A DNA stretch of 56,786 bases from Patescibacteria group bacterium. Lineage in GTDB: Bacteria > Patescibacteriota > Minisyncoccia > Phycocordibacterales > DATDWN01. Shown one piece after another: positions 1 to 56,786 of the stretch. Numbering within the stretch: the first letter of the stretch is position 1; every line of letters begins with the position of its first letter. The notes beneath the pieces are model-generated. The model was not told where the DNA came from. It saw only the letters and a program-made list of their open reading frames with translations, and ran no database searches. The stretch is taken from contig JACDEV010000004.1 in assembly GCA_013816135.1 (NCBI GenBank), positions 1-56,786 on the forward strand. Direction: 5' to 3'. The position numbers and the translations under genes were made by a program.

Positions 1-1
1 A

Positions 2-811
2 TCTATATATGAAGCCTTGGGTGTGTTACCTCCAATTTTTGCTACAACTCCTCCAGTCATGGGTGAAGAAGGTAATAAAAAATTAGGTAAACGAGATGGT
101 GCAAAAGATGTAATGGAGTTTGAAAAAGAGGGATACCTACCTGAGACCATGATGAACTTCCTTGCCTTACTAGGTTGGAATCCTGGAGGTGAGAAAGAAA
201 TTTTTACAAAAGATGAGCTAATTAATCTTTTTACACTTGAGAAAATCCAGAAGTCAGGAGGACAGTTCGGCGAAGATAAACTTGATTGGATGAATAAAGA
301 GCACTTAAAGCTTATGGATGAATCAGTAAGAAATGAACAGATTCATAATAAATTACTAGAAAATCCACTGACTAGTAAATCCGAGATAATAAATAATGAA
401 AAACTTCTATCAAAAATTTATCCAATCATTTTTGATCATATTTCAAAGTGGGGAGATATTGATACCCTACTTGGGGTAGGGGAGTGGAGCTATTTTTTCA
501 ATTCCCCTGAGTTTGAAGCCTCCCTTTTGTCATGGAAAGGCAAGACTTCCGTCTTAGATATTACAAAGCATTTGAATTGGCTTTTACAGAATCTGACAAA
601 CGCATCTGAAGAAATTTTTGAAGATTCAGAGAAAATAAAATCTTTGATATTTGATTATGCAACTGAAAATGGTCGCGGTGAAGTATTGTGGCCAATGAGA
701 GTTGCTTTGTCTGGAAAAGAAAAAAGCCCAGACCCATTTACATTGGCTTATGTGCTAGGTAAGAACAAATCTATCAAAAGAATCAAGTCAGCAATAAGTA
801 AACTATCTTAA
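2..811 (+). CDS. gltX: Glutamyl-tRNA synthetase, C-terminal part (5' truncated by window edge)
   Basis: Frame is open to the window edge (SIYEALGVLPPIFATTPPV...). KKLGKRDGAKDVMEF matches the KMSKS-loop region, followed by EGYLPETMMNFLALLGWNPGGEKEIF, typical of GltX. Confidence 0.93.
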   Translation, partial: SIYEALGVLPPIFATTPPVMGEEGNKKLGKRDGAKDVMEFEKEGYLPETMMNFLALLGWNPGGEKEIFTKDELINLFTLEKIQKSGGQFGEDKLDWMNKEHLKLMDESVRNEQIHNKLLENPLTSKSEIINNEKLLSKIYPIIFDHISKWGDIDTLLGVGEWSYFFNSPEFEASLLSWKGKTSVLDITKHLNWLLQNLTNASEEIFEDSEKIKSLIFDYATENGRGEVLWPMRVALSGKEKSPDPFTLAYVLGKNKSIKRIKSAISKLS

Positions 812-2094
812 TGATGAAATGGTATCCGAAATATTTATTTCAAATAGTGTTTATTTCTATTCTGTTTCAGAGTTCTTTAGTGGTTGCTCAAACAATTGAT
901 ACTAATGTACTGCAAAGTAAGATTGATGAACGTAATAATCAAATAAAGCAACTTGAACTTGAAATAAAGCAATACAACACTGAAGTAACTAATGCTGGTA
1001 AACAAGCAACAACATTAAAAAATACTTTAAACACTCTCGATCTTACAAAAAAGAAAATAACCACCGATATTAAGATAACTGACTCAAAAATTTCAAAAAC
1101 ACTGCTTACTATCGATCAGTTAGAACAAAATATAAATAACACAGAAGCTCATATACAGCTTAATAAGAATGCGATAATTTCTGCTTTAAAAAATACTCAA
1201 GCTATAGATGATATAGGAATAATTCAATTAGTTCTTTCTAATAATAATATTAGTGAACTATGGACTGATATTGATAACTTGAGACAGTTTCAAGCAATAA
1301 TAAAAACTAAATCAAACGAATTGACCACTTTGCAAAATGATTTAGTAAACAAACAATCTAATATGAAAAGCCAGAAAGATACTTTAGTTAATCTAAAACA
1401 GGACCTTTCTGGTAAGAAGGAAGTTGTAGAGTCTACTACCAAAGAAAAAGCAACTCTACTTGCAGTCACTAAGAATAAAGAGCAAACATTTATTCAGCTT
1501 GTAAAAACAAAAGAAGAACAAAAAGCTCAGTTCGAAAAAGAATTATATGAATATGAATCACAATTGCATTATGCTGTAGATAAAGGAAGCTATCCTGGAC
1601 CACGTAATGGTGTACTTTCTTGGCCTGTTGATAATGTTTTCATTACTCAAAGATTTGGTAGAACTGTTGGAGCTGAAAAACTTTATACTTCCGGCTCTCA
1701 TAATGGTGTGGACTTTCGAGCTACAATGGGAACAAGAATAAAAAATGTCTTGGATGGCACTGTAGTAGGGTCAGGGAATACCGATGCTTATCCTGGGTGC
1801 TATTCATTTGGTAAATGGGTAATGGTAAAGCACGATAACGGCTTATCTACAATATTTGGACATTTATCAGTAATAAGTGTTTCTACTGGAGATAGATTAG
1901 CCATAGGGGATTTAATCGGCTTTAGCGGTAACACTGGATATTCTACTGGCCCGCATCTCCATATCAGTGTATATGCTACACAAGGTGTAAGAATTGAAAA
2001 ATATGTAAATAGTATTGGATGTAAGCAAGCAACAATGCCACTAGCTGACATCAAGGCTTACTTAGATCCACTTGCATATTTTCCTAACTTGTAA
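811..2094 (+). CDS. Secreted coiled-coil murein hydrolase activator / M23 peptidase (EnvC-like)
   Basis: Signal peptide, long coiled coil, C-terminal HNGVDFRATMGT...GHLS...GYSTGPHLHISVY typical of LytM/M23. Start overlaps the gltX stop. Confidence 0.9.
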   Translation: MMKWYPKYLFQIVFISILFQSSLVVAQTIDTNVLQSKIDERNNQIKQLELEIKQYNTEVTNAGKQATTLKNTLNTLDLTKKKITTDIKITDSKISKTLLTIDQLEQNINNTEAHIQLNKNAIISALKNTQAIDDIGIIQLVLSNNNISELWTDIDNLRQFQAIIKTKSNELTTLQNDLVNKQSNMKSQKDTLVNLKQDLSGKKEVVESTTKEKATLLAVTKNKEQTFIQLVKTKEEQKAQFEKELYEYESQLHYAVDKGSYPGPRNGVLSWPVDNVFITQRFGRTVGAEKLYTSGSHNGVDFRATMGTRIKNVLDGTVVGSGNTDAYPGCYSFGKWVMVKHDNGLSTIFGHLSVISVSTGDRLAIGDLIGFSGNTGYSTGPHLHISVYATQGVRIEKYVNSIGCKQATMPLADIKAYLDPLAYFPNL

Positions 2095-2115
2095 ATGTTA
2101 AGATATAATAAACAT

Positions 2116-2313
2116 ATGAAAACAAATCAAGGCTTTATAAAAAATATTCTAATTGTCATAATTGCTATAGTTTTAGCAAAGTATCTTTTACATTTTGATT
2201 TTATTGCGTGGTTACGGACTACTCAAGCAAGACATATCATTGATCCTATTATTTTAATTATAAAAGCTGTTTATAATTGGATAGATAATTTTGTAAGAAA
2301 TCTAGTTTCTTAA
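2116..2313 (+). CDS. Small single-TM protein
   Basis: ORF with hydrophobic N-terminus; ATG at 2116 preferred over 2095. Confidence 0.6.
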   Translation: MKTNQGFIKNILIVIIAIVLAKYLLHFDFIAWLRTTQARHIIDPIILIIKAVYNWIDNFVRNLVS

Positions 2314-2331
2314 TTGTGTTAGAATTAATAT

Positions 2332-2451
2332 ATGAAAAAATCCGATTACATCAAACCAGAAGTAAAGAAGAAAGCTATGAGCCACAGCTTGCCTCCAAAG
2401 GCCAAAGGAAGGTCAATTAGACCAAGCAGAAGCCAAGGTTCTTCTAGATAA
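2332..2451 (+). CDS. 39-aa basic small protein
   Basis: ATG..TAA ORF MKKSDYIKPEVKKKAMSHSLPPKAKGRSIRPSRSQGSSR read by hand; below the ORF-track length cutoff. Confidence 0.45.
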   Translation: MKKSDYIKPEVKKKAMSHSLPPKAKGRSIRPSRSQGSSR

Positions 2452-2776
2452 TCTATTTTATTTATAATAGGTAATTTTAGGGCAGGGGAGTCCCCTATCG
2501 GAAACAGGATTTTTTAAACCATCTCTTTTGTGGTATTTATCTATAAACAGGGAACTAACTTTTAATATATTTATTTTGTTATTACTTGATATAAGGATAG
2601 TTGTGTAGGGAATAGAACAATGAAAGTTTAAAGAATTTAAATTAATTTGAATCTTTATAGTTAGTTCTTTTCTCCCTATAGTACTTACCAAAAGATATAT
2701 TGTGGTATGTTACTGTATCACTCCCCTCGGGTAATAAAGGCTTAAACTTATAATTAAAATTAAACTCATTTCCCTA

Positions 2777-3418
2777 CTATAGTTCTTCTAGAGCCTTTAA
2801 AATATTTTTTGACTTAGTTATAGGTCTACCAATCACTAAATAATTTGCACCAAGGTCAATTGCCTCTTTTGGAGTCACTTTACGAATTTGGTCATCTTTT
2901 GCTTTATACGATTTTGGCCTTATGCCAGGTACCACAGTTATTAAAGATTTTTGCCTTATAAGCCCTCTGACATCCTTTAATTCATTTCCCGAGCATACTA
3001 TTCCGTCAATATTTGCTTTGAGAGCCATCTTTACTAAATTTGTTACTTCAGTAGATGATTTTATATAATTAGAGGTCAGTACAGTTACTCCAATTATTTT
3101 GCTTTTACCTGAATTCTTTTTTGCAGCTTGCATCATAGGAATGCCACCGGAAATATGAACTGTAATAAAATCTGCTCCATGTTTAGATAATTTTTTTACA
3201 GTATTGGATACAGTATTTGGAATATCATAAAGTTTTACGTCGGCAAATACTTTTCCATATTTTTTGAGATGCTTAATGATGTTGGAATCCTCATGTAAGA
3301 GATCATTGACCTTATAACCCCAAACTAATCCTTGCAAAGTCTTTGCTATTTTCAAGGCTTCAGAGACAGTCATATTATCTAATGCCACTATCACCTTCTT
3401 AGTATCTTTAGAATTCAT
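2777..3418 (-). CDS. pyrF: Orotidine 5'-phosphate decarboxylase family protein
   Basis: IVALDNMTVSEAL, ADVKLYDIPNTV (DxKxxDIPNTV signature), PGIRPKS near the C-terminus. Confidence 0.8.
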   Translation of the reverse strand: MNSKDTKKVIVALDNMTVSEALKIAKTLQGLVWGYKVNDLLHEDSNIIKHLKKYGKVFADVKLYDIPNTVSNTVKKLSKHGADFITVHISGGIPMMQAAKKNSGKSKIIGVTVLTSNYIKSSTEVTNLVKMALKANIDGIVCSGNELKDVRGLIRQKSLITVVPGIRPKSYKAKDDQIRKVTPKEAIDLGANYLVIGRPITKSKNILKALEEL

Positions 3419-3510
3419 TGTTCAATAATATCATGGTAATTTGTAAAATTTTTAAAAAATGATAAGGTTTCAAGAGATACGGGAATTCCCCGTTGGATAG
3501 GAGCATATAC

Positions 3511-3885
3511 ATGTCAGATACCGAACGCGAGGCCAAAAAAGAGATGGTCTATGCAGCAAGTGGACTTATCTTTGTTGTTTTGGGCTTCGTTTCAGTAATC
3601 CTTTTGTTAGGTATTTTGATTGGTGATATTCCTCTGACCGCTGCGTCCAAGCTTCGTCACGAAGAAACCATCAAAGCCCGCGAAGAAGCAACTACACAAT
3701 CTCGACTTAAAGCTGCAGCCAATCTTGCAAACAGTATTGAGTACTTCAAAGACCATGCTGGATATTGTCACGAAATCGTCATAACGTATGCCAGTTCAAA
3801 CAATGTCTATACACCATATGGAATTGTGGCTTGTGATAATCCCGTTGTGGTTGAAGGATTGAAAAAAGGCATCTCAAGAAACTAG
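3511..3885 (+). CDS. Small membrane protein, hypothetical
   Basis: GGATAGGAG ribosome-binding site then ATG (MSDTEREAKKEM...). One TM segment; higher-GC codon usage than neighbours. Confidence 0.7.
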   Translation: MSDTEREAKKEMVYAASGLIFVVLGFVSVILLLGILIGDIPLTAASKLRHEETIKAREEATTQSRLKAAANLANSIEYFKDHAGYCHEIVITYASSNNVYTPYGIVACDNPVVVEGLKKGISRN

Positions 3886-3897
3886 ATCTCTACTTAC

Positions 3898-3978
3898 CCC
3901 ACCATGGAAAATTCACTTCCCCGGTGGGTTTTCTGTTTCAATTTTATACACAACAAAAGCCCCTTTCAGGGCTTTTGT
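3898..3978. terminator. Hairpins between convergent genes (CCCACC..GGTGGG; ACAAAAGCCC..GGGCTTTTGT)
   Basis: Inverted repeats 3898-3928 and 3953-3978 with flanking T/A runs. Confidence 0.75.
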
Positions 3979-3994
3979 TATTAGTTTGTATGGT

Positions 3995-4456
3995 TTACTT
4001 AACGTTTATAGCTAGTTCTTTGTTCTCATACTTACCCCAACATGGCTTTGATGATGACCATGGTTGTGTTCCTTCTCTATTATAGAGATCTCGTGCGTAA
4101 GCAGTGTTACCTTCGATAGTGTAGATGTTTAAGTCTTTCTTGTTAGCCTGGTCTAAGTGATAATGCTCGTTTATCTGCATTACTCCAACGTCACGGCTGT
4201 TAACAATTCCTCGGTGTACTTTTCCATCCTTATCTAACTGTCTAAAAGTTGATTCACACTTGGCAATTCTGATCATTATTGGAATATCAGAGAAGTACTG
4301 TCGTACATACTCTTCAGTTCCCATAATGTTCTCGATCTCCTTGTTTGAAGCTTTCTTCACGACAGACGATTCTGTGACAGAAGTTTCCACCTTTGGAAGC
4401 TCTTTAACCTGAGCTGGACTCTGAGCACCTGATATAGATGCTAGAACCATAAACAA
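3995..4456 (-). CDS. Lysozyme/transglycosylase SLT-like secreted protein
   Basis: IMIRIAKCESTFRQ...DVGVMQINEHYH...TAYARDLYNREGTQPWSSSKPCW is SLT/lysozyme-like. Start uncertain; hydrophobic residues continue in frame upstream of the ATG. Confidence 0.7.
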   Translation of the reverse strand: MFMVLASISGAQSPAQVKELPKVETSVTESSVVKKASNKEIENIMGTEEYVRQYFSDIPIMIRIAKCESTFRQLDKDGKVHRGIVNSRDVGVMQINEHYHLDQANKKDLNIYTIEGNTAYARDLYNREGTQPWSSSKPCWGKYENKELAINVK

Positions 4457-4700
4457 ACTGATAGCTGTGAAGTTTAAAATATAAATTTATTAGGTATTAA
4501 TTCTGGAAGGCTGTCTGGAAACAGAAAAACTCAGATCACCTGAGTCCAGAATATAATAGCACAGGTAAGCAGGTACTGTCAAGCGTTTTAACCTAATCTT
4601 AAGCTTAGAAAAGCATTAAATATGGCTCTGATTAGAGCTAGAAAAGAGAATTATATTAAACCTTAAAAACCCTATTTTATCAAGTTTTAGAACAGAAAAC

Positions 4701-5189
4701 TTAAAGACTCGCTAGAAGGACCAGAGGAATGAGATTTGCATAGAAAATGCGGTCACTACCTTTAAAAAGCGCATCTATTGTTGGAGAAAAATTGTGAATT
4801 GTGTCCAAATTGACCACTGTATAGGTAAAAAGCACAAACAACACCAAAGAAGCGAGGGCGAAGCCGGCTGTTCTTAGCATTCCTGTTCCCCCACTGAATT
4901 CTAAAGGTACAAATATATATTTATTAATAATTATATTAAGTGGAAGTAGGAATATTAGAAATATTAAGACTTTGTTTAAAGTTACAAGAGAGGCTCCATG
5001 TAAGAAAAGTAACTTATTTAAAAAAGGAAAATTATTATACAAGAGCGCAGCAGGGTAGAAAGCTAGCATGACGGAAACAATCCTTCCCTTTCCAAAGTAC
5101 ATTGCATAAGCTAAAAATAGAATAAAGAGTGAAACTAAGAATATAATATCACTAGAAAATAGACTTTCAACTTTTGATAAAGATAACAT
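4701..5189 (-). CDS. Multi-TM membrane protein
   Basis: Long hydrophobic segments. Confidence 0.6.
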   Translation of the reverse strand: MLSLSKVESLFSSDIIFLVSLFILFLAYAMYFGKGRIVSVMLAFYPAALLYNNFPFLNKLLFLHGASLVTLNKVLIFLIFLLPLNIIINKYIFVPLEFSGGTGMLRTAGFALASLVLFVLFTYTVVNLDTIHNFSPTIDALFKGSDRIFYANLIPLVLLASL

Positions 5190-5245
5190 GAGTACATTAT
5201 AGAGTAAGAAATTCTATAAAGGTATTATCTTTTCCCCAAATTAAA

Positions 5246-6331
5246 CTAAAGACCTTCCTTCTGTAGCTGTTCTGTGAGTTTTCTTGCTTCTTTAGAAAGT
5301 TTCTTTGGAATTAGCAGGTGTATTTTGATTAAGATGTCTCCCCTTCGGTTTTTCTCAAAAGGCACACCTTTGCCTTTTACTCTCAGTACTTCTCCGTGTG
5401 TTAGACCTTCAGGGATTTTTACTTTGATATTACCATCAAGAGTTGAGACATTTGCCTCTCCTCCTAGCAAAGCATCAGTGAGCTTAACATTAAGGTCCAT
5501 TATTAGATTTACTCCATCCTTTCTGAAAACAGGATGCTTCTTAACATAAATTTTGATATATAAATCCCCTGTCTGGCCACCGGACACAGCTTCGCCACCA
5601 CCTGATAAACGAATCATTTCTCCATTCTCGATTCCAGCAGGAATTTTTACTTTTATTTCACTCTCTTTCTTTAAGATACCTTGACCATAACAGACATGAC
5701 ATTTATTTTTTGGAACCTTACCTGTACCATGACAAATCTCACATGTTGATGATGTTTCAAACTGACCAAAAAAAGTTTTTTTAATCTCTCTAATTTGACC
5801 CCGTCCATTACATGTTCCACAAGTCTGAAGTTCACTACCCTTCTCTGCACCAGAACCGGCACAATTATCACATTTAGAAACTTTATTGAGTAAAACAGTT
5901 CTTTCTACTCCGAATACGACTTCATCGAAGGTTAGCTCAATATCTATTGAGATGTCTCGGCCACGCTTAGGCTGAGATCTGCGACCTCCACCAAAAGCTG
6001 AAGAGAAAATATCTCCAAAATCAAATTCAAAACCACCTCCCTGCCCTCCTTGAGTAAACTGAGAAAAATCAAAGTCACCGAATCCTCCTGCTCCATTACC
6101 ACCCCCTTGAAATCCATTAGATGCGCCGGTAGATCCATAAGTATCGTATTGTTGTCTCTTCTTATCGTCAGATAAAATAGAATAAGCTTCGTTAATCTCT
6201 TTGAACTTGGCATCGTCACCAGTTTTCTTGTCAGGGTGATATTTGTGAGCAAGCGTTCTAAAAGCTTTTTTTATTTCGTCTTTGGGAGCTGATTTATCGA
6301 TTCCTAGTATTTGGTAATAGTCTTTTGACAT
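5246..6331 (-). CDS. dnaJ: Chaperone DnaJ
   Basis: J-domain DYYQILGIDKSAPKDEIKKAFR..HPDK, Gly/Phe region, four CxxCxGxG-type motifs. Confidence 0.97.
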   Translation of the reverse strand: MSKDYYQILGIDKSAPKDEIKKAFRTLAHKYHPDKKTGDDAKFKEINEAYSILSDDKKRQQYDTYGSTGASNGFQGGGNGAGGFGDFDFSQFTQGGQGGGFEFDFGDIFSSAFGGGRRSQPKRGRDISIDIELTFDEVVFGVERTVLLNKVSKCDNCAGSGAEKGSELQTCGTCNGRGQIREIKKTFFGQFETSSTCEICHGTGKVPKNKCHVCYGQGILKKESEIKVKIPAGIENGEMIRLSGGGEAVSGGQTGDLYIKIYVKKHPVFRKDGVNLIMDLNVKLTDALLGGEANVSTLDGNIKVKIPEGLTHGEVLRVKGKGVPFEKNRRGDILIKIHLLIPKKLSKEARKLTEQLQKEGL

Positions 6332-6413
6332 GGAATTATTATAAGGCTATTTCAATTTTAGTATAGTTGACGATATCTTATAATTATTTTAATGTAAACA
6401 AGGAGGCTATTTT

Positions 6414-6849
6414 GTGAACTGCAAAATGTACAATTAAAGTTACCTCTAGCACAGGAAAAGGCTGGAAGAAAATTGGTTGTTTCGGTAAGTTCTCAAGTGG
6501 AAATGAAGCTAAGAATTTCCTTATTTCTGATGGTTGGACACATATTTTGGGTACCGCAGGCTATAGCTTAAAAACAGCAGACGTAAGTTTGCGGGCCCAT
6601 GTGTTTCCGTTTCCTGAACTACCACGTCCTTTAAGTCAGATATCACAATTTCTTCGAAAGGATCGAGTGCCAAAAACCAGAAAACTTTCCAAAGCCGCTA
6701 CACTTTCGAACGTGGAAGCTTCAAAACGCATCCTCTTGGTCCTCAAAAGGATCAGTAAGGACGATCACAAAACTGCGATTCAGAAAGCTCTAGACTGGCA
6801 CTGGAATTGTGAGACCCACGTAAATCCACCAGTCTCCAGATTAGATTAA
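6414..6849 (+). CDS. Hypothetical small protein, apparent frameshift near the start
   Basis: AAGGAGG then GTG at 6414 opens MNCKMYN*. Dropping one A in 6423-6426 joins it to the long frame: MNCKCTIKVTSSTGKGWKKIGCFGKF...PVSRLD. The track shows only 6547-6849. Confidence 0.5.
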
Positions 6850-6868
6850 TTGATCTTCGACTATTAGC

Positions 6869-6907
6869 AACAAGTCCCACTCTCTTGAGTCGGACTTGTT
6901 TTTTTGT
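6869..6907 (+). terminator. Intrinsic terminator
   Basis: AACAAGTCC-CACTCTCTTGAGTC-GGACTTGTT followed by a T run. Confidence 0.85.
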
Positions 6908-6916
6908 TTCCTCTTT

Positions 6917-8815
6917 CTACTTTCCTTCTTCTGATTTCTTTTCTTCAAAGTCAGCATCACGGACTTTTTCTTCACCTGTTGGTGGAGTCTGTGTTTGAGC
7001 TGATTCTTGTGCAGCTTTATTCATTAGCTCACCTATTTTAGACAACTCTGTAGATAGTTCCGTAGTAGTCTTTTTAATTTGTTCTATATCTTCACCATCT
7101 TTTGCTTTCTTTGCATCAGTGATTTTGTTTTCAATAGAAACTCTAAGTTCAGCTGGTACTTTATCTCCCGCATCTCGTAGGGACTTTTCCGCTGTATAGA
7201 CTAATTGTTCTGCAATATTTTTTGCCTCCACTACATCTTTCTTCTTCAAGTCATCTTGTGCATGAATCTCTGCATCTTTTTGCATTTTCTCAATCTCATC
7301 TTTTGAAAGACTTGAACGTGCTTCGATGCGAATAGATTGTTCTTTGTTTGAAGCTTTGTCTTTAGCTTTTACCGAAAGAATACCGTTGGCATCAACATCA
7401 AACATAACTTCTACCTGTGGCATTCCACGAGGAGCTGGAGGAATTCCATCTAGGATAAATCGTCCAAGGGACTTATTATCTCCTGCCATTGCTCGTTCAC
7501 CCTGTACAATATGTATCTCTACTGATGTCTGATTGTCGGCAGCAGTTGAGAACACCTGTGATCTGGAAGCGGGAATGGTAGTGTTTCTTTCAATAAGCTT
7601 TGTTGCTACTCCTCCCATAGTTTCTATACCAAGAGAAAGCGGTATAACGTCCAATAGTAGAACGTCTTTGACATCACCAGAAAGAATCCCTCCTTGAATA
7701 GCTGCACCAAGTGCCACTACTTCATCAGGATTGATGGACTTATTTGGCTCCTTTCCAAAATATTCTTTTACTCGCTCTGCCATTTTTGGCATTCTTGTCT
7801 GTCCTCCAACTAGGATTACTTCATTTATCTGAGAGATGCTGAATCCTGAAGCTTCCATAGCTCTTTTTGTAATTGCCATAGCTCGATCAATAAATTCAGA
7901 TGTCAGTTCTTCCAGCTTTGCTCGAGTAATCTTGATAAGTAAGTGTCGAGGACCTGAAGCATCAGATGTAATGAACGGAATATTTATTTCCGATTCCATT
8001 GCAGTAGAAAGTTCAATCTTTGCTTTTTCTGCGGCTTCGTCCAATCTTTGTAAAGCCAAAGTATCTTTTCGAAGATCAATACCTGATTCTTTTTTGAATT
8101 CATCTGCGAGGAAACCAATTATTTTTTGATCAATATCCTTTCCTCCTAAGTGAGAGTCTCCATCAGTTGATTTCACTTCGATAACTGAATCACCTACTTC
8201 CAAAACTGATACGTCAAATGTTCCTCCTCCGAAGTCGTAGACTACGATCTTTTCTTCTTTCTTACCTTTATCAAACCCATAAGCCAGTGCCGCTGCAGTT
8301 GGCTCGTTTATGATGCGGAGAACCTCAAGCCCTGCAATAGCTCCTGCGTCTTTTGTAGCTTGACGCTGAGCATCGTTGAAATATGCAGGAACAGTAATGA
8401 TAGCCTGAGTTATTTTTTCTCCGATTTTTGCTTCAGCATCTGCTTTTAATTTCGACAAAATCATCGCTGAGATTTCTTCAGGTGTATAGTCTTTGTCGTT
8501 TATCTTTACCTTCACACCGTTTGTGGAAGATTTCATAACCTCAAATGGAACAATAGCTTTGTCTTTCTGAACAGCTTCATCGTCGAAGGTATGCCCTATA
8601 AAGCGCTTAATTCCAAAAACAGTGTTCTTTGGGTTAGTTACAGCTTGTCGCTTTGCCAAGAGGCCTACAAGGCGTTCTCCGGTCTTCGAAACAGCTAATA
8701 TAGAAGGCGTTGTTCGTGCACCTTCTGAATTTTCAAGTATTTTGGGTTGACCGGCTTCCATAACTGCCATTGCGCTATTCGTTGTTCCTAAGTCTATTCC
8801 TAATATTTTTGACAT
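6917..8815 (-). CDS. dnaK: Chaperone DnaK
   Basis: [48 protein letters not shown]. Confidence 0.98.
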
Positions 8816-8883
8816 ATGTTTTGATTAATTAGTATTTATTGACAATTCTATAATTTTCCTTAGATTTAGCACTGGAGGCAAAA

Positions 8884-9054
8884 TTGATTAAAATTGAATT
8901 CACAGCAACCGGGTTCTCTCTCATCGCTACTGATTCAGATGATCTCTCTGGGCTGCATAAGCAAACCAACGCGATCTATATGCTCAAAACCGAGTATGCA
9001 ACTAGCTTTAAAGTGAAACGAGTGGATTTCGTACAGCTGAAGGAGTCCAAGTAA
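8884..9054 (+). CDS. 56-aa small protein, hypothetical
   Basis: GGAGG then TTG; MIKIEFTATGFSLIATDSDDLSGLHKQTNAIYMLKTEYATSFKVKRVDFVQLKESK. Own promoter-like upstream sequence and own terminator. Confidence 0.55.
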   Translation: MIKIEFTATGFSLIATDSDDLSGLHKQTNAIYMLKTEYATSFKVKRVDFVQLKESK

Positions 9055-9061
9055 CGCCGCC

Positions 9062-9087
9062 GAAACCGCCAGGTCATCGGCGGTTTC
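9062..9087 (+). terminator. Shared-family terminator, copy 1
   Basis: GAAACCGCC-AGGTCATC-GGCGGTTTC. Confidence 0.8.
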
Positions 9088-9128
9088 TCATATCCCAGTA
9101 GTAGAACATAGCTCACTACTGGACTTCG

Positions 9129-9434
9129 CTATAAAGTTGGGGCTCTAGGTTTAGTGCCTGAATGATCAATATCGTTATCAGTATTAATTGGTACAAAAGC
9201 TAATTCTTGTTTTGCAAAAAGATTTGCTAGTTTGGACTTAATTTTATTATAAAAAAGTAATAGTGCTTGGGCTGCAGCAAGAGAAACAAGTTCTACTGAG
9301 TAAGTAAAATCAATAAGACGAGCTTTAAGTCGTCCAGCTGATTCATATATGAAAAATTTTGCACGAACAAGTCTACCCTGCTTGTCTCGCATGATTTTTT
9401 CTACTATTTGCCCGTTGTGTGGAGTTATTTGCAT
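9129..9434 (-). CDS. Hypothetical protein between dnaK and grpE
   Basis: ORF ends just downstream of grpE on the same strand. Confidence 0.65.
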   Translation of the reverse strand: MQITPHNGQIVEKIMRDKQGRLVRAKFFIYESAGRLKARLIDFTYSVELVSLAAAQALLLFYNKIKSKLANLFAKQELAFVPINTDNDIDHSGTKPRAPTL

Positions 9435-9436
9435 AT

Positions 9437-10096
9437 TTATTTCTGTAAGTGGCCAACCTTGACCTTTGGTGGACGTAATTCCTTTCCATTTAATTCGTAT
9501 CCAGCCTGTATAACCTCGACTATTTTACCATCCATTTTTTCCTCGTCAATAGAAATATTTTCGACAGCTTCATCTCTCTTAGAGTTATACAACTCTCCTA
9601 TAGGATTTATTACTTTCAAGCCATGTTGGGTAAGTGAATTCATAAGCTGTGTGTGAATATACTCCACTCCAACTCTCCAATTTTTATCTACTTTTTCCCA
9701 AGCATCTTTATTCTTAAATGCTGATTCAAAGGAGTCTAGAACAGGTAAGAGTTCTTCAACTAAATCAGCTTTTGCAAATTTGATGAATTCCTTCTTCTCA
9801 ATCTCTTCTCTTTTTTTTATATTGATATAGTCAGCACGCTCTCTTTGCCATGAATCCATTATTTCAGCGTTTTTCTTTTCAAGTTCTTTTATACGAACTC
9901 TTAATTTATCCACCTTAGCCTTATAATCCCCTCCTGTTATCTCAGTGTTATCTTCAAAAACAACATCTTCTTCTTCAGAAGCTAGATCGTCCCCGAGGTC
10001 TGTATCTACCTCTGGTTCTGGTGTGGGCACTTCTATTTTATCTTCTTCCTTATCTGTCATAATTGCAGATTTTAACATGAAAATTGAAGAATTCAA
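9437..10096 (-). CDS. grpE: Nucleotide exchange factor GrpE
   Basis: DSWQRERADYINIKKREE...LVEELLPVLDSFESAFKN...GVEYIHTQLMNSLTQHGLKVINPIGE.. Confidence 0.92.
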   Translation of the reverse strand: MNSSIFMLKSAIMTDKEEDKIEVPTPEPEVDTDLGDDLASEEEDVVFEDNTEITGGDYKAKVDKLRVRIKELEKKNAEIMDSWQRERADYINIKKREEIEKKEFIKFAKADLVEELLPVLDSFESAFKNKDAWEKVDKNWRVGVEYIHTQLMNSLTQHGLKVINPIGELYNSKRDEAVENISIDEEKMDGKIVEVIQAGYELNGKELRPPKVKVGHLQK

Positions 10097-10148
10097 ATTA
10101 TATTGACAGAATTATTTTATATTGTTACTTTTTATTTAGAGGTGAACT

Positions 10149-10304
10149 ATGTCAGTAGTAGATTACGAAACATGCGATTGCGATTGTCACAAGCCTGGTA
10201 GCAGAACAATGCATATCAGACCATGTTGCGAGACTTGCCCTTACTGTAAAAAGCGGATTAAAATGAGCCTGAGGATGCATAAGTGTCCACTCAAACCAAA
10301 GTAA
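10149..10304 (+). CDS. 51-aa Cys/His-rich (zinc-ribbon-like) small protein
   Basis: [51 protein letters not shown] read by hand; upstream GAGGTG; below the ORF-track cutoff. Confidence 0.65.
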
Positions 10305-10318
10305 GGAGGGAGTAATAA

Positions 10319-10507
10319 ATGAACCCAGTAGTGATCGGTATGTTGGTTTTTCTATGTTTAGGCCTATGGGGCAGCTATAACGATCATAGAAGAAATATCT
10401 GCTTTCCAAACTACAACAATCACAGCGGACTGACGTGCAAAAGGACATGGGAATTTATTATCGTATGCACATTGTTTGGAGGTTTAGTAGGTCTCTTGTT
10501 TTCGTAA
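10319..10507 (+). CDS. 62-aa two-TM small protein
   Basis: AAGGAGGG ribosome-binding site directly after the upstream ORF; hydrophobic N- and C-terminal segments. Confidence 0.65.
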   Translation: MNPVVIGMLVFLCLGLWGSYNDHRRNICFPNYNNHSGLTCKRTWEFIIVCTLFGGLVGLLFS

Positions 10508-10531
10508 ACAAAATCACCGTCGTGTCCTGGA

Positions 10532-10558
10532 GAAACCGCCAGAATATCGGCGGTTTTC
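10532..10558 (+). terminator. Shared-family terminator, copy 2
   Basis: GAAACCGCC-AGAATATC-GGCGGTTTTC. Confidence 0.8.
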
Positions 10559-10612
10559 TATTATTGACATAGTCAGATTATATGTTACATTATGTCCAGG
10601 AGAGTAGGTTAA

Positions 10613-10858
10613 ATGAAAATAAGAACTTTGCAGAGAGTTATCGATGAATTCAAAGGTGGAACAATCACTGTCGACGGGGTCACAAAGCAGATTAAAGGAA
10701 TCAGGGAAGAACCGGAAGTTCATGCTGATTACAAAATCTTCATCGTAGCAACAGATGGTAGTGAGTTCTTCTGTGGCTACAATCTTGTCGAAGGTATCGA
10801 ACACGCAGGTAAGTTCTACATAAATGACGAGAGAATTGTTCTTGAGGCCAAGAAATAG
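10613..10858 (+). CDS. 81-aa small protein, hypothetical
   Basis: Upstream TTGACA-type promoter (10564) and GGAGAG ribosome-binding site; MKIRTLQRVIDEFKGGTITVDGVTKQIKG... Confidence 0.65.
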   Translation: MKIRTLQRVIDEFKGGTITVDGVTKQIKGIREEPEVHADYKIFIVATDGSEFFCGYNLVEGIEHAGKFYINDERIVLEAKK

Positions 10859-10882
10859 AATCGCCATCGTCTGCTGCTACGG

Positions 10883-10912
10883 GAAACCGCCAGCTACGAT
10901 CGGCGGTTTTTC
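10883..10912 (+). terminator. Shared-family terminator, copy 3
   Basis: GAAACCGCC-AGCTACGATC-GGCGGTTTTTC. Confidence 0.8.
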
Positions 10913-10927
10913 CATTCTCGTTGAAGT

Positions 10928-11012
10928 AATTAAATTTTTTGAGAGTTCGCAGGCGGGTAGCCGAGATTACCAAAATCGTAGTAGCGATTTATGGGCTCTC
11001 AAAAATTTAATT
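10928..11012. repeat. Inverted-repeat element with nested hairpins
   Basis: Outer arms TAATTAAATTTTTTGAGAG / CTCTCAAAAATTTAATTA; inner GGTA..TACC and AAATCG-TAGTAG-CGATTT. Confidence 0.6.
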
Positions 11013-11200
11013 AGTGAGAAAAGAGGATGGAAATAAGAAAAAAACTCCCGAAGGGAGTTCTTTCTTTATCGTTTTGACCAATGAGGAGCACAAAACGCAT
11101 TCGCGTTTTGCTTCTGGGAAACCCACGGTTTTCCCAATCCTTCCTCCACGGTAAAACACCCAGTTTTCCCGACCCCTTTCTGCCCCACAATGGATCAAGC

Positions 11201-11236
11201 TAACAAAAGAGAGGCTTATCAGCCTCTCTTTTGTTA
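11201..11236. terminator. Strong bidirectional terminator downstream of rpsI
   Basis: Perfect 16-bp arms TAACAAAAGAGAGGCT-TATC-AGCCTCTCTTTTGTTA. Confidence 0.9.
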
Positions 11237-11238
11237 TT

Positions 11239-11643
11239 TTATCGCTTGCTCCATTGTGGGGCCTTTCTAGCTTTCTTCAATCCGAACTTTCTTCGTTCCT
11301 TTGCTCTTGGATCTCTCTTTAGATATCCGGCTTTCTTTAATGACTTTCTTAGTTCTAAGCTGAATTCAACTAGTGCTCTAGCAATTCCGTGTCGCATTGC
11401 TTCTGATTGTGAGTGCATACCTCCTCCTACAATCTTTGCAGTGATTTTGAATTTCTCAGGAATAGCAGCTTCAGTTAAAGGCTGTCGAACAATGTTCTGC
11501 ATTTCCTTTACTGGAAAGTAGTTTTCAAGTTCTTTATCGTTAACCTGAAAAGTAGTCTTTGCGCTTGGTGTAATTCGAACACGAGCAACAGATGTCTTTC
11601 TTCGTCCTACGGTCTCTATGTATTTTGCAGCTTTTTCTTCCAT
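11239..11643 (-). CDS. rpsI: 30S ribosomal protein S9
   Basis: ETVGRRKTSVARVRI...GGGMHSQSEAMRHGIARAL...KFGLKKARKAPQWSKR. Confidence 0.97.
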   Translation of the reverse strand: MEEKAAKYIETVGRRKTSVARVRITPSAKTTFQVNDKELENYFPVKEMQNIVRQPLTEAAIPEKFKITAKIVGGGMHSQSEAMRHGIARALVEFSLELRKSLKKAGYLKRDPRAKERRKFGLKKARKAPQWSKR

Positions 11644-11662
11644 ATATCTATATTATTTCTTG

Positions 11663-12037
11663 TTATTCTGTGATTTTCAAATTATTCATCATCTTTGATC
11701 GAAGCTTGTTCTTCGGAAGCATGCCTGAAACAGCTTCCTTGAATAGTTCTTTGTGGCCTTTCTTTGCGATAACCTGAGTCATTGTTGGCTGTCTTAGACC
11801 TCCTGGGTAGCCAGTATATCGGCTATAAGTCTTTTGAGTTTTCTTTGAATCAGCAATTGATGCCTTAGAAGTGTTTATTATCTCAACTGTAACCTCAGGA
11901 ATTGAGTTTCTAGCAAATGTAGGTTCATTCTTTCCCATTAGAAAAACTGCAGCTTGTGTAGCTACTCTTCCGATCTTCTTATTCTCTGCATCTAATACGT
12001 ATTTTTTCACAAATTTATTTATATTATACAAGTTCAA
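11663..12037 (-). CDS. rplM: 50S ribosomal protein L13
   Basis: VLDAENKKIGRVATQAAVFLMGK...YSRYTGYPGGLR...AVSGMLPKNKLR. Confidence 0.95.
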   Translation of the reverse strand: MNLYNINKFVKKYVLDAENKKIGRVATQAAVFLMGKNEPTFARNSIPEVTVEIINTSKASIADSKKTQKTYSRYTGYPGGLRQPTMTQVIAKKGHKELFKEAVSGMLPKNKLRSKMMNNLKITE

Positions 12038-12371
12038 TTATAGCCATCAGACTTCCATCGCTTATTCTAGCTGGAAGTTTGGTAATTCGTGTGTATCCTC
12101 CTGCTCGCTCCTTGTACTTTGGAGATATGTCCTTTGCTAGCTTTTCTGCACCGATGATACCTATCTTAGTAATAAGTGCTCTTCGTGAAGCGACAGTTCC
12201 CTCTCTACCTTGAGTTATCATTTTCTCAATAAGCGGTCGTAGTTCTCGAGCTTTAGCGTCAGTAGTTTTTATTTTACCATTTACAACAAGAGAAAGAGCA
12301 AGGGATTTCATAAGGGCATCCCGCACTTTCTTTACTCTTCCAAATTTTCTTGTTGCTTTATGGTGATTCAT
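12024..12371 (-). CDS. rplQ: 50S ribosomal protein L17
   Basis: MNHHKATRKFGRVKKVRDALMKSLALSLVVNGKIKTT.. and C-terminal GYTRI. Confidence 0.96.
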   Translation of the reverse strand: MNHHKATRKFGRVKKVRDALMKSLALSLVVNGKIKTTDAKARELRPLIEKMITQGREGTVASRRALITKIGIIGAEKLAKDISPKYKERAGGYTRITKLPARISDGSLMAIIELV

Positions 12372-12380
12372 GTCAGTTTA

Positions 12381-13337
12381 TTACTTCAAATTTATTCCAA
12401 AGGTTTCTAGAACTTCTTTAATTTCTGTAAGGCCCTTCTGTCCCAATCCTTCGATTTCAAGGATATCTTTTTCTTTCTTTCGAGCAAGACCTCCTACAGT
12501 TCGGATGTTGGCATTAGAAAGTGCATTCTGAGTTCTAGCTGAAAGATTTAATGTCTCAACTCGAGTCTTCAATGAATCATCATCAATAGATGCATTTGAA
12601 ACTCCATTTTCCTTTGGTGAACTAGAAGACAATATCACATCTTCCTCCTTAAAACCAATTATTGATTTAAGCTGGCTAATCATAGTCTCGATTGATTTCT
12701 CAAGAGCCTCTTTTGGTGTAATAGTTCCATCTGTTTCAATAAAGATTTTTAGTCTGTTGAAATCTGTTCTATCTCCGACTCGCATATTTTCAACTTCGTA
12801 AGAAACTCTTCGAATAGGTGTAAAAATTGCATCTAAAGTGATTTGTCCGATATCAACTCTGTTCTTCTGTAAAACTTCCTTTGATACAAATCCTAAACCT
12901 TTTTCCGCAGTAATCTCCATATCTAACTCAGAATTTTTGTCAGTTAGTGTAGCGATTACAAGTTCAGGATTTAATATTTCTATTCCTCCTGGAACCTTGA
13001 TATCACCTGCAACAACCTCTCGAACACCTTTTACTTTAAGTGAAAGTTTTTGTGGTTCATCACTTACGATACTAAAACGAACCCTCTTTAGGTTAAGTAG
13101 GATTGTAATAGCATCCTCTTTAACATTAGGAATAACTGAGAATTCATGTGGAATTCCAGCAATCTTTACAGCTGTAACAGCTGAACCCGGTAGAGATGAT
13201 AGGATGATTCGACGAAGGGAATTGCCAAGAGTATGGCCGTATCCTGGGTATAATCCATCAATTTCATATGCGCCAGAAAAATCTACTTCAGAGACGATTT
13301 TTGGCTTTGATGGTAACACGATTGTATAGTCAGACAT
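12381..13337 (-). CDS. rpoA: RNA polymerase alpha subunit
   Basis: YGHTLGNSLRRIILSSLPGSAVTAVKI, C-terminal domain LSARTQNALSNANIRTVGGL. Confidence 0.97.
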   Translation of the reverse strand: MSDYTIVLPSKPKIVSEVDFSGAYEIDGLYPGYGHTLGNSLRRIILSSLPGSAVTAVKIAGIPHEFSVIPNVKEDAITILLNLKRVRFSIVSDEPQKLSLKVKGVREVVAGDIKVPGGIEILNPELVIATLTDKNSELDMEITAEKGLGFVSKEVLQKNRVDIGQITLDAIFTPIRRVSYEVENMRVGDRTDFNRLKIFIETDGTITPKEALEKSIETMISQLKSIIGFKEEDVILSSSSPKENGVSNASIDDDSLKTRVETLNLSARTQNALSNANIRTVGGLARKKEKDILEIEGLGQKGLTEIKEVLETFGINLK

Positions 13338-13411
13338 TGTTTTATATAAAAATTTTAACTGATAAATTATACATTAATTACTTCTATCATGCAATACTCA
13401 GGAATTAGGAA

Positions 13412-14020
13412 TTATCGGCTGTAGTATTCGATCACTGTATTCAGGTCAAACATGTTCTCAGTCTTTACATACTGTGGCATCCCCTGTATTTCTGCTGATT
13501 TATTCTTAGGATCATATTTTATCCATGATGGAACGGTTACATTCTTTGTTTTCTCATCAATTTCAGCAAATAAAGGCTTCTTTGTTGATCTTTCTGTTAT
13601 CTGGATTTTGTCTCCAAGTGAAACTCGAAACGATGGAGTATTAATTCTACGGCCGTTAACTGAGATATGTCCATGAGAAACCATTTGTCGTGCTCCTCCT
13701 CGTGTGGGTGAATATCCTAGACGATACATAGTGTTGTCGAGTCTTAGCTCCACTAACTCAAAAATCTTCTGTGAAGCATTAGGAGTCTTTTTTGCTAGAG
13801 CTTCTTTAACATAATTTGAAAATTGTCTTTCTGAAAGGCCGTATGTAAATCTTGCTTTTTGCTTTTCTGTAAGCTGAAGTGCATATTCTGACTTTGGCTT
13901 AGTAAAACCTCTTTTCTTACCTTTTCGCTCTAAATGAAGAGCATACTTCTGAGTCTGAGTTTTCTCAAAAATTGGTGCTCCTAGGCGTCGTGCTATTTTA
14001 TATTTTGGTCCTATTATCAT
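13412..14020 (-). CDS. rpsD: 30S ribosomal protein S4
   Basis: KIARRLGAPIFEKTQ...LELRLDNTMYRLGYSPTRGGARQMVSHGHISVNGRRINTPS. Confidence 0.96.
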   Translation of the reverse strand: MIIGPKYKIARRLGAPIFEKTQTQKYALHLERKGKKRGFTKPKSEYALQLTEKQKARFTYGLSERQFSNYVKEALAKKTPNASQKIFELVELRLDNTMYRLGYSPTRGGARQMVSHGHISVNGRRINTPSFRVSLGDKIQITERSTKKPLFAEIDEKTKNVTVPSWIKYDPKNKSAEIQGMPQYVKTENMFDLNTVIEYYSR

Positions 14021-14045
14021 ATATATTTATTTTTTATACTCACTA

Positions 14046-14474
14046 CTATACTCTTCTGGGCTTCTTAGGCTTTGGTCCGTTATGAGGAACTGGGGTCACA
14101 TCTTTTATAGAATTGATGCTTATTCCTTTTGATATAAAGCCTCTAATACCTGATTCTCTACCTGAACCTACGCCTTTTACTACAACTGAAACTTCTCTCA
14201 TACCCATAGTTCCAGCTTTTGCTCCCACAATTTCACCAACTTTTGCAGCTGCAAATGGAGTTCCCTTCTTTGCACCCTTAAATCCGATTGAACCAGATGA
14301 AGATGTAGTAAGAACGTTACCTTTTGTGTCTGTAAGGACGATTTTAGTGTTGTTATAAGTAGACTGGACATATAATGTGCCCATTTCTACCTTCTTCTTT
14401 GAAACCGAAGAAACTGAGCTTTTTTTTTCAGAATCTGCACCTTCACCTGTTTTTACGATTCGTTTTTTTCCCAT
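14046..14474 (-). CDS. rpsK: 30S ribosomal protein S11
   Basis: VQSTYNNTKIVLTDTKGNVLTTSSSGSIGFKGAKKGTPFAA...DVTPVPHNGPKPKKPRRV. Confidence 0.96.
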   Translation of the reverse strand: MGKKRIVKTGEGADSEKKSSVSSVSKKKVEMGTLYVQSTYNNTKIVLTDTKGNVLTTSSSGSIGFKGAKKGTPFAAAKVGEIVGAKAGTMGMREVSVVVKGVGSGRESGIRGFISKGISINSIKDVTPVPHNGPKPKKPRRV

Positions 14475-14484
14475 TTAATTATTT

Positions 14485-14862
14485 TTATTTCTTATCAGCT
14501 ATCTTTCGTCCCGTACCCATAGTCTTTTTGGCTCCTCTTCGTGTTCGAGCGTTTGTCTTTGTTCTCTGGCCTCTAGATGGTAAACCTCTTTGATGTCGGC
14601 TACCTCGGTAAGCTTTTATATCTTTTAATCTCTTGATATTACCAGCAACTTCTCTCTTGAGATCTCCTTCTATCTTGAACTCTTCAATAATCTTTCTAAT
14701 AGCATTTTCCTGATCCACAGTTATTTCTTTTGGCTTTATTCCGAATGGAACCTTGGCTTTGCCTAATACTTGCTTTGCTTTAGATCTTCCGATGCCATAA
14801 AGGACTGTGAGTCCGATCTCAATTCTTTTTTCTTCTGGTAATGTGATTCCTAGTATTCTCAT
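14485..14862 (-). CDS. rpsM: 30S ribosomal protein S13
   Basis: MRILGITLPEEKRIEIGLTVLYGIGRSKAKQVL...RGSRHQRGLPSRGQRTKTNARTRRG. Confidence 0.96.
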   Translation of the reverse strand: MRILGITLPEEKRIEIGLTVLYGIGRSKAKQVLGKAKVPFGIKPKEITVDQENAIRKIIEEFKIEGDLKREVAGNIKRLKDIKAYRGSRHQRGLPSRGQRTKTNARTRRGAKKTMGTGRKIADKK

Positions 14863-14891
14863 TTTTATTTAAATTTATTTCTTGAAGTAGA

Positions 14892-15008
14892 TTATCCTTG
14901 TCTTTGCTTATGTCTAGCATTTGCCTTACAGACAACATATACATAGCCCTTTCTACGGACCACTTGGCATTGTGCACAGATTTTTTTTACAGAAGATTTT
15001 ACTTTCAT
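14892..15008 (-). CDS. rpmJ: 50S ribosomal protein L36
   Basis: [38 protein letters not shown] read by hand; below the ORF-track cutoff. Confidence 0.93.
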
Positions 15009-15048
15009 AATTAAACTGTTTTATTGATAAATTTTCATTTCTGAAAAT

Positions 15049-15270
15049 TTATACTCTTTTGACTATTCGTCCTTTTCCACCATAAGGATCTATCTCGACA
15101 ATAACTTTGTCGCCGATGAGCACTCGGATGTGATGCAATCTCATTTTACCAGCTAGATAAGTGAGCATTTCTTCCCCCGTATCATCTCTTCGAACTTTAA
15201 ATAAAGTGTTAGGTAACGCCTCAATGACCTGAGCTCCGATAGCAGTATCTTTTTTGTTCTGGTCTTGCAT
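15049..15270 (-). CDS. infA: Translation initiation factor IF-1
   Basis: AQVIEALPNTLFKVRRDDTGEEMLTYLAGKMRLHHIRVLIGDKVIVEIDPYGGKGRIVKR. Confidence 0.95.
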   Translation of the reverse strand: MQDQNKKDTAIGAQVIEALPNTLFKVRRDDTGEEMLTYLAGKMRLHHIRVLIGDKVIVEIDPYGGKGRIVKRV

Positions 15271-15336
15271 TATTTTTGTACCTGTTCGTCAAATGACACG
15301 TTTTGGAATACAGATAGCATGGTAACAGAATTAGCC

Positions 15337-16746
15337 CTATTTCGTCAAGGTATTTATTAGGGTAACTTTACTTGGGTCCATAGGTATTGTCTGATTCCAG
15401 AATGGATGAGTTTCTATCCATGCCTCCTTTATGGTAGTAAAGCTTCCAACTACACTTAATGCATCCTTTTTTGGTAAACCTAATAGATCCATTTTTAACT
15501 TATTTTCATCCAGTACCCAAACTAAATTTGCATCCCCTTTTAAATTAAAGCTAACTGTAGCACTGGTATTAGGATCAAAGGCAATTGAAGGATCATAGGT
15601 AAAATTTAAGCTATCAAGATTAGTTATTTTTATAACTTCATCTCCTGCGTCAGGTAAATTTTTACTGACAATTGCTTTTGAAAGAGCTGCTTTATCAAAA
15701 ATAATTGCAGTAGCTAAAGCACGTTTTCTTATTACTGCTCCTCCGTTAGATCCGTTTGCTTGAGAAACAGGATCAAATTTATATTTAAGACTGGAAGGAA
15801 AGAGAACGAAATTGGAAGGAATTTGAGAAACTATGTCATTTGATAGTGCAGTTTGAAGATTAGCGGTAAGTTCAGTATCAGCAGCAGCTTTATCTTCGTT
15901 TGATACAACTTTCTGCATACCGGAAAAACCTCCAGTCATTTCGGTTTTTGATCTAGCATATATTGTAGAGAACTTAGGATCGCCCTTAAATCCTGGAATA
16001 GTAAAATCCTTTAGTCCAATATTGTAGCTAGCTCCAGTCTTATCAGCTTCAACAAGAACTTCAATACTTCCTGCTACTGTTTTTCCATCCTTTACTATAT
16101 TTCCTGGCACACTGACATCTTTCAAAAGCCGAAATATAAGACCATCAGCTGTCTGAAACCTAGTTGTTGCCACTAGCCTTTGTGGCTGTGAACCGGCATT
16201 GTTGTAAATAATTATAGTACCTCGTGCTTTGTTGTCGACTTGTTGTTCTGATGTAGCATTAACTGCTTTTTCTAAGTCCTTACTCAATGTAACGATTTGA
16301 TAGCCCAAATCCGTTGTTGTGTTTTTCTTCGCTATTAAAGAGGTGTTTACTGCAACTATTTCGTTTTTAGGAGTTATTGTTATCTTTGCACTTTTGAATA
16401 GGGCTGAGATACCAAAGGCAGCTGCTAAAATAAAAAGTGTGAGAGCAATGTACAATCCTTTTTTCGAAGATTTTACTGGCTCGTCATATTCATAATTAAA
16501 TTTTCCAATTGATTTAGTTTGTTCAATTTCCCTTTCTTCGTCCTTTTTTTCAATTTTTTGAGCTCTAGGGGTTTTTATTTTACGTTCTGCTTTTGGTTCT
16601 ATCTCAACAGAATCTTCTTGGAGATTATCACTTACTCTTCTACTTCTCATAGGAACCTCAATATTACGAATTGATTTCTTAGCGGGAATGACGTCTTGGA
16701 TGATATTTTTTTTCATATCTGGCTTTATTGTAACGTAGAATTTCAA
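15337..16746 (-). CDS. Single-TM surface/extracytoplasmic protein (baseplate-J-like region possible)
   Basis: Basic cytoplasmic N-terminus, TM (GLYIALTLFILAAAFGISALF), long beta-rich extracytoplasmic part. Confidence 0.6.
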   Translation of the reverse strand: MKFYVTIKPDMKKNIIQDVIPAKKSIRNIEVPMRSRRVSDNLQEDSVEIEPKAERKIKTPRAQKIEKKDEEREIEQTKSIGKFNYEYDEPVKSSKKGLYIALTLFILAAAFGISALFKSAKITITPKNEIVAVNTSLIAKKNTTTDLGYQIVTLSKDLEKAVNATSEQQVDNKARGTIIIYNNAGSQPQRLVATTRFQTADGLIFRLLKDVSVPGNIVKDGKTVAGSIEVLVEADKTGASYNIGLKDFTIPGFKGDPKFSTIYARSKTEMTGGFSGMQKVVSNEDKAAADTELTANLQTALSNDIVSQIPSNFVLFPSSLKYKFDPVSQANGSNGGAVIRKRALATAIIFDKAALSKAIVSKNLPDAGDEVIKITNLDSLNFTYDPSIAFDPNTSATVSFNLKGDANLVWVLDENKLKMDLLGLPKKDALSVVGSFTTIKEAWIETHPFWNQTIPMDPSKVTLINTLTK

Positions 16747-16769
16747 TATTGCAAACGTAATTAACAGAG

Positions 16770-17996
16770 CTAATTTATACTTTGCTCCCCCCTTTTCATT
16801 TTAGTATAAAAAAGTGCAGACATAGCTGTAAAAGTATCAAGATTAATTTTTGAATTATTATCAAAATATTTTGATAACACTCCTGAATTCAAGATAGTTA
16901 CGGTAAGATTATTTCTGAATTTGGAAGTATTATCTGTCTTAGGGATTTTGAAGAAACTAAGGAAAGTATTCTCTAATTTTGAATCCGAAATAAGAAACGA
17001 ATTGTTTGGTAAACTCATATCAGGAGATAATATCTGTAGGGAATCTTCTAGGTAAACAGCCCATTCGGCCTCAATCATTGCTAATATATTCTCGATCTCT
17101 ATCTCATCAGTTTTTGATTTCTTACCGCTTAAATAAAGTTGAAGTGTTGAGTCAGCTATTTCATAAGATATGTTGAATTTTGCTGCTATGAGTTTTGTTA
17201 TGGAGTTTGAACCTAATGGTATGGATACTGTATTTTTTATATTATTATCTTCTACTAAGGTTATATCAGTTGCTTCACCTGTTATATTTGTGAGTAAATA
17301 ATCAGAAGTTTTCGCAAAATTATCTCTAACTATAGAAAAATAAACCAAGGGAAAGGAGTGTATAAATATTTGAGGTTTTGGAATATGAGTGTGACGTAAG
17401 ATTAAATTGGCTACTTTATCTTCCACGACAAAAGGTATCGCTGACATAAAAAGGTTACCTTCAAAATTCATTGTCTTCTTACCTAGAGTTTTATCTAATA
17501 AGTATCCGTTAACCTTGGAACTGACAATGCTTTTTTCGGCAATTACATATTCTTCATCTATAAATGCAGCATTTTTTAATAAATCAGTTTGAAATAAATT
17601 CTCTTCCTTCTTTATTATCTTGTTTATAAAATCAGCAGTAACTAAAAAAGGTACTTTTTCTTCAATTACTATATTTTTTGAAACAATATTGTACCAAGGT
17701 GATGAAAAAGTAATTATCACTCTTGAAAATGCTCCTATTTTTTTTAATTCAGGAATAGTTTTACATGCTTTTACAACATCACAAAGCATCGTGTCGATTA
17801 TTTTTTCTGTAGAATCTAAAAGTATTGAGGATGTTATTTTTTCTGTAGAGATGAAATCTTTTTTGAATGAATATAAAAATTTCGGAAAACCTTCAGTAGG
17901 AAGACATACTATTGAGCAAGAAATACTACCATTGCTTACACTAAGAAGAAGTGATACTTCTTCTTTTTCATTTTTTAGAAAAGAAAAAAAGGACAT
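16770..17996 (-). CDS. Hypothetical protein, possibly actin-like ATPase fold (PilM/FtsA-type)
   Basis: Only distant resemblance (LLTNITGEATDITLVEDNNI...IPLGSNSITKLIAAKFNI). No fold search run. Confidence 0.4.
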   Translation of the reverse strand: MSFFSFLKNEKEEVSLLLSVSNGSISCSIVCLPTEGFPKFLYSFKKDFISTEKITSSILLDSTEKIIDTMLCDVVKACKTIPELKKIGAFSRVIITFSSPWYNIVSKNIVIEEKVPFLVTADFINKIIKKEENLFQTDLLKNAAFIDEEYVIAEKSIVSSKVNGYLLDKTLGKKTMNFEGNLFMSAIPFVVEDKVANLILRHTHIPKPQIFIHSFPLVYFSIVRDNFAKTSDYLLTNITGEATDITLVEDNNIKNTVSIPLGSNSITKLIAAKFNISYEIADSTLQLYLSGKKSKTDEIEIENILAMIEAEWAVYLEDSLQILSPDMSLPNNSFLISDSKLENTFLSFFKIPKTDNTSKFRNNLTVTILNSGVLSKYFDNNSKINLDTFTAMSALFYTKMKRGEQSIN

Positions 17997-18036
17997 GATT
18001 AATATTTTAGCACAAACTACTCCCTTTGACTCAATA

Positions 18037-19854
18037 TTATTCCAGGATTGCTTTGATGCGACGGATTCCTTGGGAGACTGCTTCTTCTTTAATTATTTTA
18101 AAACAGCCAAGTTTTTCAGTGTTTTGGACATGTGGTCCTCCACAGAATTCTTTGGAATATGAATCTTCCATAGAATTTCCAATAAAATAAACGTTGACTT
18201 CATCTCCATATTTCCCATCAAAAAAATGTAGCGCTCCAGTTTTTTCCGCATCTGACTTTTTTAATACTATGCTATTAACTGGTAATTTTTGCTCTATTTT
18301 CTCATTTACAATTTTTTCGATTTTATGGAGCTCTTCCTCAGTAAGTTTTCTTCCAAATGTAAAATCAAATCTCAATCTTTCTGCAGTAATATTACTACCT
18401 TTTTGTGATACTTCAGAACCAAGAACATCTCTCAATGCCTGATGAAGTAAATGAGTAGCTGTATGATATTTTGTTTCAATTTCACCTGTACCTTTTAATC
18501 CACCTTTAAATTTTTCTCCACTACCCGCTCTAGATAGGGTTTGATGTTTTAAAAATTCTACTTGAAAACCTGACGAGTCTACAGAATATCCGCTTTCTTT
18601 TGCTATCTCTTCTGTAATTTCTAAAGGAAAACCATATGAGGAAAGAAGCATAAAAGCATCATCTCCAGAAATATCTCCTTTTTCTAAAAGTTTATTTAAA
18701 TGTTTCAAACCCGATGTTAGTGTTTTTCTAAACTTTGTCTCTTCAATAAGTAGCTCAGATATTATGTCAGCTTTTTTTGCAGTTATTTCAGGATAAACTC
18801 CCATATAGATCTCTTCAACCATTGGAACAAATGTCGAAAGGAATTTTTCAGGCAACTTAAGTTTATCTGCATGTCTGACTGCTCGTCTTACAAGTCTTCT
18901 TAATATATATCCTCTATCTGTATTGGACGGCAAAACTCCATCCGCTATCATAAATATTGCTGTTCTGACATGATCTACTACTATTCGCTCGGAGGTTTGA
19001 TCAGAAATAGAAGGCTGCTCCTTAATATGTCTTATAAGTGGTAAAAATAAATCTGTTTCGAATATATTTTTTTTATCCTGAACTACAGCTACTAATCTTT
19101 CAAAACCAGAACCTGTATCAATATTATTGCTTTCAAGTTTAGAAACAACCTTGCCATCTTTTTTTAAATATTCCATGAAAACATCATTCCATATTTCCAC
19201 AATTTTTTGAGAGCTATCCGCCTGATCATACTCTTCATTTGTCATACCTAAAGTAAGTTCACCTGTTAGATCGTAGAACATCTCAGTATCGGGGCCACAT
19301 GGTCCCGAATATTCATCTTTTTCTTTTGGCTGTGGCCACCAGTTACTCTCTGCAGAGCGAAAATATATCCTTTCACCACTTACATTGTTCTTTACAAAAA
19401 TGTTTTTCCATATCTCTGCAGTTTCATTGTCTCTGGGAGCATTATTATCACCTTCAAAACAAGTAACATATAGTCTTTGTGGATCAAGTCCTAAACCGAA
19501 AGATTTAGATGTAAGAAATTCATAGCTCCATTCTATAGCTTCTTTTTTCCAATAATCTCCTAGCGACCAGTTACCTAGCATCTCAAAAAAAGTGGCGTGA
19601 GTATTGTCTCCAATTGAGTCGATATCAACTGTTCTAACACATTTTTGAGCACTAGCTAACCTAGTACCTAATGGGTGCTTCTCTCCCAAAAGATAAGGTA
19701 CGAGAGGTTGCATTCCTGCAGTATTAAATAATACTGACGGATCATTTTCTGGGACAAGTGAAGCAGATGAAATAACCGCATGTCCGCGTTCTTTGAAAAA
19801 ATCTAAAAAACGACTACGTATCTCTTGGGATGTCATAAAGTTATATTGCCACAA
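18037..19854 (-). CDS. alaS: Alanyl-tRNA synthetase, C-terminally short form
   Basis: MTSQEIRSRFLDFFKERGHAVISSASLVPENDPSVLFNTAGMQPLVPYLLG; editing-domain HTATHLLHQAL and CGGPHV. Ends directly after the SAD-like region. Confidence 0.96.
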   Translation of the reverse strand: MWQYNFMTSQEIRSRFLDFFKERGHAVISSASLVPENDPSVLFNTAGMQPLVPYLLGEKHPLGTRLASAQKCVRTVDIDSIGDNTHATFFEMLGNWSLGDYWKKEAIEWSYEFLTSKSFGLGLDPQRLYVTCFEGDNNAPRDNETAEIWKNIFVKNNVSGERIYFRSAESNWWPQPKEKDEYSGPCGPDTEMFYDLTGELTLGMTNEEYDQADSSQKIVEIWNDVFMEYLKKDGKVVSKLESNNIDTGSGFERLVAVVQDKKNIFETDLFLPLIRHIKEQPSISDQTSERIVVDHVRTAIFMIADGVLPSNTDRGYILRRLVRRAVRHADKLKLPEKFLSTFVPMVEEIYMGVYPEITAKKADIISELLIEETKFRKTLTSGLKHLNKLLEKGDISGDDAFMLLSSYGFPLEITEEIAKESGYSVDSSGFQVEFLKHQTLSRAGSGEKFKGGLKGTGEIETKYHTATHLLHQALRDVLGSEVSQKGSNITAERLRFDFTFGRKLTEEELHKIEKIVNEKIEQKLPVNSIVLKKSDAEKTGALHFFDGKYGDEVNVYFIGNSMEDSYSKEFCGGPHVQNTEKLGCFKIIKEEAVSQGIRRIKAILE

Positions 19855-19888
19855 TTTAGAATAAACTTAAAGGATGACAGTTTATATA

Positions 19889-20500
19889 TCATTGTGAGTA
19901 TTTTTTTAATATTTGAAAGTCTTTTAGCATTTTCTGTTTATTTTTTCTGTTATACAACGCAAAAGCTGGGTGAAATAAATGTACGATAACTACCCTACCA
20001 AAATTTGAAGCTATAACAAATTGCTTACCATGTACTTTTGATATTGGAAGAAAAGGACTTTTTTTGCCAAAATACTCCATTATATAGTTCATTGGAATGC
20101 GTCCTAAGGTCGCTATAACCTTTGGCTTAATTATCTCAATTTGTTTATTTAAAAAAGGAGCATATAGCTCTATTTCCATTTTCGTTGGATTTCTGTTTTC
20201 TGGTGGACGATCTTTTACTATATTTGTGATATATACATCATCTCTATTTAGGTTTATTGACTCTAGCAATTCATTCAAGACTTTTCCAGAAGCACCACTG
20301 AAGGGTTTGCCTTTTTGTGCTTCATTTTTTCCCGGAGCTTCACCAATAAACATTATCGAAGCTTTGATACTTCCCTCACCTATTACTGGAATATATTTAT
20401 TACGTTGACGAAAAATATATAAAGGAGATTTTTTAAAATTTAAAAGCTTTTTTTCCAAAGCTAGCATCTCTTTCAGACGGTTATTGTGAGATGCACTCAT
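19889..20500 (-). CDS. Uracil-DNA glycosylase family 4-like protein
   Basis: IMFIGEAPGKNEAQKGKPFSGASGKVLNELL, ITNIVKDRPPENRNPT, HPAFAL. No cysteines in the translation. Confidence 0.85.
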   Translation of the reverse strand: MSASHNNRLKEMLALEKKLLNFKKSPLYIFRQRNKYIPVIGEGSIKASIMFIGEAPGKNEAQKGKPFSGASGKVLNELLESINLNRDDVYITNIVKDRPPENRNPTKMEIELYAPFLNKQIEIIKPKVIATLGRIPMNYIMEYFGKKSPFLPISKVHGKQFVIASNFGRVVIVHLFHPAFALYNRKNKQKMLKDFQILKKYSQ

Positions 20501-20515
20501 TATAATTAATTTTAT

Positions 20516-21130
20516 TTAAATATATTTTTTATTTCTAATAACAGAATCTTTAGGAAACCACCAATCATTTGAATTAGTATTCATTATGGCATCTGCTATA
20601 AGCTTACCATTTGGAGTTTTAAGTCTATCTATCCCAATTTGAGCCCATTCTATAGCACGGGAATTCCCTGTATCGATTTGTTCTTTGAGCGCCAATATCC
20701 ATTCCAAAGTATCAGCATCTTTAACTAACATTGCTTCTTTTGATGCTCTTTTTTCATATTCTTCTAAGGTGTCAAACATATCCTTCCCAAAAGGTACTGA
20801 GTCTGAGATATCTTTAACCGCACTATGTTCTTTTCTTTCAACGTATTTTTGATGTATATGATTTAAGTCTGAAATACGTGTCTCAGAGATATCATGAAGA
20901 AGACACATTTTTAAAACTTTTAATACATCTATATCACTATCCATTTGAGCCATGGCATAACCTATGAAAGTAGTGCGAGTGACATGCTCGGCAACGGATT
21001 GCTCTCCGGTCCCTAGAAAATGAAACCCACTACGAGGAGTCTTTGCAAGCATACCAACTTCAAATAGGAAGTTAGCAATGCTTTTATTTGAGTTACTTAC
21101 TGATTTTTTTTTATTATTTACCTTTTTCAT
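20516..21130 (-). CDS. HD-domain phosphohydrolase (YfbR-like)
   Basis: SVAEHVTRTTFIGYAMA...CLLHDISETRISDLNHIHQKY; VKDADTLEWI. Confidence 0.85.
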   Translation of the reverse strand: MKKVNNKKKSVSNSNKSIANFLFEVGMLAKTPRSGFHFLGTGEQSVAEHVTRTTFIGYAMAQMDSDIDVLKVLKMCLLHDISETRISDLNHIHQKYVERKEHSAVKDISDSVPFGKDMFDTLEEYEKRASKEAMLVKDADTLEWILALKEQIDTGNSRAIEWAQIGIDRLKTPNGKLIADAIMNTNSNDWWFPKDSVIRNKKYI

Positions 21131-21132
21131 TA

Positions 21133-21969
21133 TTACAGTGAATTAATCTCATCTATTACTTTTTCTCTTCCTTCCTCGCTCATCCCCATAGCAGTCAGCA
21201 GATCAGAGTTTTCCTTTATAGTCTTACAAAGAACAATACCTTGATCCAAGAGAACTTTTTTTTCTCTTCCATTCATTGTTAATAAACAAGTAAGTGGATG
21301 TAACTTGGCTTCAATTATCATATCGTGCAAATTGCCTTTGGGTGGATAATTCCAACCTACCATTTTCATTCCACCTTGGCATGATCCATATTCGATTGCT
21401 GTTGAAGTGAATTTTGTGTTAGTTACTAACCATCCTTCATCAAGCTGCCTTTCTTTTCCATACCTATAAGTCATTTTACTGAGATCTGCAAACCTAGCGT
21501 TCACATACAGTGCAATTTTAAGATCAGATTTTATTCCAAGCTCGTTGTGGAATTTGGCTTCAACCATGATTAACTTTTCACTATTCCAAGCAACAACATC
21601 AACTTCATGTTCAACACAAAATCCTTTTATTATCTTTCCAGTTTCAGCTGTATAACCTTTTTCTCGAAATATCTCAGCAACAAAATCCTCAAAAGGAAAA
21701 CCAGAAGGCCCTAAATCCATGATAGCTCTTTTCAATGAATACTTAAGTGCTATTGGCTTTTCTTTTGAATGTAGTAGATCAAATGCATGCTTGTATATTT
21801 CATGAGTAGTGATGTCTTGTGTAAGGTGTTCTCTTATATGTTGAATAGTTTCTTCTGCAGCAACACTTGATGCCCCTGCTTTTTTTAAAGAATGCTCAAG
21901 TTTACTTATATCAAAAGGCTCTCTATTTCCATTAGCTTTGATTACGAATATATCACTAGTATTTTGCAT
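21133..21969 (-). CDS. ATP-cone domain fused to restriction-endonuclease-like (Mrr-type) nuclease domain
   Basis: N-terminal FVIKANGNREPFDISKLEHSLKKAGAS (ATP cone); C-terminal VEHEVDVVAWNSEKLIMVEAKFHNELG (D..ExK). Confidence 0.8.
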   Translation of the reverse strand: MQNTSDIFVIKANGNREPFDISKLEHSLKKAGASSVAAEETIQHIREHLTQDITTHEIYKHAFDLLHSKEKPIALKYSLKRAIMDLGPSGFPFEDFVAEIFREKGYTAETGKIIKGFCVEHEVDVVAWNSEKLIMVEAKFHNELGIKSDLKIALYVNARFADLSKMTYRYGKERQLDEGWLVTNTKFTSTAIEYGSCQGGMKMVGWNYPPKGNLHDMIIEAKLHPLTCLLTMNGREKKVLLDQGIVLCKTIKENSDLLTAMGMSEEGREKVIDEINSL

Positions 21970-22004
21970 ACTTTGATTATCGCATAAAAGAAATTATCGG
22001 CAAA

Positions 22005-23084
22005 TTAATACACTTTTTCAATGATTCCCCCTCCAACGACCTTATTATCGTCATATAAGACAGCTGATTGACCAATCGCTATTCCATTTTGAAGTTCGTT
22101 AAAAGAAATATCGTATCCATCTTTAGTTTTGGTTAGTGTACATTTTTGTTTTTCTTGTCTATATCGAATTCTAACAGTTAAGGATTCAGAGTTAGAAAAA
22201 AATCCAGATACAAAATGCAAATCAAAAATAGAAATCTTACTAATGCTATAGATTTCTTTAGTATCATTTTCCTTTGAAGCTACCGTGATTGTATTATTCT
22301 CAATATCTTTTGATATGACAAAAAATCTAGGGTCAACAGAGGATTTTTTTAGGATAGTAAATCCATGTCTTTGTCCGATAGTATAGAAAAAAGCACCATC
22401 ATGATTACCTATAACTTCTTTATCTAAGTTCAACACATTACCAGGTTTAATTTTCATATAATGCGACAAGAAATCCTTCATATCAACTTTTCCTATAAAA
22501 CATAACCCTTGACTGTCTTTTTTCGTAGCTGTAGGCAAGCCGAATTTTACTGCTAATTTCCTGACTTCAGGTTTCGTCATTTTTCCCACAGGAAAGAGTG
22601 TGTGACTTAATTGCTCTTGAGTTAGAGTGTACAAAAAATATGATTGATCTTTTTCCTTATCAACACTTTCCAATAATTCATATTTCTTACTTTTTACTTC
22701 TACCTTTGCGTAATGACCTGTAGCAATAAAATCTGCTCCCAATTCAAGTGCCTTGTTAAGGAAGACACCAAATTTCACATATTTATTACAAAATATATCA
22801 GGATTAGGTACTCTCCCAGCTCTATATTCAGAGATCATATAGTCCACCACCTCCTTTTTGTATTCATCTGTGCAATCTAAAGTCATGAAAGGAACATCAA
22901 GAGTCGCACATACCCTCATAGCACTTCGCTTCTCTTCTTTCCAATCACAAGGCAAGAAATCAGGTTGCCAAACCTTCAAAAACACACCTGTTACATCATA
23001 TCCACCTTCTTTGAGGAGCGCCAAAGCAACTGAGGAATCAACCCCACCAGATACCCCAACAAAAACTTTCGGCTTTTTTAACAT
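22005..23084 (-). CDS. mnmA: tRNA-specific 2-thiouridylase MnmA
   Basis: KVFVGVSGGVDSSVALALL, GRVPNPDIFCNKYVKFG, ATGHYA, DQSYFLYTL, CFIGKVDMKDFL. Confidence 0.95.
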   Translation of the reverse strand: MLKKPKVFVGVSGGVDSSVALALLKEGGYDVTGVFLKVWQPDFLPCDWKEEKRSAMRVCATLDVPFMTLDCTDEYKKEVVDYMISEYRAGRVPNPDIFCNKYVKFGVFLNKALELGADFIATGHYAKVEVKSKKYELLESVDKEKDQSYFLYTLTQEQLSHTLFPVGKMTKPEVRKLAVKFGLPTATKKDSQGLCFIGKVDMKDFLSHYMKIKPGNVLNLDKEVIGNHDGAFFYTIGQRHGFTILKKSSVDPRFFVISKDIENNTITVASKENDTKEIYSISKISIFDLHFVSGFFSNSESLTVRIRYRQEKQKCTLTKTKDGYDISFNELQNGIAIGQSAVLYDDNKVVGGGIIEKVY

Positions 23085-23389
23085 GTCATCTTTATACCAA
23101 AAAACAACCTGAAATCATAACTTTTAAGAACACTGCACAAGAGATTAGAAAACAAGAGTCGGAGACCGGCTGAAGACATTGTTTGACGAAGTGTATTCAC
23201 GAGGAGTTTGTCGAAAAGCCGAGATCGGAGACGCTTTGTTTTCTTGATTGACGAGTGAGAAGTGAGCGACCTTACTTCGCAAGACCTTGAGCGTTTTGTA
23301 CTTAAAATGTGAAAGGTGTACAGCTCCTGTAAGGAGGAGAAAAATCGTACCAACGATTTATGCGGCCTTCGAAAATAAATAAAATGAAA
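23085..23389. other. Noncoding structured spacer between mltG and mnmA
   Basis: Several hairpins (CTCC-TGTAA-GGAG; AAATCGT-ACCA-ACGATTT). The 91-aa ORF inside (23078-23353) looks non-proteinlike. Confidence 0.4.
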
Positions 23390-24388
23390 TCATTTATTTA
23401 AATACAATTCTCTATTTCTTTTATGCTCCTCGAAGGTATTCGCATAATACATATCACCAGATTTACTTGATAAGAAATATAGATAATTAGTGGTAATTGG
23501 ATTTACAGCTGAAAAGATTGCATCTAATCCAGGATTATCAATTGGACCTGGAGGAAGTCCTGCGTATTTGTAAGTGTTATATGGAGATTCCAAAGTAAGG
23601 TCTTTTGCGGTTAATTCATAAGTATTTTTACCGTTTACATAAGAAAATGTAGAATCTACTTGAAGAGCCATACCTAATTGCAATCTTTTCCACAAAATAC
23701 CAGATATGATTCTCCTGCTTTGAGTTGTTCTTGCTTCAGCTTCAAGAATAGAAGCCATTGTGATTATATCCTTAAGAGAATGTGTTGAAGTAGCTATCCC
23801 AGTTACAGTCTTAATCTTTTCAATAAAATTATTATTCATACTGTTTATAATTGTCTCTGGCTGTATTGTAAGCGACATGAAATATGTATCAGGAAAAAGA
23901 TAACCTTCTTCCTTCTTAGCCATTAGCAAAAAAGCAGGTTTATCAAAGTTTATTAAATTTTTCTGCATATAATCCGCGATTTGAAATATATTCCAACCTT
24001 CAGGAATAGTAAGTTTAGCTACAGGAATATGATATTCACCACTTACCAATCTTGATGCAATATCAAAAGGACCCTCTGCTTTATCCAATAAATAATCTCC
24101 TGCTTTTACTTTTTTTTCCCCCCCTAAAACGATAACTGTTGACCGAAATACCAAAGGTGATTTTATTATCTTGGCTTTATAAAGATTGTTAGTGATGTCT
24201 TGCAGTGATTCACCATTATCTACTGTGAAAACCTGTCCTAATGGAAAACCTTGTGGAGGTAGATGTAGATATCTATAAAAGGAAAATAACAAAATTAAAC
24301 TAATAGACAAATACCAGAAATTTTTTTTATTTTGGGGGACATTAAACCATGCAATAAGTTGCAACTTTATTTCTTCGTAACTTCTCAT
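23390..24388 (-). CDS. mltG: Endolytic transglycosylase MltG (YceG-like)
   Basis: LTIPEGWNIFQIADYMQK, YLFPDTYF, MASILEAEARTTQSRRIISGILWKRLQLGMALQVDST, SPYNTYKYAGLPPGPIDNPGLDAI. Confidence 0.95.
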   Translation of the reverse strand: MRSYEEIKLQLIAWFNVPQNKKNFWYLSISLILLFSFYRYLHLPPQGFPLGQVFTVDNGESLQDITNNLYKAKIIKSPLVFRSTVIVLGGEKKVKAGDYLLDKAEGPFDIASRLVSGEYHIPVAKLTIPEGWNIFQIADYMQKNLINFDKPAFLLMAKKEEGYLFPDTYFMSLTIQPETIINSMNNNFIEKIKTVTGIATSTHSLKDIITMASILEAEARTTQSRRIISGILWKRLQLGMALQVDSTFSYVNGKNTYELTAKDLTLESPYNTYKYAGLPPGPIDNPGLDAIFSAVNPITTNYLYFLSSKSGDMYYANTFEEHKRNRELYLNK

Positions 24389-25644
24389 ATAGGGAGATTT
24401 GCTGGAGCTTCCGATTTTCTAGATTCTATACGGCTAAATGTAGGAGTAGCTGAAACGATTCCTGGGAAGTGATACAAAGTTGCTAGTTCTTCTGTGTTTA
24501 GTACGAAATGTGGACTCTTGTATGGCTTATGGAAGTAAGCTCTGCGCTTGTATGCATCCAACAAATATCTTTTTTCAGCATTTCTAGTTTTCTCACTTCT
24601 AGTTTTCCATGCAAGAAGGAAGTGACCATATTTTTCAGTAGACCCTCTAGCTGGCTTAAAACCATTCAGTGAAGAATTAAAATGAGTTAGTCCTCCAATG
24701 ATTCCACCAATATTTGCAGGTGAAAACACTTCTTTAGGAGCAACGTAAACGACTCGAATACCTACATCAAATCCAGCTTTAGAAGTGCTCCTATTTAAAG
24801 CGTTAATTGTTTCTCTCTCTACATCGGTCAACTGCCTGTTAGTTCCAGGAATTGGCTTACCATCCTCTCCGACTTCACCTTTTGTACCCTTTATAATCTT
24901 AGTTATCTCTTCCTGTGCTGAGTCCTTCCATCTTTTATCAACCATTTTACCAGTTGTTGGATCTTTATCTTCAGCTTTGTGAGAACGGACTAGAATCTGC
25001 ATACCTACCTGATTTCCTTTTCCTAGGCCTCCAAGAAATTCAATAAGTGGAGTCATTGGATCTATCTTATATTCCTCTTTGGGATTTTTCTCGAGTTCAT
25101 AATCAATATATGTTTTTATCGGATATGAATCTGGTTTAGTTAGATCAAATTCAGAAGCCCATATTGCGTTAACTTCAGGGTCATATGTCATAGGAAGAGC
25201 ATAATCCGGCACCTCATATATCTCAATTCCTGGATACTGGGAATAAATGTTTGCTTCAATTGCATTTTTAAAACCTTTTCTTGTCCAAATAAAGAAATGA
25301 ACTCCACCATCAATTGAAACTATTTCTAAAGAAAACCACGGCCTTACACCACCCTTCCAATATTTCTCATACCAATTGCCCTCTCCAAATCCTTGAGAAA
25401 GGCCAGCTATAAAAAACTCAGCTGCTTGTGGAGATTTAAATATTTCCCTCGGCAATTTTACTTCTAATAATACATATGTCTGACTTGCAAAAAAATAGCC
25501 TTGAACATATTCAACCCAAAATTCCCAAGCCAGATATGCTAAGAACAAAGGTACAAATAAAAAAGAACTGTAGTACAGAATCTTTAAGATGAGCTGCATA
25601 TTGCTGCCACTGAAAGATTGAACAAGTGGATCGAACATATACAC
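24385..25644 (-). CDS. Conserved-looking membrane protein, unknown function
   Basis: N-terminal TM, large cytoplasmic part; stop overlaps mltG start (ATGA). Confidence 0.75.
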   Translation of the reverse strand: MYMFDPLVQSFSGSNMQLILKILYYSSFLFVPLFLAYLAWEFWVEYVQGYFFASQTYVLLEVKLPREIFKSPQAAEFFIAGLSQGFGEGNWYEKYWKGGVRPWFSLEIVSIDGGVHFFIWTRKGFKNAIEANIYSQYPGIEIYEVPDYALPMTYDPEVNAIWASEFDLTKPDSYPIKTYIDYELEKNPKEEYKIDPMTPLIEFLGGLGKGNQVGMQILVRSHKAEDKDPTTGKMVDKRWKDSAQEEITKIIKGTKGEVGEDGKPIPGTNRQLTDVERETINALNRSTSKAGFDVGIRVVYVAPKEVFSPANIGGIIGGLTHFNSSLNGFKPARGSTEKYGHFLLAWKTRSEKTRNAEKRYLLDAYKRRAYFHKPYKSPHFVLNTEELATLYHFPGIVSATPTFSRIESRKSEAPANLPI

Positions 25645-25717
25645 ATTATATAGAATTCAATATAAAAAGGAAATTAATAAAAAGTAAAAACCCCTTTCGG
25701 GGTCATACTATATCTAT

Positions 25718-26755
25718 TTATGCAATACTGTATTTACCTTCTTTTGATTTCTTGAAAAACTTAGGATTTTGGAGATTTACCATTATCGTATTTTCTTTTA
25801 CGTATCTTTCTTTCAATACTTTCTTTATTATCTCCTCTTTTGACATTGGACCATTTTTTTCAATAACTCCGCGAATTACGTCTTTTACTACTCCACTCAT
25901 ATAACCCCATTCAGCAAGAGCATACAGTCCTCGTCCTACAAGAACGAATCTTGGATCTTTGATAAGTTCATTGTGAGTTGTCGCAACATGAGCTTTTTTA
26001 TCAAATAATTCTGTGATCAATTTTGCAACTTCTCTAAAGTGTATCGGAGACCCGTGACGTCTAATGACTAAGAAAGCATAATCTCGCATTCCTTTGGCAT
26101 TTATATTAGATGAACCAGTCTTTCCCCATTCTCCCAAAGGGTTCTTATCTATCAATTTTGAAAGAGTCAGCCATCGTTTTGCAACTTCTTGATTTTTGTA
26201 TTTCTCAGAAACATCCTTGAGATTTTCCAAGAACTTCTCTACCATATCTGATTCTAAAAGTATTTCGTCGTCAGAAAGAGTGTGGTATAGCTCACGAAGA
26301 GATGAATGAATCTTTTTTGATAATTCTTTATCAATTGACCATCGGTGTTTGAATTCGTTGTCTTCCTTTTCTCGAATAAAATCTTCACCAACCACCAAGA
26401 GAAAATGGATTTGATTCTGAGTAGATTTGTCCTTTGAAATGTATTTTAAAAGTCCTTCTTCAGAAACAGTAGATCCTAGGTCAGCGATGATCTTTCGGAG
26501 TTCGTCAAAAACTACTTTTTCTTTAGCGTATTCTTTCGATTTACGAATATTGATAATTGAATAGTTTTCAATTTGTCTTACTCTTTCGCGAGTAATCTTA
26601 TACTTCTTTCCGATAGCTTCAAGAGTTTGTCGTTTTGTGTCGTTTCCTAATCCGAAACGATTAACAATAACGTCTTGTGAACGATCCCCTAAAACAGAAA
26701 TAAGTCGCTTTATAACTTGTTTTGGCTTGAATGTGATGGGTGTTTTCTCTGACAT
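25718..26755 (-). CDS. Sigma-70 region-4-like HTH fused to HARE-HTH (RpoE delta-like) domain
   Basis: VIVNRFGLGNDTKRQTLEAIGKKYKITRERVRQIENYSIINIRKSKEY; IHFREVAKLITELFDKKAHVATTHNELIKDPRFVLVGRGLYALAEWGY. Confidence 0.85.
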   Translation of the reverse strand: MSEKTPITFKPKQVIKRLISVLGDRSQDVIVNRFGLGNDTKRQTLEAIGKKYKITRERVRQIENYSIINIRKSKEYAKEKVVFDELRKIIADLGSTVSEEGLLKYISKDKSTQNQIHFLLVVGEDFIREKEDNEFKHRWSIDKELSKKIHSSLRELYHTLSDDEILLESDMVEKFLENLKDVSEKYKNQEVAKRWLTLSKLIDKNPLGEWGKTGSSNINAKGMRDYAFLVIRRHGSPIHFREVAKLITELFDKKAHVATTHNELIKDPRFVLVGRGLYALAEWGYMSGVVKDVIRGVIEKNGPMSKEEIIKKVLKERYVKENTIMVNLQNPKFFKKSKEGKYSIA

Positions 26756-26833
26756 GTGTATTATTTGTATCATTATAACATACACAAGTCAAGACTTGAC
26801 CTAATTAGCGTAATAATTCGATTAAAAAAATAC

Positions 26834-29425
26834 CTAAACAACAAAATTTACTAATCTATTTGGAATATAAATTACTTTTTTAACCTCCTTACCTATAAGC
26901 CATTTGTTGACATCTGGCATTTCTTTTGCAATTCGAACTATTTCAGCTTCTTTTTCATCCTTTGGAATTAGCATTTCGGCTCTAACTTTATTATTAATCA
27001 AAATTGCGATCTTTACTTCAGCATCAACCATCTTCTTTGGGTCAAATTTAGGCCATTTTTCTAAAACTAGTAGTGACTTATTACCGAGTTTGTTCCAAAT
27101 TTCTTCGGTAAAATGTGGCGAAAATGGAGATAATATCTTTAAAAATAATTCAAAATCTCTTTGATTTAATGATTCTTTCTTATCCATTTCATTAGATAGA
27201 ATCATCATGGCCGATACAGCAGTGTTAAAGGCAAAATTTTGGATGTCTTCCGTGACCTTAGCAATAGTTTTATGTAATATTACCTCTAATTTAGGATCAG
27301 ATTTAGTTTTTTTGGAAACTCTTTCAACCAATTTCCATACACGCTCTATAAATCTTCTTGAACCAATAATATTGTCCGTACTCCAAGGTAGAGACCCTTC
27401 AAAAGGCCCCATAAACATCTCATATAGCCTTAAAGTGTCTGCTCCATATGAATTGACTACATCTGTGGGATTAACTACATTTCCCCATCTCTTACTCATT
27501 TTTCGTCCATCAATCCCCATGATGAGACCTTGATTTCTCAAAGCCGGAAAAGGCTCTTCAGTTATAGCTATTCCGTAATCTTTCAAAAATTTATGCCAAA
27601 AACGAGAGTACAATAAGTGTCCCGTCGCATGCTCAGCTCCTCCAACATACATATCTACATTTTTCCAATACTTAATCGCTTTCTTGTCTGCAATACCTTT
27701 TTTATTCTGCGGATCCATGTATCTCAAAAAATACCAGGAAGACCCTGCCCACCCAGGCATAGTGTTTGTTTCTAATCCTTTCTTTGACCAAGAAGCTACT
27801 CCTGCAAGAGGTGATTCTCCAGTACCTGTCGGTTTATAAGATTTAACATCTGGTAGTTTTAGAGGAAGACTTTTTTCTGAAACCTCGTGAATGATGCCAT
27901 TTTTGTCATGATATAACGGTATTGGTTCTCCCCAATATCTCTGTCTAGCAAAAATAGCATCTCTCATTTTATATGTAGTATGGATTCGAGCAAATCCTTT
28001 CGATGTGACATGCTTTACCATATCCAATCTTGAATCCGCTGCATTTCTACCTATAAAATTATGAGGTTCTATTAGAATTCCAGTAGAAGCGTCAGTAAAG
28101 CAAATTTCAAAGTTTTGAACTTTTCTAGCAAGTTCTTTGTCTGTAGGAAGCATAGTAACTTTGAGTGGAATATTGAATTTTTTAGCAAAAGAGAAGTCTC
28201 GCTCATCATGGGCAGAGCATTTTACAATTCCTGTTCCATAGTTAGCTAAAGCAAAACTTGCAACCCATACAGGCAGGTCTTCATTACCCATTGGATTTAT
28301 TACATATCTACCAGTAAATACACCATCAATTTCTTTATATTCACCTTCTGCAAAACCTTTTCTTCTGTCTACCATTTCTTTGGCTTTTTTTAATACCAAA
28401 TCCCTATCAGGTAGTCCATCTAAAAGTTCTGGAAGAAGTACGTGATCCGGAGCAATAACATAAAATGTATCCGCGTAACAAGCCTCAAAATGTGCAGTAA
28501 ATGTTTCTAAAACCATATTCAAGCCCTTCACTTTTGCAGAAAAAATAAGCCCTTCACTTTTTCCTATCCAGTTTTTCTGGATTTCCTTTATATGAGATGA
28601 CCAATCAAGATCTTCTAGCCCATCCAAAAGTCTGTCTGCATAGGCTGTGATTCTCATAAACCACTGGCGCATATTTTTTTTAACTACAGGAAAACCCCCA
28701 CGTTCTGAAACAGGTCCTTTTGGACTATCGATAACTTCGTCATTTGCCAATACAGTTCCGAGCTGAGGACACCAGTTAACTTCGCTGAAACCTTCGTACG
28801 CTAGACGATATTTCATCAAAACGTCCTGTTTTTCCTTTGAAGTCTTAGACTTCCAGTCAGATGAAGTAAAACTTTGGTTATTTTCTGTAACAGCTAGGAT
28901 GCCAGTACTTCCAGACTTTTCAAATTTCTTAATAAGTTCTGTTATTGGTTCTGCTTTATTAGTTTTTTTGTTGTACCAAGAATTATATATTTTGAGGAAT
29001 ATCCACTGTGTCCATCTGTAGAAGTTAGGATCATCAGTGCTTATTTTCCTGTCCCAATCATAGGTAAACCCAATGATGGAGAGTTGCTTTTCGAATGTTT
29101 TCCCATTTATTTCTACTGCTTTTCTTGGATGGATATTATGCTCAAGAGCGTATTGCTCAGCAGGTAGTCCAAAAGCATCATAGCCCATAGGGTGCAGAAC
29201 ATTGAAACCCTGCATAAGTTTCATTCGAGCTAAAACATCTGACCCGATATAGCCTTTAGGATGACCTACATGAAGTCCTGCTCCAGACAAGTATGGGATC
29301 ATGTCTAGAATATAATATTTTTTCTTTTTAGAATTGTTCGAAGTTTTATAGGCCTTTTTCTTGGTCCAAATAGCCTGCCACTTCTTTTCTATTTCGAGGT
29401 GGTTATAATCTTTCATAATTATCAA
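26834..29425 (-). CDS. leuS: Leucyl-tRNA synthetase
   Basis: MIPYLSGAGLHVGHPKGYIGSDVLARMK, MGYDAFGLPAEQYAL, GRKMSKRWGNVVNP. Confidence 0.97.
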   Translation of the reverse strand: MIIMKDYNHLEIEKKWQAIWTKKKAYKTSNNSKKKKYYILDMIPYLSGAGLHVGHPKGYIGSDVLARMKLMQGFNVLHPMGYDAFGLPAEQYALEHNIHPRKAVEINGKTFEKQLSIIGFTYDWDRKISTDDPNFYRWTQWIFLKIYNSWYNKKTNKAEPITELIKKFEKSGSTGILAVTENNQSFTSSDWKSKTSKEKQDVLMKYRLAYEGFSEVNWCPQLGTVLANDEVIDSPKGPVSERGGFPVVKKNMRQWFMRITAYADRLLDGLEDLDWSSHIKEIQKNWIGKSEGLIFSAKVKGLNMVLETFTAHFEACYADTFYVIAPDHVLLPELLDGLPDRDLVLKKAKEMVDRRKGFAEGEYKEIDGVFTGRYVINPMGNEDLPVWVASFALANYGTGIVKCSAHDERDFSFAKKFNIPLKVTMLPTDKELARKVQNFEICFTDASTGILIEPHNFIGRNAADSRLDMVKHVTSKGFARIHTTYKMRDAIFARQRYWGEPIPLYHDKNGIIHEVSEKSLPLKLPDVKSYKPTGTGESPLAGVASWSKKGLETNTMPGWAGSSWYFLRYMDPQNKKGIADKKAIKYWKNVDMYVGGAEHATGHLLYSRFWHKFLKDYGIAITEEPFPALRNQGLIMGIDGRKMSKRWGNVVNPTDVVNSYGADTLRLYEMFMGPFEGSLPWSTDNIIGSRRFIERVWKLVERVSKKTKSDPKLEVILHKTIAKVTEDIQNFAFNTAVSAMMILSNEMDKKESLNQRDFELFLKILSPFSPHFTEEIWNKLGNKSLLVLEKWPKFDPKKMVDAEVKIAILINNKVRAEMLIPKDEKEAEIVRIAKEMPDVNKWLIGKEVKKVIYIPNRLVNFVV

Positions 29426-29453
29426 TAGTACCTAAAAAACTGAGCTGTTGCAA

Positions 29454-29479
29454 AAACACTCCGATTTGTCGGAGTGTTT
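29454..29479. terminator. Terminator hairpin
   Basis: AAACACTCCGA-TTTG-TCGGAGTGTTT between leuS and the 29490 gene. Confidence 0.8.
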
Positions 29480-29489
29480 AAGAAAATCA

Positions 29490-30530
29490 TTAAAACCCTG
29501 GAAATCCTGATTTGTTTGTGGGCTCACCCCTCATAGCCTGACTCACCTTCCCATTGAAACAAAAATGACCGGCTGGATGTGACCAATCAAGAATACCATT
29601 ACCACCTGGATAAGCAGGAGCTATCATGTAAGGTTTATTATTAATTTCATCTGCTTTAGAACTTTTATTGAATTCCGCACAAAGTTCATAAGTATTATTA
29701 GAATCAATTTTGTATTCGTAAGGTTTTTTTGTTTGAGGATCAGCAAAATTCGGCAAACTGAACCCGTTACTCATAACACCAAAACTTTGAGGTAATGTTC
29801 CAGTATTGTAATAATAACTATTTAATTGATTTGATATGTTTTGTAAATCACTAACTTTTTGTAAATCATATTTATATAATTGCTGAGTACGAGGAGACCC
29901 TAAAACCGAAAAGCCCCATGCAATAGAACCTATAACTATTACACCAGCAACAATTCTCCATATCTTTCTAGATTTGGATGTAAGAGTTCCCCTTATATCT
30001 GACAGATAGTAACCAAATATCGCAGAAGAAATCACAAGAAGAACAAGAACTTTCAATAAGAATCCAGCTCCTAGCTCTTGACCATCAATAAAGTAATACA
30101 AAACAGTAATAAGATCTCCTGCCAATACAAGACCTGCTATAAAGAGTGTTAGATATGTAAGCCATCTGTGAATTCCGATTGTCTGCTTTTCTGGTTCAAC
30201 TATATATGATCTCTCCAATAGCCACATAAGAAGAATGAAGATAGGGAAAAAAATGATGAGTGTCGCTACAGGAAAGCTTATAGACTGACTACCTAGATAG
30301 TTGTAACTGTTTATTTGAGGAAATTTCGTATTGATAACGGTAAAAAGTAAGTTAACTAAACTATAAACTAGTGTATATAGAGCTATTATCGAACCTATAT
30401 TCAGAAAGAAATCCTTAGCGTTCAATTTTTTATTTGAATCCATATTATTTGAATTATTATTAATAACTACAGAAATTATAAGCACTATAAAGATAACTAT
30501 TGCTATTGGTATGATCATTATTAACCCCAT
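29490..30530 (-). CDS. DUF5671-like multi-TM membrane protein with C-terminal soluble domain
   Basis: FFLNIGSIIALYTLVYSLVNLLFTVINTKFPQ and four or more TM segments. Confidence 0.65.
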   Translation of the reverse strand: MGLIMIIPIAIVIFIVLIISVVINNNSNNMDSNKKLNAKDFFLNIGSIIALYTLVYSLVNLLFTVINTKFPQINSYNYLGSQSISFPVATLIIFFPIFILLMWLLERSYIVEPEKQTIGIHRWLTYLTLFIAGLVLAGDLITVLYYFIDGQELGAGFLLKVLVLLVISSAIFGYYLSDIRGTLTSKSRKIWRIVAGVIVIGSIAWGFSVLGSPRTQQLYKYDLQKVSDLQNISNQLNSYYYNTGTLPQSFGVMSNGFSLPNFADPQTKKPYEYKIDSNNTYELCAEFNKSSKADEINNKPYMIAPAYPGGNGILDWSHPAGHFCFNGKVSQAMRGEPTNKSGFPGF

Positions 30531-30576
30531 AATAATATTATACCATCTATTTACTTATCCCAGAAGTTTTCAAATT

Positions 30577-31446
30577 TTACTGAAATAACTCCATAAACTT
30601 CATTGGATCTACTGAAATATTATTTATTCGTACTGAAAGATGGAGATGCGGAGCTGTAACATAACCCGTTTGACCTGAAAGACCTATAACTTGTCCCTTA
30701 GTTACTAAATCGCCTTCTTTTATATTAATTTCCGAAAGATGAAGATAAAAAGTCATAACTCCTAGCCCGTGATCTATAACAATATGTTTTCCATAATTTC
30801 TACCAACACTTGCAACTAGAACAACACCATCATTCATTGCATGAACTTCTGTACCTATTTTGGCACGAAAATCCGTACCTTTATGTGTCATAGTATAGCC
30901 TCCAGTTTTCCGAGAATATCCGAATGGATCAGTAACAATTGGATTATCTAGTGGAAATATAAATTTATCCTTCCATAATATCGTTGGACTTGTAGAAAGT
31001 TTATTTAATACAGCATTCTCTTGTGCAAGAGATGTAACTAAACTCTTTTGACTTGCTACTGTGTTACCTCCAAGCTTTTTTGGGATACTAAAAACTTGTT
31101 CAGCCTTTTCCCTTTCTTGTATTTTAAGAGTTCTCTCTATTTTATCTCCATTTTTAAGTATAAAAGATATTAAATAATCTCCTGGTTTTTTGACAATATC
31201 AATTCCAGCCAATGCAGAAACTTTATTATTATAAACAAACAGTTTCAAAATATTACCATCAAATGTAGCTGTATCAATTTCAGAAAGGTCTATGTTATCT
31301 ATTGTTATCATTACAGGCTCACCTTGCAGAGGTTTTTCAGGGATAAACGAAATATTATTACTTGTAGAATAAACAACACCAATAGGTACAGCTACACATA
31401 AAAAAAGAGCTATAAAAATAAATTTCTTCATAACTCTATTATACAC
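30577..31446 (-). CDS. Secreted M23 family peptidase
   Basis: Signal peptide; THKGTDFRAKIGTEVHAMNDGVV...VIDHGLGVMTFYLHLSEI...GYVTAPHLHLSVRIN. Confidence 0.92.
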   Translation of the reverse strand: MYNRVMKKFIFIALFLCVAVPIGVVYSTSNNISFIPEKPLQGEPVMITIDNIDLSEIDTATFDGNILKLFVYNNKVSALAGIDIVKKPGDYLISFILKNGDKIERTLKIQEREKAEQVFSIPKKLGGNTVASQKSLVTSLAQENAVLNKLSTSPTILWKDKFIFPLDNPIVTDPFGYSRKTGGYTMTHKGTDFRAKIGTEVHAMNDGVVLVASVGRNYGKHIVIDHGLGVMTFYLHLSEINIKEGDLVTKGQVIGLSGQTGYVTAPHLHLSVRINNISVDPMKFMELFQ

Positions 31447-31500
31447 TATATTATTAGAATTAAATTAAATTTTAAAACCAAAGTCCAACAAAGAAGTTCG

Positions 31501-32598
31501 TCAAATTCGAAATTCTATAACATCTCCGTCTTTAACAATGTACTCCTTTCCTTCAGTTCGAACTTTTCCATTTTCTCGCGCTGTTGCGTATGAGCCAGCA
31601 GAAAGGAGGTCTTCGCAATGAACTACTTCTGCACGAATAAACTTATCTTTAAAATCGGTATGGATGGCTTGTCCTGCAACAGGAGCAGTAGAGTCTCTCA
31701 AAACAGTCCAAGCTCTTGTCTCATCTTCTCCTGTAGTAAAATAAGTTATCAAGTTTAATAACGCGTATCCAGCTTTGATAAGTTTATCTATTCCATCATC
31801 CTTTCCTCCCAACTCTGTTCGAAACATTTCCTTCTCATCCCCTTCTAGATCCTTCAACTCATTTTCGATTCCAGCATCAATAACCACGTACTGGCTTTTT
31901 GATTCAGTAAAAAAATTTAAAAGTTTTTCAAAGCGTGGGTCTTTCATATCATCTAGATTTTTTCCACCGGCTTTTTTATTCAAAGCATACATAATGGGCT
32001 TTGAAGTCAGCAAATTAAGTTGTTTAAGAACTATTTTTTCTTTTTCATCCAAAACTAAAGTATTTACCATCTTTCCTTCTTTCAAATATGCGTCTGCTTT
32101 TATCAAGATTTCATTTTCGAAAATTGCCTCTTTTTTTCCAGCTTTCACATCCTTCTGTAGATTTGAAAGTCTTTTTGTGACTGTATCCGTATCAACAAGA
32201 ATAAGTTCAAAATTAATTACTTCAATATCTGAAACGGGATCAACTCCACCGTGGACATGTATTATCTTATCGTCTTCAAAAATTCTAACTACTTCAACTA
32301 TTGCATCAACTTCACGAATATTGGATAAGAATTTATTTCCCAAACCTTCTCCTTCACTAGCGCCTTTCACTAGTCCAGCAATGTCGACAAATTCTACAAC
32401 TGCAGGAATTGTTTTAGCAGATTTAGAAAAAGTTGAAAGTTTCCACAGTCTTTCATCAGGCACAGGTACGATTCCAACTGATGGATCAATGGTACAGAAT
32501 GGATAATTCTCCGCTGGAACGGATTTTTTTGTGAGAGCATTAAAAAGCGTAGATTTTCCTACGTTAGGTAAGCCAACAATTCCCAGTGATAATGACAT
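31501..32598 (-). CDS. ychF: Ribosome-associated GTPase YchF/EngD
   Basis: LGIVGLPNVGKSTLFNALTKKSVPAENYPFCTIDPSVGIVPVPDERL; VDIAGLVKGASEGEGLGNKFL. Confidence 0.97.
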   Translation of the reverse strand: MSLSLGIVGLPNVGKSTLFNALTKKSVPAENYPFCTIDPSVGIVPVPDERLWKLSTFSKSAKTIPAVVEFVDIAGLVKGASEGEGLGNKFLSNIREVDAIVEVVRIFEDDKIIHVHGGVDPVSDIEVINFELILVDTDTVTKRLSNLQKDVKAGKKEAIFENEILIKADAYLKEGKMVNTLVLDEKEKIVLKQLNLLTSKPIMYALNKKAGGKNLDDMKDPRFEKLLNFFTESKSQYVVIDAGIENELKDLEGDEKEMFRTELGGKDDGIDKLIKAGYALLNLITYFTTGEDETRAWTVLRDSTAPVAGQAIHTDFKDKFIRAEVVHCEDLLSAGSYATARENGKVRTEGKEYIVKDGDVIEFRI

Positions 32599-32671
32599 AA
32601 GCTAAAGATAGCCGAAAAAGAATAAGAAGTAAATCTTTCATTTATTATTCTTTTGAAGATCCATATTTATT

Positions 32672-33970
32672 CTATACTATCTCTATATTCCAATCCTCTA
32701 CTTCATTGTGAAGTAGTGATGGAAGATTTTCGCCTTTTATAATTACACTATTAAATATCTGCCTCATCCATTTTTCCGCATTTTTTGGGTTAGTTTTTTG
32801 AGCTTCTACTTTCTTTGGATCAAGTACAGAATTAAATGCATCAAAAAATACTTGTTCTAGAATTGCTTTATCACCACTATCTAATCCTGCTCGTTTCCCA
32901 GCTTTTATTAATATTTTCAAACCATAACACACGTCACGCATATCTTTAAGATGACTACGTCTTACCTCACTATATTTATTTAAATTATCTTTATCCTCTT
33001 CTTCCTGCCATGGTGATATGGTTCCCACATCCGCAATTTCAGCAGCCAGACTAACATTTGCAGAATGTAAATACCCGTGATCGTGACCAATATTTAACAA
33101 TATAGCCATATTTTCAGCCATCCTCTTAAAAAATTCTTTGAAATAAATCTGCTCTTTAGCAGGGTCTCCTAACATAATTTCAGGCAACAATAAGTCTTTG
33201 TCTCTTGTTTCTTGATTAAAAACATCGAATGCTTTTCTAAATAATTCTAAGCGACGTTGTTCTGATTGATTAGCTTCAGCAATACGATTATTCATCTTAA
33301 GCAACCTTACAACTTCATAAGGTGTATAGTCCTTACGTGGAGAAATAATTTTTTTCTCCCGTAACTCATCAACTGTCATCATTTTACCTTTGAAAGGGAT
33401 TCGTTTTAATTCAGCCATTCCCCAATATAACTCTGTGCGTAGTCCAAGTGCCAACAACTTCTCTGATTTCTCAATAAGTGTACCTCCTTCAGCTTCTTCC
33501 TTAGATATAAGCCCTAAAACCTTATAACCTTGGTCGTTTACTCCCTCCTTATCTTTTACAGTCCAAGAATCATATTCCTCAATATTTAAACCTTTTGCTG
33601 TAGGTTTCATATAACCAATACCCTTTGTACTAACCCCATAAAAATATTCCACATGAGGTAGGTTTCCTGGAGCATTTATTTCAATACTACTATGAACATT
33701 ATCATCATTAATAGCTCGCCAATGAGGAGCTTCCACTATTTTTGTTTCTGTTCCCATACTAGGACTAATAAATACTATGAAGTCAGTTAATTTACGATCT
33801 GATACAACACCTTCATTTTTTTTTACTATAATGAAATCATCATCCTCTTTCAGGGATAAAAACTTTTCAGGTTTTGATTCTATGCCCTCTATCTCCCGGC
33901 CAGAAAAATTATCTAATTCTTTAAGTGTCGGTTTAATATTTTCTTGTAGAAATTCTATTCCTTGTTTCAT
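32672..33970 (-). CDS. Hypothetical protein, possible protein-kinase-like fold
   Basis: GHDHGYLHSANVSLAAEIADVGTI resembles a divergent catalytic-loop/DFG-like segment. ATG overlaps the upstream stop. Confidence 0.45.
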   Translation of the reverse strand: MKQGIEFLQENIKPTLKELDNFSGREIEGIESKPEKFLSLKEDDDFIIVKKNEGVVSDRKLTDFIVFISPSMGTETKIVEAPHWRAINDDNVHSSIEINAPGNLPHVEYFYGVSTKGIGYMKPTAKGLNIEEYDSWTVKDKEGVNDQGYKVLGLISKEEAEGGTLIEKSEKLLALGLRTELYWGMAELKRIPFKGKMMTVDELREKKIISPRKDYTPYEVVRLLKMNNRIAEANQSEQRRLELFRKAFDVFNQETRDKDLLLPEIMLGDPAKEQIYFKEFFKRMAENMAILLNIGHDHGYLHSANVSLAAEIADVGTISPWQEEEDKDNLNKYSEVRRSHLKDMRDVCYGLKILIKAGKRAGLDSGDKAILEQVFFDAFNSVLDPKKVEAQKTNPKNAEKWMRQIFNSVIIKGENLPSLLHNEVEDWNIEIV

Positions 33971-36552
33971 GATTTTGTTTCCCAGTCACCGTGCCAATGT
34001 TCATTCCCATTAGCATCAATCTCCCATATAACTACAGTAGCAGTGTGACTATCTGGACTATGAACATTATATCCATTAAAATTTGTTTCTGCAGTATTTT
34101 TTAGAGCTACTTTTTTACAATCAACAAATCTTTTTCTATAAACATCGTTTACACCTTGTCGATTGGTAGAAGCGCTTCCTCTACGATCCATTGGTATTGT
34201 TACCATTTGACGTAACTTTACAGCAGGAAGACTTTTATTATTTTTAATCCTATCTGTCCTAACACGTTTTGCGGTTTCAATGGCTTCTTTTAATACATTT
34301 ACAATAAATGTATCTGAGTCAACTGATTGAACAAAATTTTCAGATGGATTATTTGCTCTAACTACTAAAACAGGGGTATCATCAAGTTTTTCTGCCTGAA
34401 TAGCCAAAACTGAACCTCTCAATTCCTCATTTGGTTTGCCTTTATTAGTAACATATATCCATGATCGGAGATTAGGAAACTGACCTTTTGCCATTGAATC
34501 ATGTTGAGAGGTGTGACAAGAATCTCCTAAATCTCCTGAATAAATATGAAGAAGACCAGAAACAGGCATCATTGTGACAGGAACTTCCTTTGTTGTTTTT
34601 CCTGAATACACTCCTAAAATTTTATCTAATTTATTTTTTAGTATAGTTATTGGCATATATCCCGTCTGCTTATCTAATTGTTGTTGCCAAACTAAATTAA
34701 GTTTCTCAAGTAATTCTGGAGAAAAAGCGGGATGTTCTGTGTGTTTTGAATCTTGTAAATGATGAAGATAATGTTCCTCTATATAATCTTTCGATATTTT
34801 ATGAACCAAATATACACTATCAGATGTTGCTACATCTATATCATTAATATTGACCAATAACTCTCTTACTAGTTGTTTATAACCTTGATTCATCACGTAA
34901 TCACGCATATGGATAGCTGAAAGATCTCGTATAACTTTCTGCAAAGAAACTTTGCCATCAAGTTTATTAAGTGATTCTAAAACTACTACATAATCCTCCA
35001 TTTTATGAGGGGAACTATCTAACAAATTAAGGATTTTATCAATTTCTTTGATAACATCATTCAATACATTTGCTTGACGCTCTATACCCTGTCTACCTTT
35101 TGGATTTTGAAGAGCTTTTAACTTTTTAATTAGTCCTTGTTTTATTTTAGGATCTTTTTCAATATCAACTACTTTTTGTATTTCATCAGGTGAATTAGAA
35201 AGTAACTCTTTAATTTTAGTTTCTTCCTCAGAAAGATCTTCCATTACACCGTCAAGATACCCTACAAAACCATTGTTCGCAGCTGCTTCCCACGATTGAA
35301 TTAATGGCAAATAAGCATCAGTGACTTCTTGACTGGATAATAATTCAACGACTTGTTCAGTTTGATCTCTTGGAACTTCAACTTTATGTTTAAGTAGTGG
35401 AACCTTTATAGTGGTTTCTTTAAAACCAGCAGGTAGCTCACCTAATGATGGGTCTCTTTCAATTGTGTTATTCCATTTATGAATTATAACTGGCAAACTA
35501 TCATCTCTCTCAAACTGACTGGAACCTTTAATCCTATTAAATAATTCTAATCCAAGTTCTGTTGTAAGACCATCTGGTATTTTATCTGTAAGGAGGTCTG
35601 AACGTATCCCTTTAAGGGCAGAACTTAATTCATTAAATAACTCCAGAGAGTCTTTAAACCTCCATGTTTCATCTTTACGATGAGTTTTGATACCAAATTC
35701 TGTACATAATTTTAGAGTATCTTGAGAAAGACGATCTAGGTCTCTATTTCTCTGACAATCAATATACACTTTAAATATTTCGGGTATATTATTCATACCC
35801 ATGATCTCAATAAAGGAGACTATTAGTTCAGCATCCTCTTCCTTATCTAATGAAATTAAACCCAATTTAAGTCCATTTCTAATAAACGGTTTAAATTCAT
35901 TTACCCATGGATCATTATCTACATTACTGACTATGCCTTGTAATTTTTCTAGTCTAGAAAACGCAGATATCCACGGATCATCTAAAACAGTTTTTTTTAA
36001 TAAAACTATCGTCTCATTGTTTTGTGATTCTGCATTTATAAATTTTACAATACTAACAACTTTTCTGGGATCTTCCGATATATAACGGCGAATTAACCTT
36101 GTCACGTCTTCAGAGTTAAAACTAAGTTCGAGCTCCTTCATTTTTTCACTAGCAAGAGTAAATAAAGTTTTATCTCCTTTATCAATTGAAGAGATAAGGA
36201 TCTCACTGCAGACACTAGACATTACCTCTGGACTAGGTAAAATTTCTTCTAATTCGAAAATTTGAGACAACCTACCAATCTGCCTTAGCTTCCTTATTGC
36301 ATAAGCAGATATTATATTCATATCTACTTGATCAAAACTAGGTTTAATTTTTGTTACTTCCTCGAATTTTTTAATTTTTGTAATTACTGAATCAAAAGAA
36401 TATGGATCAAAATTAGTAAGCCAAGTTAGATATAACTGCATAATTTCTGATTCATTTTCTTTGTAGTGGTACTTCAAGAGTTCGTCGCTAATCATGACGA
36501 CCTCTTTGCCACACCCTGGACAAATTCCTTTGTGTGTCGATTTAAGTCTCAT
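33967..36552 (-). CDS. 861-aa hypothetical protein with N-terminal zinc-knuckle and helical-repeat-like middle
   Basis: Starts MRLKSTHKGICPGCGKEVV; alpha-rich middle; C-terminus with YSGDLGDSCHTSQHDSM and VLVVRANNPSENFV. Confidence 0.6.
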   Translation of the reverse strand: MRLKSTHKGICPGCGKEVVMISDELLKYHYKENESEIMQLYLTWLTNFDPYSFDSVITKIKKFEEVTKIKPSFDQVDMNIISAYAIRKLRQIGRLSQIFELEEILPSPEVMSSVCSEILISSIDKGDKTLFTLASEKMKELELSFNSEDVTRLIRRYISEDPRKVVSIVKFINAESQNNETIVLLKKTVLDDPWISAFSRLEKLQGIVSNVDNDPWVNEFKPFIRNGLKLGLISLDKEEDAELIVSFIEIMGMNNIPEIFKVYIDCQRNRDLDRLSQDTLKLCTEFGIKTHRKDETWRFKDSLELFNELSSALKGIRSDLLTDKIPDGLTTELGLELFNRIKGSSQFERDDSLPVIIHKWNNTIERDPSLGELPAGFKETTIKVPLLKHKVEVPRDQTEQVVELLSSQEVTDAYLPLIQSWEAAANNGFVGYLDGVMEDLSEEETKIKELLSNSPDEIQKVVDIEKDPKIKQGLIKKLKALQNPKGRQGIERQANVLNDVIKEIDKILNLLDSSPHKMEDYVVVLESLNKLDGKVSLQKVIRDLSAIHMRDYVMNQGYKQLVRELLVNINDIDVATSDSVYLVHKISKDYIEEHYLHHLQDSKHTEHPAFSPELLEKLNLVWQQQLDKQTGYMPITILKNKLDKILGVYSGKTTKEVPVTMMPVSGLLHIYSGDLGDSCHTSQHDSMAKGQFPNLRSWIYVTNKGKPNEELRGSVLAIQAEKLDDTPVLVVRANNPSENFVQSVDSDTFIVNVLKEAIETAKRVRTDRIKNNKSLPAVKLRQMVTIPMDRRGSASTNRQGVNDVYRKRFVDCKKVALKNTAETNFNGYNVHSPDSHTATVVIWEIDANGNEHWHGDWETKS

Positions 36553-36612
36553 TTTTTCTCCACAGGAAACAATAGAATATTTCTAGCTATTGGTCAATGA
36601 CTTAATAATTTA

Positions 36613-36647
36613 AAAGGCATCTGCGACGAATCGCAAATGCCCTTTTT
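36613..36647. terminator. Terminator hairpin
   Basis: AAAAGGCAT-CTGCGA-CGAA-TCGCAA-ATGCCCTTTTT. Confidence 0.8.
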
Positions 36648-36648
36648 A

Positions 36649-37197
36649 TTACCCTTGTGCAATATTTTTTAAGCCATACCTATAGGTGTCCGATTCCCAT
36701 TTAATCGTTCGAGCCATTCGGCAACCTACAGATGTCCACCTGTTAAAGCGCTTTGACATGAACATATATAGTTCACTTTTTGGTCCAGATGTTTCCAATG
36801 ACAAAGTATTGTAGAAAGAAGCGCCAATCTGTTCAAAGTACTCATGATTGTGTCGACCACGATGAGAAGACTGATCGCGCAAGAAGCCTGCATGAAGAAT
36901 AATCTGAGATGCACCTATTTCAAGCCGTTGTAATCTGACACGTCTTGGTAAAGTGTTCTCTTCATATTCTACTAAGACATATTTTTCAAATACATCGGCA
37001 AGAGTTGGTTCAAGTCTCTCATAACCAGCAGTATTACTCGTAGAAACCAGAGCCCAGTGAGCATGAATAGAAGCTACGTATTTCAAATGCTCTTCTGTTG
37101 TTCCTGATGGCAGAACTTCATTCGCCAAGGAAGAGGCAAAGAATCGGATCGTCGCTTCATTGCCAGATTCAAGCAAGTCAGCCAGACAACTCATCAC
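36649..37197 (-). CDS. Hypothetical protein, higher-GC orphan gene
   Basis: ORF with ribosome-binding site (rc AAAGGGGGCTTGTG) and flanking terminator. Confidence 0.6.
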   Translation of the reverse strand: MMSCLADLLESGNEATIRFFASSLANEVLPSGTTEEHLKYVASIHAHWALVSTSNTAGYERLEPTLADVFEKYVLVEYEENTLPRRVRLQRLEIGASQIILHAGFLRDQSSHRGRHNHEYFEQIGASFYNTLSLETSGPKSELYMFMSKRFNRWTSVGCRMARTIKWESDTYRYGLKNIAQG

Positions 37198-37252
37198 AAG
37201 CCCCCTTTGTTTGTTCTAAATTCAGTATAAAGAATAGAACAAAATAAGCAAA

Positions 37253-37831
37253 TCAATAGACACGTGCACCCCAATCTTCAAATTTTGAAACCCATTTTGC
37301 ACGATTTAAAGGTGAAATTTTTTTCATTGGACCAACTTTTTTCATCCTAGTATAAAAACCTGCAAACCAAAGTATTCCATCCTGTATCTCGTTGGTGTTG
37401 TCTCCAAATAGAAATCTAGCAAGTAGTGGGGCAGAATCAGAAGTAACAAACACTCTAGCAGTCCTACCTTTTAATAATCTTTGCCACCCAATACCACTTG
37501 GCAAGAATTTATAAGCGAAACCTGGAAGCCACATCCTATCGAACAAGCCTTTAAGTAAAGCTGGCATAGTAGACCACCAAGATGGATAAATAATAACAAA
37601 ATGATCACACCACCTGATATCCTCTTGAAGTTTTTTCAAATCTGGTTCGAGTTCTTGTATAACTTTGTAACCATGATGAAGGATAGGGTCAAACTTCATA
37701 TCTCCTATATTTACTCGTCTTACTTCGTGACCCACTAGCATTGCACCTTTTGCATAGCTATCTGCAAACTCGCAGCACATACTTTCTGTGTCTGGATGAC
37801 CTAAAAGAACTAAAATTTTATGTGTTTTCAT
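37253..37831 (-). CDS. NAD(P)H dehydrogenase (quinone)/flavodoxin-fold oxidoreductase
   Basis: KILVLLGHPDTESMCCEFADSYAKGA...HFVIIYPSWWSTMPALLKGLFDRMWLPGFAY. Confidence 0.88.
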   Translation of the reverse strand: MKTHKILVLLGHPDTESMCCEFADSYAKGAMLVGHEVRRVNIGDMKFDPILHHGYKVIQELEPDLKKLQEDIRWCDHFVIIYPSWWSTMPALLKGLFDRMWLPGFAYKFLPSGIGWQRLLKGRTARVFVTSDSAPLLARFLFGDNTNEIQDGILWFAGFYTRMKKVGPMKKISPLNRAKWVSKFEDWGARVY

Positions 37832-37837
37832 TAAAAA

Positions 37838-38062
37838 TTACATCAAGCTTTTCAAAGCTGATTCATGACGTTTCATCACTTCCATACTGGCATCCATCTC
37901 GCTTTTGCCTTTTTTTATTTCTTCTTGAACTTCCAGAGCAATAGTTTGGAAAAAATCAGGATGTTTTTCAATCATATTAAACAACTTGTCTTGGTCTGCC
38001 TGAGGCACACCTTTTAATTTAGAAGCCATCATTTTTCTCATCAGAAAAGATTTCATTGACAT
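37838..38062 (-). CDS. Small helical hypothetical protein
   Basis: ORF directly upstream of the oxidoreductase on the same strand. Confidence 0.6.
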   Translation of the reverse strand: MSMKSFLMRKMMASKLKGVPQADQDKLFNMIEKHPDFFQTIALEVQEEIKKGKSEMDASMEVMKRHESALKSLM

Positions 38063-38132
38063 GTATAAATATTAACAGTTACAAGGAACTCCGTCTACTT
38101 CAGTCCTGGAAAAATGTGCTATTATTTAATAT

Positions 38133-38987
38133 ATGAATTCAGTAAAGAGTCCCTTTCCGAAAAAAAGTAAAAAAAATATTTCTTTTTTTCAGGGAATGAA
38201 GTCACTTATAATAATTTTTCTACTTTCTGTATCTCTCCTTATTGGCACCATGATACATTACGGTTTAGATCCATCTATATTGGCTTCCTTAGCATTTTAT
38301 GAAGCATTAGCAAATCCTTCAGTAAGAATAATCAGAGTACAAGAAGGCCTACGAAAGGAGCAGATTGCGGAACTTATGGCAGACAAATTAGGTTGGACAG
38401 ACATCCAAAAAGTTGAATTTGAGAATGCTCATCTAGCTTTGAACCGTAACGATTTAGAGGGTCACTACTTTCCAAAGACTTATATTATATCAAAAGATGA
38501 AAACCCAGTTCAGGTTAGTACAACAATGTTCCATGAATTTTCAAAACAAACTAAAAATATTAGCAAATCAAAGACTCAACAGATTATAAATCAAGACACA
38601 GCTCTTACTATCGCTTCTATTATCCAACGTGAAGCTGCTGGTAAGAGTGATATGAACCTTATTTCAGGAATTATCTGGAATAGGATATTTAAAGGTATGA
38701 AACTCCAGTTAGATGCTACTTTGCAATATGCCAAGGGATCGGAAGAGGACGGTTGGTGGAAGGTTGTGAAATCAAAAGATAAAAATATTGACTCCCCTTA
38801 CAATACGTATACTAATCTTGGTCTTCCTCCAACAGCAATCTCTAACCCCGGACTTGCTGCAATCGAAGCTGCCTACAAACCAGAGAAAACTTCTTGCCTT
38901 TTCTACCTACACGACAAAAACCGAAACATCCATTGTTCAAAAACATATGAAGGTCATGTAAGAAATATTGAGAGATATCTTAAATAG
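38133..38987 (+). CDS. Second MltG/YceG-like transglycosylase
   Basis: VQEGLRKEQIAELMADKLG, HYFPKTYIIS, IASIIQREAAGKSDMNLISGIIWNRIFKGMKLQLDATLQYA, SPYNTYTNLGLPPTAISNPGLAAIEA. Confidence 0.92.
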   Translation: MNSVKSPFPKKSKKNISFFQGMKSLIIIFLLSVSLLIGTMIHYGLDPSILASLAFYEALANPSVRIIRVQEGLRKEQIAELMADKLGWTDIQKVEFENAHLALNRNDLEGHYFPKTYIISKDENPVQVSTTMFHEFSKQTKNISKSKTQQIINQDTALTIASIIQREAAGKSDMNLISGIIWNRIFKGMKLQLDATLQYAKGSEEDGWWKVVKSKDKNIDSPYNTYTNLGLPPTAISNPGLAAIEAAYKPEKTSCLFYLHDKNRNIHCSKTYEGHVRNIERYLK

Positions 38988-39570
38988 TACGAGCGAGGAA
39001 TCCTATAAGCAAGATACCTAGGAAGTTAAAAGAAAAAGAAATAATTATAAATAAAGATGTCTTCATCTTTGTTATACCTAATAGACTTATTCCGACCTCA
39101 TCTGGAATTGGAGAAGCGATTATCAAACCACCGACAAGAAACGACATCCAACGAAAAAGTCTAAGTCGAAAAAGCGCTCTGGTCCTTTTACCGATTTTTC
39201 TATGAGACACAAGCTCCAATATATGTTCTGAAAATTTATCTTTAACAAAACGAAATATCAAAAGGTCCCCCAGGAGTGCTCCAAGGGCTCCAAAAAAAGC
39301 TGTCGTAACTATAGAATTAAATTGACTTATCTTACCTAATGTAACTATAGCTGGTGCTGTTGTAAAAACAGAGGTAAAAAATATTCCAGCGATAAAACTT
39401 CCTATGAACTTATAACCTTGTGCTGAATCAAGTACAGCTTGGAGAGTGCTACTTTTGACCAAAAGTATCGCCATCAGAATGCTAAATATAATTATAACAA
39501 TATCGTGGTAAATGAAATTACTTTCATTTATATCATTCAATTCTAGCTCGTTTTTTTTCATTGATATCAT
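38980..39570 (-). CDS. Multi-TM membrane protein (small SNARE/VTT-like possible)
   Basis: TM segments; tail-to-tail 8-bp overlap with the convergent mltG-like gene. Confidence 0.65.
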   Translation of the reverse strand: MISMKKNELELNDINESNFIYHDIVIIIFSILMAILLVKSSTLQAVLDSAQGYKFIGSFIAGIFFTSVFTTAPAIVTLGKISQFNSIVTTAFFGALGALLGDLLIFRFVKDKFSEHILELVSHRKIGKRTRALFRLRLFRWMSFLVGGLIIASPIPDEVGISLLGITKMKTSLFIIISFSFNFLGILLIGFLARTI

Positions 39571-39613
39571 TATAACCTATAAACAAAATAGGAATACAAT
39601 TTTCATTATATTC

Positions 39614-39799
39614 CTATTTCCCTATTTCATTAGGGCTAACGTATTCACCCAACATATACCCGATTAAAAAAACAAGAAAACCCATAGTTAGAACAATGAG
39701 GGTGCGAAACCACCAATCACTCCTGCCGTTCGTGTTAATATAGAACGGCTTTGTAAAAGCTCCGAAGAAGATAGTTAATAAAGTTACACCAAGTAACAT
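39614..39799 (-). CDS. Two-TM small protein
   Basis: MLLGVTLLTIFFGAFTKPFYINTNGRSDWWFRTLIVLTMGFLVFLIGYMLGEYV. Confidence 0.55.
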   Translation of the reverse strand: MLLGVTLLTIFFGAFTKPFYINTNGRSDWWFRTLIVLTMGFLVFLIGYMLGEYVSPNEIGK

Positions 39800-39878
39800 T
39801 CTCGATCTCCTATATAATTTTTAAGTTTAGGTTTTTCCATTAGTAAAATAACTCATATTTTGATAAAAGTAAAGTCTC

Positions 39879-41126
39879 CTAGAGAAACAAAAGGTCTCGA
39901 TTGAGGTCTTCTGAGTCGCTACCTTTAGTCTTTATTTTTTTAGCATTGTGACTTGAAGCAAGATGGATAACTCGCTTACCGAACTTCTTTTCCAAAGAAT
40001 CAATTTGCTTGTGTATGGTTTCAAACTTATTTGTTGTAATCATCCCTCCAAATAAGTCTCCTTGCTTTACTTCTTCCGGAACTAATTCATACAGACTTAC
40101 CCCAGTTGCTCGATAAAATGTATTTTTCCTGTAAATATTATTAAAATATTTTCTAGCCAAAACTATAAGCCCTTCTGGAGTGTTGGTTGGAGCTTCTAAC
40201 ACCACTTCAAAACTATAGTATCTAAACTCCTGTGATTTTAGAAAAAATGATATTTTCTTTGGAACCAAGTTATAATGTCTGACTTTCCTACAGGCTTCCT
40301 CTAGATGTTTCGAAATCTGTGATAACAAGAAAACTGAATCGTTTGTCGGAGGATAAAATGTCCTTGTCTTTTGAACCGACGAATAAGTTGTTTTACGTTC
40401 TGGGTCTACTTTTAAAATAGACACGCCATTCAACTCATACCATATCACTTGGTAGGGTTTTGAAAGATTTCCCTTTATCCAAGGAAGACTTTTATCAGCA
40501 AACTCACCTGCTGTATTTATTTTCCAAAGTTTAAGAAACTCCGAAGTTCTCCTCCCTATTCCCCAAATCTTTTCTATTGGAGTCTTGGATAAAAAATCTT
40601 TTATGCTCGGTATTTCTATTACCGTCAAACCATCTGGCTTTTCCCATTTAGAGGCCACCTTGGAAAGACATTTAGTTGGACCTAGTCCAATGGATATAGA
40701 AAGTTTCAATTCATTATTTATTTCTAATTTTATACGTTCTGCAATTTCTCTATAGCTCATCTTGAGCGGTTTATCCAAACCCGTAAGCTCCGCAAAACAT
40801 TCATCTATACTGTATTCCTCTACCTCGTCTGCATAACGGCGCACAATATCGAACATTTTTGTAGAGTACTCTTCGTAAGACTTATAATCCCCAGGCAAAA
40901 TAAGGACTTTTGGAAATTCTTTTTTTAGTTTAAATATGGGAAATCCGCGAGTTATACCCATAGCTTTTGCCTCATATGATAAAGCAGTTACGATTCCTCG
41001 CTCTTCACCTGTTACTACAGGTAATCCTAGGAGTTTTGGATTCTTAGCTATTTCAACTCCTACAAAAAAAGCATCTCCATCCATGTGAAGAATTACTCTA
41101 GGTCTTTTTGGAATAGTTTTTTTCAC
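39879..41126 (-). CDS. dinB: Y-family DNA polymerase (Pol IV/DinB-UmuC)
   Basis: RVILHMDGDAFFVGVEIAKNPKLLGLPVVTG, EYSIDECFAELTG, SISIGLGPTKCLSKVASKWEKPDGL. Confidence 0.95.
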   Translation of the reverse strand: MKKTIPKRPRVILHMDGDAFFVGVEIAKNPKLLGLPVVTGEERGIVTALSYEAKAMGITRGFPIFKLKKEFPKVLILPGDYKSYEEYSTKMFDIVRRYADEVEEYSIDECFAELTGLDKPLKMSYREIAERIKLEINNELKLSISIGLGPTKCLSKVASKWEKPDGLTVIEIPSIKDFLSKTPIEKIWGIGRRTSEFLKLWKINTAGEFADKSLPWIKGNLSKPYQVIWYELNGVSILKVDPERKTTYSSVQKTRTFYPPTNDSVFLLSQISKHLEEACRKVRHYNLVPKKISFFLKSQEFRYYSFEVVLEAPTNTPEGLIVLARKYFNNIYRKNTFYRATGVSLYELVPEEVKQGDLFGGMITTNKFETIHKQIDSLEKKFGKRVIHLASSHNAKKIKTKGSDSEDLNRDLLFL

Positions 41127-41183
41127 CTACATATTATAAGTGAACTATAGTTCACTGGAAAGCCGTGTATGATTATAAAAAAA

Positions 41184-41219
41184 CCGCCCAAGGTAGAGAC
41201 GAGCTCTACCTTGGGTCGG
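41184..41219 (-). terminator. Strong terminator
   Basis: CCGCCCAAGGTAGAG-ACGA-GCTCTACCTTGGGTCGG, U-rich tract on the minus-strand side. Confidence 0.88.
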
Positions 41220-41232
41220 ATGTTCACAGAAT

Positions 41233-42189
41233 CTACTTCATTAGCGCTTCGAGTTGTGCGAGAAGAGCACCTGCCTGTTTCACTTGCTCCAATTTCAAGT
41301 GGAGCTCAGTAAGTCTTTCTTCGTGCTCTTGCTTCAGCCGAGTGAACTCTTCTTCACCTCGGATGATATCCCCCTCGATCTGGTCTTTACTTTCGACCAG
41401 ACGCCGTGCTCGCACCAAGGGATCAGAGGACTCAGAAGGTAAAGACCCAGCAAGGGCAAGCATTTTCTCTGTGGCTTTGTAAGAACCAGCATTCTTGCTA
41501 CCTTCCGAGACAAACGGCTCAATCCATCCCTCTTTGATCAACTCGTGGGCGGACATTTTGATTCCAAACTCACGACGGAGGGCGCTGACCTCGTATTTGG
41601 TCAATCGTTCCTCTTTCTTGCTAAGAGATTCCGATATAAACTTCTTAGCAAAGACTTCCATCACGGTAATCATACTTGGCTTCTCCACCGGCGCTTCTGT
41701 CGCCGGAATGATTTGTTCAACTACTTCCACCATTTCTTGATCAAGCAACTGAGATTCAGAAACTTTACTTACCTCTGCCGGAGGTGTAGGAACAGGCTTT
41801 CGTTCCGGTGTTGCGTTCCTGAGAACATTTGGCAGAGTTTGAACACCTAGGCAAGTAAACAAAATTCTCTTTATCTCACCATTGGAAACCACAATTGGGA
41901 ATGTCTCTCTGAGAACTCGTACTCTCTCAAAGTCATCATGACCGATGAATTTGGTCAAAATGACCAGACCCACCTTTCCACCTAGGTCAGATTGGATTTT
42001 ATGGCGAAAAATTATTCTTCCATTATCCATTAACTGCCTGGTGTACTTATTGTGGTTCGAGTCCCTCCAACCAAGCACCGCAATTCTCTGCCCTTGTCGA
42101 AGAACATCTTTGATCTTCTCCACAAGAGCTACCCGTTGTCCATCTATCACACATTCTCCTTTCTGAAAGTTCTTTATATTATTTATCAT
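41233..42189 (-). CDS. Hypothetical protein (DUF2325-like N-terminus, coiled-coil C-terminus)
   Basis: RIAVLGWRDSNHNKYTRQLMDNGRI...GLVILTKFIGHDDFERVRVLRE; C-terminal EEEFTRLKQEHEERLTELHLKLEQVKQAGALLAQLEAL. Confidence 0.6.
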   Translation of the reverse strand: MINNIKNFQKGECVIDGQRVALVEKIKDVLRQGQRIAVLGWRDSNHNKYTRQLMDNGRIIFRHKIQSDLGGKVGLVILTKFIGHDDFERVRVLRETFPIVVSNGEIKRILFTCLGVQTLPNVLRNATPERKPVPTPPAEVSKVSESQLLDQEMVEVVEQIIPATEAPVEKPSMITVMEVFAKKFISESLSKKEERLTKYEVSALRREFGIKMSAHELIKEGWIEPFVSEGSKNAGSYKATEKMLALAGSLPSESSDPLVRARRLVESKDQIEGDIIRGEEEFTRLKQEHEERLTELHLKLEQVKQAGALLAQLEALMK

Positions 42190-42225
42190 AAAAACTTAAG
42201 CATGTCAAATTTATTTCTTTTCATA

Positions 42226-42254
42226 GTAAAAAAAGGCCCAAGGCCTTTTTTTAC
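42226..42254. terminator. Hairpin GTAAAAAAAGGCC-CAA-GGCCTTTTTTTAC
   Basis: Perfect 13-bp arms with A/T tracts. Confidence 0.85.
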
Positions 42255-42290
42255 TGCAAAGTATATTTAAGATGACAAAATAAAAAGTCC

Positions 42291-42485
42291 CTACATATCA
42301 AGTTCACCCGTAAGATCATCTATGCTCGTAAACTCTCTATTAGGGAGTCCATTGATCATAGTCATAGCCTCACTTGGTGCTTTCTTGTCTTTGATGAATT
42401 GCATTAAACCTTGCTTATTGATAGGAAATTTTATTCCCTTCAACATGCTTTGTATATCCATTGTTTGTTTTGTATTTGTTTCCAT
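42291..42485 (-). CDS. DUF2795-like small protein
   Basis: IQSMLKGIKFPINKQGLMQFIKDKKAPSEAMTMINGLPNREFTSIDDL. Confidence 0.75.
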   Translation of the reverse strand: METNTKQTMDIQSMLKGIKFPINKQGLMQFIKDKKAPSEAMTMINGLPNREFTSIDDLTGELDM

Positions 42486-42591
42486 ATGGTGTGTGGTTAA
42501 TTAATAATTGAAACCCCACACTAAGAATTATACGTTTTTAAAATGAAGGCCAAATGAAGATAAAAATCAAAAAATATCTCGAAAGTTAAGC

Positions 42592-43122
42592 TTAGAACTT
42601 AGCTGATATTCGATTCCGATAAATAGTAAGAGTTAGTACACAAAGAAGTACGGAATAGTTTATTAACATAAACCAAGGTTCGCTCCATGGAACACCGTAA
42701 GGAAAATGATAATTAGAAATAGGCCAAAGAAAAGGTGTTGGATAGAATTTGAGGCTATGTGTGGGTATATCGATAAGGATATGAAGCATCCAGCCAAGAA
42801 GCTCCAAACGCGGTCGTTTATAATAAAGCCAAACTAATACGAATACCAAAGCAAAAATAACCAAACTATGACTGTAGTGATAAAGAATATTAGCAAGCTC
42901 TCCAGGTCCCCCATGCTCATGAAATTGAATTTTGAAAGATACTCCATTTTGAAGTCCTGCAATAAATAAAGCGAACGGAATACTAAAAGCAAATAGATCA
43001 GGGAAAATCCCCCAAAAGGCAGACCAATATATAGAAATTCTATTACGTTTCTCCTTAAGGCGTTTTTCATTTAATTCCTTAGCCGCAATCGAAGTCCAGA
43101 TAGCATGAGCAAATATATCCAT
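42592..43122 (-). CDS. Membrane-bound metal-dependent hydrolase-like protein
   Basis: MDIFAHAIWTSIAAKEL...WSAFWGIFPDLFAF...HSLVIFALVFVLVW...LGWMLHILIDIPTHS. Confidence 0.75.
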   Translation of the reverse strand: MDIFAHAIWTSIAAKELNEKRLKEKRNRISIYWSAFWGIFPDLFAFSIPFALFIAGLQNGVSFKIQFHEHGGPGELANILYHYSHSLVIFALVFVLVWLYYKRPRLELLGWMLHILIDIPTHSLKFYPTPFLWPISNYHFPYGVPWSEPWFMLINYSVLLCVLTLTIYRNRISAKF

Positions 43123-43228
43123 AAATAAATTATAACATCTTTAGAATTATAAAATTATTATGTAGTCTCTCTACATGACAACTTCATATAAATATGTTAA
43201 AGTTATAAACGGAAAGGAGGTGAAGATC

Positions 43229-43465
43229 ATGAAACTGACAGAAGAAAGAAAAGGAGAACTTGCTCTGCTCTTTCTCAAAACCAGATTCAAAAACGATGGC
43301 ATTCGTCTGAAACCCGACATGCGGCGACAGATTGGAAATGATGCAGCTAAAATCGGCATCAAAGCCGAAGAAGCTGTTGCTTTCGTGGAAGAACTGGTGC
43401 GAGAAATGGTGGAAGAAATTTTTCCAGCCACTGCGACCTCTCACGTAAACCTCGACAACACCTAG
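43229..43465 (+). CDS. 78-aa small protein, hypothetical
   Basis: GGAAAGGAGGTGAAGATC-ATG: strong ribosome-binding site; start at 43229, not 43175. Confidence 0.7.
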   Translation: MKLTEERKGELALLFLKTRFKNDGIRLKPDMRRQIGNDAAKIGIKAEEAVAFVEELVREMVEEIFPATATSHVNLDNT

Positions 43466-43570
43466 AAAGCCAGAGTGAACCTTAGGTTCCTAAAGGGGTA
43501 ATTTCAACTCTCTCAGTTTATTTGAGATTAGTTGGAGAATAAGAACCCAGCTCCGCTTTCTAGAACTGCT

Positions 43571-43602
43571 CCCACGGCCTGTTTACAGGTCGTGGGTTTT
43601 TT
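43571..43602. terminator. Terminator
   Basis: CCCACGGCCTG-TTTA-CAGGTCGTGGG followed by TTTTTT. Confidence 0.88.
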
Positions 43603-43603
43603 A

Positions 43604-44119
43604 TTATAAAAAATATTTATCTTCATTCAGTAACTTTATTAGTGCCAAAACAATAGCTTGGGACAATAGAGCTTCTCTTTTTATTAATTCTTTTGAGAAA
43701 TAATTAAGAGGATCTTTATCTGTACTATTAGAAAGTCTTTGTGCAATTATTCCAATATCAGTATTGTTTACTCTAACCTCTTTAACCATCCATTCTGGTA
43801 TAAAATAGCCTGAACTGTAAGCGATTGATTCTTTACCTTCCTTTGAAATAACATGAACGCAAGCAATATCAAAATGACTTCCTTCAATTGGAATAAGCCC
43901 ACTTTCCACTGCTACTGCAATATCTGGATCAAAAGCCTCTTTGCATTGCATTACCCGGTTATGAGCACCTTTTGATGTTTCCAGGTATCCAAATGGCTGT
44001 TCTGCTACTCCAGAACTTGTCTTACCAAATAAAATCTCTGCATCTATATTAAGTACACTAAGAGCATCTTTTAATGCTCTAATTTTTAGTTCACTTGCAG
44101 TAGCAATTGCTATTTTCAT
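43604..44119 (-). CDS. DUF84 / YjjX-like inosine/xanthosine triphosphatase
   Basis: KIAIATASELKIRALKDAL...SSGVAEQPFGYLETSKGAHNR...AVESGLI. Confidence 0.82.
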   Translation of the reverse strand: MKIAIATASELKIRALKDALSVLNIDAEILFGKTSSGVAEQPFGYLETSKGAHNRVMQCKEAFDPDIAVAVESGLIPIEGSHFDIACVHVISKEGKESIAYSSGYFIPEWMVKEVRVNNTDIGIIAQRLSNSTDKDPLNYFSKELIKREALLSQAIVLALIKLLNEDKYFL

Positions 44120-44129
44120 TTGTTTAAAA

Positions 44130-44876
44130 TTATTTTGCTATCAGACTAAAATCCAAAAGTAGTGGAGAATGATCGGAAACCTCGTCTATCATTACTTCAA
44201 ATTTATTCACAATAATATCTGGAGAAGTGAAAACGTAATCAGCAAATTTCTCATCCTTTTTATATAAGCTTGTTCTAGTCGAAGTAACTTCATTTATCTT
44301 CACTTGATCATTTAGTCCCTCACTAACAATATTTAAACTTTCAGTGTCGGGACGCAAGTTGAAATCCCCACAAAGAATTTTAGGAGTGGTGATACTGTCC
44401 ATGAATTCCTTTATCCTTTTTGATTGATTAATCCGGTCAGGAGTATCAGTCTTCCCATTTCCATTCCATAAGCCATGGACGTTAACTACAGTGCAAACAT
44501 TATCTTCAATTTCAAACTTCAACCATTGCAAAATTCTGGAATGTTTACCATCAATAATTCCTTCTTCGCTTCTATTTGGATGGATTGTTATTTCTCCTTC
44601 TTCCAAAACATCATATTTTTTATGAATAAACATTCCTATACCGTACACACCCTCTACGCATGGACGGAAAAAAGCATTGTGTTCCGGTAACAAACTCTCT
44701 TTTATTTCTGTAAAAATGTCGTGGTGGCTATCAGGATATTGCTTACCCAATTTATCGACTGCCTTTTCATATAATTCTTGCATACAGAAAATATCTATAT
44801 TTTGGTTTCTTTTTATAAACTCTCTAAATGGGTCTTTAATCCTAGCTCCCCATGTGTTTAGTGTGATTAGCTTCAT
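44130..44876 (-). CDS. Endonuclease/exonuclease/phosphatase family protein
   Basis: MKLITLNTWGARI...IFCMQELYE...ILCGDFNLRPDTESL...SDHSPLLLDF. Confidence 0.88.
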   Translation of the reverse strand: MKLITLNTWGARIKDPFREFIKRNQNIDIFCMQELYEKAVDKLGKQYPDSHHDIFTEIKESLLPEHNAFFRPCVEGVYGIGMFIHKKYDVLEEGEITIHPNRSEEGIIDGKHSRILQWLKFEIEDNVCTVVNVHGLWNGNGKTDTPDRINQSKRIKEFMDSITTPKILCGDFNLRPDTESLNIVSEGLNDQVKINEVTSTRTSLYKKDEKFADYVFTSPDIIVNKFEVMIDEVSDHSPLLLDFSLIAK

Positions 44877-45406
44877 TTATTTAAAAATTCTCTTAATTTC
44901 TCTACTGCAATCTTCCTCATGCTTATTTTATTCTTTTCTTCAGCGCTCATCTCTCCAAAGGTCTCAGAATAACCTTCAGGTTGAAATATCGGATCCCAGC
45001 CAAATCCTTCTCCTCGGGGAGATACAATAGTTCCTCTTATACTTCCTTCAAAAAAACTAATATTTTTATTTGAATCTGAGAATCCGATTATAACCTTTGC
45101 TTCAGCTTTGAAATTTCCGAAGCTTTCTGCAAGTCTGTGCAAACCCAGGTTACCTATAGTTTTCATAAACCATTTAATAAGTGGGCCAGGTAAACCATTG
45201 AGGGCTTCTAAATACAGAGAATTATCTTCTACAATAAATTCACCTGCATGATGCTTTTGAGCCTCAATCAGTTTTGCTTTAATTATTTTATTAGCATCAA
45301 TATCCTGAATTTCTGGAATATCAATATCCAACCCTTCTACATTTCCAAGGATGCTTTGAACTTCAACCAACTTACCTTTGTTACCTGTTATAAAATATAG
45401 TGCCAT
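44873..45406 (-). CDS. rdgB: RdgB/HAM1 non-canonical purine NTP pyrophosphatase
   Basis: YFITGNKGKLVEVQSIL...IVEDNSLYLEALNGLPGPLIKWF...GFGWDPIFQPEGYSETFGEMSAEEKNKIS. Confidence 0.92.
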   Translation of the reverse strand: MALYFITGNKGKLVEVQSILGNVEGLDIDIPEIQDIDANKIIKAKLIEAQKHHAGEFIVEDNSLYLEALNGLPGPLIKWFMKTIGNLGLHRLAESFGNFKAEAKVIIGFSDSNKNISFFEGSIRGTIVSPRGEGFGWDPIFQPEGYSETFGEMSAEEKNKISMRKIAVEKLREFLNK

Positions 45407-45449
45407 ATTGCCCCAACTCTATCATAAATTTTTGCTAGAAAAAAGAGGA

Positions 45450-46040
45450 TTATTTTCGTTCAATACTACCCTTTCCTAAAAAGGAATTAATGATCATCTC
45501 TATCTTTAATTTCAAATCTAATATAGAACTGTTGTTTTCAACGACAAGATCAAATAAATTTTTATCCAGTTGATTTTCAAAGTGAGAATCATCATATTTA
45601 GATTTCAACCACCCTCTTTTAATTTTCTCTTCATCCGAAGACTTTATACAAATAGAAAAACAATCAAATCTACTTTTGAGCTCAATTAAATCATATTTTG
45701 ATCTTACATCGCTAATAATTACAAAATCTAGTTCTAATTTATTTTCTAATTCGTTCAAAAAAATTTGAAAATTTTCTTCCTCTGAATGTTCCAAAACATA
45801 TTTACTAAAATCTTCTCTGTATGATTCTTTGTATAATCTATCATTTAAAAACTTACCTAAGTCTAAATTACGTTCCATGCAATATTCAGTTTTTAGATGC
45901 TGAGCAGTACTCACTAAATCAACTCTACAACCTTTTTCAATTAGTAAGTCCTTCAATAATATGGCAAAAGTGTCCTTTCCAGAGTATCTTTTACCTGCTA
46001 TTAGAATTAGTTTTGTATTCGAAAAATTTGGTTTTTTCAT
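45450..46040 (-). CDS. P-loop nucleoside/small-molecule kinase-like protein
   Basis: MKKPNFSNTKLILIAGKRYSGKDTFAILL (Walker A) and VIISDVRSKYDLIEL. Start 46040 chosen because the longer ORF overlaps a divergent gene. Confidence 0.7.
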   Translation of the reverse strand: MKKPNFSNTKLILIAGKRYSGKDTFAILLKDLLIEKGCRVDLVSTAQHLKTEYCMERNLDLGKFLNDRLYKESYREDFSKYVLEHSEEENFQIFLNELENKLELDFVIISDVRSKYDLIELKSRFDCFSICIKSSDEEKIKRGWLKSKYDDSHFENQLDKNLFDLVVENNSSILDLKLKIEMIINSFLGKGSIERK

Positions 46041-46071
46041 CAATTTAAATGTATCATATAAAAGCTCTACC

Positions 46072-47772
46072 ATGTCTGCCAAAAAGAAAATTATTATTTT
46101 CAGCGTTCCATTTAGCGGACACTTGAACGTACTCAAAGATTTCATTAAAGAACATGGTAATTCCTTTGATTTTAAGCTAGTTATTACAGGGTGGAGCAAT
46201 ATTTCAGCTAATCTAGACTCCCTAGAGACAGAAACTACGATAATTCAGAATAGTGAGCTTCATGAGACTGATCCCGCATTATGGACATTTCCAAGATTAG
46301 TAAATCAACTTGAGGAGTGTCTTAAGATCGCTCGATCATTTAAACCTGATATAGTTTTGTATGATTTCTTTTCGATAGAGGGGTACTTCGTCGGAAAAAT
46401 CTTAGGCATACCTTATTGGTCTTCTATACCTGCTTTAATGGGGCCTTTCGAAAATAGAGAATATCTAAGCAATAAATTTTTTATTCCCATAAATCAGGAA
46501 TCGATAAAAACAATATCTAAAAAATTCAACGTAGAAATTAATGAAGATGAAATAGAAATGATTTCTGACGGCTTTCACTTTCCTGGTCAAGTTAACATCG
46601 TTTGGTCATACAAAAGCATTACACCTGAAAATTTTAAGAAAAATAGGAAAGATGTACCTTATATTTTTGTCGGAAATTTAAAAGAAAACTATAAATCTCT
46701 CAGAACAATTAAAGTTAAAAATAATCCAAAAATATATTTCTCGCTTGGAACAGTAATAATGAATAATCTCTGGAGCCAACAGGAAGATACGAAGAAAAAA
46801 CTGATTGATTTCATAACTTACCTGGCAGATCTATGGAAAGATCGTCCCTGGAATATAGTATTTATTACTCAAGGTAAAAATATTATTGAAACAACACCTA
46901 AAAACTGGACAATGTTCACCACAGCAGATCAGATTGTAGAATTGAAAGAATCAGATATCTTTGTAACGCATGGTGGCAACAATAGCTTTCACGAAGCTGT
47001 ACTATCCAAAGTTCCGATGGTTGTCATACCCTTCTTTGGTGATCAGCCGCTAATAGGGAAAAAAGTCGAAGAGTTAGGTATTGGTATAAATTTGCTAAAC
47101 CATACTGATATTAGTACACAGAATTCAAAAGAGTTCTTAAACAATGAACTTGCAGAAAAAGTAGATAAGGCTATACAAAATATTTTAGACACTGATAAAT
47201 ATAGAAAAGCCTTTGATAATTTGAATTTAGAGCATACTGAGATAAAAAGTTTTTTTGAAGGAAAAATTAGTTTTTCTGAGGGTGACTTATTGTTCGGCAC
47301 TAACATTGCTAGGAAAAAATATGTTGAAAAAACAGATTGTCAGGAGGAATTTAAAATTCTTGAATTTAAAGCTTTTTCCGAATTAATTTCAAAAGAAAAT
47401 GCTTTACCAAGAATAGTAGATATTTATCATGATGTAGTTCTTAATAATGAGTATTTTGAAAAAGACGTGAACTCTAGTCTAAACCCTTATACAGAAATAC
47501 TTAAAAGATACAAAGAATACTTAGGAGAATCAACAGATTTTTGCACTATGTGTATAAAAGGCTTAGATTTCTTTTCTGAATTATTTAAGATACATTTTAT
47601 TCTTACGGAATATGATTCAGAAACTAATTACATAACCACAAAAGAAATTATGCATATAATTAATAACAGAGAGAAGTTTGAAAAATCTGTAATCTTTTAT
47701 GACAAAGTCTCTACAGCCTGGGTTCCAATTGGTTTTGAGGAAGTTAAAGAAAAATTTCTAATTATTCTTTAA
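46072..47772 (+). CDS. GT1/MGT-type glycosyltransferase with C-terminal extension
   Basis: IIIFSVPFSGHLNVLKDF...VTHGGNNSFHEAVLSKVPMVVIPFFGDQPLIGKKVEELGIGI; about 140 extra residues after the GT domain. Confidence 0.88.
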   Translation: MSAKKKIIIFSVPFSGHLNVLKDFIKEHGNSFDFKLVITGWSNISANLDSLETETTIIQNSELHETDPALWTFPRLVNQLEECLKIARSFKPDIVLYDFFSIEGYFVGKILGIPYWSSIPALMGPFENREYLSNKFFIPINQESIKTISKKFNVEINEDEIEMISDGFHFPGQVNIVWSYKSITPENFKKNRKDVPYIFVGNLKENYKSLRTIKVKNNPKIYFSLGTVIMNNLWSQQEDTKKKLIDFITYLADLWKDRPWNIVFITQGKNIIETTPKNWTMFTTADQIVELKESDIFVTHGGNNSFHEAVLSKVPMVVIPFFGDQPLIGKKVEELGIGINLLNHTDISTQNSKEFLNNELAEKVDKAIQNILDTDKYRKAFDNLNLEHTEIKSFFEGKISFSEGDLLFGTNIARKKYVEKTDCQEEFKILEFKAFSELISKENALPRIVDIYHDVVLNNEYFEKDVNSSLNPYTEILKRYKEYLGESTDFCTMCIKGLDFFSELFKIHFILTEYDSETNYITTKEIMHIINNREKFEKSVIFYDKVSTAWVPIGFEEVKEKFLIIL

Positions 47773-47818
47773 AATGAAAAATAAAATTTATTTAAAGTAA
47801 ATGAATTTTATTTAAATA

Positions 47819-47865
47819 CAAAAAAAGGCTCTGCTGGTTTTACCCAGACAGAGCCTGTATTTTTG
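47819..47865. terminator. Terminator
   Basis: AGGCTCTG-CTGG-TTTTA-CCAG-A-CAGAGCCT with flanking A and T runs. Confidence 0.85.
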
Positions 47866-48008
47866 AATATGCTTCCATAACTAAGTCCAAGATTTGTGAT
47901 CCGGACAAGTTTTCTCGCTTTCGCGAGATCTCCCACAAGGATTGAAGTTATCTCTCCCGGGGTAGTAATGGTCTGCATTTCAAATGTATTTCACAAAGAA
48001 CTTACAAG

Positions 48009-48824
48009 TTAGCTCTGATGGAGAAGACTCGGGTGGACATCCTCCTGAATCCTCTCTTCCGGGTGCGCCTCCGTGATATGACTTCGGAGGTTTTTGTCAC
48101 GACCGAAGAGCCTTTTCTCATGGCAACAAGGACAACGATAGAGAGCGATATACACTCCACTTCCCGGAGATGTTTCTGTTACTCCGGCAAAAGTAAAGTC
48201 GTACGTTTTGCCATTTTCTCTTATTGTCCAGCCTCGGATATACGAAACCTTATTCTTTTCCAACCTCATTTGGACGAAGTAGAAGACAGCACCCGCTGCC
48301 ACTGCTCCAAGAATCATTGAGGAAAGGAGTAGCATCCAACTGGATTCCTCCACAACAATTTTCTCTACTGGAACTTCTTTTGTACGATCAAGCTTTCCTT
48401 GGAGTACTACAGTGGCTTGTTCGAACTCGTCTCTTTTTTTTGCAGCACTCAAGTATTTCTTCGAAAGATCGTCGTTTGACTCTCGAAGTTTATTGACTTC
48501 CTTACGTAAGGATTGCCACCCAGTGTCCATACGCAGGATTGCTGCTGAGCGCATGACAACCGCATGTGGCGGTGTGGCCTTGCATGATCCTGCAAGAAGG
48601 ACTTTCTGTCCTACTTGGAGATGCTTCGCTTGAGCGGGTTTGAGCCCGCTATCCGCGAACACCTTACTCACCCAATTCAAATCGCAGTTTGCATTTTGCA
48701 TGACTCTTGTCACGCTATTGTACTGAGGTGAGAGTTTTCCGATGAGATGTAGCTTAGGGGCAGCACTTGCTGACCCTAACTGAAGACAGAAGACCCCTAG
48801 GGTCCAGACTATTTTCAATTTCAC
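48009..48824 (-). CDS. Signal-peptide protein with LysM-like extracytoplasmic region, coiled coil, TM and cytoplasmic Cys/His zinc-finger-like tail
   Basis: MKLKIVWTLGVFCLQLGSASA; LHLIGKLSPQYNSVTRVMQNANCDLNWVSKVFADSGLKPAQAKHLQVGQKVLLAGSC; TM LLLSSMILGAVAAGAVFYFV; tail CPCCHEKRLFGRDKNLRSHITEAHPEE. Confidence 0.7.
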   Translation of the reverse strand: MKLKIVWTLGVFCLQLGSASAAPKLHLIGKLSPQYNSVTRVMQNANCDLNWVSKVFADSGLKPAQAKHLQVGQKVLLAGSCKATPPHAVVMRSAAILRMDTGWQSLRKEVNKLRESNDDLSKKYLSAAKKRDEFEQATVVLQGKLDRTKEVPVEKIVVEESSWMLLLSSMILGAVAAGAVFYFVQMRLEKNKVSYIRGWTIRENGKTYDFTFAGVTETSPGSGVYIALYRCPCCHEKRLFGRDKNLRSHITEAHPEERIQEDVHPSLLHQS

Positions 48825-48836
48825 TTTCTTCTCCTT

Positions 48837-50282
48837 TTAGCCTATTGAGGCTTTATCTGATGGCCATCTGAACCAGCTTGACCTTGCTTGTTCTGTTACC
48901 GGAGCAGGTTGCTTGGTAAATCTGGATGGCAAATCCGGTCTTTTGCCAGTCCACGTTTCAACTTCCTCACAAATCTTCGTGGCGCTTTCCTCTGTTGCGC
49001 CCTTATCACTCAACATTGATTTGTAACGTATTTCCAGTTCAGCAGGAACGCCACTTTCGTGATTTTTTTCACCTGACCTAAACTTGAGAAGACGAATCGT
49101 GTTCTCTGAACTGACTCCCTGTCGTGCTACCATCGAAAGTCCAGAACTCTTCTTTGGCTCTGCCTCTCTCTGAGGTTTTATTTCCAATGTTGAATCACCC
49201 GCGGATTCTGCGACAATGATCAGAGCCATCCACATCTTTCCATCTGTTACTTCGTGGACGATCCCTATATGGGTTTCCATATCATCAATCATTGAAGGGT
49301 TTTTTGCACAGACCCTCTGTTTGATGAGGCGAACTATCTGAGATGTCTTCTCTTTTTTCCACGGACCATGTGCCCATAGTCCAATAACCTTTCCTTGCTC
49401 GATAAGTCCAGTGTCCTGAAACCGACCAGCAAAGAGTTCTTCTACAATTTCTTCAGCTGTTGTTACTTCCGATTTATTTTTTTCGCCATCAGCAAGACCA
49501 AAGAAAACATGCTTACCACAGGAGAGCATTGCTTCCCAATCTGCCTGATCGAAGTTAATGATGTCTCCCGTCACCTGGAGAATTTCTCTGATGATAAGAA
49601 GCATCGGCACAATGGAATTCTGATTGACGAGATTCCACGCATCTTTGAAAGTGAGATTTGCCCTGTCCTCTGCGGACATAGTAGACATAAACTCTTTCAA
49701 ATATGCGTTTCGTATCGCAATTGTTGGCACCAACTCTTGAATTTCTTTCAGAGCGGTGTTGGCTTTTTTGTTCCTTCCTTCGTCGGGTTCTGGAAGGATT
49801 ACGATGGCCAAAGTTGACTTGCCCATTTCTTTTGCAAGCCTTGCTGCAACAGGAAGTGCTCCTGTTCCAGTGCCTCCACCAACTGCGCCCACCAACAAGA
49901 GTTCGTCAACGTTCTCAAAAAACTTCCTCATCGCTGCTTGACTCTCTTCGGTTTCCGCAGCTTCGCGACCTTTTTCTGGTCTTCCCCCAGCACCGCGACC
50001 TTTGGTGATGGTATTGCCGCCAAGCTGATGAATAGTTAAGGCATTCCCCCAGCGATCTTTGTTGGGATCCTCTTGCTTACCAAAATGGAGTTGAGCCACT
50101 TTGGCATCAGTGTTGGCACCAAACATATAAAAGTCTGGATAAAGCTTTGGATCGCATCCGTCAACGGTCAATCGTAAGTTGTTTTCGCCGCCACCTCCAA
50201 AAAAGGCAACGCCGACTTTGGCTCGATAATCCTGAATGATTGAATCCATTGTTGAATTCTCTGTCGAATCGTCTGTCGTCAT
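48837..50282 (-). CDS. Divergent FtsZ/tubulin-like GTPase
   Basis: VGVAFFGGGGENN, GANTDAKVAQL, RGAGGRPEKGREAAE, tubulin signature VGAVGGGTGTGALPVAARLAKEMG, T7-like INFDQADWEAML (NxDxxD). Confidence 0.88.
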   Translation of the reverse strand: MTTDDSTENSTMDSIIQDYRAKVGVAFFGGGGENNLRLTVDGCDPKLYPDFYMFGANTDAKVAQLHFGKQEDPNKDRWGNALTIHQLGGNTITKGRGAGGRPEKGREAAETEESQAAMRKFFENVDELLLVGAVGGGTGTGALPVAARLAKEMGKSTLAIVILPEPDEGRNKKANTALKEIQELVPTIAIRNAYLKEFMSTMSAEDRANLTFKDAWNLVNQNSIVPMLLIIREILQVTGDIINFDQADWEAMLSCGKHVFFGLADGEKNKSEVTTAEEIVEELFAGRFQDTGLIEQGKVIGLWAHGPWKKEKTSQIVRLIKQRVCAKNPSMIDDMETHIGIVHEVTDGKMWMALIIVAESAGDSTLEIKPQREAEPKKSSGLSMVARQGVSSENTIRLLKFRSGEKNHESGVPAELEIRYKSMLSDKGATEESATKICEEVETWTGKRPDLPSRFTKQPAPVTEQARSSWFRWPSDKASIG

Positions 50283-50719
50283 TTACCCTTTACCTCATGT
50301 TTTGGAATGGTTGGAAAGAAAATCCTAACTGAGCAATTCCGCATACCTGGTCGTGCCAAGTATTCACGTACAAATTGCTTAGCCATTGATTGTACAGTTT
50401 CAAGATCACTAGCCAGGCCAAGTTGGATAGTCAGAAGTACTCTATAGTCTCCTAACATTAACCACCTAGTCCGTGAGCTCTGCGATATATCTTTTTCTAC
50501 CTCCGAGGATAGCTTGGTCCCTTGCCTCCTATATATATGAGGAACAAGGCTTATTAGCTGCTCAATAAATAGTGCTTCAATCTCCTTGCTTACAACTTGG
50601 AGTGCGTCTCGGTAAGTGCGCCTTCTTTTATATGAAGACCACCAACACATTCCTGCACTAAAGAGCACCAGGGAAACAAGAAACGAAAAAATCACCCGAA
50701 ACGTAAAACTTTGTACCAT
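50279..50719 (-). CDS. Single-TM protein, first gene of the tubulin-like operon
   Basis: FTFRVIFSFLVSLVLFSAGMCWW TM then a cytoplasmic region; stop overlaps the tubulin-like start. Confidence 0.7.
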   Translation of the reverse strand: MVQSFTFRVIFSFLVSLVLFSAGMCWWSSYKRRRTYRDALQVVSKEIEALFIEQLISLVPHIYRRQGTKLSSEVEKDISQSSRTRWLMLGDYRVLLTIQLGLASDLETVQSMAKQFVREYLARPGMRNCSVRIFFPTIPKHEVKGK

Positions 50720-50784
50720 TGACCACCTTCAAAATGTCTGCGTTACAATGAGCAGGTTCCATCAAAAACTTAACAAATCTTTCA

Positions 50785-51081
50785 TTAAGTAGCAAGTTTA
50801 ATAGCTAGCTTATACAAACCGTCGTTGCCTATAGTTTTCATAAACCATTTAATAAGTGGGCCAGGTAAACCATTGAGGGCTTCTAAATACAGAGAATTAT
50901 CTTCTACAATAAATTCACCTGCATGATGCTTTTGAGCCTCTTCTAGTTTTGCTTTTATTATTTTGTTAGCATCAATATCCTGGATTTCAGGTATATCAAT
51001 ATCCAATCCTTCTACGTTTCCAAGAATACTTTGAACTTCGGCTAACTTACCCTTGTTTCCTGTTATAAAATATAGTGCCAT
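50785..51081 (-). pseudogene. rdgB: Truncated duplicate of rdgB
   Basis: First ~85 aa nearly identical to the 44873-45406 product, then unrelated short tail (KLAIKLAT*). Lacks the GFGWDPIF and SAEEKN regions. Confidence 0.88.
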
Positions 51082-51139
51082 GTTGTTCCAACTCTATCAT
51101 ATTTTTTTTATTAGAAAAAGAATATTTAAATAAAGAAAA

Positions 51140-51163
51140 AGCGTCACGATGTTTTGTGACGCT
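51140..51163. terminator. Hairpin AGCGTCAC..GTGACGCT
   Basis: Inverted repeat just downstream of the 51194 gene on the minus strand. Confidence 0.7.
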
Positions 51164-51193
51164 CATTACTGTCTCACTTTAGTAGATCACTGC

Positions 51194-51715
51194 TTAGCGG
51201 GGAGCAACCATGAATATCTCCTCGAGATACCACCAACGATTGCCATCCGTACTTGCAAAGGAACCAACTACTCCAGATGATACAACTTTCCATTTGTATA
51301 TTCCTACACCTAGAGTATTGCCGAACTTGTGCTGGTTTTCTTGTCGCACCAACTTTTGTGCATATGCTTTTGTTCTGGCTTCTCGCAGAGTTCCTCGACG
51401 ATCAAAATAGTAGTCAGCATCACTTGATGATGCTGATACAATTCGACAGAACCAAATGATATGAAAGACTTCGTAACTTCCTTGTTTACGCACCTCGAAC
51501 TCAAATTTAGGCTCGAGTATTTTGCTTGGATAGTGGGCTTTCAGCTCATTACCCACAATTACAGCAAAAGTGTTTGCACTGTCATGCGCAGTCTTTCCGT
51601 CGATCGAAGTCACTTCCATTCGACACTGACCGCGTTCACATTTAACTCCCTGGTTCTGAGCTTTCACGACGGTACTGATTAGTAAAATCAGTAGTACCAA
51701 GGTAACCTGCTTCAT
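51194..51715 (-). CDS. Secreted hypothetical protein
   Basis: Start moved to 51715 (MKQVTLVLLILLISTVVKAQNQG signal peptide, ACAAGGAGATAG ribosome-binding site). Confidence 0.7.
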   Translation of the reverse strand: MKQVTLVLLILLISTVVKAQNQGVKCERGQCRMEVTSIDGKTAHDSANTFAVIVGNELKAHYPSKILEPKFEFEVRKQGSYEVFHIIWFCRIVSASSSDADYYFDRRGTLREARTKAYAQKLVRQENQHKFGNTLGVGIYKWKVVSSGVVGSFASTDGNRWWYLEEIFMVAPR

Positions 51716-51789
51716 ACCTATCTCCTTGTAAAGAACTGGACTAAATTGTCCCACCAAAAAAATCAAAAGGATTTAATTGCTTTGGTTGG

Positions 51790-51814
51790 ACAAGGAGACA
51801 CGATGTCTCCTTGT
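51790..51814. repeat. Palindrome ACAAGGAGACA-CGA-TGTCTCCTTGT
   Basis: Perfect 11-bp arms downstream of the 51833 gene. Confidence 0.75.
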
Positions 51815-51832
51815 ATCTTGTTCTGATCGAAA

Positions 51833-52228
51833 CTACTTGTCGAGAATGATGTAGTACGGCATTCCACCAGGTAGTGCCTTCCACATGGAGCGAGGCATCA
51901 GGAGTTTCGCTTTGCCCGATGCGATACCGAGTTGGAAGAGTTGTTCCATCGCCCGATGGAAGCTCGTCCACTGGTTACCATGCTTGTCGTTGCAAGCGTT
52001 GAGGAATGACATTCCTCCACCGCTCGACTCCTTGAAATCATCAGAAAGCTCAGAGAGCATCTCAATGATCTCTTTTTGATGCTTCTTCAGACGGCCGGGA
52101 TGAAACCCGACAGTGTTCGTGATTCCTTCCGCCTTGATGTGTTTTGTGGTGTCTTCCTCTTTACGGAAAAGGCAGTCCATGAAAATGGACTCCACACGCT
52201 CGGTGCTCAGTCGCTGGGCTACACTCAT
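51833..52228 (-). CDS. Hypothetical protein
   Basis: Start moved to 52228 (GAAGGAGATGAAAGA-ATG, MSVAQRLSTERVESIF..). Confidence 0.65.
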   Translation of the reverse strand: MSVAQRLSTERVESIFMDCLFRKEEDTTKHIKAEGITNTVGFHPGRLKKHQKEIIEMLSELSDDFKESSGGGMSFLNACNDKHGNQWTSFHRAMEQLFQLGIASGKAKLLMPRSMWKALPGGMPYYIILDK

Positions 52229-52304
52229 TCTTTCATCTCCTTCACATGGCTTCGATTTCTTTAGACAAATTAACATTAATAATGTATTTTGTCAATGTTT
52301 TAAA

Positions 52305-52901
52305 CTATTCCACGAATTTTATGTAACTTCCATATCCCAGCTTTTCCATATCTGCTTTTGGAATAAACCTCATTGCAGCGGAATTCATACAATATCTTTT
52401 ACCTCCGCGATCTTGCGGTCCGTCATCAAATAAATGACCAAGATGTGAGTCGGCGATACGTGAGCGAATCTCAATACGATCACCAAACAACCCACTAGTC
52501 TTTTTCTCTATAACTACATTTGCAGAAATTGGTTTTACAAAGGAAGGCCAACCTGTCCCGGAATCGTATTTATCTTTTGAAGAATAAAGTGGTTCACCAG
52601 ATACTATATCTACATACAAACCTTCTTCTTTATTATTGTCATATTCATTTCTATATGGACTTTCTGTTCCCTCTTTTTGTGTAACTACGTACTGTAGGGG
52701 TGTAAGTGTCGCGCGAAGTTTTTCCTCCGAAGGTTTTATAAAATCTTCCGGATTGTACCTGCTTGGTGTATTAGTTGCAGTATTAGTAGTTATGGTATTT
52801 TCAATGTGTATATTTGTATTAGAACGATTGAATATAAAAATACTAATAAAAGTAGCGACAACTACAACACCGAAAATAGTTAATTTATTTTGAAATGTCA
52901 T
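52305..52901 (-). CDS. msrB: Peptide methionine (R)-S-oxide reductase, membrane-anchored
   Basis: [45 protein letters not shown]...[30 protein letters not shown]-terminal TM. Confidence 0.95.
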
Positions 52902-52910
52902 TTGTATTGA

Positions 52911-54626
52911 TTACCCAAACGTAAATGCAAATGCTTTAACACTAGATTTTTGTATTTTAATTTCAAGTCGATGTTCCTGATAATCTGTTCCAGAAACTAT
53001 AGTATAAAGGGCTTCACCTTTAATAAATATAGTACCGATAGATTTTCCATCCACAAAAACCTCAACATTCTCTCCGGAGAGTGAACTGGCTACAAGATAA
53101 ACGTTTTTAGCTTTATATTTAAGTGTTATCGAGCTCTGACTACCACTCTCTGCGTATTCTCCTGTAAATGACCATGTCCCACCAATGTACAACTGATCTG
53201 CTTTCAAATCGGTAGGAATAGTTAGTGTCTGTGTTCCAGCTGTTCCCTGCTTACCGTTTTCGAGTTCAGTGTTACGAGCTGAACCAAAATAAAGTTCATG
53301 ACTTCGTATCTGGCTCGCATCACTTACCATTTTATCCGCAACACCAGAATCAGTAGTTTGTAATTTTGCTTCTATACCTAGTCGGGTATTTCTTTCAAGT
53401 AAAGCTTTTTGTATAGCTTCTTCAGTTTCTTTTTCCCCTCCTTCACCCACATGGTCGTAAACAATAAATCCATCCAAATCTATTAGATATGTACGCGGCC
53501 AATAACTATTACCGTACGCATTCCATGTAGAGAAATCATTGTCTAGAACTACTGGATATTGTATACCGTATTTTTTTACCGCATCCTCAACATTTTTCTG
53601 TACTTTTTCAAAAGCAAATTCAGGAGTATGCAAACCTATTATTACCAAACCTTGGTCTTTATATTTTTCATACAATTCTTTCAAGTGTGGGATTGTTCTT
53701 ACGCAGTTGATACAACTATATGTCCATATATCGAGTAATACGACACGTTTCCCTTTGAATTCTGAGATAGTAATTGGTTTTCCTTCAGTATTTATAAATC
53801 CGTCAGGAGAGCTTATATCCGGCGCAGTTGTAAACTTTATTTTTTTCTCCAAAATACTCAAAAAGTTCTGATTCGGAAGTTCTGTATCTTGTTTTGATTT
53901 GTCAGTTCCTAGAAGTTTCAGTTCAATTTGTGTTACATCAAAGAACCCAGCATCAAGTAGATAAACTTGTATCTTTTTGTCATAGCCACTGATAATAAGA
54001 AGTGCTACTAGAATGAAGAGAACTCCCATTGTTCGCTTGAACCATCCTCTCGGATCTGCGGCAACACCAATTTTCACCATAATCTTTTGTCCGACTAAGG
54101 AAACGACAAGAAGCGCAAGTGAGAGACCTAATGCGTACACAAAAAGATACAAGACACCTAAGGCTGGTGTTGCAGGAAGGACAGTCGCTAAGATAACAAA
54201 ATATGTAGGACTACATGCTGAGAAAATAGGCCCCATTGATGCACCGACGATAACGTCACCCCAAACACTGTCTTTCTTGAAACCTGTAGCAAGGAGTTCA
54301 TTTGATTTACGACTAATAGTTCCCATAAGTGAGATATTTTCCCATAGATCAGGAAAAAGTGAGACAAGTCCAAAGATCAGGATGATTCCTCCTGAAAACC
54401 ATTTCCAAAAATCTTGTGGAATATCTATAAATAGTGTCGTTGCCTTGAGAAGAAGAGTAAAAATAATAACCGAAGCCCCAAGAGAAAGAGTTATAACAAA
54501 TACCCTTCTTTTACTTACTGTTGAATCAGAAAGTGATCTACCAATAATGACAGGCAACAGTGGTAAGATACAGGGCGCAAGAATAGTCAGTATTCCAGCG
54601 ATAAAAGAAATGATGAGTAGAGTCAT
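52911..54626 (-). CDS. CcdA/DsbD-like membrane domain fused to thioredoxin and C-terminal domain (DipZ-like)
   Basis: ILAPCILPLLPVIIGRSL, GASMGPIFSACSPTYFVILA, WTYSCINCVRTIPHL, VVLDNDFSTWNAYGNSYWPRTYLID. Confidence 0.93.
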   Translation of the reverse strand: MTLLIISFIAGILTILAPCILPLLPVIIGRSLSDSTVSKRRVFVITLSLGASVIIFTLLLKATTLFIDIPQDFWKWFSGGIILIFGLVSLFPDLWENISLMGTISRKSNELLATGFKKDSVWGDVIVGASMGPIFSACSPTYFVILATVLPATPALGVLYLFVYALGLSLALLVVSLVGQKIMVKIGVAADPRGWFKRTMGVLFILVALLIISGYDKKIQVYLLDAGFFDVTQIELKLLGTDKSKQDTELPNQNFLSILEKKIKFTTAPDISSPDGFINTEGKPITISEFKGKRVVLLDIWTYSCINCVRTIPHLKELYEKYKDQGLVIIGLHTPEFAFEKVQKNVEDAVKKYGIQYPVVLDNDFSTWNAYGNSYWPRTYLIDLDGFIVYDHVGEGGEKETEEAIQKALLERNTRLGIEAKLQTTDSGVADKMVSDASQIRSHELYFGSARNTELENGKQGTAGTQTLTIPTDLKADQLYIGGTWSFTGEYAESGSQSSITLKYKAKNVYLVASSLSGENVEVFVDGKSIGTIFIKGEALYTIVSGTDYQEHRLEIKIQKSSVKAFAFTFG

Positions 54627-54627
54627 A

Positions 54628-55179
54628 TTATTTTACTTGAGAAACGAGTGAGACTAGAGTTGGGCTTCCACTCCATTTCTTTATTAGATTTCCATTGCTA
54701 TCTACTTGAACAAATGTGTGCTGGTAAGTAACACCGTATTTTTTCTTCAATTCTGTTGAGTTATCGTAATTTACATCAAGAATAGTAAGATTTGATGGGA
54801 TTTGGCTTAGGTGTGCTTTTATATCTGCATCGATTGCTTTACATGTTGGACACCAACTAGCTCTGAAAAATAGAACAACTTTGTGAGTTGCTGAGGCCAT
54901 TGCAATTTTTGAAGCATCATAACTTTCATAAGAACCAGCTTTGGTCATCATCACACCAGCATCTTTTTGCATCATTACATCTTTACTAGTCGTAGCTGAT
55001 TCATTTTCTGTTTGCATCATAGCTGCCTTATCATTTGCCTGGTCCACAGCAGAACCCTCTTTCTGCATCATTGCATTGTTCTCTGCGATTTCATTCTTAG
55101 AACTTCTTGTAGCATATATACCAACCCCAGCAGCAATTATGACAATAGTAACAATTCCGACAATTAATTTTTGATTCAT
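54628..55179 (-). CDS. Membrane-anchored thioredoxin-family protein with Met-rich linker
   Basis: FFRASWCPTCKAIDADI; linker with repeated MMQK motifs. Confidence 0.9.
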   Translation of the reverse strand: MNQKLIVGIVTIVIIAAGVGIYATRSSKNEIAENNAMMQKEGSAVDQANDKAAMMQTENESATTSKDVMMQKDAGVMMTKAGSYESYDASKIAMASATHKVVLFFRASWCPTCKAIDADIKAHLSQIPSNLTILDVNYDNSTELKKKYGVTYQHTFVQVDSNGNLIKKWSGSPTLVSLVSQVK

Positions 55180-55227
55180 AAAATGTATTTTAATAAATAA
55201 TACTAATATTCTAAGTATAAACTAAGT

Positions 55228-55261
55228 AAAACAGATGTAAAGCATACTTTACATCTGTTTT
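55228..55261. promoter_or_regulatory. Palindrome upstream of the thioredoxin/CcdA/msrB operon
   Basis: AAAACAGATGTAAAG-CATA-CTTTACATCTGTTTT (15-bp perfect arms). Confidence 0.6.
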
Positions 55262-55307
55262 GTGGATAAACTAAATTAGAAGAGTGTCCAATGGACAGAA
55301 CCTATTT

Positions 55308-55673
55308 TTAAAGACGATTGTCGCTGTAGATTCTTGTTATGAGTTTGGATAACACCATAGCTACGAGCACAACCACAAGCCAGACATCAACATTATCTTG
55401 AAATGATTGCACTACTATACCAATAGTGAGGAGAGTTGATCCTGTTAGAAAAGCTACTCTACCAGAAAGCATTCGGTGAACAGAATCTCTTTCATCTTGG
55501 ATTTTTTCTCGAAGAAAAAAGACTGCAAAGAGTGCGAGAATCACAAGTGTAAAAGCGATCATTATCATATGCAACATATTCGGCATCCAAAAATGAAATG
55601 GATTTAGAAGGAGTACAGTCAAAATGACCAATACTAAAGAAATGATAACTTCAATTTTTAAATTATTTTTCAT
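55308..55673 (-). CDS. Four-TM small membrane protein
   Basis: Hydrophobic segments; MKNNLKIE start preferred; overlaps the XRE gene stop. Confidence 0.7.
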   Translation of the reverse strand: MKNNLKIEVIISLVLVILTVLLLNPFHFWMPNMLHMIMIAFTLVILALFAVFFLREKIQDERDSVHRMLSGRVAFLTGSTLLTIGIVVQSFQDNVDVWLVVVLVAMVLSKLITRIYSDNRL

Positions 55674-55875
55674 ATGATATTTTGAACATTTTTTCAACAG
55701 GTATACTGAAAAAACTGGCGAGCTTAATCGCTAATAATACTGACGGTGTGTAATTCCCCTTCTCAATTGCGATAATAGTCTGTCTGGTTACTTGCATCTT
55801 TTCAGCGAGGGCCTCTTGAGTAATACCTTTTTTTGACCGGAACTCGTACACTTCATTTTTTATAAATTCTTTCAT
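55663..55875 (-). CDS. XRE-family HTH transcriptional regulator
   Basis: EFRSKKGITQEALAEKMQVTRQTIIAIEKGNYTPSVLLAIKLASFF. Confidence 0.93.
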   Translation of the reverse strand: MKEFIKNEVYEFRSKKGITQEALAEKMQVTRQTIIAIEKGNYTPSVLLAIKLASFFSIPVEKMFKISYEK

Positions 55876-55895
55876 GAATATTATTACTATATACT

Positions 55896-55939
55896 TTGAA
55901 ATACAACATGTAAAGAAAGCTTTACATGTTGTATTTCAA
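55896..55939. promoter_or_regulatory. Palindrome upstream of the XRE gene
   Basis: TTGAAATACAACATGTAAAG-AAAG-CTTTACATGTTGTATTTCAA (20-bp perfect arms). Confidence 0.65.
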
Positions 55940-56003
55940 TTATTGAACATAAAGTCAGTTAACTGACGGTCAATCACCCGAGCGTGCTAATTGGTATTTC
56001 AAT

Positions 56004-56579
56004 CTACTTATTCAACCACTTAATCAAGACAATAATTCCCAAGATACCCAACATGGCTAGCAAAATCATATGAAGTAATCCGAAGAATCCGTAGTCACCA
56101 TAATATCTCCCCATCATTCCTCCATAACTATATGGTTGATTTGTCTGTGATCCAGACCCTCCCATCATTGATCTAAATGACGGACCTGAAGAATAGTTTG
56201 CCCAGCAACCAATGTATGCTCTTCCCATGTTTATGTGTGCTTGAGTTAGTGTGGCAGAACCTTCCCCACCCATCATGTTTTCCATCGCAGTGTGTTGTTC
56301 TTCTGTTATACCTAGACCCATATATGCATCACCCAACTTTTCGAATTGAACATCTGTTACTTTGTTACAAACAATTTGATTATTGCTGCTAATACCCTGA
56401 GAAGAGTAAATATCCTGTAATGCTGTGGTAATGTTTGCACTTTGAACCTGATTCGTTGTTGTTCCAGTTTGTTGGTTAGAGTACTTATTGCTCATCATTG
56501 CTTGTGCAGAAACACTAGTAGCAACGAAGAATCCTGCCATGAACAAAACCGAGACCAAGCATGTTGTATATTTTTTCAT
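56004..56579 (-). CDS. Signal-peptide, Met/Gly-rich membrane protein, hypothetical
   Basis: Signal peptide, EQHTAMENMMGGEGSATLTQAHINMGRAYIGCWANY, C-terminal TM. Confidence 0.7.
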   Translation of the reverse strand: MKKYTTCLVSVLFMAGFFVATSVSAQAMMSNKYSNQQTGTTTNQVQSANITTALQDIYSSQGISSNNQIVCNKVTDVQFEKLGDAYMGLGITEEQHTAMENMMGGEGSATLTQAHINMGRAYIGCWANYSSGPSFRSMMGGSGSQTNQPYSYGGMMGRYYGDYGFFGLLHMILLAMLGILGIIVLIKWLNK

Positions 56580-56644
56580 AATAAATAAGTGTTATTTTAA
56601 TAATTAGAGTAATCCCAAATTAATTATACACCTAAAGCGTGACA

Positions 56645-56785
56645 TTAACTGAACTGAATTTTAAACCGATACATGCCCATCCCGCACACCCCCTGAAGTG
56701 TGCCTATTTGACCAATACCAATATCAATATCCGTGCTCCCTGTTTGAGGAAGTATTTTACTGATATTCATACTCGGTATATTAAC
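56645..56785 (-). CDS. C-terminal fragment of a protein with an LPQTG-like motif (5' part beyond window)
   Basis: Open frame from the window edge: ..VNIPSMNISKILPQTGSTDIDIGIGQIGTLQGVCGMGMYRFKIQFS*. Not in the supplied track. Confidence 0.5.
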   Translation of the reverse strand, partial: VNIPSMNISKILPQTGSTDIDIGIGQIGTLQGVCGMGMYRFKIQFS

Positions 56786-56786
56786 C

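Follow-up and report, generated by a model that had tools for sequence, protein, structure and literature searches.

Genes at the locus and the FZL GTPase

The window, i.e. the whole stretch of 56,786 nucleotides that was analyzed, holds a set of three genes on the minus strand. The set spans 2.7 kb, and a divergent GTPase of the FtsZ family occupies its middle position:

Gene 1, 50279..50719, minus strand: 146 aa, ATG start; putative membrane tether
Gene 2 (FZL), 48837..50282, minus strand: 481 aa, ATG start; divergent FtsZ-family GTPase
Gene 3, 48009..48824, minus strand: 271 aa, GTG start; protein with a signal-like segment, a LysM-like region, a coiled coil and a TM segment

The name FZL is used here for the 481-aa GTPase of the window and for its four homologues in other copies of the module. 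The start of gene 2 overlaps the stop of gene 1 by 4 bp, a gap of 12 bp separates gene 2 from gene 3, and the GTG start of gene 3 is preceded by the ribosome-binding-like sequence AGGAGA. A three-gene operon with this spacing had been proposed from the DNA sequence, and the reading frames, the overlap and the gap were all found again. The same holds for its composition, which was predicted to be GC-richer than that of the neighbors and measured 45.7% versus 35.3% for the remaining window, and for its setting: among the ORFs of the window, no ftsA, ftsQ or mur gene adjoins the operon.

The original prediction placed gene 2 in the tubulin/FtsZ family on account of the landmarks GGGGENN, GRGAGG, GGGTGTG and NFDQAD, all of which are present as described. 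In HMM searches, the window protein matched PF00091 with 64.8 bits (Pfam cut-off 33) and stayed far under the 295-bit cut-off of TIGR00065, the NCBIfam ftsZ equivalog, with a score of 97.4 bits; the TIGR00065 scores of the homologues were between 59 and 134. A value of 97 versus 295 bits puts FZL in the FtsZ family, yet far from the canonical proteins, and the divergence that had been claimed for the GTPase was thus found in these searches as well. The FtsZ_C domain (PF12327) was not matched at E ≤ 1 in four FZL (Pfam); nevertheless, the alignment of an FZL profile with PDB sequences spans the FtsZ_C region. This profile, made from four homologues, hit A. aeolicus FtsZ with an E-value of 2.7e-37 over the whole two-domain core, and CetZ, RepX and TubZ with E-values of 3e-12, 4e-10 and 6e-7 to 7e-5, respectively. 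As far as profile comparisons can tell, FZL is closer to FtsZ than to CetZ, TubZ or RepX. The AlphaFold model of FZL is of low confidence (pLDDT 43, alignment of 3); when this model was used in Foldseek, the best PDB matches were all FtsZ (E ~1e-16, ~350 columns).

A residue alignment was made of the five FZL and the FtsZ proteins of E. coli, A. aeolicus, B. subtilis and Patescibacteria. Without exception, the five FZL share (E. coli numbering) N43-T44-D45, G71, G105, G107, G109, E138, N165, D209 and D212, so the glycine frame of the T4 loop (G105/G107/G109) is fully kept. The equivalent of R142 is found in four FZL and is a lysine in the fifth, and the Asn of T7 is replaced by His in one. FZL also have features of their own, namely an insert between T2 and T3, shared F/W positions in the same interval, and a QD motif. 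At the C-terminus, all eight canonical Patescibacteria FtsZ in the alignment carry an IPxF(L/I)R motif (e.g. IPAFLRR or IPTFIRK), and none of the five FZL carries the IPxFLR peptide, in line with the prediction, which saw no obvious FtsZ tail.

The source genome (789 kb, 98% complete) encodes just two PF00091 proteins. The other one is an ordinary FtsZ whose gene directly follows ftsA and which scores 168 bits with PF00091 and 107 bits with FtsZ_C; the genome thus has a separate, canonical ftsZ. In three maximum-likelihood trees, which are without CetZ or TubZ rows, the FZL stand apart from canonical FtsZ with support values of 100 (SH-aLRT), 100/99 and 100/100; the 100/99 tree places a still more divergent protein, that of genome G913 (see below), among the FZL. 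Because the FZL branches are very long, this clade may attach at more than one point within FtsZ: in an AU test, neither a grouping of FZL with Patescibacteria FtsZ (p 0.24) nor one with the FtsZ of the same class (p 0.34) was rejected. FZL may therefore have arisen by local duplication of ftsZ and subsequent fast change. In the trees, FZL form a clade of their own, which may join the family either apart from canonical FtsZ or within its Patescibacteria branch. The evidence that the GTPase is distinct from division FtsZ comes from its sequence, its tail and its context rather than from its function.

Recurrence of the module and its partner genes

Profile searches covered overlapping sets of genomes from the order (~400), the class (384) and the phylum (380), as well as from the family of G311 (31) and the order of G588 (10). 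Canonical FtsZ was kept out by E-value limits of 1e-26 and 1e-32. Since such limits miss very remote FZL, the resulting member count is a lower bound. With these settings, FZL was found in the window and in four other Patescibacteria genomes, i.e. in at least five genomes in total; the four other proteins are 24-46% identical to the window protein:

G015 (Umea_bin-06831): shares its family with the window
G311 (CRAIB_MAG27): a Paceibacterota MAG
G1103: a further member of the genus of G311
G588: another order than the window

The order small protein, FZL, secreted/LysM-like/TM protein is the same in the window, G015, G311 and G588. In G1103, the contig edge lies inside gene 1, of which the 3' end is left, and is followed by FZL and gene 3. 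The three genes are thus neighbors in the other FZL genomes too (in part in G1103), and because the order of the reading frames is repeated from genome to genome, the arrangement is more than chance. The FZL gene of G1103 (L099 121-1491) is interrupted by a single in-frame TAA shortly behind the T7 region, next to an intact gene 3; it may be a pseudogene or the result of an assembly error. A pattern scan with the single window protein, which is too divergent for this purpose, gave no match in genomes or viruses. Alignment-based pattern scans of viral contigs yielded no FZL, only an ordinary ftsZ by a prophage-like stretch (L104), and tblastn searches in phages and plasmids returned only weak matches of the canonical FtsZ type.

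Gene 1 had been described as a single-TM protein. Hydropathy places a TM segment at residues 7-25, near the N-terminus and followed by KRRR, which makes it probable that the C-terminal part of ~115 aa is cytoplasmic. A gene of the same position and size precedes FZL in G588, G311 and G015, and an N-terminal TM segment with K/R after it is present in three of the four proteins (window, G588 and G311; not G015). Sequence conservation is weak: in pairwise BLAST, the best pair was G588-G015 with an E-value of 3e-4, and the window protein gave values of 0.1-3.7. Given the features in common, the gene 1 proteins seem likely to form one family.

Gene 3 encodes an N-terminal signal-like segment, a LysM-like domain at residues ~30-82 with two Cys, a coiled coil, a TM segment at residues 166-184 and a cytoplasmic tail with the pattern C-x2-C-x14-H-x4-H. 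Homologues are present in all four other modules (E-values against the window protein: G588 1e-15, G1103 6e-14, G311 9e-6, G015 7e-5). They have in common an invariant Cys-Trp-Cys domain, a coiled coil or Pro-rich linker, and a TM segment followed by K/R. The C2H2-like tail, which was part of the original prediction, holds for the window protein but not for the family as a whole, as C-x2-C-x12/14-H-x4-H occurs in two of the five homologues (window included) and not in the other three. The predicted LysM-like region had a similarly divided outcome. Pfam PF01476 (LysM) was not matched by the gene 3 protein of the window, and the best homologue (G588) reached 12.0 vs. 20.9 bits (E 0.21), i.e. less than the Pfam cut-off. 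In contrast, an hhalign comparison of gene 3 with E. coli LysM gave a score of 20.6 over 41 columns (P 5e-4), which was reached by 0 of 100 shuffled controls (maximum 16.3). A beta-alpha-alpha-beta arrangement is predicted at 26-77 by AlphaFold with low confidence, and the gene 3 model (pLDDT 51) had no significant fold match (best E 0.12). In the library searches made, neither gene 1 nor gene 3 matched a known partner family.

The 11 genus-mates are without FZL; what matched there was only their canonical FtsZ. In all five copies, the GC content of the module is higher than that of its flanks (45.7/35.3% in the window, and 44.8/39.6, 52.1/48.1, 44.1/42.3 and 55.4/44.7% in the others), with a small gap in G588. 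Among the readable flanks, the genes differ: Ham1 in the window, a ribosome-hibernation factor in G015, an htpX-type peptidase and NUDIX in G311, and NYN and VIT in G588. The nearest relative of the window FZL is that of G1103, which belongs to another family (46% identity, 42-44% in core columns), whereas identity to the FZL of G015 from the same family is only 27-31%. Taken together, the differing flanks, the GC content, the absence from the 11 genus-mates and the nearest copy in another family indicate that the module travels as a unit.

A repeat search also showed that the region around the operon is bracketed by a duplicated Ham1-family gene start, the two copies being 89% identical over 300 nt:

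45129..45428, minus strand: repeat copy with the beginning of the Ham1-family gene 44873-45406, which is intact
50804..51103, minus strand: other repeat copy, a truncated Ham1/ITPase gene start with 89% identity to 45129-45428

Pfam Ham1p_like matches the 98-aa ORF 50785-51081. The bracketed segment extends from 45.4 to 50.8 kb. In the 11 genus-mates, there was no close match to its Ham1 gene, and no match at E 1e-10 to its UDP-glycosyltransferase. We conclude that this variable segment was probably gained by horizontal transfer. Within it, a phosphomevalonate-kinase-like ORF (45450-46199) and the UDP-glycosyltransferase-like ORF (45961-47772) lie on opposite strands, and their 5' ends overlap as listed. 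Upstream of the operon, a putative secreted protein of 190 aa is encoded at 51194-51766, and a 147-aa protein at 51833-52276 matches phrog_26039 (E 2e-34), a phage family of unknown function, with the GC content rising up to 0.49. Given this raised GC, the foreign DNA could reach from ~47.8 to 52.3 kb, with the 190-aa ORF inside it. Near the module of G588, there are type III restriction genes and an NYN-domain gene (L096 9-2919, 5537-6133).

Proposed mechanism and alternatives

We have very little doubt that the second FtsZ and its envelope partners make up a real module that is conserved and mobile. As to how it works, we favor with moderate confidence a specific mechanism in which FZL, gene 1 and gene 3 form a tethered and wall-linked system. 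FZL would bind GTP and polymerize head to tail like FtsZ; both are most likely, given that it retains the loops for nucleotide contact and the catalytic Asp pair of T7 (D245/D248). With the IPxFLR peptide missing, the usual recruitment by FtsA or SepF would not be available to FZL. Gene 1 may serve as a single-pass tether that recruits FZL with its cytoplasmic domain. This role would be ZipA-like, ZipA being a single-pass membrane tether with its cytoplasmic domain on FtsZ. Gene 3 could form a trans-envelope link, with its LysM-like head on the wall and its tail on the filament; such a role would resemble that of MapZ, a wall-linked positioning protein for FtsZ (PMC4931243; the membrane anchors of FtsZ are summarised in PMC12583498). 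The filament would then be anchored at a particular place of the wall and work there alongside ordinary division, possibly by placing wall synthesis, constriction or a surface structure. The sequence data show the genes, their family, the kept motifs, the lack of the tail, the recurring gene order and the patchy distribution; from these we infer the polymerization of FZL, its tethering, the wall binding and the cellular job; likewise, the terms "membrane-tethered" and "wall-linked" are readings of topology and of a weak LysM match. Points against the mechanism are the weak AlphaFold model of FZL, the LysM match under the Pfam cut-off, the weak homology of gene 1 and its missing N-terminal TM segment in G015, the zinc-finger-like tail in only two of five copies, the in-frame stop in G1103 and the lack of an FtsZ_C match; moreover, FZL has only five members, and those named are metagenome bins. 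A wider version, i.e. a dedicated trans-envelope FtsZ machine that is coupled to the wall outside the divisome, spreads as a module among ultra-small bacteria and has a parallel in G913, is put forward as a tentative suggestion.

The main rival to the tether and wall-link model is a conditional modulator of division: FZL would join or poison the Z-ring, and the LysM/TM protein would block septal wall synthesis in a YneA-like fashion. YneA of Bacillus subtilis consists of a TM segment and an extracellular LysM and blocks septal synthesis through FtsW, for which peptidoglycan binding by its LysM is needed (PMC13396833). Gene 3 would share this architecture of a single TM plus an extracellular LysM, but the order is opposite (signal, LysM, TM, cytoplasmic tail). 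Copolymerization with FtsZ is possible since FZL retains the FtsZ interface loops, and the module is accessory and mobile; three dedicated genes, however, exceed the needs of an inhibitor. We regard this explanation as unlikely.

A conflict or defence system, with phages being sensed or stopped by a tubulin-like polymer plus membrane proteins, is in our view rather improbable. Conflict systems with tubulin homologues have been proposed (PMC7159879), FtsZl1/Tubulin_2 offers a comparison, and the patchy, mobile and GC-deviating module would fit, as would its distance of ~3.7 kb from the type III restriction operon in G588 and the phrog_26039 match of the neighbor at 51833-52276 in the window. 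However, PADLOC gave no match for any component, no effector domain, vWA, MoxR or P-loop GTPase can be recognized in the three proteins, and in G015 and G311 the module is surrounded by ordinary genes.

The last two explanations have very little probability left. A TubZ-kind partition system of a plasmid or other element, stranded in the chromosome, would account for an FtsZ-superfamily GTPase on a mobile unit, and the zinc-finger-like tail of gene 3 could touch DNA, but the FZL profile is far nearer to FtsZ than to RepX, TubZ or CetZ, a TubR-like gene was not seen, the partners are envelope proteins, and the contig also bears ribosomal-protein and RNA-polymerase genes. A decaying duplicate of the ordinary ftsZ with chance neighbors, to which the long branches, the in-frame TAA of G1103 and the AU result could point, is largely refuted by the conserved module, whose partners and gene order recur in different families and in two orders. 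Also against it are the residues for nucleotide contact and catalysis, which each of the five FZL retains, and the FZL-specific F/W positions and QD motif.

FtsZ outside division is mainly represented by archaeal CetZ, plasmid TubZ and phage PhuZ. Patescibacteria are tiny and often attached to a host, and their cell biology is almost wholly inferred. We are probably dealing with a rare second-FtsZ module that moves horizontally. If the tether and wall-link model is true, the module would add to these a bacterial, envelope-coupled use of the fold, by a second FtsZ that is mobile and brings along its tether and wall link. The question arises whether Patescibacteria employ such an additional filament in wall growth, in attachment or in the control of division. 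At 2.7 kb, the module is small enough to be expressed in laboratory strains.

Comparison with known systems

Among open-licence papers, we did not find a description of this gene set. Functional analogues of its putative membrane tether and wall-linked protein are ZipA, SepF and MapZ. With canonical FtsZ, FZL shares the GTPase core, the T1-T7 loops, the catalytic Asp and the two-domain length. In contrast to canonical FtsZ, it has no IPxFLR peptide and no FtsZ_C match, forms its own clade, contains the T2-T3 insert, and is an accessory protein encoded away from ftsA and the dcw genes.

FtsZl1/Tubulin_2 (PF13809) is a non-division branch of the FtsZ superfamily that is found in operons with membrane proteins, some of which have OmpA peptidoglycan-binding domains (PMC2875224). 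FZL resembles it in belonging to the superfamily, presumably outside division, and in its operon with membrane proteins. However, FtsZl1 is without T7, while FZL matches PF00091 and the FtsZ core including T7; FZL in turn lacks the coiled-coil C-terminal domain, and the module lacks vWA, kinase and P-loop GTPase genes. PF13809 was not matched at E ≤ 1 by the window FZL, and vWA was absent among the neighbors scanned; the FZL of G311 gave a sub-threshold match to Tubulin_2 (E 0.004). By domain content, FtsZl1 and FtsZl2 (PMC2875224) are families other than FZL, with the test at sequence level covering FtsZl1 (PF13809) only.

A divergent second FtsZ has been reported for some CPR genomes and was placed, by reconstruction, within CPR FtsZ or with Verrucomicrobiota (PMC9871819). 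It shares with FZL that it is a second ftsZ in a Patescibacteria genome and differs in the placement given in its description, as FZL forms a clade of its own. Several members of the class also have pairs of a short, tail-less FtsZ of 310-323 aa and a long, tailed copy of 412-542 aa (L107-L109, L112, L113, L115, L118-L120 and L122-L124); the five long copies that were read end in a motif of the (I/T/R)P(A/T/S)FL type. These pairs were rejected as FZL candidates because they nest in canonical CPR FtsZ in the tree. They fit the report of PMC9871819 better than FZL does, but its data set may include some FZL.

The last comparison is with G913 (L127/L131), which belongs to another class and encodes a second FtsZ-like GTPase of 573 aa with a PF00091 score of 49-52 bits and a degenerate T4. 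The start of this gene overlaps the stop of another one, which encodes a protein with a signal peptide, a LysM-like stretch, a long Pro/Ala-rich linker, a TM segment and a cytoplasmic tail. The LysM-like stretch was seen by eye, and hhalign of the single sequence was not significant; homology of the partner to gene 3 was not detectable, and a second GTPase of this type was not found in 49 genomes of the class. Compared with the module, the gene order is reversed, the small TM gene is missing and the T4 loop is degenerate. What both have in common is a divergent FtsZ-like GTPase next to a gene for a signal peptide/LysM-like/TM protein, and G913 is thus suggestive, though not proof, of a wider association of divergent FtsZ with LysM-like/TM proteins.
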